From: Promethearchaeota archaeon
GTDB taxonomy: Archaea; Asgardarchaeota; Lokiarchaeia; Sigynarchaeales; SOKP01
Direction: 5' to 3'
DNA: 32,321 nucleotides
Assembly: GCA_004524425.1 (NCBI GenBank)
Contig: SDNN01000010.1
Span: forward strand, 1 to 32,321
A program made the translations under genes and the position numbers. Shown here in pieces: positions 1-32,321 of this stretch (position 1 is its first letter; each line of letters starts with the position of its first letter). Below the pieces are notes generated by a model. That model was not told the DNA's origin and ran no database searches. It saw only the letters and a list, made by a program, of their open reading frames with translations.

Positions 1-405
1 ATAATTTCTGGGAAATATAAATTTTTGCGGGTAAATTTTGCTAACGGAGACATGGTCGGCCATACGGGGGACAAGAATGCTGCTATAATCGCAGCCGAGA
101 CTGTTGATCAATGTGTAAAGGATATCGTGTCTTTGGTAAAAGATTTAGACGGCATCACTATTGTCACTGCCGATCATGGTAATCTTGATGAGATGTCCGA
201 AATGGAAACAGCTCATACTCTGAACCCGGTAATGTTTGCTATTGTTGATTCTAAATATTCAGATTCACCCAATAAGGATAATCAATATGTTATAAACGAG
301 GATCTTAATGACCCGGCACTTGGTAATGTTGCGGCCACGATATTAAACTTGCTTGGTTATCAAAAACCAGAAGATTATTTAGATTCCTTGATAAAATTCG
401 TTTAG
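1..405 (+). CDS. gpmI: 2,3-bisphosphoglycerate-independent phosphoglycerate mutase, C-terminal part
   Basis: The frame is open from the left edge of the window to TAA at 403-405, so only the last ~134 residues are present; the TTG at 25 is internal, not a start. The enzyme interconverts 3- and 2-phosphoglycerate in glycolysis/gluconeogenesis in the cytosol. Diagnostic alkaline-phosphatase-superfamily stretches are visible: NFANGDMVGHTG (metal/substrate site), TADHGN (metal-binding Asp and His) and AHTLNPV (metal-binding His). These match the GpmI type rather than the cofactor-dependent histidine-phosphatase type. The C-terminal LLGYQKPEDY ending is normal for the family. A T-rich stretch follows the stop. 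The identification is firm; the N-terminal phosphatase core lies outside the window. Confidence 0.93.
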   Translation: MISGKYKFLRVNFANGDMVGHTGDKNAAIIAAETVDQCVKDIVSLVKDLDGITIVTADHGNLDEMSEMETAHTLNPVMFAIVDSKYSDSPNKDNQYVINEDLNDPALGNVAATILNLLGYQKPEDYLDSLIKFV

Positions 406-552
406 TTAAAACTGAAATCATCTTTCTCCATTTGAAGTTCTAATTAGATTTTATAAAATATTTTTATAATTTTGTTCATGTTATTATCTTCAATCCATTA
501 ATGAAATTTTCATTTTGTCAATTATTTAAGAAAGGAAACACCTAATCCCTAA

Positions 553-1104
553 ATGAAAATAAATAGACATTACTATATCAATTGTCAATTAGATTTACCT
601 TTTTTAGAGACAGATAATGCACATGTAATAGAGATTTTTAAAACTCTTCACACTAAATTCGGCTTAAGGAAAAATTCCAATCAAAAGTTAGTAGATTTAG
701 GTGCTGGAAGCGGTCGAATAATCATTTTTGCTGCCATTAACTATGGAATAAAATCGTTTGGAATAGAAATCGATCAGAACTTAATTCATGAGATTAAAGA
801 ATTTATTAACTTCCTAAAAAGAGAGAAAAAATGCCAGCATAAAATAGTTAGAAAAATAATAATAAAATTAGGGGATTTTTATAGTGTAAAGTTATCCAAG
901 TTTGATTATATTTACATGTATAGCCTTCCTACCATGCATCAATATTTAAATCATGTTCTTCAGACTGCTAAAAAAGGAGCCGTGGTCATATCTTATAAAT
1001 ATCCAATCCACAATTATGAAGATTTACTGAAATTAGAAGAAATGTTGCTACATGGGGATGAAAATAAAAATACATGTTTTACTTTTTTTTATTCTAAGAT
1101 TTGA
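553..1104 (+). CDS. Small class I SAM-dependent methyltransferase, FAM173-like
   Basis: A 183-residue protein with a Rossmann-fold methyltransferase core. Motif I is VDLGAGSGR at about residues 47-55, followed by an acidic end of strand 2 (FGIEID, ~75-80) that would bind the SAM ribose. A FDYIYMY segment (~117-123) takes the motif IV place. The arrangement, with a hydrophobic strand near GAVVISYKYP, resembles the FAM173/ATPSCKMT group of protein-lysine methyltransferases and its archaeal relatives. The substrate cannot be read from sequence. ATG at 553 has no obvious Shine-Dalgarno site; a TATA-like ATTTTATAAAATA lies about 90 bases upstream. It stands alone between the PGM gene and the next membrane-protein pair. 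Confidence 0.7.
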   Translation: MKINRHYYINCQLDLPFLETDNAHVIEIFKTLHTKFGLRKNSNQKLVDLGAGSGRIIIFAAINYGIKSFGIEIDQNLIHEIKEFINFLKREKKCQHKIVRKIIIKLGDFYSVKLSKFDYIYMYSLPTMHQYLNHVLQTAKKGAVVISYKYPIHNYEDLLKLEEMLLHGDENKNTCFTFFYSKI

Positions 1105-1115
1105 AGATTTTAATT

Positions 1116-1140
1116 AGAATTCGATTTTTTAACCTAAATA
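1116..1140 (+). repeat. Dispersed 25-bp intergenic repeat, copy 1
   Basis: AGAA, then three bases, then GATTTTTTAACCTAAATA. The 18-base core recurs without mismatch at 9741-9758, again preceded by AGAA at the same three-base distance. This copy lies 11 bases after the methyltransferase stop. The T6 run could serve as a terminator, but that would not explain the conserved AACCTAAATA half. Confidence 0.45.
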
Positions 1141-1272
1141 CGAGTAGAAAAGGAATGGGAGGAAGCTCAACACCCTATAAAGAACTTTACAGGTTGGTAG
1201 AAGGATAAATTTATAAATGTAAAACATTCTGTTAAAGTAAAAAAATTTACTTAAAAAAATAGGGATTTAAAA

Positions 1273-1800
1273 ATGAGCTTATCAGAAACTCTGTCAAATG
1301 TTAAATTTAAAGAAGAATCAAAAAGCTTGCGCAAGTTTTTATCCGTTCTTATTTTGATAATTCTGATCATTGGATATATCGTTTTTATTGGTTATACATC
1401 TTACGTTTCCGCTTCAGTTGGAGGAATTCGAATTGATTTAAAAGATTTCGAGGATACTCAACCTGATAACGAGACTATTGGAATCGAAGGTTCTGTAATT
1501 GTAAAAAACACGCATTGGTATTCCAGTGACATCACGGATATTGAAATAAAAATGACTTTATACGGCGAAGATGACCTCAAGCTTAAAACAAAAACGGTTA
1601 AAAAGGATATAATTCCTAGATTAAAAAAATCTGAAATTGATCTTGACTTCGATTTTACTGAGGAAGATTTTGACTCATTAGCAGATTTCCAAGATTTAAA
1701 TAGCACAGATGAACTTGAAATTAAATTCTCTGTATCCCTGAAATATGCGTACATTTATGAAATTTATTTCGAAATAACTTTAGAAACGGAGTTAGATTAG
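1273..1800 (+). CDS. Single-pass membrane protein with extracytoplasmic domain
   Basis: A 175-residue protein of unknown function. Residues ~20-45 form one hydrophobic segment (FLSVLILIILIIGYIVFIGY) after a charged N-terminus, so it is a membrane anchor or uncleaved signal. The remainder is acidic and alternates polar and hydrophobic residues, as expected of a beta-sandwich (for example IGIEGSVIVKN and LEIKFSVSLKY), loosely like LEA14/WHy-type domains; that comparison is inference. ATG at 1273 follows a weak purine stretch (AGGGA). A TATA-like AAATTTATAAATG lies near 1206-1219. The stop is 12 bases before the next membrane protein, so the two are probably co-transcribed and may form a complex. 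Confidence 0.65.
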   Translation: MSLSETLSNVKFKEESKSLRKFLSVLILIILIIGYIVFIGYTSYVSASVGGIRIDLKDFEDTQPDNETIGIEGSVIVKNTHWYSSDITDIEIKMTLYGEDDLKLKTKTVKKDIIPRLKKSEIDLDFDFTEEDFDSLADFQDLNSTDELEIKFSVSLKYAYIYEIYFEITLETELD

Positions 1801-1812
1801 GAGGTAGTCGAA

Positions 1813-2289
1813 TTGGGAAAATGGATAAATTATGTTACTTTTTTTAGAAATTTAATTGTCTCAGTGTGTCTTGGTCTAATAGGTCCGTTTTTAATAGTCA
1901 TGTACGTGGATCCTAAAGAAAGTTTTCTCAACTTGAGTGCATTGCTGATTAACGGTGGTATTTTTGTTGCTGTATATACTATCTATGGCCTATTTAGAAA
2001 GGAAACTATCATTCGTTTCCTCATAGGAATAGGCTGGATAGGAACTTTGATATATTTTTACACGGTCGGGAATAATTTCTTTACGTTCTATTTACCACAC
2101 TGTGCATTCGGCACGATATGCATGGATGGAAAATATAGAGGTATAGAGTTTGCGTTTAAATATAATTATGCTTGGGTCGTAATCTGCATCTTAGTCTTAA
2201 AAGGTTTAAACATCTTGAGACATTTAATAAAACCAGTAGAAGAGCAGAAGTATGACTACCTAACAATCTCAAAAAAAATTGAAAAATAA
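1813..2289 (+). CDS. Polytopic membrane protein, unknown
   Basis: A 158-residue protein with about four hydrophobic helices (~13-32, 42-60, 66-90, 118-136). The start is TTG at 1813, supported by GAGGT at 1801-1805 seven bases upstream; the ATG at 1821 is out of frame. Two cysteines lie in the loop between the last two helices (PHCAFGTICMDG), which could form a disulfide outside the cell. No family recognised. It lies directly after the single-pass protein in an apparent two-gene unit, and its stop is followed by a strong T-run. Confidence 0.6.
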   Translation: MGKWINYVTFFRNLIVSVCLGLIGPFLIVMYVDPKESFLNLSALLINGGIFVAVYTIYGLFRKETIIRFLIGIGWIGTLIYFYTVGNNFFTFYLPHCAFGTICMDGKYRGIEFAFKYNYAWVVICILVLKGLNILRHLIKPVEEQKYDYLTISKKIEK

Positions 2290-2296
2290 ATTACAC

Positions 2297-2311
2297 TCTT
2301 TTTTTCTTTTT
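2297..2311 (+). terminator. T-rich terminator after the 1813 gene
   Basis: A run of pyrimidine, almost all T, starts 8 bases after the TAA at 2287-2289. Archaeal termination commonly uses U-tracts without a hairpin, and none is seen here. It lies between convergent genes. Confidence 0.5.
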
Positions 2312-2319
2312 ATTCGATT

Positions 2320-2832
2320 TTATTCTAATTGTGAACCACAATGTGGGCAATAAGTTGCATGTGGTTTTAACTCTTGCCCGCAATAGGGGCAAAAATTTTT
2401 ATCACGAGAATGAGGAGTTTCGGCAATTTTTTTTCCCGAGGGGGCGTATTCACTTGATGGAACGTAAGGAATGGATTCTCCTAAGATTAACTCGCCTGAC
2501 TCTGAATTAAACCGATATTTAACTTTTCCTTTATTTCTAAGATCTAAGAGTATCCGAATTACATCATTTGGTTTCAATCCGATCTCAGCAGCAATATCTT
2601 CTATTTTATGAGTTCCCGAGTAATCTCGTTGAGATAAGGAATTCAAGAGAACCTTCTGGTATTTCTTATTCACGTAAAGTTGATGGATGCTGCCAAGAAT
2701 GATAAAGAAAGCAGGAATGAAAAGCCAATATCCCCAATAACGCAGTCCAATGAATTCTACCTTAATGGCTCTGAATATTAAGGCAAGAACTCCCACGAAT
2801 ATAAAAACACCAGCAAGACTAAATCCTCCCAA
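2320..2832 (-). CDS. Membrane-tethered winged-helix protein with C-terminal zinc ribbon
   Basis: A 170-residue protein with three parts. Residues ~5-22 and ~33-50 are hydrophobic helices. Residues ~58-120 look like a winged helix (KIEDIAAEIGLKPNDVIRIL, then a GKVKYRF wing). The C-terminus holds a zinc ribbon with CxxC pairs at C148/C151 and C162/C165. The start is TTG at 2832; no ATG or GTG occurs in frame before the upstream stop. The architecture is typical of archaeal membrane-bound regulators or PCI-like adaptor proteins. Whether it binds DNA, RNA or protein cannot be told. It is divergent from the 3180 gene and convergent with the 1813 gene. Confidence 0.65.
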   Translation of the reverse strand: MGGFSLAGVFIFVGVLALIFRAIKVEFIGLRYWGYWLFIPAFFIILGSIHQLYVNKKYQKVLLNSLSQRDYSGTHKIEDIAAEIGLKPNDVIRILLDLRNKGKVKYRFNSESGELILGESIPYVPSSEYAPSGKKIAETPHSRDKNFCPYCGQELKPHATYCPHCGSQLE

Positions 2833-3047
2833 TGTTGTTTGATACCCTTGCTCTTTATAATGTCTATTCGAATGATGACTTGGAATTGAAAAACACCTCT
2901 ATTTGTTTTTGATACAAATCTGATATTAATTTGAACTATGAAGAAAAATATTCGATAAAACAAAAATTTTTACTCTAACACCGAATCGATAGGAAAATGT
3001 TTGGTTCACTTGTCATAATACCAATAACCAAATTTTTTAATCACAAC

Positions 3048-3070
3048 GTTAAGTTGTATTTAAAACTTAA
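3048..3070. promoter_or_regulatory. Operator-like inverted repeat, site 1
   Basis: TTAAGTT (3049-3055) and AACTTAA (3064-3070) form a perfect 7-bp inverted repeat around an 8-base spacer. The left half and spacer, GTTAAGTTGTATTTAA, recur as site 2 with one base deleted. Confidence 0.45.
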
Positions 3071-3110
3071 ATAGTCCAATATTTAATGGTAGAAACATTT
3101 AAATAGTAAT

Positions 3111-3126
3111 GTTAAGTTTATTTAAC
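3111..3126. promoter_or_regulatory. Operator-like repeat, site 2
   Basis: GTTAAGTTTATTTAAC is an imperfect palindrome (GTTAA...TTAAC) and matches site 1 apart from one missing base. It lies just after the TTTAAATAG TATA-like box, 54 bases before the likely ATG at 3180, where a bound regulator could block or help transcription initiation. Confidence 0.45.
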
Positions 3127-3179
3127 ATAAGCTAAAAATTTAATTTAAAATAAAAAAATAAAAATTGGAGAGTATTGAA

Positions 3180-3428
3180 ATGTTAAAATTACTGCGAGAT
3201 TCTAGACCCCCTGGCATATCAGCTGCAGGTTCTTTCGATCCATTGATCTTAGGAATATTCATAGCTATAGCCATTGCAATTTTCATAGTATATATCTTTG
3301 TTCTGCAATACGTTTACAAGGATGCCGTCAAAAAAGGATTAAATGCTGAACTTTGGCTAATAATTCTGTTATTAGCACCCATCATTGGAATCATAGTATA
3401 CTTCATTGTTCGCCGCACGGAGCGATGA
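3180..3428 (+). CDS. Small two-helix membrane protein, PLDc_N-like
   Basis: An 82-residue protein with two hydrophobic helices (about residues 22-47 and 58-77) separated by YKDAVKKGLNAELW and ending in basic VRRTER. This layout resembles the PLDc_N/small DUF-type membrane proteins often placed by transporters. ATG at 3180 is chosen over the in-frame TTG at 3165 because GGAG at 3167-3170 sits nine bases before it. The operator-like repeats upstream suggest regulated expression. It precedes the ABC gene by ~105 bases with a T-run terminator between, so it may be separately transcribed. Function unknown. Confidence 0.6.
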   Translation: MLKLLRDSRPPGISAAGSFDPLILGIFIAIAIAIFIVYIFVLQYVYKDAVKKGLNAELWLIILLLAPIIGIIVYFIVRRTER

Positions 3429-3468
3429 TCATGCCTGTAAGTAATTCTACGAGTAAATTCTAAATTTC

Positions 3469-3477
3469 TTTTTTTTT
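3469..3477 (+). terminator. T9 terminator-like run
   Basis: Nine consecutive T, 40 bases after the TGA at 3426-3428 and before the ABC ATPase gene. It is suitable as an archaeal U-tract terminator; it may also be partly read through. Confidence 0.4.
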
Positions 3478-3533
3478 ATAATAAAAACAATCTTAAAACA
3501 AGATTTACATAAAAAGCATAGGAGAAAAAAACC

Positions 3534-4664
3534 ATGACTAATACCACAATGGAATTAGAAAAACTTGATCTGACCCCTGAGAAGTTATTACTTAATGAAA
3601 CGGATTCGAAATCCAAAAATGGCTCAACCACGGTCATGAGATTGGAAAACTTAAGTAAGAAGTACGGGAAACACTTAGCGGTAGATAGCGTTAACATAGA
3701 AGTCCACGAAGGAGAGACTATCGGACTTGTGGGTCCAAATGGAGCGGGAAAAACCACGACTATTAAAATGATTGCGAAACTCATAAGAGCTACCTCTGGT
3801 AAAATTCTGGTGTTGAATAAACATGGCGAATTACAAGAATTAAATGGCGATGACAAGGATTTAATTAAATTTGGATTTCTGATTGACCAGCCGTTCTTCT
3901 ACGACATGACTGCTTACCAAATTCTGAGATATTTCGCGAGAGCTCAAAATTATCCTAAAAAGAAAATAAATGAGAGAATAGATATTCTTTTAAGATTATT
4001 TAAGTTATCAGATTGGAAGCATGAAAAGGTAAAGACTTTTTCAAAAGGAATGAGGCAAAAACTTGGCATAATACAAGCAATTCTAGTTGATCCGCAGATA
4101 ATAATTTTAGACGAACCTCAGACGGGCTTAGATCCAAAAGCGCGAATAGAAATTAGAAGGATAATCAGAGCTCTTCAAAAACAAGGTAAAACCATATTTT
4201 TAGCATCCCACATGCTTTATGAAATTTCAGAAGTATGTGATAAGATCGCTTTGATCAATCATGGAAAAATCATCGCATTTGATACTATTGACAACCTAGA
4301 AAAGAACCTAAAAGAGAAGGAATTACATTGTCAATTACTTCATCCAATTTCTCAAGAAAATCTTGAGATGACAATCACTAATCTTACCAACAGATTAAAA
4401 CCATATTTAAATAATCAGACGGGCGAGAAGGATTCAAAAAAAGCCATAAAATACAATAGTGGAAATCAAAGTCTGAGAATATATTATGACGGTAAGAAGG
4501 AATCACGCGGAGACATTTTAGAAATATTAATGGCAGAACTCACCTCAAATAACAAAGTTATCTCTTTTAGTCAACCAAGGACATCAAAATTAGAACAAAT
4601 TTACTTGGAAATGGTGGGACTTGATGATGAGCCACGAAAAAACATAAAAAAGGAGGTTAAATAA
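3534..4664 (+). CDS. ABC transporter ATP-binding protein
   Basis: A 376-residue nucleotide-binding subunit. After a ~34-residue lead, the ABC domain spans ~35-265. Walker A is GPNGAGKTTT, the signature is FSKGMRQK (a degenerate form of LSGGQ common in ABC-2 exporters), Walker B is IIILDEPQTGLDP, and the H-loop is ASHML. The C-terminal ~110 residues form an accessory domain as in many CcmA-type exporters. The stop abuts the ATG of the permease, so the two are translationally coupled subunits of one exporter. The cargo is not evident; relatives move drugs, lipids, peptides or proteins. The assignment is firm at family level only. Confidence 0.92.
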   Translation: MTNTTMELEKLDLTPEKLLLNETDSKSKNGSTTVMRLENLSKKYGKHLAVDSVNIEVHEGETIGLVGPNGAGKTTTIKMIAKLIRATSGKILVLNKHGELQELNGDDKDLIKFGFLIDQPFFYDMTAYQILRYFARAQNYPKKKINERIDILLRLFKLSDWKHEKVKTFSKGMRQKLGIIQAILVDPQIIILDEPQTGLDPKARIEIRRIIRALQKQGKTIFLASHMLYEISEVCDKIALINHGKIIAFDTIDNLEKNLKEKELHCQLLHPISQENLEMTITNLTNRLKPYLNNQTGEKDSKKAIKYNSGNQSLRIYYDGKKESRGDILEILMAELTSNNKVISFSQPRTSKLEQIYLEMVGLDDEPRKNIKKEVK

Positions 4665-5519
4665 ATGTTAACAATAGAAAAAAATGAAAAGGTAGAAAGT
4701 TTTTATATAGCAGCATTACCCCTCATAACGACCTATTTTTTTGAATTGAAGAAACAATGGAAGAAGTTCGTCATTTTTACAATCATCGCCGTCAGTTTTG
4801 TAATATTATTAAGTTATTTACCTTATGCATTAATACCTGATAATCCATTGCCAGATACTCAAGCAGAATACTTTCAGTCGGGATTAAACTTCATCATACT
4901 GATCACTATATTTGGTTCCTGTTTCTTTTTTAGCGGGATTATCTGTTCTGAATTTGGCGAAAAGACGGGTTATATCACGTTTCCCATAATAAATAAGTAT
5001 AAATTGATTACAGGTAAATATCTGGGCGCTCTTACGCTCATGACAGGTGTTATAGCATCGTTTTATATAGCACTTGGGTATTTAGGTATATTTTATTATG
5101 GTGGTCCTATTAATTACCGATATTATTATAGTTTCGGGATCACGTTGATATACTTACTTGCAGTGAGTGGGTTCGTGACGTTTTTTAGCAGTTTCATGAA
5201 ATCGGTAAATATCACAATAGTGAGCACGCTATTAATCTTGTTAATTGCTAACATGATAATAGATAGCTTAATGATATTGTTATATCCCACATTTGAACCA
5301 ATTTATTCTTTGAATCATGCCTCTTCATTAATTACTTACATTTTAGAAGAAGAATTTCCGGATAAGTTAAGCGAGCGATATGAAGAAATCGAATTCCGAA
5401 ACTTCACGAGGCGAGTCTGGCTTACCCCCACCATTCAAATGGGAATTACCATCATGTTATCGTACATGATAATTGGCCTGGTACTTGCCGCCATCATATT
5501 CAAGAGAAGACAATTATAA
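4665..5519 (+). CDS. ABC-2 type transporter permease
   Basis: A 284-residue membrane protein with about six hydrophobic helices (~35-55, 77-100, 120-140, 155-175, 183-205, 260-280) and a basic end (KRRQL). The layout matches ABC-2 permeases, partner of the preceding ATPase. ATG follows the ATPase stop without a gap, and AGGAGG near 4651-4656 provides a strong ribosome-binding site. A long extracytoplasmic loop (~206-255, rich in Glu and Arg) lies before the final helix. Substrate unknown. Confidence 0.88.
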   Translation: MLTIEKNEKVESFYIAALPLITTYFFELKKQWKKFVIFTIIAVSFVILLSYLPYALIPDNPLPDTQAEYFQSGLNFIILITIFGSCFFFSGIICSEFGEKTGYITFPIINKYKLITGKYLGALTLMTGVIASFYIALGYLGIFYYGGPINYRYYYSFGITLIYLLAVSGFVTFFSSFMKSVNITIVSTLLILLIANMIIDSLMILLYPTFEPIYSLNHASSLITYILEEEFPDKLSERYEEIEFRNFTRRVWLTPTIQMGITIMLSYMIIGLVLAAIIFKRRQL

Positions 5520-5550
5520 ATTTTTAATTTAAAAACAACAAGGTCATAAG

Positions 5551-6537
5551 ATGATGAGTATCAGAACTAATAAAAGAATTAAAAAGATTATATTAGCATT
5601 CTTTTTCTTGATCATCTTCTTCATGAGCTCCCTAGAGATGGGCTTGGCAGCACCCAAGGCTTATGATGTTAATCTGAATAAGGGAACAAGTACCTTTGTG
5701 GTGAATAAATATGATGAAGAAGATTGGGAAGAGAACGTAAATGAAGAACTAGAGCCAGATGATTTTTTCGGTGGAGACAGCGATGAAGTTGGTGCTAAAA
5801 GTAGAATTACCATTAGGAACGTGGGAGATTATCGAGAAGACATGTTCGATATTTTGGTTTCAGTATTTAATATTCTCGATATCCTAGATTCGGCTGAAAC
5901 ACTTTCGGTAAATGATACGTTAATTCTCATGGGTTTATTAGATGAAAAATCTATAGACTTATTGTTCCCGGATAAGTATGAGGCATGGGAAAGCATAGCG
6001 GTCAGGTGGGATTATGAATCAGATCAATTTGACGAAGAACCAGACGAAGATGATTTAATTATTCCGATTTTTAAGGATCCGTCAGATTTTAAGGAGATTT
6101 TAGAGAATTATAACGAATGGGCATTATATACGAATGCAACTCTATTAAGTTTAGGGTTAAAACCGTTTCCTTTACTTAATGGAGATGAATTTATATGGCA
6201 GCTCTTGAAAGAGGGCAGGTTAATTATAGCTAGCCCATTTAAGACATATCTAAACGAAGTTATTGACGAATTGGAATGCAGAGATGTCGAGGTGAGAGAA
6301 GAAGGTTTAATGATTGAAAAAGAAGGTGAAGAGGATTATAAAATTGTAGTACGTTTCAATCAACAGGGAATCGTATCTGAACTAATCGTAAAAGACATTA
6401 AAGATCGAATTATCTATGAAATTGTAGAAGATACTTCTGATGTAGTATTTTTAATTGTAGCCGGGATAGTCATTGCAAGTCTCACAGCAGTAATAATTGT
6501 CATCATAAGAAGGAGAATAGAGAAGACTAAAGAATAA
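5551..6537 (+). CDS. Secreted acidic protein with signal peptide and C-terminal membrane anchor
   Basis: A 328-residue protein of unknown function. The N-terminus is a classical signal: basic RTNKRIKKI, a hydrophobic stretch to about residue 31, and a likely cleavage after GLAA. The middle is strongly acidic (for example EEDWEENVNEELEPDDFF) and lies outside the cell. Residues ~298-319 form one transmembrane helix followed by RRRIEKTKE, giving a type I topology. The gene lies 31 bases after the ABC permease, so it is likely an exporter accessory or a substrate-capturing or sensing component; that role is inference. The start could be the ATG at 5551 or 5554. Confidence 0.65.
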   Translation: MMSIRTNKRIKKIILAFFFLIIFFMSSLEMGLAAPKAYDVNLNKGTSTFVVNKYDEEDWEENVNEELEPDDFFGGDSDEVGAKSRITIRNVGDYREDMFDILVSVFNILDILDSAETLSVNDTLILMGLLDEKSIDLLFPDKYEAWESIAVRWDYESDQFDEEPDEDDLIIPIFKDPSDFKEILENYNEWALYTNATLLSLGLKPFPLLNGDEFIWQLLKEGRLIIASPFKTYLNEVIDELECRDVEVREEGLMIEKEGEEDYKIVVRFNQQGIVSELIVKDIKDRIIYEIVEDTSDVVFLIVAGIVIASLTAVIIVIIRRRIEKTKE

Positions 6538-6633
6538 AATACCAAATCTATTATATTTGTAATTAAAATTAATTATTAATAACTATATTACTAAAATAAA
6601 TAGAATATTGAAAGAGGAATGGGAGGGATTTTG

Positions 6634-7515
6634 ATGAAGAAAAAAGAATTTTCATATGAAGGTATCATCCATTCATCATGGCGGACGAAGACTCTATTGA
6701 AAATGAATGTAATCTTAATACCTATTTTTACAATGATCACGCTTTTTCTTTTTTTAGCCACGTTTGGAGAAGAAGGTACACAAAGAAGAGCACCACCTGG
6801 TTCTCCAGGAGGAGGTCCGATTGAAAATATAATAGGGGTTCCAGAGTTATTATTTTGGCTGGTTTTGTATGTCGTGATTATTCCATATCTCATAATCATG
6901 ATAATTTCTGCGTTTTCGTTATCTAGTTATGTGAAAAATTACACTTTTGAAGTATTAGAGAATAACCTAGTGATACATCATGGAGTTTTTACCAAAACTA
7001 AAGCCACAATACCATTCATGCAAATTCAAAACATTTCTATAGTGAGAGGGGTATTTGACAGGTTATTTAAAATTTCTACGGTGAAAATTGAAACTGCTGG
7101 TAAAAGTAGGGGAGGTCCAAGTCCAGGACTTATCACGATTCATCCTGAAGGACACATTCCAGGGCTTAAAGACCCCGATGTGATTGAGGAAAAAATTAAT
7201 GAAAGATTGAAAAAATATGCGCATTTTCCAAGTGATTTAGAAGAGAAATTATTCAAACCAGAGGAATTGGCTTTTGATAATTTCATAAGTTATATTCTCT
7301 CAAAAATGAGGGAAGGTGAAGCATTAAAAACAAATATTAAAGAACTAAGAGAAAAGATGAATTATTCTAGCACCCAATTGGCGGAGAAAGTAGGAGTTCC
7401 AATTCAAACAATTAAATATTTGGAAGAAGGAAGATATAATCCAAGTTTAACTTTAGCTTATAAAATTGCTAAAGTCTTGAACTGCAAGATTGAAGACCTA
7501 TTTTATTTAACTTAA
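6634..7515 (+). CDS. Membrane PH-like (bPH2) protein fused to XRE-family HTH
   Basis: A 293-residue protein with an unusual domain order. Residues ~24-43 and ~71-97 are membrane helices, residues ~101-190 form a bPH2 (YdbS-like) domain with the typical YTFEVLENNLVIHHGVF and QIQNISIVRGVFDRLF stretches, and residues ~233-291 form an XRE/Cro helix-turn-helix (STQLAEKVGVPIQTIKYLEE). ATG at 6634 is chosen over the in-frame ATG at 6619 because GGAGGG (6622-6627) precedes it by six bases. The HTH being tied to the membrane suggests a sensor that binds DNA or partners from the membrane face. It lies downstream of the ABC block and 73 bases before a soluble XRE relative. Confidence 0.75.
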   Translation: MKKKEFSYEGIIHSSWRTKTLLKMNVILIPIFTMITLFLFLATFGEEGTQRRAPPGSPGGGPIENIIGVPELLFWLVLYVVIIPYLIIMIISAFSLSSYVKNYTFEVLENNLVIHHGVFTKTKATIPFMQIQNISIVRGVFDRLFKISTVKIETAGKSRGGPSPGLITIHPEGHIPGLKDPDVIEEKINERLKKYAHFPSDLEEKLFKPEELAFDNFISYILSKMREGEALKTNIKELREKMNYSSTQLAEKVGVPIQTIKYLEEGRYNPSLTLAYKIAKVLNCKIEDLFYLT

Positions 7516-7588
7516 TAAAAAACAGTTTGGTTAAAATCAAAGGGGAAATTGAATACCATTATTTTAAAATTAAAAGGCTAATTATCTG

Positions 7589-8026
7589 GTGAGAAATATT
7601 CCAAGATTTAGTAAGAAATTAGTTTCAAGAATCAAGGAATTAAGAGATGATTTAGATATTTCCCAGCAGGAATTAGCAAAATCCGTGGGCGTTTCTCGTC
7701 AAACTATCTACTATTTAGAAAGAGGTTTATCTAATCCTTCTTTAACGTTATCTTTAGAGATATCTAAAATACTGAATAAACCTGTAGAAGAAATTTTTTA
7801 TTTCGAGCCTGAAATCAGAGAATTCATGAAGAATAAAACATTGGAAGAATTAGATGATGTTTCCGAGGCATCTGGGATAGAATTCGATAGGATTGTTAAG
7901 TTAAGAGAAATTACTGATGATCAACTGGCAAAATTGTACACTACAGAGGAATTAACGAGGATAGCTGAAGCGTTCGGAGTTAAATTTGAGGATCTCTTTC
8001 TAAAAGATGAAGACAAAATTATTTAA
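7589..8026 (+). CDS. XRE-family transcriptional regulator
   Basis: A 145-residue protein. Residues ~10-65 form an XRE/Cro HTH (SQQELAKSVGVSRQTIYYLE, then LSNPSLTLSLEISKILN), clearly related to the HTH of the preceding membrane protein. The C-terminal part (~75-140) contains ELTRIAEAFGVKFEDLFL, which echoes the end of an XRE domain (IAKVLNCKIEDLFYL) and may be a decayed second HTH. The start is GTG at 7589. A likely regulator of the nearby envelope genes; the operator-like repeats at 3048-3126 are candidate targets, but this link is inferred only from proximity. Confidence 0.8.
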   Translation: MRNIPRFSKKLVSRIKELRDDLDISQQELAKSVGVSRQTIYYLERGLSNPSLTLSLEISKILNKPVEEIFYFEPEIREFMKNKTLEELDDVSEASGIEFDRIVKLREITDDQLAKLYTTEELTRIAEAFGVKFEDLFLKDEDKII

Positions 8027-8099
8027 AAAAAGATTATGACCAACTATTTATTTTTTAGCATTTTATTTGAATTAATCTTCAAATTTTAGTTATCATGAC

Positions 8100-8930
8100 A
8101 TGAAATTTAACATGAATGACACTTTAGATAAATATAAAGAATATGGAACGATTTTTGAAAAATATTTAAGACCAAACACGTTTCCAATTGCTATTAAGCT
8201 GATAAAAAATGAAAGTGAGATACCATCGAATGCTAAACGACCTAAAAAAGATTTAAAAGTGCAGAATTTCATATGTCAAAACTTTTCAATGGTTCGCAGG
8301 TATGGCTGGACAATAGCCATTACAGAAAAGGATTGCGCATGCAAATTAGCAAGAGCGGTTTATGGTTGGGATCCAATTTCAGAAGCAATAGAAGAATGGG
8401 GACATAAATTCAATATCGGCCTTTATGCTAAAGACTTAGAAACCTCAAAAAAACTAAGCGATCACCTTTCTGTGTTTAAAAATGAATATATTGGACTAAT
8501 CATCTCTCCTCTAACCAGAACCAAAATTATCCCTGATGTCGTCCAAATTTATTGCATGCCAGCTCAAGCAATGAGATTAACTCAAGCATATCTTTACATT
8601 GAAGGGGGAATGCTCGAGTTCAAAGATGCTGGGAGGATGGGATCCTGTCATCTTGGAGTAATAAAAACCTTTCAAACTGATAAGCCTCAATTTGTAATTC
8701 TAGGCAATGGAGACAGAGTTTGGGGTGGTGCTGAGGATCATGAAGTGATGTATTCCATTCCCCGAAGTAAGTTAAGGATGATCATAGAAGGATTAGAAGC
8801 AACGCATGATGCGGGATTGAGATATCCCATCCCTAAATACATGAATTACGTGCCTGGATTTCAATCCAATTTTCAGAAAAAGGCATTTAAAAGAGCTGGA
8901 GGCACGCTTGTTAAAGATAATAAACAATAA
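8100..8930 (+). CDS. DUF169 family protein
   Basis: A 276-residue soluble protein that matches the DUF169 pattern: an N-terminal region with FPIAIKLIKNESEIP, a Cys-containing ENFSMVRRYG-like section (here QNFSMVRRYGWTI), DCACKLARAVYGW, and a C-terminal EVMYSIPRSKL. The family is widespread in anaerobic archaea and bacteria and its biochemical role is not established. Several cysteines (near residues 60, 78 and 80) might bind metal or an Fe-S cluster; that is speculation. ATG at 8100 has no Shine-Dalgarno site and could be read from a leaderless transcript; an alternative in-frame ATG is at 8112. Confidence 0.75.
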   Translation: MKFNMNDTLDKYKEYGTIFEKYLRPNTFPIAIKLIKNESEIPSNAKRPKKDLKVQNFICQNFSMVRRYGWTIAITEKDCACKLARAVYGWDPISEAIEEWGHKFNIGLYAKDLETSKKLSDHLSVFKNEYIGLIISPLTRTKIIPDVVQIYCMPAQAMRLTQAYLYIEGGMLEFKDAGRMGSCHLGVIKTFQTDKPQFVILGNGDRVWGGAEDHEVMYSIPRSKLRMIIEGLEATHDAGLRYPIPKYMNYVPGFQSNFQKKAFKRAGGTLVKDNKQ

Positions 8931-8951
8931 TTGTTTATTTTCACCGCATTT

Positions 8952-9695
8952 TCACTCAGTTATCTCTCTTAGCCATCCTTTTTCTTTTTTTAATCTTTCA
9001 TAGTCCTTGATATCTCCAAAATCCCCTCTAAATTGAGATTTTTCCATTTTAATGACTCTTATCTTCCAATTTCTCTCATGTATTCCCTTACAAATAGCAT
9101 CAGGAAGCTCGATCTCACCCCTTTCAGATGATTTTATTTGCTTGAGAACATCAAATATCTCTCTATGGAATAAATATATTCCACAATTATTCCATTTTGG
9201 AACTTTGCTACTGGTGGGAGGTTTTTCGATCATATCAATTAAATATCCATTCTTAATGGAGAGAGAACACCCTTTTTGTATTTTCTCTAAATAATTAGAA
9301 ACCAAAATAAAATCTTCATTCATTCTTTCATGTATTTCACGCAATTTTTTATAAATTTCTGAAGAAACTAAGATATCACCATAGGTTACAACAAAATGGG
9401 AATTTTTTATTAAATCTTTACAAAGTAAGACAGCTCCTCCCGTACCATTTATTACTTCTTGTTTTAAGTATTCAATAGATACCCCCCAATTAGATCCATC
9501 ATTGAAATAATCAATGATTTGCTCTTTTAAATAACCCACTATTATGATGAGTTCGGTATATCCAGCAATCTTTATTCCGTTTATCAAATACTCTAATAAT
9601 GGTTTCCCATGAACAGGTATCATGGTTTTTTGATATACATTGGTGTATGGTTTCAAGCGTTTACCATATCCCGCACATAGTATAACAACCTTCAA
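8952..9695 (-). CDS. Sugar-1-phosphate nucleotidyltransferase
   Basis: A 247-residue GT-A-fold nucleotidyltransferase of the RmlA/MurU/HddC kind. It joins a sugar-1-phosphate and an NTP to give an NDP-sugar. The N-terminal VILCAGYGKRLKPYT is the nucleotide-binding signature, followed by K in YQKTMIPV and GKPLLEYLI. The metal-binding aspartate lies in VVTYGDILV (~residue 108), and NGTGGAVLL contacts the base. It has no C-terminal left-handed beta-helix, so it is a minimal enzyme. It lies on the same strand as, and ~2.2 kb from, a sugar kinase that could supply its substrate. The sugar and the nucleotide are not determinable by eye. Confidence 0.85.
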   Translation of the reverse strand: MKVVILCAGYGKRLKPYTNVYQKTMIPVHGKPLLEYLINGIKIAGYTELIIIVGYLKEQIIDYFNDGSNWGVSIEYLKQEVINGTGGAVLLCKDLIKNSHFVVTYGDILVSSEIYKKLREIHERMNEDFILVSNYLEKIQKGCSLSIKNGYLIDMIEKPPTSSKVPKWNNCGIYLFHREIFDVLKQIKSSERGEIELPDAICKGIHERNWKIRVIKMEKSQFRGDFGDIKDYERLKKEKGWLREITE

Positions 9696-9908
9696 TAAAT
9701 CAAATCTCCAATGTTAAAGCTTTATCAAAAACTAGAACGTGATTTTTTAACCTAAATATAGTAGTTTAACACTAATTTAGAATGCTAGCATAATAAACCT
9801 TTCAGTATATATTCTTTTTCTTAAAACCTTAATATATTAAAATTTTGAAAGATTTAGTCTTTTCATGATTATTCTAATGCTCTTATTAAAATATTTCATG
9901 TGATATTC
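9696..9908. promoter_or_regulatory. Divergent intergenic region between nucleotidyltransferase and phosphonate gene
   Basis: 213 bases between divergent starts. It contains the second copy of the dispersed repeat (9734-9758) and AT-rich candidate promoter stretches near 9830-9845. No ORF or structured RNA was seen. Confidence 0.4.
9734..9758 (+). repeat. Dispersed 25-bp intergenic repeat, copy 2
   Basis: AGAA, three bases, then the 18-base core GATTTTTTAACCTAAATA, as at 1116-1140. Both copies are also followed shortly by GTAG. Here no plus-strand gene ends just before it, which argues against a simple terminator role. Confidence 0.45.
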
Positions 9909-11837
9909 ATGAGCGAACTCATTAATCAAGCTAATAGAGGTCCCATAAAAGCAGTAATATTCGATTGGGCTGGCACTACAGTCGATTTTGGTTGCTACGC
10001 CCCCACAATTGCATTTAAAAAGATTTTTGAAGAGGAAGGAATTTCTTTAACTATTGATGAGATTCGAAAGCCCATGGGAATAATGAAAAAGGATCATGTT
10101 CGGGTTCTCTGTCAAATGGACAGAGTTAAAATGGAGTGGGAAAAAAAGAATGGCAAAGCACCTGATGAAGATGATGTTGAGATGCTCTATGGTAAATTTG
10201 AACCTACATTACTTCAGAATTTACCAGATTATACTGAACTAATTCCCGGTGTGTTAGAAACGATTGAAAAATTACGCTCAATGCATATTAAGATAGGCTC
10301 TACAACTGGATATACCAAGCCGATGATGGATATTATCATTCCCTTAGTAAAGCAAAAAGGATATCATCCTGATTCAATTATAAACTCTTCAGATGTTCCA
10401 AAAGGTCGCCCTTCACCTTACATGTGTTATTTAAACGCGATAAATCTACAAGCATTTCCTCTCGAGAGAATTGTCAAGGTAGGCGATACAGTGGCCGATA
10501 TTAAAGAAGGATTTAATGCTGGAATGTGGAGCATTGGAGTGATTGTTGGCAGCAGCGAGCTAGGATTGGATTTACAAGAATTTGAAAAGACACGTGAAGA
10601 GATTTTAGCAGAGAAATTATTTGAGATTCGCAAAAAATTCGAGGATGCGGGGGCTCATTATGTTATTGATCGGATTTCTGACTTACCAATAATTATAGAT
10701 AAAATCAACTCAAGATTAGCTAATGGTGATGTGCCATCCTTACCAAGAAATACTTACAAATTGTTGACTCCAGGTCCGATTACCACGACTTCCACGGTAA
10801 AAATGAAGATGTTAACTGATTGGGGCTCTAGAAATGATGATTTCAAGGAACTAGTGGAGAATATAAGAAAAAGATTGGTAAAATTGGCTACTCTAAAAAT
10901 CGATGATTATACAGCAATTATCATGCAAGGAAGCGGGACTTTTAGCATTGAATCAGTAATAGGAACTTCGATTCCTGCGAATGGAAAACTATTAGTTCTT
11001 GTTAATGGTGCTTATGGGAAACGCATGATTCAAATAGCCAAAATTTTGAACATAAAAACGGTTGTAATGGAATGCAATGAGCTGCAAATACCAGATTTGA
11101 ACGAAATGAAAAAAATTTTGCAGCAAGATTCCGAAATCACGCATGTTAGTTGCGTGCATTCAGAAACAACTACAGGAATTATAAACCCAATAGAAAAGAT
11201 TGCAAAGATTGTAAAAGATTTTAAAAAAATCTTGATAGTGGATGCAATGAGTAGCTTCGGAGCAATTCCTATTGACATTGGAGAACTTAACATAGATTTT
11301 TTTATAAGCTCTCCCAATAAAAATCTCCAAGGAGTGCCTGGTTTTTCTTACATCATTGCTAAAACTGAAGAGGTTACAAAATGTAAGGGCATGGCACGAT
11401 CCTTATCGTTAGATTTGCATGATCAGTGGCAAAGATTGCAGCAAATTCCTGGGAGTTTCCGATTCACCTCTCCTGTTCATGTAATTAGAGCATTTCATCA
11501 AGCACTCCTTGAATTAGAGCAAGAAGGAGGTATAGAAACACGTTATCAACGATATAAAACGAATCAGAAGATTCTTGAGGAAGGCATGAAAGAGTTGGGT
11601 TTTGAACAACTTCCTTTAGGAGAACACCAAGGTCCGATCATTACCACTTTTTACTCGCCTCAAAGCAACAAATATGATTTTAAAAAATTCTATGAAATAC
11701 TGCAAAGAAATGGATTTGTCATTTATCCGGGTAAGACAACCATAGCAGATAGTTTTAGAATAGGAACGATAGGAGAAATATATCCAGAAGATGTTAAAAA
11801 ACTCTTAAGCGTCATAGAAACCTCCATATTTTGGTAA
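9909..11837 (+). CDS. phnXW: Bifunctional phosphonoacetaldehyde hydrolase / 2-aminoethylphosphonate-pyruvate transaminase
   Basis: A 642-residue fusion. Residues ~10-265 are a HAD-type phosphonoacetaldehyde hydrolase: nucleophile D19 in IFDWAGTTVD, the Schiff-base lysine K60 in PMGIMKKDHVR, GSTTGYT, and KVGDTVADIKEG. Residues ~280-642 are a class V aminotransferase of the PhnW type, with LLTPGPITTT, VDAMSSFGAIP and the PLP lysine K471 in SSPNKNLQGVPGF. Together they would convert 2-aminoethylphosphonate plus pyruvate to alanine, acetaldehyde and phosphate. Both active sites look intact. ATG at 9909 is preferred to the in-frame GTG at 9900 because the extra residues are not family-like. No phosphonate uptake gene is seen nearby. 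Confidence 0.92.
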   Translation: MSELINQANRGPIKAVIFDWAGTTVDFGCYAPTIAFKKIFEEEGISLTIDEIRKPMGIMKKDHVRVLCQMDRVKMEWEKKNGKAPDEDDVEMLYGKFEPTLLQNLPDYTELIPGVLETIEKLRSMHIKIGSTTGYTKPMMDIIIPLVKQKGYHPDSIINSSDVPKGRPSPYMCYLNAINLQAFPLERIVKVGDTVADIKEGFNAGMWSIGVIVGSSELGLDLQEFEKTREEILAEKLFEIRKKFEDAGAHYVIDRISDLPIIIDKINSRLANGDVPSLPRNTYKLLTPGPITTTSTVKMKMLTDWGSRNDDFKELVENIRKRLVKLATLKIDDYTAIIMQGSGTFSIESVIGTSIPANGKLLVLVNGAYGKRMIQIAKILNIKTVVMECNELQIPDLNEMKKILQQDSEITHVSCVHSETTTGIINPIEKIAKIVKDFKKILIVDAMSSFGAIPIDIGELNIDFFISSPNKNLQGVPGFSYIIAKTEEVTKCKGMARSLSLDLHDQWQRLQQIPGSFRFTSPVHVIRAFHQALLELEQEGGIETRYQRYKTNQKILEEGMKELGFEQLPLGEHQGPIITTFYSPQSNKYDFKKFYEILQRNGFVIYPGKTTIADSFRIGTIGEIYPEDVKKLLSVIETSIFW

Positions 11838-11884
11838 ACTTGGGATAACCTTGGTTTAATAAGATCGAGAGCGTAATCATCAAT

Positions 11885-12994
11885 TTAATCACAGGTTATA
11901 TTTATGCCTTGACTGGTATTGATTTGGAATGCTTTTCCTCCCATTTCTTTAATCACTTCTGCAATTTTTTCCTCATTTCCTATTGCTAAAGCAAACATGG
12001 TACCTCCGAAGCCAGATCCATTTATTTTTCCTCCTATAGCACCTGATTCCACGCATTTATTAATCATTTTATTTATCTTGGGCGTAGAAACTTCGATGTT
12101 CTTATCTAATTGCGCGTGGTGCTGGTTCAAAAGAATTCCTAATTTAGTATAGAAATTGATTATTATCTTAGATTTAGCATTATTTTTTCTTAAGAGAGAC
12201 AAGTTGTTCAGTATTAGCTCTCTTGCTTCGAGTGTAATATCTCGATTTTTAATATTTCCTTCGATACTTTTTTGATATTTTTTTTCTAAATTGGGAAGAT
12301 ATGGTTGGATTTCCTTAAGGGATGTTTCATATTTATTGAAGTCGGGCATGAGATTGCTCAGGATATTAAATGCTTCAATAGCTGTATTTTTTACTCTCAG
12401 GAGATCATCAACTGTATTTTTTTTATCTAAAGAATTCCCTAAAATGAATCCATTCAAATCAGTTTTAAAATGAGTTACTTTAACACCACGTTGAAGATCT
12501 AAATAGACCAAATTACCATAGATTGATGTGAAAAAGTCCATCTTTCCTCCAGCTTCATTAAATTCCCTTACTTCTGCATTATAACCTTCATTAGCTAGTT
12601 CATTTTTATCTAAGCGTAAATTTGAAATCAAATTTAAAAAGGATAACCAAGCCATGACCAAGGCAGAGGAACTCGAGACACCAGCACCAATAGGAATATC
12701 TCCTTGTATTTTGATTTTATAGCCCTTATTAAAAATGACATCTCGCCTCAGGAATTGATTATATCCGCTTTTTAAATAATCCCTCCCGGATTCATATTCT
12801 AATTCCTTGTGATCTAGTTTTATTTCTAAAAATTCATTTGTATCTGGCAACTCGATGATAAACAATGGTTCGCTGATTCGTTTTGCTTTTAGATAAATAT
12901 ATTTAGATATGGCCATGGCAATGACGGGATAATCCAGATAATCTTGATGCTCTCCAAATAGGCATATTCGCCCTGGAGCTCTGATTTTGATCAT
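11885..12994 (-). CDS. GHMP-family sugar kinase, galactokinase-like
   Basis: A 369-residue kinase. The N-terminal APGRICLFGEHQDY is close to the galactokinase signature, IPIGAGVSSSSALV is the ATP-binding GHMP motif 2, GGKMDFF carries the likely catalytic Asp, and INGSGFGGTMFAL is motif 3. All are intact. The expected reaction is ATP-dependent phosphorylation of a sugar at C1, feeding the nucleotidyltransferase at 8952-9695 on the same strand. Galactose is the first guess, but archaeal GHMP kinases also act on other hexoses and on isoprenoid intermediates, so the substrate is open. Its stop lies 47 bases from that of the convergent phosphonate gene. Confidence 0.85.
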   Translation of the reverse strand: MIKIRAPGRICLFGEHQDYLDYPVIAMAISKYIYLKAKRISEPLFIIELPDTNEFLEIKLDHKELEYESGRDYLKSGYNQFLRRDVIFNKGYKIKIQGDIPIGAGVSSSSALVMAWLSFLNLISNLRLDKNELANEGYNAEVREFNEAGGKMDFFTSIYGNLVYLDLQRGVKVTHFKTDLNGFILGNSLDKKNTVDDLLRVKNTAIEAFNILSNLMPDFNKYETSLKEIQPYLPNLEKKYQKSIEGNIKNRDITLEARELILNNLSLLRKNNAKSKIIINFYTKLGILLNQHHAQLDKNIEVSTPKINKMINKCVESGAIGGKINGSGFGGTMFALAIGNEEKIAEVIKEMGGKAFQINTSQGINITCD

Positions 12995-13038
12995 TTTTAC
13001 ATTTAATGGGTATTGTGCTGGTATTATATAATTTTTTT

Positions 13039-13051
13039 TGTTAGCCTAACA
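13039..13051. promoter_or_regulatory. 13-bp palindrome between divergent genes
   Basis: TGTTAG-C-CTAACA is a perfect 6-bp inverted repeat with a one-base centre, placed between the starts of the GHMP kinase (12994, minus) and the longin-like gene (13126, plus). It could be a regulator site for either. Confidence 0.3.
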
Positions 13052-13125
13052 CATAAAATAATGATTCTCAAAAATAATTCTTTTCTTTAAATTTTTAAGG
13101 TTAAAAATAAATTTTTAGTAAAAAA

Positions 13126-13866
13126 ATGATTCAGGATTTAGTGATCATAAAAGACGGCATTCCGTTATTGTCAAAAAATCTCTGTAATTCACAAGAGAGT
13201 ATTTTTGCTAAAGAAGAGAATCTTATATTATTAAGCGGTTTTTTTTCAGCATTGAATAGTTTTTCTGATAAGTTTGAAAGCTTGGGTTCGATAAGTGAAT
13301 TAAAGCTTTCTAATACTGACTTAAAACTATCATTTCTAAGAGATGAGGAAACCAATATAATATATTTAGCAACCTTTGATAAGGCATCAAAAAGTCTAAA
13401 AGTACATAGATTTTTAAAAAATGTCTCTCAAAATTTTTTAAAAAAATATAATGTGAATCAGCTAAAACGATGGGATGGAAGAAGAGAAAGATTTGAAACG
13501 TTTGAGGAAGAATTGGATAAATATGTTATTATTAATGAGCAAGGAGAAAACCAGCAAGAAATTGATGAGGAAATAAATATTAACTTGGACGTTGAGAAAT
13601 ACATGGGGAGAGAGAGCATTCATGAAGATTCATTATTACAAGAATCTCCAGACTATTACAAGTTCATACCTACTTTTAGAACAGCCAAGAAAATTTTTCC
13701 CCAGTATTATTTAACCAGTGAAATATCTCAGAAAGCATTTAATGAAATTGATGGAAAGAAATCTATATTTAAAATTGCACGGGCTCTAAATTTGGAAGTA
13801 AATAAAGTCTATAGCACATGCAAAAGTCTGGTAAAATGCGGTTTCATAGATTTAAAAGAATCCTAA
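13126..13866 (+). CDS. Asgard-type longin/roadblock-like protein with C-terminal winged helix
   Basis: A 246-residue protein. Residues 1-~115 show the pattern of longin/roadblock-like domains common in Asgard archaea: a first strand with DLVIIKDGIPLLS, a helix around LLSGFFSALNSFSDKF, paired strands (ELKLSNTDLKLSFL, IIYLATF), and a last helix NVSQNFLKKY. Such domains in eukaryotes bind or regulate small GTPases. A charged linker (~125-175) follows. Residues ~185-244 look like a winged helix (SQKAFNEIDGKKSIFKIARA, then KVYSTCKSLVKCGFIDL). Its start faces the GHMP kinase. It precedes the CheR-CheD fusion by ~105 bases in the same direction, suggesting a shared signalling role. Function is inferred. 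Confidence 0.6.
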   Translation: MIQDLVIIKDGIPLLSKNLCNSQESIFAKEENLILLSGFFSALNSFSDKFESLGSISELKLSNTDLKLSFLRDEETNIIYLATFDKASKSLKVHRFLKNVSQNFLKKYNVNQLKRWDGRRERFETFEEELDKYVIINEQGENQQEIDEEININLDVEKYMGRESIHEDSLLQESPDYYKFIPTFRTAKKIFPQYYLTSEISQKAFNEIDGKKSIFKIARALNLEVNKVYSTCKSLVKCGFIDLKES

Positions 13867-13970
13867 TGTTACTCTAGAACGGAAAAAAGAAGATATTCTA
13901 AAGGTTTAAATAAACGAATAATGTTATTAATTAAATTGGGATATTTTTATTTTCAGGCGTTAAGGTGTAA

Positions 13971-15800
13971 ATGATTACTGCATTAACTAAAGAATCCAAT
14001 TCAATGGATGCTTTAATTGACAAATTGAAAGAAATCACGGGTATCAAATTTGAATATTATCAAAGAAAATTCCTTGAAAAGCGCATTAATTTCAGGATAA
14101 ATGATTTAGAATTCAGTTCAAATGAGGAATATCTTAACCACCTTATAGAGAATCCGCAAGAAATAAATAAGTTCTTAGAAAAATTTACAATTAACTATAC
14201 GTATTTCTTTAGAAATTATGAGATATTTGAAAAACTTGAAAAATATCTCAGGATATACGTAAAAAGCCTAAAAAGAAACTTACGTATTTGGTCGGCACCC
14301 TGTGCCACTGGAGATGAACCGTATTCGATTGCAATCATGCTTGATAAGTTAAAAAATCATATTACAAATTTTCCTGATTATGAAATAATAGCCTCTGACA
14401 TAGATCCAAGAGCCATAGAAATCGCAAAAATTGGTATATATGGTGAGTATTCACTCCATGAGATTCCTAAATTTTATATAGATAAATTCTTTAATAAAAC
14501 AGATACTCCAATCGGTCCAAAGTATTCTATAAGTAATAAAATAAAAAACAAAGTAGAATTTATTGAAGAAGATATCATTAAAGGTCATGAAAAAAAAAAT
14601 AGATATGATGTGATATTATGCAGAAATTTTCTTATTTATTTAGATAAAGATTCCCGAGAAAAACTGTTTAAAACCTTTGAAAATCATTTGGTAGAAGGAG
14701 GATTATTAATTTTAGGAAAAACTGAATCAATTATGAATTCTAAAGCTCATCTTAAAGTTATTGATAATGTTGATCGGTTTTATGTTAAAAATAGACCCCT
14801 TCATGATTTTAGACTCCAAATGGATAAGAAAATATCATTTAACAAGACAATGCATAAAAAGAAAATTGATTCTGACAAAAATGAACTACTAAGGAAAGAA
14901 AATGAAAGTAAAAAAGTAAAAGTAAAGGAAAATTTAGAACCTAATTCTTTATTAAGAACACGTTCAGACCTCATTGAAGATGATAACTTTATCCTGGCAA
15001 TGAATAAATCAGAAATTTTGGAGAGAAAGGAAAAAGAATTAGAAAAGAAGGAAATGCAAATCATGCGAAGGTTGAATGAAATAAAGATGAGAGAAGAAGG
15101 GGTAGAAAAGCGAGAAATTTACTTAAACCAAAGAGAAATATTGATAGGGATTAGAGAAAAAGAAATAAAACAAAGAATGTCTCAAATTAAGTTAAAAGAA
15201 AAGGAAATCATTAATTTAGAGCAGAAACATGGTAGCCTCGATAATAATAAAGATAAAATAGATTACAAACCTACAAACGATCGAGTAATCAAACCAAACA
15301 TGAAAGGGGAACTGAACTTGCCTGTTGGTCACTATGCCTTGATCAATCTACATGATAAAAATAACGAATCAACAAAATTTTCTGCTTATTCCGTGGGTGC
15401 TGGAATCGCTATAATCCTAAAAGATGAAATTAATAAGGTATATGCCATGTCACATGTATCTCATCCGAAAGCAAGGAAACCTAAAAAAGGAGCTGAAATA
15501 AAATCTCCTCACAAATTCGCGGATAGTTCATTCAATTTTTTATTAGATAACATATTATACCATGGAGCTAACAGAGAGAATCTCAAGGCTATTATCATTG
15601 GAGGATCAAACGACATTTATCACCAGGATAAATTGCATCAAAAAAATATTGATGCAATCAAAGAAGTATTATACTCCAATAAAATTTATATTGAAAAGGA
15701 ATTTTTGGGGGGTATATGTGAGAGATCAGTATTGTTTGATGCTGAGAATAAATTACTTTATATTAAAAAGATATGGGAAGATAAATTTAGGCTCATGTAA
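13971..15800 (+). CDS. CheR methyltransferase - coiled coil - CheD-like fusion
   Basis: A 609-residue three-part protein. Residues ~10-275 form a complete CheR: TINYTYFFRN (~73-82), the SAM-binding SAPCATGDEPYSIA (108-121), ASDIDPRAIEIAKIGIY, LCRNFLIYLD, and LGKTES. CheR methylates glutamates of chemoreceptors. Residues ~345-420 are a highly charged coiled coil of Glu/Lys/Arg repeats. Residues ~449-602 align with CheD (PVGHYALIN, YAMSHVSHP, KFADSSFNFLLDNI, IIGGSN, GGICERSV). The CheD position of the catalytic cysteine reads Gly478 (VGAGIA for LGSCVA), the upstream Thr is also lost, and His495 remains. So deamidase activity is unlikely and the domain may serve binding. No chemoreceptor, CheA or CheY gene is present in the window. 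Confidence 0.85.
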   Translation: MITALTKESNSMDALIDKLKEITGIKFEYYQRKFLEKRINFRINDLEFSSNEEYLNHLIENPQEINKFLEKFTINYTYFFRNYEIFEKLEKYLRIYVKSLKRNLRIWSAPCATGDEPYSIAIMLDKLKNHITNFPDYEIIASDIDPRAIEIAKIGIYGEYSLHEIPKFYIDKFFNKTDTPIGPKYSISNKIKNKVEFIEEDIIKGHEKKNRYDVILCRNFLIYLDKDSREKLFKTFENHLVEGGLLILGKTESIMNSKAHLKVIDNVDRFYVKNRPLHDFRLQMDKKISFNKTMHKKKIDSDKNELLRKENESKKVKVKENLEPNSLLRTRSDLIEDDNFILAMNKSEILERKEKELEKKEMQIMRRLNEIKMREEGVEKREIYLNQREILIGIREKEIKQRMSQIKLKEKEIINLEQKHGSLDNNKDKIDYKPTNDRVIKPNMKGELNLPVGHYALINLHDKNNESTKFSAYSVGAGIAIILKDEINKVYAMSHVSHPKARKPKKGAEIKSPHKFADSSFNFLLDNILYHGANRENLKAIIIGGSNDIYHQDKLHQKNIDAIKEVLYSNKIYIEKEFLGGICERSVLFDAENKLLYIKKIWEDKFRLM

Positions 15801-15858
15801 TGATTCATCAATCAATAATTCGACTAACTTAAATAGTTACATGAATCTTACAAAAATA

Positions 15859-16164
15859 TCATTTATGTTTTCTTTTTTGTTGTAGTTTTTTTCTTTTTTG
15901 CTCTTTTTCTTCTACTTTTTCCTCTAATTGTCTCAGCCTTTCTGAATCCTTTCCCTCAAATTTAAAAACCCCAGCGATCTTACTCTCTTCTTTCTGACCG
16001 GATTTAGAGATTTTTTCAAATGAAACTTGAATGGGTAAATCTTGATTCAAGGCCATGTTTATAAAATTTATAAATCCAATATGCTTACTGGGGGCGATGT
16101 TAAACTTGATAGTTGCTTCTTTATTTTTTTTTGTAGTCGTCCTTAAAATTAATCGTAATTTCAA
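15859..16164 (-). CDS. Small conserved-looking protein with charged tail
   Basis: A 101-residue protein of unknown function. The first ~75 residues alternate strands and helices (LRLILRT, ATIKFNIAPSKHIGFINFIN, LPIQVSFEKI, AGVFKFEG), as in a small alpha/beta domain; the last ~25 are almost all charged (KVEEKEQKRKKLQQKRKHK). The start is TTG at 16164, preceded by AGGAG about 11 bases upstream and by a TATA-like TTTTTAAATATATAA (minus strand, near 16193-16207). An in-frame TGA lies just upstream, so the start cannot be further away. Its stop faces that of CheR-CheD. Confidence 0.5.
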   Translation of the reverse strand: MKLRLILRTTTKKNKEATIKFNIAPSKHIGFINFINMALNQDLPIQVSFEKISKSGQKEESKIAGVFKFEGKDSERLRQLEEKVEEKEQKRKKLQQKRKHK

Positions 16165-16381
16165 ATGTTTTCAAGCTCCTTTTTGTTGATGAATTATATA
16201 TTTAAAAATACATCAAGTAAAAAAAATATATCAATTAAGTAAACTATAATCAATGAATTCTATTTATTTATTTGTACTTTTATTCTTTAGATTTAGAAAT
16301 GATATTTCTTGGGAATTAGAGGAATAAAAATATTTAATTTATTCCATTGTTTTAGTTATGTAAGTTTAAAAGTTAAATCTC
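16165..16381. promoter_or_regulatory. Divergent intergenic region
   Basis: 217 AT-rich bases. A TATA-like stretch near 16193-16207 serves the minus-strand small gene, and AAATATTTAATTTA near 16327-16340 is a candidate for the plus-strand lipid gene. No further structure was seen. Confidence 0.35.
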
Positions 16382-17032
16382 TTGGTGAAATTTTGTAACT
16401 TGCCATCAAAGCTTCGAATCCGCTATATTTTCCGTCCATTAGTAAACCTAATCGCAAAAGGTCTGAGCAAAATCGGTATCACCCCTAATGCTGCCACCGT
16501 CTTGATGTTATGCTTTGCAGTTTTAAGTTTTATTATTTTAGTCATATTCCAGAACCTGTTAATTTTTGCTATTTTTATATTCATTACAGGAATAATGGAT
16601 GGATGTGATGGTGCTATAGCTCGATTGACCAACAAATCCACTCCTTTAGGAGGATTTTTTGATTCGGTGATGGATCGCATTTCTGAGTTTTTCATTTTTT
16701 TAGCGCTCCTGATTTATACCTGGGACCAGTTGTTATGGGATTTGATTGAAATGAGAATCATAATTTTTTTCAGCCTTATAGCATCATTAATGATAAGTTA
16801 TTCAAGAGCACGAGCAGAAAACATTTTTGAAGGTGATTTTGACATAGGTCTAATGGCTCGTTCTGAAAGATTATTTTACCTTTTTATATCCTCATTAATT
16901 TCACTATTTTATAACCTGTTCAATGAATTATTATTCTTGTTCATGTGGTTAGTAGTTGGAACGGCCATTTTTAGATTTTTAAAAATAAATAGAAAAATAA
17001 AGCAACGCGATCGTGATCTCGAAGAGCATTAG
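16382..17032 (+). CDS. CDP-alcohol phosphatidyltransferase, probable archaetidylinositol phosphate synthase type
   Basis: A 216-residue integral membrane enzyme. The CDP-alcohol signature is complete at ~78-104: D and D in DGCDGAIAR, then GGFFDSVMDR with the last two Asp residues. It would transfer a phosphoalcohol headgroup onto CDP-archaeol, releasing CMP. The N-terminal IAKGLSKIGITPN and about five further hydrophobic helices match the archaetidylinositol-phosphate-synthase/PgsA-like group; the headgroup cannot be decided by eye. The start is TTG 16382 or GTG 16385, neither with a Shine-Dalgarno site. Its stop is one base from the stop of convergent RibK. Confidence 0.85.
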   Translation: MVKFCNLPSKLRIRYIFRPLVNLIAKGLSKIGITPNAATVLMLCFAVLSFIILVIFQNLLIFAIFIFITGIMDGCDGAIARLTNKSTPLGGFFDSVMDRISEFFIFLALLIYTWDQLLWDLIEMRIIIFFSLIASLMISYSRARAENIFEGDFDIGLMARSERLFYLFISSLISLFYNLFNELLFLFMWLVVGTAIFRFLKINRKIKQRDRDLEEH

Positions 17033-17033
17033 C

Positions 17034-17750
17034 TCATTTCTGGTTCTTAATCAATTCTATTATCACCTTATTACCATCCTTGAGATTAAAGGTCTCTCTT
17101 AGATAAGGTTCTGCTAGTATTTCTACTACATTTTTTTTATGATGGGTTCGTTCAATATCCAAGATTGCTGCCTTGATCTTGTTTTTTCTGTCTTCTAAAC
17201 GAGAAATAAAACAATGATAACAATGAACATTTCCATAGGTTCTTCCAGAATTTTCATCGCGAAATCCATTAATTACAATAGGAACTTTATTATTGAGATT
17301 TTCTCTCAACAAGGTCTTGTTTAAATCGCTCATTTCTAAATTTAAAGTTCCTTTATAGGGTGTAAATCCTAATTTATCTTTAAACTGTTCATAATAACCT
17401 TTGATAGATACATAAAATCCCCCCTCTTTCATTCCTTCCGTTACCTTCCCAACAATTAGCACGTTTTCGAGTACGGTCTTTAGATTCTTAAATATTGTTA
17501 ACAATATATCTGCTCCTTGAGGGGTGATACGTATTGATTGCGTTTTTCCTTCTATTTTTCTTTCAATCCATCCCAACTCTTCAAGACTTTGAATCCTACG
17601 AGACGCAGTTTGCTGACTTACACCTAAAATTTCACCAAATTCCCCACTACTTAAATATATTGCTCTTTTATCTCCAATGTTTTGGCATAGAAAATAAAGA
17701 GCAAACCAATTGGCATAATTTTCTGGTGAGAATGAACTATTATTTGACAT
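17034..17750 (-). CDS. ribK: CTP-dependent riboflavin kinase with N-terminal winged helix
   Basis: A 238-residue protein. Residues ~12-90 form a winged helix (LSSGEFGEILGVSQQTASRR, LEELGWIERK). Residues ~95-235 are the archaeal DUF120/RibK domain: GKVTEGMKEGGFYVSIKGYY, LGFTPYKGTLNLE, and late EILAEPYLRETFNLKDG. The enzyme makes FMN from riboflavin using CTP rather than ATP. The winged helix is a common fusion in RibK and suggests self-regulation of riboflavin or FAD synthesis. The start is ATG at 17750, 12 bases after the RibL stop, so it is the last gene of the translin-SepRS-RibL-RibK unit and complements RibL. Confidence 0.93.
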   Translation of the reverse strand: MSNNSSFSPENYANWFALYFLCQNIGDKRAIYLSSGEFGEILGVSQQTASRRIQSLEELGWIERKIEGKTQSIRITPQGADILLTIFKNLKTVLENVLIVGKVTEGMKEGGFYVSIKGYYEQFKDKLGFTPYKGTLNLEMSDLNKTLLRENLNNKVPIVINGFRDENSGRTYGNVHCYHCFISRLEDRKNKIKAAILDIERTHHKKNVVEILAEPYLRETFNLKDGNKVIIELIKNQK

Positions 17751-17762
17751 GATAAAACGTGT

Positions 17763-18197
17763 TTATAAAATTTTTTTTTGATACTCTTCAATAATTTTCT
17801 TTTTTATCAAACTTGAACTGTGCAATTTGTATTTGTCATAATATGTTTTTAGTCTTTTTACTTCTATGTGATTTAAACCTCGCATTTTGAGAGCATTCTG
17901 AAGTTTTTCCACGCTAAATTTTTGATCCGGCCCTAAAAGAATGATATCTGGATTGATTTCTTCAACAGTTTTAAGGGTGTCATTATCGGGTCTTCCTAAT
18001 TTAGCATTTTTTACATTCTTAATACTTTTAATTAGTTCCAACCTCTGTTCTTCCGGAAGTATGGGAGGCACTCCAGAATATGATTCCCTATTTTTATCGG
18101 TAGCAACAATAACATGGACCTCTCCCAGTTCCGCTGCTTGATTAATTAAAAAAACATGACCCGGATGTAAAATGTCAAAAGTTCCAGCAATCAACAC
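17763..18197 (-). CDS. ribL: Archaeal FAD synthetase (nucleotidyltransferase)
   Basis: A 144-residue cytidylyltransferase-fold protein that adenylates FMN to FAD. The HxGH-type motif is GTFDILHPGH near the N-terminus, and the KMSKS-equivalent is near SSSLIKKKI. LLGPDQKFSVEKLQ also fits RibL. The annotated start is GTG 18197, without a ribosome-binding site. An ATG at 18217-18219 (minus) would give a typical N-terminus but is one base out of frame, across runs of eight and seven A; losing one base would yield MKKITKKVLIAGTFD. So either the start is GTG or the run length is wrong in the assembly. RibK follows after 12 bases, completing FAD synthesis. Confidence 0.9.
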   Translation of the reverse strand: MLIAGTFDILHPGHVFLINQAAELGEVHVIVATDKNRESYSGVPPILPEEQRLELIKSIKNVKNAKLGRPDNDTLKTVEEINPDIILLGPDQKFSVEKLQNALKMRGLNHIEVKRLKTYYDKYKLHSSSLIKKKIIEEYQKKIL

Positions 18198-18240
18198 TTT
18201 TTTTGTTATTTTTTTTCATCCCTAAATAATATTTGATATT

Positions 18241-19800
18241 CTATTTTTTAACTTTAAATGATAAACCAATAAACACTGGGCCTCGTATATCAACTTTTTT
18301 CTGTTTAGAATGAATGAACTCTAAAATTTTATCATCCACTTCAATATTTATTTCTGAAGCTCTATAGCACATTTTTACCCGATGTTCGTGAAATTCTTTA
18401 TTTTGTTCGAGCATTACTTCTATTTGGTAAGCCATTTCTAAAGCAATTCCTTCTAAATAAGTCTTTCCCGTGTCAACTCCATTTTCAAGAGTTTGATCAG
18501 GTGGCAGGCCTAAAATTTCACCATCTTTCACCCAAACTTTATTTAAACATGCGGGACCTAATAGATTTACATCTTCATCTCTTTCCCAGACAAATACCTC
18601 AATCAATTTATCTTTAATTCTCCCTTCCCAGACTTTAATCTTTATTGGTGCTTTCTTTTCTTTATTCTTTATTGTCTCCTTTATGATGCTTTCTTTTATT
18701 TCAATTCCCTTTTCCGTCAATGGAACATTTTTATAAGTAATTCCCTCGCTTATTTCTTTATCAGAAAAGGTAATGTCCTCATAAAAATATGGATATACCA
18801 ACTTTCGAATGTCTTCAATGCCGGTATTTATCATGCAGATGCGCTCAATACCAAAACCAATATTAAAAACAGGATATTGAATATTATAATTTGCCAAACT
18901 AACAGGACTATAAAATCCTCCATCACCAATTTCAATCCATTCTTCGGTGGTGGGATGTTTTACAAAAATTTCGAATTCAGTTTGAGGCGCATAATATTTG
19001 GAAGTAGCTCTCTTAATTTCCGATTTATTATCTGAAAAACCAATTTCCTCACAAATTTGAGCAGCAATTCTCTTACAATCTTCAAGTGAAATCTCTTCGG
19101 CCATGACCACTAATGATAAAGTAGTAGAATCATATAAGTGGGTGGCATCTAATTTTTGTTCTCTTCTAAATTTAGTACATATTGAAAAATATTGAAGAGG
19201 TAATTGCTTCTTTTTTAACAATTCAGCCAATGCTCTAAACCATGAGGCCGTGGTATGGCTCCTGAGAGTGGTTTTAGAGGGAACAGGTTTTAAATTTTTT
19301 AATTCGGGAAAAATTTTATCAATCATTTCCGAAGCTTCAATTTCTTGTAAATCTAACCTTTCAATAAAAACTTCAATTAAATCATCTGCTTCTATATTTC
19401 CTTTTTTATATTCTCTAAAAATGTCTTTTAAATCATCAATTTTATTAAAATTCGGAATTAATTTCATCATGGCAGATATCTTTTCCTTAGAAATTCCAAT
19501 ATCAGGACGGGGGAGGCCCGCTAAATAGTATACTCTATCAAGAATGAGAGCTGCCTCTGGCCCATATTGCTTGTAAATATCCTCCTCCTCGACGAACATG
19601 GGAAGCACTATTTCTTCAAAGCCTAGATGAATCATTTTTTCCCTGGCATAGGAGATGAATTCATTGATGGGATGAGCACTCCCTTTATTTTGCAAGTTAA
19701 AATAATTCCCTTTGAGTTTTAAAAGGTTCTTAGTCTCTAACCAAGCTTTTTCATAATCAAGCTTGGATTCATGTTTGATTTTATCAACATCGAAAGGCAT
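18241..19800 (-). CDS. sepS: O-phosphoserine-tRNA(Cys) ligase (SepRS)
   Basis: A 519-residue class II synthetase that charges tRNA(Cys) with O-phosphoserine, the first step of the tRNA-dependent cysteine route. Family hallmarks: SAHPINEFISYAREKM near residue 41, EEDIYKQYGPEAALILDR, YYLAGLPRPDIGIS, motif 2 around STKFRREQKLD-like FRREQKLDATHLYDS, and motif 3 FNIGFGIERICMI. These features separate it from PheRS-alpha, its nearest relative. The C-terminal third is the anticodon-binding part. Length is in the family range (~520-540). The partner SepCysS is not in this window. The gene lies 22 bases after translin and upstream of RibL/RibK. Confidence 0.95.
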   Translation of the reverse strand: MPFDVDKIKHESKLDYEKAWLETKNLLKLKGNYFNLQNKGSAHPINEFISYAREKMIHLGFEEIVLPMFVEEEDIYKQYGPEAALILDRVYYLAGLPRPDIGISKEKISAMMKLIPNFNKIDDLKDIFREYKKGNIEADDLIEVFIERLDLQEIEASEMIDKIFPELKNLKPVPSKTTLRSHTTASWFRALAELLKKKQLPLQYFSICTKFRREQKLDATHLYDSTTLSLVVMAEEISLEDCKRIAAQICEEIGFSDNKSEIKRATSKYYAPQTEFEIFVKHPTTEEWIEIGDGGFYSPVSLANYNIQYPVFNIGFGIERICMINTGIEDIRKLVYPYFYEDITFSDKEISEGITYKNVPLTEKGIEIKESIIKETIKNKEKKAPIKIKVWEGRIKDKLIEVFVWERDEDVNLLGPACLNKVWVKDGEILGLPPDQTLENGVDTGKTYLEGIALEMAYQIEVMLEQNKEFHEHRVKMCYRASEINIEVDDKILEFIHSKQKKVDIRGPVFIGLSFKVKK

Positions 19801-19822
19801 TCCGAATCACGATTTCAATAAA

Positions 19823-20449
19823 TTATTTTCTAAATTTCATGTCGCTTTGTTCTAAACAACTCTTTAATTCACTCATCTGTACCGAAATAGAGATATCTCC
19901 CCTAGTTCTTTCAATAATGGTCCTTGCGACATCAGTTTTATGCCTTAGATCATGAGTAATTCCCGATGGGTAATCCAAAGAGAACAATTGCGTGTAAATC
20001 TCATCCATGATATCTAAAAATTCATTAATATCCTGAATTTGAGAGTTTCTGATGTTATCTAAAATGTATCGACGCAACTCTCCAATTACATCAGCTAATC
20101 CCAAAGCATAATTTAAAGGATTAATGTTGAGTTCTAGTGGGGTGGGTAATTCTTTCTTTTTAATTATGGAATAGAAAGAGATTGCTTCAGCATATTCTTG
20201 TTCTGGGGTCTTCAAATATTTAAAGAACACGCCTAAATCTTTATTCACTAGCGCTAAAAGGTTTTCATGATTGGTTTTTACGCTATTTATTTTCTCAATA
20301 TATTGATCCATCTCTCTCCTATGAATTGCTTTTATTGCAACACTGCAATCTCGGATGATCTTGCGGGAATTCTTTAAAATTTCTTCTCTAGTATAATCTA
20401 ATTTATCTAATTCATCAGTTAATTGTGTAAAAATCTTATTAAGACTCAT
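19823..20449 (-). CDS. Archaeal translin-family protein
   Basis: A 208-residue all-helical protein of the translin superfamily. Visible family features: SRKIIRDCSVAIKAIHRRE in the N-terminal helices, PEQEYAEAISFYSII (equivalent of the translin EYxEA segment), LNYALGLADVIGELRRYILD, and the C-terminal IYTQLFSLDYPSGITHDLRH with RTIIERTRGDISI. In eukaryotes translin and TRAX bind nucleic acid, and TRAX adds RNase catalysis (C3PO); archaeal homologues have been shown to form oligomers and can cleave RNA. It is first of the minus-strand operon with SepRS, which suggests a tRNA or RNA-handling role (inference). Start is ATG at 20449. Confidence 0.85.
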   Translation of the reverse strand: MSLNKIFTQLTDELDKLDYTREEILKNSRKIIRDCSVAIKAIHRREMDQYIEKINSVKTNHENLLALVNKDLGVFFKYLKTPEQEYAEAISFYSIIKKKELPTPLELNINPLNYALGLADVIGELRRYILDNIRNSQIQDINEFLDIMDEIYTQLFSLDYPSGITHDLRHKTDVARTIIERTRGDISISVQMSELKSCLEQSDMKFRK

Positions 20450-20575
20450 CTTAATGGATAAAATTTTTAGTAATAATTAATTTCAATTTTAAATATATTT
20501 AATTATCAAAAGTATGTAAAATATTTAGAATTTTTTATAAAAGGATGAATAGAGATTTAAGAAATAGGGATAACC
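20450..20575. promoter_or_regulatory. Divergent promoter region, translin / ThrRS
   Basis: 126 AT-rich bases between divergent starts. TTTTTTATAAAAGG near 20530-20543 is a TATA-like element ~35 bases before the ThrRS ATG; TTTTAAATATATTTAA near 20488-20503 could serve the minus-strand operon. Confidence 0.4.
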
Positions 20576-22636
20576 ATGAAGATTTTATTAATTCACTCTA
20601 AAGGTGTAGAAGTTGTTAAAAATAAGGAAGCAACAAGCAATCCCCAAGATTTTTCAGAAGATGTTATTGAAATGGATGGCTTGGTACTTGTAGCTTATGT
20701 ATCTGTCGAGGATCAAGACACGTATGATACTGATTTGATTGCTAGACAAGGTGCTCAAGTAATAGAGGACGCAATAATTCAAATTTCCAATTTCCCCGAG
20801 AAAATTAGACAACAAAATGAAGAAATACGAGAATATAATAAAAAAATAGAAAAAGGAGAAATTAAAGGAAAACCAAGAAAAGTGAAAGAATTGATTAAAA
20901 ATAGACAATTATATCAGGTCGATAAAGTATTAGTCTATCCTTGGGCACATTTAAGCAAATTTCTCAGTAATGAACCTAATGCCAGCGAGGTATGTCCTAA
21001 AATTGCAGAATATTTAGATGACAAGGGAATAGAAGCACGATTTTCTCCGTTTGGATGGTACAAATCATTCAAGATTAACTGCATCGGACATGAAGTAGCA
21101 GAAATGTACCGCGATGTTAAATTAGCCATTAAACCAGAGGAACAAGTTAAGAATTCAATATTTAAAGTAATCACCCCGTCAGGTGAAGAAATTGATTTAG
21201 AATTTGATGATGAGCACAAGCTTCTACCCTTAAAAGAAATTAAAGACAAAGATTACATGTATTTTCTTAAATCTGAATTAGGATCCAGGACAATAGATAA
21301 AGCTTTCGAACCAGCTCATATAAAAGTTATGAAAGAGTTTGAGTTAGTAGATTTTGATCCCAATACTGATGCAGGTAATTTTAGATGGTACACGAAAGGA
21401 GTAATCATGAAAAATTTAATCAAGAATTTCATAGAAGATAGATTAATAGATTATGGAGCAATACTCATTGATACTCCCATCATGTATACCGTAAAAAACA
21501 AGAAACTCACTGCTCAAACCGCCCGCTTTCCAGCAAGGAGTTATTGGGTTGAATCTGGCAGTGATAGATATTTACTAAGATATGCTTCAGATTTTTTATT
21601 GTTTGATTTATTTAGTAGCATGAATTTAAAAGCACATTATTTTCCCTTAAGAGCATATGAATATGAACAGTATGACTTTCGAAGAGAACAAGAAGGTGAG
21701 TTATCCGGTCTCAGGAGATTGCGTGGATTCATCATGCCAGACATGCATACTCTGTGTAAGGATTTAGAATCCTCTATTGATGAATTTAAACAACAGTATG
21801 GTTTAATTAAGAACATGGAAAATGATTTAGGCCTATCGAGTTACGTGATTTTTAGAGCTACTAAAGATTTTTATGAAGAGAATAAAGAGTGGATTATTGA
21901 TTTAATTAAGACAGAAAACAAACCTGCATTATTAGAATTATGGGAAGAACGATATTACTATTACGTATTAAAATTTGAGAGAAACGTCCTTTCTGCTGAA
22001 AATAAAAGCGCAACCTTATCGACAAATCAAATAGATGTCGAGAGTTCCTTGGAATACATGCAAGACTCTGATGGCAAGATGAGACAAAAATATAACATTC
22101 ATTTTACGGATACTGATGGCCAAGAGAAGTATCCCATAATCTTGCACAATTCACCAACCGGAGGGCTGGAAAGAGTGTTATGGGGATTAATTGAAACGGC
22201 AATAAGAGACAAGGATAAAATTGTTCCAGGATTCAAAACATGGTTATCACCCATTCAAGTAAGAATAGTCACCGTTAGTGAGAAACAATATAACTATGCT
22301 GGCAAAATATTGGATCTTCTTACCAGAGAAGGTTATAGGGTTGATTTTGACGACAGGGAAGAGACATTGGGAAAAAAAATCAGAAGGGCTGAAATTGATT
22401 GGATTCCTTACATAGTGATACTGGGAGAAAAGGAAGAAAAATCAGAAACCGTATCAATTCGCAAGAGAAGAATAGGGAAACCTTTTGGAACTAAAAAGGC
22501 CACAGCAGATCAATTTAATACTATTCAAATAGAGGAATTATTAGAAAAATTGGACGCAGATACTAAAAGATTCCCTAAATACAAATTACCAGTACCTTTT
22601 AGAAAATTCTCAACTAAGGTATATTTTAGAAAATAA
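20576..22636 (+). CDS. thrS: Threonyl-tRNA synthetase, archaeal type
   Basis: A 686-residue enzyme charging tRNA(Thr). Residues 1-~185 are the archaea-specific editing domain (D-aminoacyl-tRNA deacylase fold), with YPWAHLS and FGWYKSF holding the usual catalytic site; residues ~72-112 form an unusual charged insertion between its helix and VLVYPW. The class II core shows LRRLRGFIMPDMHT (motif 2), ILHNSPTGGLERVLWG (motif 3), and a C-terminal anticodon domain (WLSPIQVRIVTV, RVDFDDR, GKKIRRAE). At the zinc site His391 and His524 are present, but the position of the expected cysteine reads Asp339 (LRYASDF). Translation signal AGGGA precedes the ATG. A HAD phosphatase follows after 26 bases. Confidence 0.95.
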   Translation: MKILLIHSKGVEVVKNKEATSNPQDFSEDVIEMDGLVLVAYVSVEDQDTYDTDLIARQGAQVIEDAIIQISNFPEKIRQQNEEIREYNKKIEKGEIKGKPRKVKELIKNRQLYQVDKVLVYPWAHLSKFLSNEPNASEVCPKIAEYLDDKGIEARFSPFGWYKSFKINCIGHEVAEMYRDVKLAIKPEEQVKNSIFKVITPSGEEIDLEFDDEHKLLPLKEIKDKDYMYFLKSELGSRTIDKAFEPAHIKVMKEFELVDFDPNTDAGNFRWYTKGVIMKNLIKNFIEDRLIDYGAILIDTPIMYTVKNKKLTAQTARFPARSYWVESGSDRYLLRYASDFLLFDLFSSMNLKAHYFPLRAYEYEQYDFRREQEGELSGLRRLRGFIMPDMHTLCKDLESSIDEFKQQYGLIKNMENDLGLSSYVIFRATKDFYEENKEWIIDLIKTENKPALLELWEERYYYYVLKFERNVLSAENKSATLSTNQIDVESSLEYMQDSDGKMRQKYNIHFTDTDGQEKYPIILHNSPTGGLERVLWGLIETAIRDKDKIVPGFKTWLSPIQVRIVTVSEKQYNYAGKILDLLTREGYRVDFDDREETLGKKIRRAEIDWIPYIVILGEKEEKSETVSIRKRRIGKPFGTKKATADQFNTIQIEELLEKLDADTKRFPKYKLPVPFRKFSTKVYFRK

Positions 22637-22662
22637 GAAGTTAGATTCTGAAATAAAGAACC

Positions 22663-23292
22663 ATGAAAGTAGAAGCATTGATATTTGATTTAGGAGGAGT
22701 TTTCGTAGAATTAGATTTCTCGAATTTCTACAACAAAATTATCACTTTATCTCCTTTAAATAAGCCCCAAACACCCATGATGATGGAATTTTTCAGGCAA
22801 TCTGACATTTATCATCAGGGAAAAATGAGTGAAGATGAATTTTATGAATTAGGATGTGAGGTGCTAAAGATCTGCATGTTGGATAAATCAGAGTTTTTTG
22901 ATGCATTTAACAGCATCATATCTGGGATCAACAAGGAGATGATTGAAATATTAAAAAGAATATATCATGTTAACAATTACAAGCTAATTGCCTTATCAAA
23001 TGTAAATTCAAGTCATTGGAATTATATTAAAAAGCAAAATTGGGAGTTTCTTGAATATTTTGATGAATTAATTCTTTCACATGAGGTTCAATTAACAAAA
23101 CCAGATCCCGCCATATTTAAATATGCGATAGAAAAAGCTGAATGTCGACCAGATCAAATACTTTTTATCGATGATGGACTTAACAACGTGCGCATGGCGA
23201 AAAGACTAGGGATCATAGGAATTAACTTCACTACGGTTGAAGATTTGATTAAAGAGTTATTGAAATATAAAATCTTGAAAATTGAGACATAA
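22663..23292 (+). CDS. HAD-superfamily hydrolase, subfamily IA
   Basis: A 209-residue HAD phosphatase. Motif I is IFDLGGVFVELD (nucleophile Asp10), motif II LIALSNVN, motif III the lysine in QLTKPDPAIF, and motif IV FIDDGLNNV. The cap between ~residues 16 and 95 is helical, as in subfamily IA. The second acid after the nucleophile is Gly (DLGGV), as in YihX-like phosphatases of sugar phosphates, so the hydrolase function is plausible with an unknown small substrate. It follows ThrRS by 26 bases and is probably co-transcribed, with no evident functional link. Confidence 0.88.
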   Translation: MKVEALIFDLGGVFVELDFSNFYNKIITLSPLNKPQTPMMMEFFRQSDIYHQGKMSEDEFYELGCEVLKICMLDKSEFFDAFNSIISGINKEMIEILKRIYHVNNYKLIALSNVNSSHWNYIKKQNWEFLEYFDELILSHEVQLTKPDPAIFKYAIEKAECRPDQILFIDDGLNNVRMAKRLGIIGINFTTVEDLIKELLKYKILKIET

Positions 23293-23379
23293 TATGATTT
23301 TTCTCAATAAAACATGAATGATGCTCTGATTATTTAAGAATGTTTATCTTGAAAAATGTTTTTTCATGGAAATAACACG

Positions 23380-23904
23380 TCATTCAATGAATACATTTTC
23401 CAAGCAAGCTTTAGCAATCTTTTCAAATGCGATATTAACATTATCTCCTGTTTTTGCAGAAGTTTCCATGTACTCTCCTCCGAGCCGCTTGGCTAAATCC
23501 TCTGCTTCTCCACGATCTACCTTTCTTTCTAAATCTGATTTATTGCCCAGAAAAATCATGGGAATAGATTTCTTAACTGATTTTTTTATTGAACTAACCC
23601 ATCCAGGTAATTTTAATAACGATGGCAAGTTATCAAGAGCAAATACCCCCAATGCCCCACTACTACCTTTGAAATATACGGTTCTAAGCTTATGAAATTG
23701 CGCCTGACCTCCGATATCCCAAATTAGGAGCCTGACGTTGTAGCCTTCAAGCTCAACATCTTTCACGAGAAAGTTTGTTCCAATAGTCTTCTGGAGATTA
23801 TCTTGAAAATAATTATTTACAAATCTAATTAATAAGCTAGTCTTTCCTACCCCACCAGCGCCAAAAAGAGTGATTTTAAACTTATATTCTTCCTGTTCTG
23901 ATAT
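23380..23904 (-). CDS. Rab/Ras-like small GTPase, non-canonical start
   Basis: A 174-residue small GTPase with all motifs: P-loop GAGGVGKT (15-22), switch I Thr in KTIGTNF, WDIGGQ (62-67), NKSD (121-124) and ETSAKTG (147-153). It is a Ras-superfamily protein of the kind abundant in Asgard archaea and likely regulates membrane or cytoskeletal processes. There is no ATG, GTG or TTG between the upstream in-frame TAA (23932-23934) and the P-loop. The best start is ATA at 23902-23904, placed eight bases after AAAGG (23913-23917) and giving the natural-looking MSEQEEYKFKITLFG. The first conventional start, GTG at 23766, would delete the P-loop. The C-terminus has no prenylation cysteine. Confidence 0.85.
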   Translation of the reverse strand: MSEQEEYKFKITLFGAGGVGKTSLLIRFVNNYFQDNLQKTIGTNFLVKDVELEGYNVRLLIWDIGGQAQFHKLRTVYFKGSSGALGVFALDNLPSLLKLPGWVSSIKKSVKKSIPMIFLGNKSDLERKVDRGEAEDLAKRLGGEYMETSAKTGDNVNIAFEKIAKACLENVFIE

Positions 23905-24133
23905 TTTAATAACCTTTATCGAATGATTATTTTATTTATTATGAATTGCAACTTCTTATAATATTTGATATTATACTCCTTAAATATTTATAATTTTATG
24001 GTATATAATTATTCGCTTAAAATTGGTTACTAAATTATTTGTGTTTAGAATGTTAATTTTTCTTGCGCATGCTAAAAAAGTAAAAAGTAATAAAAAGTGG
24101 AAAAAGTTCCAGAAATTCTAAGAATTAAGAACT
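23905..24133. promoter_or_regulatory. Upstream region of the small GTPase
   Basis: 229 AT-rich bases on the minus-strand side upstream of the GTPase. AAAGG (23913-23917) is a candidate ribosome-binding site and TATAAATATTTAAGG (minus, near 23980-23995) a candidate promoter. The terminator hairpin of the preceding acyltransferase gene occupies 24105-24133. Confidence 0.4.
24101..24133 (-). terminator. Intrinsic-like terminator after acyltransferase
   Basis: On the minus strand, right after the TAA at 24134-24136, AGTTC pairs with GAACT (24129-24133 with 24105-24109) and an inner AATTC pairs with GAATT, followed by five T. A stem-loop plus U-tract just downstream of a stop codon is the classical terminator layout. 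Confidence 0.5.
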
Positions 24134-25567
24134 TTATTGAGATTGCTTTCCCTTTTTCTCTTTTTTTAAACGGTCTTCAACTTTCTGTATCCCTTCCTTA
24201 AACTTTTCTTTTTCCTTCCGAATAAATTCTTCGGTCTTTTTAAATTCTTTAGTTATGAATTCTTCAGTTTTTTTAGCTTCTTCTTTCATTTTTTCTCCAG
24301 TTTTTTGACCAATTCGCCCAATCTGAATCATAAACCATTCAGGTGAGCCAACACCGTTAGCATATTCATTCCAGATATACATGAACATCCCCATAAAGCC
24401 TAAATAGGTCAACACCACAAAAGGTATGAAGACAATGCTAAAACGAAAGGGAAATAATGGAATGAAGATATAATGCATGAGAAACAAGCTTAAAGATATT
24501 TTCCCGTAATAAATTAGCATGCTTGTAAAATTGTTGTCTATTTTCTTGATATCAATGAGATAAAAACATATGGCAATTATCAAAAGTGAAGCACCCATGC
24601 TGTAGAACATATTACCGATTGTACCTCTAATAAGAAATTCGGGCACCCCCGGGAAGTGATAGTAATCTTGTTGATTCATTATTCTATGTATTCTTAGATG
24701 TGGATACTCAGATTCTACCATGGTCTCTGCGGTCTGTAATTGCCAACCAGTTATTATACCTATGGTCACCAAAATTAGACCCCAAATCAAAAATATTCTA
24801 ACCAAGCGTTTATAAGCAAGTTCACTTCCATCAATCATTGTTTCGAACAAAATTTCACCAAATATTGTAGAAATGAAACATATGGCTAACCATGGTAAAA
24901 GAGTCAATTCAGGAGTGGGCGAAGTAATAATGAAATGTAAAATCATTAAAATCAAATTAGAATCCTTTCCATAATAAAGATAGGCTCTTAAACCAGGAGA
25001 GATAATAATTATTATCATCCCTATAATGGCCCTAAGGGCTTTCTTAAGTTTTAAAGCATAATAGGAGGCAATCTGTGAGAATCCGATAAACATTAAAATG
25101 TTCCAGCCCCAAAGATTCAACGGAAAAGGGATATCGGTACGCACAATACTTAATCCAATAATATTAAAGAGTACGCCTATTACCATAATCGAGATTCCCC
25201 GGGAAAATATTCGAGCTCTAATAACTTTCTCGGGAAGTCTTCCAGATTTTTTTCGAATACTAAAAATAACACTCAAAGCACTAAGGAATACGAATAGAGA
25301 AGGACCCAAAATGTCTAAAACAGCAAGAACCATACCACTCATAAATTGCCAGTCTCGATCAAACCATGCCTGCGTCGTATGGTAAATCATTATGAATATG
25401 ATGGCGAATCCTTTAACAAAATCTATGCTATTTATTCTTTGAGGGCTTGCATAATCTTGCATGTCTTCAAGGGGGATTTCTTCTTTTAGATAGCTCATTA
25501 AATCTGGCGAATCTAGTTTTTGCGAACTTCTGGGATTTTTTAATTCTTTCCTTTCTTCAAACGACAT
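24134..25567 (-). CDS. Polytopic acyltransferase-like membrane protein with charged C-terminal coil
   Basis: A 477-residue protein. About 45 soluble N-terminal residues lead to the segment RINSIDFVKGFAIIFIMIYH (~residues 44-63), which resembles the first helix of DUF1624/HGSNAT-type acyltransferases with their conserved histidine. Around ten hydrophobic helices follow. Residues ~425-477 are a highly charged helix rich in Lys and Glu (EEAKKTEEFITKEFKKTEEF), cytoplasmic and probably coiled coil. Likely it modifies glycans or lipids at the membrane; acyl transfer is inferred from that first helix only. It lies upstream of the small GTPase on the same strand, ending in a hairpin terminator, and is divergent from the 25749 gene. 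Confidence 0.65.
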   Translation of the reverse strand: MSFEERKELKNPRSSQKLDSPDLMSYLKEEIPLEDMQDYASPQRINSIDFVKGFAIIFIMIYHTTQAWFDRDWQFMSGMVLAVLDILGPSLFVFLSALSVIFSIRKKSGRLPEKVIRARIFSRGISIMVIGVLFNIIGLSIVRTDIPFPLNLWGWNILMFIGFSQIASYYALKLKKALRAIIGMIIIIISPGLRAYLYYGKDSNLILMILHFIITSPTPELTLLPWLAICFISTIFGEILFETMIDGSELAYKRLVRIFLIWGLILVTIGIITGWQLQTAETMVESEYPHLRIHRIMNQQDYYHFPGVPEFLIRGTIGNMFYSMGASLLIIAICFYLIDIKKIDNNFTSMLIYYGKISLSLFLMHYIFIPLFPFRFSIVFIPFVVLTYLGFMGMFMYIWNEYANGVGSPEWFMIQIGRIGQKTGEKMKEEAKKTEEFITKEFKKTEEFIRKEKEKFKEGIQKVEDRLKKEKKGKQSQ

Positions 25568-25748
25568 TTTTAATAATAATATTTGTTCCTTTTCCTATAA
25601 ATATCTAAAAAAAAATTAATATATTCTGAATTTATTTAATATTTGTTTATTACGACCTTTAGAATTTGATAACTAAAAATTAATATTATTTAGATTGTAA
25701 GAAATATATATATTTCAGTCAAAAGGGATCGGGAGTAAACACTGAAAA
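25568..25748. promoter_or_regulatory. Divergent promoter with palindromic TATA element
   Basis: 181 AT-rich bases between the acyltransferase start and the 25749 gene. GAAATATATATATTTC (25701-25716) is a perfect 16-bp palindrome that contains a TATA-like core and lies 32 bases before the ATG at 25749, fit for TBP or a regulator. GGGAG (25731-25735) may assist translation. Confidence 0.4.
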
Positions 25749-26177
25749 ATGCCGCTTAAAGATAAAGAAAAACGAGAAAGAATGTCTCTTGATTATAGGT
25801 TAATTGGATTTATAGGGTCCTTGCTTTTAATAATTTCAGAATTTTTACCTTGGTTTTCAAATACGTTTTCTTTAGTTGACATATTTATATTATATAGCAT
25901 CATCAAATTTGAGAGAGCTTTCTTGTATCTTTATCCCTTTGTCAGCGGAATCATTTGCTTGATTGGTAGTCTTCTCATCATGTATGATATTGAATATCGA
26001 ATTAATTCAGTTATAATTTCTTTCATTGGATTAGGATTTTTAACGATTTTCTTATTCGAGATAATTCCAGCTGAAGTTAATTATTTACCTCACATTCAAA
26101 TTGGATTTTACGTGTGTATATCGGGATTTATCGCCATTATTTTTGGTATAATCATGTCATTAATGATAAAAGAATAA
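25749..26177 (+). CDS. Four-helix membrane protein
   Basis: A 142-residue protein with a basic N-terminus (LKDKEKRERM) and four hydrophobic helices (about 18-38, 42-74, 80-103, 112-139), unknown in function. Helix-loop spacing is like small DUF-type archaeal membrane proteins. It has its own promoter with the palindromic TATA element and lies 69 bases before the winged-helix membrane protein, so the two may be expressed together. Confidence 0.6.
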   Translation: MPLKDKEKRERMSLDYRLIGFIGSLLLIISEFLPWFSNTFSLVDIFILYSIIKFERAFLYLYPFVSGIICLIGSLLIMYDIEYRINSVIISFIGLGFLTIFLFEIIPAEVNYLPHIQIGFYVCISGFIAIIFGIIMSLMIKE

Positions 26178-26246
26178 AAAATGGAAAGGGATAGGTAGAT
26201 TACAGGAAAAAAGAAAGAGAATTCTAATGAAAATGAGGAAAATGAC

Positions 26247-27095
26247 ATGGAGTCTATTTTCTATTATGCTCTAAGTCATGAAATAAGAAGAAAGATTATT
26301 AAAATTATTGGAGACAATGATTTCTCTTCTTTTACCGCTCTCAAGAAGATATTGAAGGTAAGTACTGGAACGATCTATCACCATTTAGATTCATTATCAC
26401 AATTAATTAAACAAAAGGACGATAAGAAATATTATCTTACTGATCTTGGAAAACATGCCTATAATTCTCTCCTTGAAAACATTGAAATAATAGAAACTCC
26501 CGATAGATTAAATAGAGAATTTAGTTCTCCTCTTTTTCGATTTCTTTTTTCTCTAACTCCTAAAAAATTCATGGCTTTTGAAGAAGCAGACAGATCTTAC
26601 AATCTAGTAATATCCATTACTATATTGATCTTAGGAAGCATTTTGTGTGGTCTTAATGGATTCTATTCTTTTCTTTTATTTTTCATTAGAACTCCTGAAA
26701 ATATATATGACTTGTCAATTATAACTCATGTATTTTTTTCACTATTATTCGTAGTTAATTTTTTCATTTACTTTATACTGGTAGAATTGTTTTGCCGATT
26801 ATTTTATAAGAGAAGTGAAAATACCCTAGAGTTTTTCATGTCTTTTCCTATTATTTTTTATCCTATGGTAATTTATTTATTAGTCCACTTTCTGCTATTA
26901 TCTACTGAATTAATCCAAATAGCATTTTTTGGCGTGCTAGATACCATCTTATTAATATTCTTTCAGATCCTCTCTCTTTGGTTATTAACTTATAATCTTA
27001 ATGTAAGTAAGGATTTAAAAATTGAAAGCGGATTAATTTTATCGCTTTTACTTCATTATGGAAGCTTTACTATAGTGTTATTTCTAGCTCTCTAA
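26247..27095 (+). CDS. Winged-helix (ArsR-like) protein fused to a multi-helix membrane domain
   Basis: A 282-residue protein. Residues ~1-80 form an ArsR/MarR-like winged helix: YALSHEIRRKIIKIIG, VSTGTIYHHLDSL as recognition helix, and DKKYYLTDLGKHAY as wing. Residues ~120-282 hold about five hydrophobic helices with a layout like Yip1-type domains. Such membrane-bound winged-helix proteins recur in Asgard and other archaea, and would sense a membrane signal and bind DNA. Start is ATG 26247 with GAGG at 26235-26238. Its end overlaps the end of the convergent ATP-grasp gene by 26 bases. Confidence 0.75.
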   Translation: MESIFYYALSHEIRRKIIKIIGDNDFSSFTALKKILKVSTGTIYHHLDSLSQLIKQKDDKKYYLTDLGKHAYNSLLENIEIIETPDRLNREFSSPLFRFLFSLTPKKFMAFEEADRSYNLVISITILILGSILCGLNGFYSFLLFFIRTPENIYDLSIITHVFFSLLFVVNFFIYFILVELFCRLFYKRSENTLEFFMSFPIIFYPMVIYLLVHFLLLSTELIQIAFFGVLDTILLIFFQILSLWLLTYNLNVSKDLKIESGLILSLLLHYGSFTIVLFLAL

Positions 27096-28392
27096 TTAGA
27101 TGAAAATCCAATTCTTTTAGCTTATTTAAAATCATATTCAATTTGATTTTTGAATGGGAAAGATTTTTTTCTTTAGTGGCAATAAAACATGAAAAAGATT
27201 TTTTATTCGATTGGATTGTTCTTTTAAGCGAAATTGGGGGAGTGACAATTTCAGGTACAGATTCCATTAATATGGGAACTGTTTCTTGATTGACATTCTC
27301 CCTCGATTTATTTCCCATGTATTCTAATTCAAGCCTCATAAATAATGAATGATTTTGTATTTTAATTTCATCAATTTCTGAATCCTTAAAATGACAATTG
27401 AAAATTAGCTCTGCTACATTATTGCAGGTGATGTTTCTAATACCAATATATGATGTAGTTAATCTCGGATTTATCTCTATAAAATAGAGAGTGCCATTAC
27501 TTTTAATGAGATCAATTCCGAAATACCCATTAAATATTGAAAGATCTGTTTTATTTAAGGCTTTTTTTAATTTTTCATGAATTAGAGCATCTTCTTCTAT
27601 AGGAGTACATCCACCAAAATATTCAGAATCAGAGCTTAAGTTCTTGATGTTCACGAATTGTCTATTCATGCTTAAAAAAATAAATTGATCTGAAGAATTT
27701 TTCACGTTGCCAATGAGCGACACACTTAAATCATTACCTTTCACATAATTTTGCATGATATACTTTCTATTAGAATCTATTTTAAGCTCAAAATCGTCAA
27801 TTGAATCTATTAATTCATTTTCACTTCGGAAATAATAAATTTCTTCTGCTCCTACCCCATCATCAGGTTTAATTATAATTGGAGAATTTAACTCTTTAAT
27901 CTTATTAAAAATAAAATTAAAATCTAAACCATTATTGGATGGTATTGTAAAAGTTCTAGGAGTGCTTATTTCGTGAGCCTTAAAAAAATCATAGGTTCTT
28001 ATTTTAGATGAACCAAGAGTAATAGCGTCTAAATCGATGCTAAGAAGTTGTTTTTTTGACCGTTTAATGATTTTAGTCAATTCATAAAGAATGTTATTAA
28101 ATTCAGGGGCAATGATAAAACAATATTCACTTTCTTTTACTTGCTTTTTAAAAATTTTAATAAAATTATCCCTTTCATGTACTGGTTTTATGATATTTGT
28201 CTTCAGAAAACTAGCCAAATTCAAAATGCGATAATCCATTAGAGTTGAGATTTCGAAATTTAAAGCACTAAAGTCTTCAATAATAGATCTTAGCATTCCA
28301 AATCCTTCACAGAATAAAGAATTTGGAATATCAACTTGATTATATCCTCCACCAGACACGTATTCAAAAATAAAAACTCTTTCCTTGCTCAT
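27070..28392 (-). CDS. ATP-grasp ligase, MfnD-like (tyramine-glutamate ligase type)
   Basis: A 440-residue ATP-grasp enzyme. The N-terminus FIFEYVSGGGYNQVDIPNSL and EGFGMLRSIIEDFSAL resemble MfnD, which ligates tyramine to glutamate in methanofuran synthesis. IIKPDDGVGAEEI is the ATP-grasp glycine-rich part, and YFIEINPRLTTSYIGI holds the metal-binding Glu and Asn. A C-terminal extension of ~100 residues beyond the core is not recognised. If correct, the host makes methanofuran for C1 metabolism; other ATP-grasp ligases joining amine and carboxylate remain possible. Starts divergently from the 28497 gene. Confidence 0.75.
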   Translation of the reverse strand: MSKERVFIFEYVSGGGYNQVDIPNSLFCEGFGMLRSIIEDFSALNFEISTLMDYRILNLASFLKTNIIKPVHERDNFIKIFKKQVKESEYCFIIAPEFNNILYELTKIIKRSKKQLLSIDLDAITLGSSKIRTYDFFKAHEISTPRTFTIPSNNGLDFNFIFNKIKELNSPIIIKPDDGVGAEEIYYFRSENELIDSIDDFELKIDSNRKYIMQNYVKGNDLSVSLIGNVKNSSDQFIFLSMNRQFVNIKNLSSDSEYFGGCTPIEEDALIHEKLKKALNKTDLSIFNGYFGIDLIKSNGTLYFIEINPRLTTSYIGIRNITCNNVAELIFNCHFKDSEIDEIKIQNHSLFMRLELEYMGNKSRENVNQETVPILMESVPEIVTPPISLKRTIQSNKKSFSCFIATKEKNLSHSKIKLNMILNKLKELDFHLIRELEITL

Positions 28393-28496
28393 TTTTAAAT
28401 GGTTATTTTTAGCACCTATTTTTTAGATTGATTTTTATTGAACTCTTTATTAATTTATTATAACTTTAATTTAAAAAAAAATTTCTTTCTTGTGTT

Positions 28497-29732
28497 ATGA
28501 ATATGTTATTCTCAGAAGAAGAACGAATGAGAATACGCTATCTTCACTATTCTATTAAGAAATTAGAAGAAGCTATCGAAAAAGAAGAAGAAGAATTTTC
28601 ATTGGATGATTTAAATCTGGTATTGGAATATACCATGATTCTAAATATTAACTATGAAAATGAAAGCCATCAAAAAATCTTAAAAGAGCTAGATCTCACC
28701 CCAACCTTTCAAGACCAATTGGAAAATAGGGAGATCGAGATTAATGATTTAATGTTTGAATGTGCTCGAGCTTTATGGGTCTTAGCTAAAGGATATTATG
28801 CTCTTTCAGAACATTATGAGGATGAGGAAGATTGGGAAAATGCGGTCATAGCGATGGTTGAATCGAGTAAAATGTATAAAACTGCTGCTTATTTTAGTGC
28901 AGCTGCAGTTTATCAAAATGATAAAGGGCGCCTATTAAATCCCGAGGAATTAGAATTAAATTCAGAAGAAGCACGAAATTGGGCCCAAAGCATTGCTGCT
29001 GCCTGGGAAGAAGCAAAAAATAATTTATATTTTGCGTCAAAATTGTATTCAGGACTTTCCATGCTTTCGAAAAGGATTTTTTATTTGAAAAAGCATGAGG
29101 AAAAGAAGAGGCAAAAAATAAGAGCTCAGTTTCACTATGATATGGGTAGAGCATGTCATCTAAAGGGACAAGCTTCATTAGAGTCTTCCATTACCCCCAT
29201 CAATAAAGAAAAAATCAAAAAATTAAGACAAAAAGCACAATTTTATTACGATAAAGCCAAAGAAATTTGGGATTACATGCTGACTAATCTGAAAGACCTT
29301 GATAAAGAAGAGAAGGAAAATATTAAGATCAATATCACGGTTGTAGATGATTTCATAAAGGAGTTAAGCGAAGAGAAATTAGATTACGAAGAAATAAAAA
29401 GAATTCAAGATCCTGAGCCGGTGATAGTTGTACCAGAAAATTTAGCACCATTCGTTCCTAAATCAACGGTATTTTTGACAAAATTCGTACCTAAAGATTT
29501 AAATATTAGAAGATTTAAGAATTTTCAAAAGAAAAAATTAGATAAGAAAATTCCATATTCCAAAAAAGAAAAACTACTTGATAAAAAAGCGGGAATAATT
29601 CGTACGATTAATGAATTGAAAACTTTAAATGAAAATGAAGAAATTGAGCTTGAAAGGTTTGCAGAACTCATGGAAAAATATTCTACGAAATTAGAAATGA
29701 TCGACACGGCAATAGAAAAATTATCTAAATAA
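28497..29732 (+). CDS. Large helical-repeat protein, TPR/Bro1-like
   Basis: A 411-residue soluble protein that is almost wholly alpha-helical. Residues ~85-250 have helix pairs spaced like TPR or Bro1-domain repeats: ECARALWVLAKGYYALSEHY, WENAVIAMVESSKMYKTAAYF, NNLYFASKLYSGLSML, FHYDMGRACHLKGQ, and AQFYYDKAKEIW. A proline-rich link (DPEPVIVVPENLAPFVP, ~303-319) and a C-terminal coiled coil (~360-411) follow. The layout of helical bundle, proline-containing linker and coiled coil resembles ALIX/Bro1 proteins that act with ESCRT-III, but this is only pattern-level. The gene begins divergently from the ATP-grasp gene. Confidence 0.45.
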   Translation: MNMLFSEEERMRIRYLHYSIKKLEEAIEKEEEEFSLDDLNLVLEYTMILNINYENESHQKILKELDLTPTFQDQLENREIEINDLMFECARALWVLAKGYYALSEHYEDEEDWENAVIAMVESSKMYKTAAYFSAAAVYQNDKGRLLNPEELELNSEEARNWAQSIAAAWEEAKNNLYFASKLYSGLSMLSKRIFYLKKHEEKKRQKIRAQFHYDMGRACHLKGQASLESSITPINKEKIKKLRQKAQFYYDKAKEIWDYMLTNLKDLDKEEKENIKINITVVDDFIKELSEEKLDYEEIKRIQDPEPVIVVPENLAPFVPKSTVFLTKFVPKDLNIRRFKNFQKKKLDKKIPYSKKEKLLDKKAGIIRTINELKTLNENEEIELERFAELMEKYSTKLEMIDTAIEKLSK

Positions 29733-29832
29733 TCTTTAATATTTAAGTATTTAACCATTCAAAAGCCCAAATTTTACATTAATTGTTTTTATTGATAAAA
29801 ATAATTATTATTTAATTTATACTGAATTTATC

Positions 29833-30099
29833 ATGAAAGATGAACAAATCGAAATTTTGAAGGAAATAAAAGTCATTCTGAAAGATTTAATTTACATTAA
29901 CGGTATAATAGCAACTGAGCTCGTAAAAATCACCGAAAATACGGCCGCTATACGCCATGGAGAAGAATTCTTGAATTCCAGTCCATGCATATCAGAACAC
30001 GAAATATTAAATAAAAAGATCATAGAGAAAGTAAAAAAATTCACAAGTTCAAAAGATCATCAAGTCCTGGAAAAGCACGTTTTAAAACATCTAGAATGA
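29833..30099 (+). CDS. Small helical protein, unknown
   Basis: An 88-residue predicted all-helical protein (EQIEILKEIKVILKDLIYIN and IIEKVKKFTSSKDHQVLEKH). It contains one cysteine and no membrane helix. ATG at 29833 has a TATA-like element ~20-25 bases upstream, which suggests a leaderless or short-leader transcript. It lies 100 bases after the helical-repeat gene and 130 before the IscU-like gene. No family recognised. Confidence 0.5.
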   Translation: MKDEQIEILKEIKVILKDLIYINGIIATELVKITENTAAIRHGEEFLNSSPCISEHEILNKKIIEKVKKFTSSKDHQVLEKHVLKHLE

Positions 30100-30229
30100 T
30101 GATATTGATTCATGCAAAATACCATGAATTATAGTTTTAATATCCGTAAAAATTTTTTATTCTCTAATATTTTTAATATTAAATTCTGGAAATTATTATC
30201 ATGGAAAAAAAGATTTTCTCCGAATAAAA

Positions 30230-30670
30230 ATGCCTGACGACGAATTTGATGAGTTTGTAAAGAATCTACAGGAAGAGATATATCAAAAAGAACTTCAAGA
30301 TTATAATGAAATCATTGTTGATTTGTTCCATAATCCCAGAAACTGGGGTCAACCTTCAGAGAATGAGATTACTGTATCTCAAAGTTATAAAGGGCCATGT
30401 GGAGATACCATGCAGTTTTTTGTAAAAATTGAAGATGATGTCATTTTGAAAGCAAATTTCATTACAGATGGATGTGGTGCTTCAGTTGCTACAGGAAGTC
30501 AGACCATGTTAATGATTGAAGGCAAAAGCATAGAGAAAGCTGAAAAAATTACACCAAATGACTTAGATAAGGCATTAGGTGGTTTGCCCGAAGATCATAA
30601 GCATTGTGCGGAATTGGCTATCAGAACGTTAAGGCGATTAATTAAAAAATATAAAAATAATAAGATCTAA
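30230..30670 (+). CDS. IscU/NifU-like Fe-S cluster scaffold
   Basis: A 146-residue scaffold protein. The three cluster ligands are present: C57 in GPCGDTM with D59, C82 in DGCGASVATGS, and C126 in HKHCAELA. The N-terminal ~25 residues are an acidic extension (DDEFDEFVKNLQEEI) not found in classical IscU. The protein builds a [2Fe-2S] or [4Fe-4S] cluster for transfer to apoproteins. No IscS cysteine desulfurase is adjacent. The alpha/beta hydrolase gene follows 12 bases later; the two are probably one transcript with no clear functional tie. Confidence 0.92.
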   Translation: MPDDEFDEFVKNLQEEIYQKELQDYNEIIVDLFHNPRNWGQPSENEITVSQSYKGPCGDTMQFFVKIEDDVILKANFITDGCGASVATGSQTMLMIEGKSIEKAEKITPNDLDKALGGLPEDHKHCAELAIRTLRRLIKKYKNNKI

Positions 30671-30682
30671 TTTGATTTTATA

Positions 30683-31405
30683 ATGGAAAACGTTCAAATT
30701 GAAAATGTTGATATTCCTGTAGAAAAGGCTGGAATAAATCTTAAAAGCTCGATTTATTTCAATTCAAATACACCTTCTAGGGCTCCTTGGATCATAAACT
30801 GTGCGGGATTATATGATAATCGGAATAGCCCTTTTGTTCAAATATTTACGGAAAAATTTGTTAATGCGGGATTTTATGTATTATCTTATGATTATCGCGC
30901 CCATGGAGAAACGAAAAAGCAAACTCGAGGTACATGGTTAAAACATATTTTTGAAATTTTTAATGATATTAATGAAGTAATAAATTGGATCATCGACAAT
31001 GAAATGCCTAGGATGTTGGATAATAAATTAGCATTGTTCGGAAGAAGTCTGGGAGCCGCCATAATTTTAACTCAAGGATACATCAATAAAAATGCAAAAA
31101 AACTCATTGCTTTATGCGCACGCTATGACTATGCTAATATAAAAAATATTGAGTTTCCAGAAGATGTTATAAAGCACATCAGCCCTAAATATTACTTAAA
31201 CAAAAATCCGTCCAACAAGAAAAGAATCCTAATTGCTCATTGTAAGGATGATCCAAGGATTCCATTTGAGCATTTTTTAGACTTAAAGGAACAACTTGGA
31301 TTTGATAATAATAATGCGATAGAATATGAAACCGGTGGGCATTCATTTAAAAGCCACCGAGAGGATGTTTTTCAAAGAACCTTAGATTTTTTAAAGAATT
31401 GGTAA
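30683..31405 (+). CDS. Alpha/beta hydrolase
   Basis: A 240-residue serine hydrolase. The nucleophile elbow GRSLG places S122, the acid lies in CKDDPRIP (D189/D190) and the base is H220 in GGHSF. The oxyanion region near NCAGLYDNRNSP and the YDYRAHGET stretch match the peptidase-like/acyl-hydrolase subgroup. It is probably cytosolic, as no signal peptide is visible. The substrate is unknown; close families hydrolyse esters or peptides. The gene lies in a row with IscU and PRPP synthetase. Confidence 0.85.
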   Translation: MENVQIENVDIPVEKAGINLKSSIYFNSNTPSRAPWIINCAGLYDNRNSPFVQIFTEKFVNAGFYVLSYDYRAHGETKKQTRGTWLKHIFEIFNDINEVINWIIDNEMPRMLDNKLALFGRSLGAAIILTQGYINKNAKKLIALCARYDYANIKNIEFPEDVIKHISPKYYLNKNPSNKKRILIAHCKDDPRIPFEHFLDLKEQLGFDNNNAIEYETGGHSFKSHREDVFQRTLDFLKNW

Positions 31406-31455
31406 TTTTAATACAACATTAAAAAGTTAAGAAATTTTAAATTGGAGTAGGTTTC

Positions 31456-32321
31456 ATGGAAAAAGTTTTAATTATTGGTCCTGCGTCGCAAATTCTTGGT
31501 ATAAAAATTGCCCAAGAATTAGGAATAAAATATCTTTCTACCGAATGCAAGACATTTCCTGATGGAGAAAATTATCTTCGAATCGATATCGAAGATGAAA
31601 CATTTATAGAAGATAAGGAGGTCATAATAGTTCAATCCACAGGTCCTAGCGCAAGTGGAAATCAAAATGCTAGATTATTTGAATTGTTCATGATGATTAA
31701 TGCGGTAAGAAGAATGGGAGCCGCTAAAATAATTGTAGTCATTCCTTATTTAGCCTATGCACGACAAGACAAGATATTCAGGCCAGGTGAGTGTGCCTTC
31801 GCAGAAGTCGTTTTACGAATAATAGATTCTATGAGAATTGATGAATTATATGTGGTTGACGTTCACGCTCCAAAAGTATTTGCCGAACTTATTTGTAATA
31901 AGGTGGTGAATATAGATTCAATGAAATTATTGGCAAACTACATAAAATATTTGGGTGCTAAAGACATCGTCGTTGTTGCACCGGATAAGGGAGCAATAGA
32001 GAGATCCGAAGCATTTGCGAAACATTTTGGAGAGAATGTTCCGGTCGAAATCTTTGAAAAAAAGCGAGATGTCAAGACGGGAGAGATCACTATGAGAGGT
32101 AAAATTAGCTTGAAGGGAAAGGACATCGTAATTTCTGACGATATTATAGCCACAGGGGGGACAATGGCTTCAGCAATTAAATTATCTAAGAAGGGTGGAG
32201 CAAATAAAATATATGCCGTAGCTACTCACGCCTTATTACTTCAAAATGCGAAATTTAGAATAATAGATGCCGGAGCAGATGCGATAATTGGAACAGACTC
32301 TATTGATAATGAGGTTGCTAA
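31456..32321 (+). CDS. prs: Ribose-phosphate pyrophosphokinase (PRPP synthetase), cut by window edge
   Basis: The first 288 residues are present and the frame runs off the right edge. It makes PRPP from ribose-5-phosphate and ATP for nucleotide synthesis. Family marks: FPDGENYLRI, PYLAYARQDKIFRPGE (flexible ATP loop), DVHAPKVF with metal-binding His, and the PRPP loop ISDDIIATGGTMASA. Length so far agrees with a short archaeal PRPP synthetase. Start ATG 31456 has GGAG (31444-31447) eight bases upstream. The C-terminal few residues lie outside the window. Confidence 0.95.
   Translation, partial: MEKVLIIGPASQILGIKIAQELGIKYLSTECKTFPDGENYLRIDIEDETFIEDKEVIIVQSTGPSASGNQNARLFELFMMINAVRRMGAAKIIVVIPYLAYARQDKIFRPGECAFAEVVLRIIDSMRIDELYVVDVHAPKVFAELICNKVVNIDSMKLLANYIKYLGAKDIVVVAPDKGAIERSEAFAKHFGENVPVEIFEKKRDVKTGEITMRGKISLKGKDIVISDDIIATGGTMASAIKLSKKGGANKIYAVATHALLLQNAKFRIIDAGADAIIGTDSIDNEVA

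Follow-up and report, generated by a model that had tools for sequence, protein, structure and literature searches.

An Asgard archaeal family of CheR–coil–CheD fusion proteins lacks the catalytic cysteine of CheD

What could a protein do that joins a CheR methyltransferase to a CheD domain without the catalytic cysteine? The question is raised by a 609-residue-long protein encoded at positions 13971–15800 of the forward strand of a 32,321-nucleotide stretch of DNA from a Promethearchaeota archaeon, the whole of which is here called the window. The protein begins with an all-alpha CheR_N domain (residues 13–62; positions 14007–14156; PF03705, E = 5.5e-08), followed by the SAM-binding domain of CheR (residues 75–265; 14193–14765); both domains and the CheR fold are present according to domain searches and the predicted model. 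A predicted coil or single long helix with a period-7 signal (residues 334–420; 14970–15230) leads to a C-terminal CheD-fold domain (residues 444–609; 15300–15797), identified by HMM matches and in the predicted model. The catalytic Cys of CheD is absent; the aligned residue is Gly478 (15402–15404). The counterpart of the catalytic His is present as His495 (15453–15455). All of these features lie on the forward strand. The first-pass annotation had described an active-looking CheR, a coil, and a CheD without its nucleophile. That architecture held up and, according to the alignments, is family-wide; the fold check proposed for the C-terminal domain returned a predicted CheD fold with no Cys at the site. 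An Rfam scan of the window produced nothing at the gathering score.

The fusion is not unique to the window, as the proposed search for homologues of the CheR–coil–CheD architecture revealed many Asgard relatives. A protein search detects 196 relatives of the fusion protein at E ≤ 1e-3, and the organism names given by the source are Promethearchaeota, Loki-, Hermod-, Hod-, Thor-, and Odinarchaeota. Residue counts are based on 120 homologues listed of the 196, which were chosen by similarity to the query and hence are a non-random sample. The column of the catalytic Cys contains Gly in 94 of these sequences, Ser in 22, Glu in two, and a gap in two, with Cys in none of the 118 that cover the site. 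The loss of Cys extends across the long-fusion family. The His column contains His in 90 sequences, Asn in 15, Tyr in 11, Arg in two, and a gap in two, so that the retention of His495 noted earlier is shared by most of the family. The loss of the upstream Thr had been read as a further mark of a dead CheD. The corresponding column contains Ile in 105 homologues, Val in 10, Ala in two, Met in one, and a gap in two; however, only one of 38 Cys-bearing Asgard CheDs that are not fused to CheR has Thr at this position. The absence of Thr therefore says nothing about whether a CheD is dead.

A CheD model was searched against 227 genomes of the phylum and matched in 46 of them. The 58 matches comprise 40 CheDs without a CheR fusion, 17 long-fusion loci, and one short fusion. 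Cys is present in all 38 unfused CheDs that cover the site (loci L012 and L109 miss it). Sixteen of the long-fusion loci cover the site (that of G193 misses it) and have Gly in nine cases, Ser in five, Thr in two, and Cys in none. One genome (G181) encodes a 311-residue-long protein (L110, 101–1036, reverse strand), in which a repeat-like N-terminal part that is not CheR precedes a CheD that keeps its Cys. It is distinctly unlikely that the CheD half of the long fusions is still catalytic, either through another nucleophile or as a methylesterase. The Ser in 22 of 118 homologues, the Ser or Thr in seven of 16 genome loci, and the frequent retention of His would suit such an activity; however, the commonest residue, Gly, offers no side chain to act, and 28 of 118 sequences lack the His.

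The methyltransferase half has the opposite character. The arginine of the FFR motif (residues 79–81 in the window protein; 14205–14213) is conserved in 115 of the 120 long-fusion sequences, the other five being gapped, and both aspartates of the acidic ASDID motif (residues 141–145; 14391–14405) and the CRN motif are present in all 120. We take the FFR motif, the acidic loop, and CRN to be the SAM-binding and catalytic motifs of the fusion CheR, and their conservation points to methyltransferase activity of the long fusions.

A second family of CheR–CheD fusions consists of five proteins of 405–476 residues with a short linker. Their CheD parts contain Cys and His in five of five cases; by contrast, the Arg of FFR is replaced by Asn or Lys and the first Asp of ASDID is lost in all five CheR parts. 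In a control set of 30 CheR sequences from the genome loci, the first Asp of ASDID is present in 30 and the Arg of FFR in 28 (with one gap). Judged from its motifs, the short-linker family looks like a deamidase joined to a dead methyltransferase, and the long family like its mirror image. None of the 227 genomes encodes both forms, since the sole genome with a short form (G130) is without a long one. When the short-form CheD served as the query for fused CheDs elsewhere, just the five short-fusion proteins were returned, within the limited sensitivity of a word-based method.

On the CheD tree, the loss of Cys maps as a single change, and the 29 long fusions group together with a support of 80; a second tree, from which G002 and G088 were left out, unites the long forms with a support of 97. 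The nearest Cys-bearing relatives of the long fusions are CheDs of the type found in the chemotaxis cluster of G001, with moderate support in the CheD trees. That cluster (L083), on a contig other than that of the fusion, contains cheR and cheD 14 bases apart in the same order as in the fusion, and its CheR is placed inside the fusion group of the CheR tree with a support of 85. Such adjacency is absent from the cluster pieces of G091 and G097 and from G197. The family likely originated by fusion of neighboring cheR and cheD genes in an Asgard che operon, with Cys lost afterwards. The long and short fusions are on one side of a branch in the CheD tree (support 61), and the short form is nested among the long ones in the CheR tree. 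This nesting, together with the G001 CheR inside the fusion group, is not what a simple single fusion predicts. It is conceivable, albeit doubtful, that an early Asgard CheR–CheD fusion was split by reciprocal loss into a long-coil form with a live CheR and a dead CheD and a short-linker form with the opposite combination, and that the dead halves target the same receptor or CheC sites and compete in adaptation.

One alternative is that the cysteine-less domain is a functionless, decaying leftover of the fusion. In 21 pairs from seven related genomes, dN/dS is about 0.06–0.18 for CheD (a range that includes one pair with saturated dS), 0.10–0.20 for CheR, and 0.12–0.65 for the coil; these values were obtained by Nei–Gojobori counting, and many dS values are above 1. 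Similarly, the mean pairwise identity over 115 near-full-length sequences is 0.63 for CheD, 0.61 for CheR, and 0.37 for the coil. CheD is looser in the lineage of the window and G001: nine printed pairs that include either of them have dN/dS of 0.24–0.47 in CheD versus 0.15–0.29 in CheR, and identity measured against the window protein has a median of 0.44 in CheD versus 0.55 in CheR. The domain is under purifying selection, which is looser in the lineage of the window.

The fusion frame is unbroken in all ten long-fusion genomes that encode CheA, whereas among the seven without CheA it is unbroken in G195 and broken in six. A single stop or frame break splits the gene in G188, G192, and G196, the in-frame stop of G196 being located in the CheR_N part; large parts are gone in G115, G190, and G193. 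The association between an unbroken fusion and CheA has a Fisher p of 0.0006, or 0.051 on gross losses alone, with kinship ignored. The single breaks and some of the gene absences may be assembly faults. The broken copies and the looser CheD of the window lineage are what decay would produce; nevertheless, with CheD as constrained as CheR in the seven related genomes and close to it in mean identity over the 115 sequences, and with CheR lost as well in the grossly broken copies, a decaying leftover is very improbable. In G091, G097, G195, G198, and G191 (L077, L078, L100, L101, and L108), no ATG, GTG, or TTG is located ahead of the first CheR_N helix, although a KIS/KIT...SI sequence is conserved before it. 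These fusions may start at a rare codon or have a shortened N-terminus.

The genomic setting of the fusion differs among lineages. In the syntenic lineages, including that of the window, it is positioned outside the che cluster amid metabolic and translation genes. A gene for a 246-residue-long protein (13126–13866 in the window, forward strand) immediately precedes the fusion, in the same orientation, in 14 of 14 syntenic loci (the window, G001, G091, G097, G115, G188–G193, G195, G196, and G198). The best match of the protein in the PDB has an E value of 0.66. It was rejected as a dedicated partner of the fusion, as it has relatives in 171 of the 227 genomes, versus 46 with any CheD, and its frame is still open where the fusion is broken. 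Elsewhere in the window, a single reading frame (9900–11837, forward strand) combines a HAD hydrolase domain with a class V aminotransferase. Three genomes carry the fusion within the che cluster. In these three che clusters, the fusion is followed by a gene for an LCIB-type beta carbonic anhydrase (L002 10140–10934, PF18599, 5e-33; L105 9098–9901; L107 7046–7852); the Pfam match is from L002, and the assignments in L105 and L107 are based on similar starts of the reading frames.

The location outside the che cluster raises the alternative that the fusion no longer takes part in chemotaxis and acts on some other protein as its methylation target. G195 would fit, as it keeps an unbroken fusion, yet no CheA, CheW, or CheC was found in a search of its genome. 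However, signaling domains of methyl-accepting chemotaxis proteins (MCPs) are present in 15 of the 17 long-fusion genomes, and G190 and G193, in which none were found, hold just broken copies. Together with the fusions inside che clusters, this makes an exit from chemotaxis unlikely. CheA was found in ten of the 17 genomes, all of which also contain CheW, CheC-type domains, and MCPs. The first-pass annotation had called for a check for MCPs, CheA, and CheC, and the check as run in relatives has a divided outcome: all are present in these ten genomes, but CheA and CheC-type domains were not found in the other seven. The lack of CheC in G195 may reflect a gap in the genome, or CheC may be unnecessary there.

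The fused domain is the sole CheD found in G002, G088, G210, and G211, and the CheC-type motifs of these genomes occur only in frames of 653–665 residues that also match CheW. The long-fusion genomes with a Cys-bearing CheD (G001, G091, G097, G189, G191, and G198) additionally encode a CheC of about 224–234 residues. Both assignments were verified for G001, where the large protein matches CheW plus CheC and the small protein matches CheC. The fusion of CheW to CheC-type repeats in the che cluster is encoded at L083 6119–8026 on the reverse strand (CheW, 1.4e-18; CheC, 1.3e-39). The same cluster encodes, near CheB, CheC, and CheD, a 321-residue-long protein with roadblock and Ras-like GTPase domains (338–1300, reverse strand; Ras, 1.7e-35; Robl_LC7, 5.4e-05), and reading frames that start like it are found at L084 712–1668 and L114 9275–10234. 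A 189-residue-long protein of the cluster (5472–6038, reverse strand), with similar frames in L084, L085, and L114, appears gelsolin-like by eye; Pfam gives just a weak match to TRPM_tetra (0.0049).

The pentapeptide tether of receptors is a motif of the xWxxF kind. By eye, no such C-terminal pentapeptide is present in any of 22 MCPs from 12 genomes. These MCPs are a selection from those detected, the pattern used having picked up none in L117 and L128, and were also compared for Gln and Glu. In the second modification stretch, the column that varies has Gln in four of six MCPs from genomes without a Cys-bearing CheD versus eight of 16 from those with one, and there is no correlation. At one column near the hairpin, Gln occurs in three of six versus 15 of 15, the three Glu being from G002, G210, and G211, which are one lineage; to our knowledge, no modification is known at this column. 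The remaining columns compared do not separate the two groups. A first motif count, with Gln sites at 0 of 2 versus 9 of 23, missed diverged sites and was discarded.

A binding role is consistent with what is reported for Bacillus subtilis CheD, in which, according to the accessible text of PMC3513319, binding to CheC and receptors outweighs deamidase activity, residues M101 and F102 contact CheC, and CheY-P raises the CheC–CheD affinity more than sevenfold. Of 117 fusion domains, 97 retain the Phe that aligns with the GGASMF motif of Thermotoga maritima CheD. From the alignment, we infer that this Phe corresponds to B. subtilis F102 and that the M101/F102 pair is placed at this motif. The window protein has Asp548–Ile549 at the Met–Phe position (15612–15617, forward strand), and its own CheC contact is therefore in doubt.

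We consider it reasonably probable that the fusion is an active CheR linked through a long coil with a CheD-derived binding module without deamidase chemistry. After the fusion of the operon neighbors, the domain would have lost Cys, and hence deamidation, and been retained for binding, so that the conserved dead CheD probably serves to position the methyltransferase. The suggestion that it holds CheR near a CheD ligand is the best remaining reading, given the purifying selection and the ten genomes with CheA, CheW, CheC-type domains, and MCPs together, but is weakened for the window protein by its Asp–Ile pair. As to docking, choice of ligand, and control by CheY-P, we infer that the domain probably docks on receptor helices, on CheC domains, including the CheW–CheC protein of the same genomes, or on both. 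Docking would bring the methyltransferase to receptors without a pentapeptide tether. The CheC and receptor contacts of CheD could bring CheR to receptors or draw it away from them, and, via CheC, methylation could respond to CheY-P.

The family suggests that an archaeal lineage dropped the chemistry of CheD and kept its binding, as B. subtilis genetics hinted. The fusion would thus be a naturally occurring separation-of-function variant with which the purpose of CheD can be probed, and it opens the study of adaptation in Asgard chemotaxis. A literature search, mostly of journals available without subscription, found no published account of Asgard archaea, CheR, and CheD together, nor of CheD as a pseudoenzyme; judged by titles and abstract openings, no paper was on an archaeal CheR/CheD fusion or on Asgard CheA/CheR chemotaxis.

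The closest known systems share parts of the arrangement. The fusion resembles B. subtilis CheR (5ftw) in its CheR_N and CheR fold and its FFR, ASDID, and CRN motifs; however, its C-terminus bears the coil and the CheD-derived domain. That domain resembles the CheDs of T. maritima (2f9z) and B. subtilis in its predicted fold, GG motif, and HMM matches, but differs from them in the absence of the catalytic Cys from all covered homologues and in being joined to CheR. In the CheR–TPR fusions described in the accessible text of PMC3447774, CheR is likewise fused to another domain; there, the partner is a TPR module, whereas here it is a pseudoenzyme from the same pathway. In the CheC/CheD/CheY-P system of B. 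subtilis, as presented in the accessible part of PMC3513319, CheD is a separate and catalytically competent protein.
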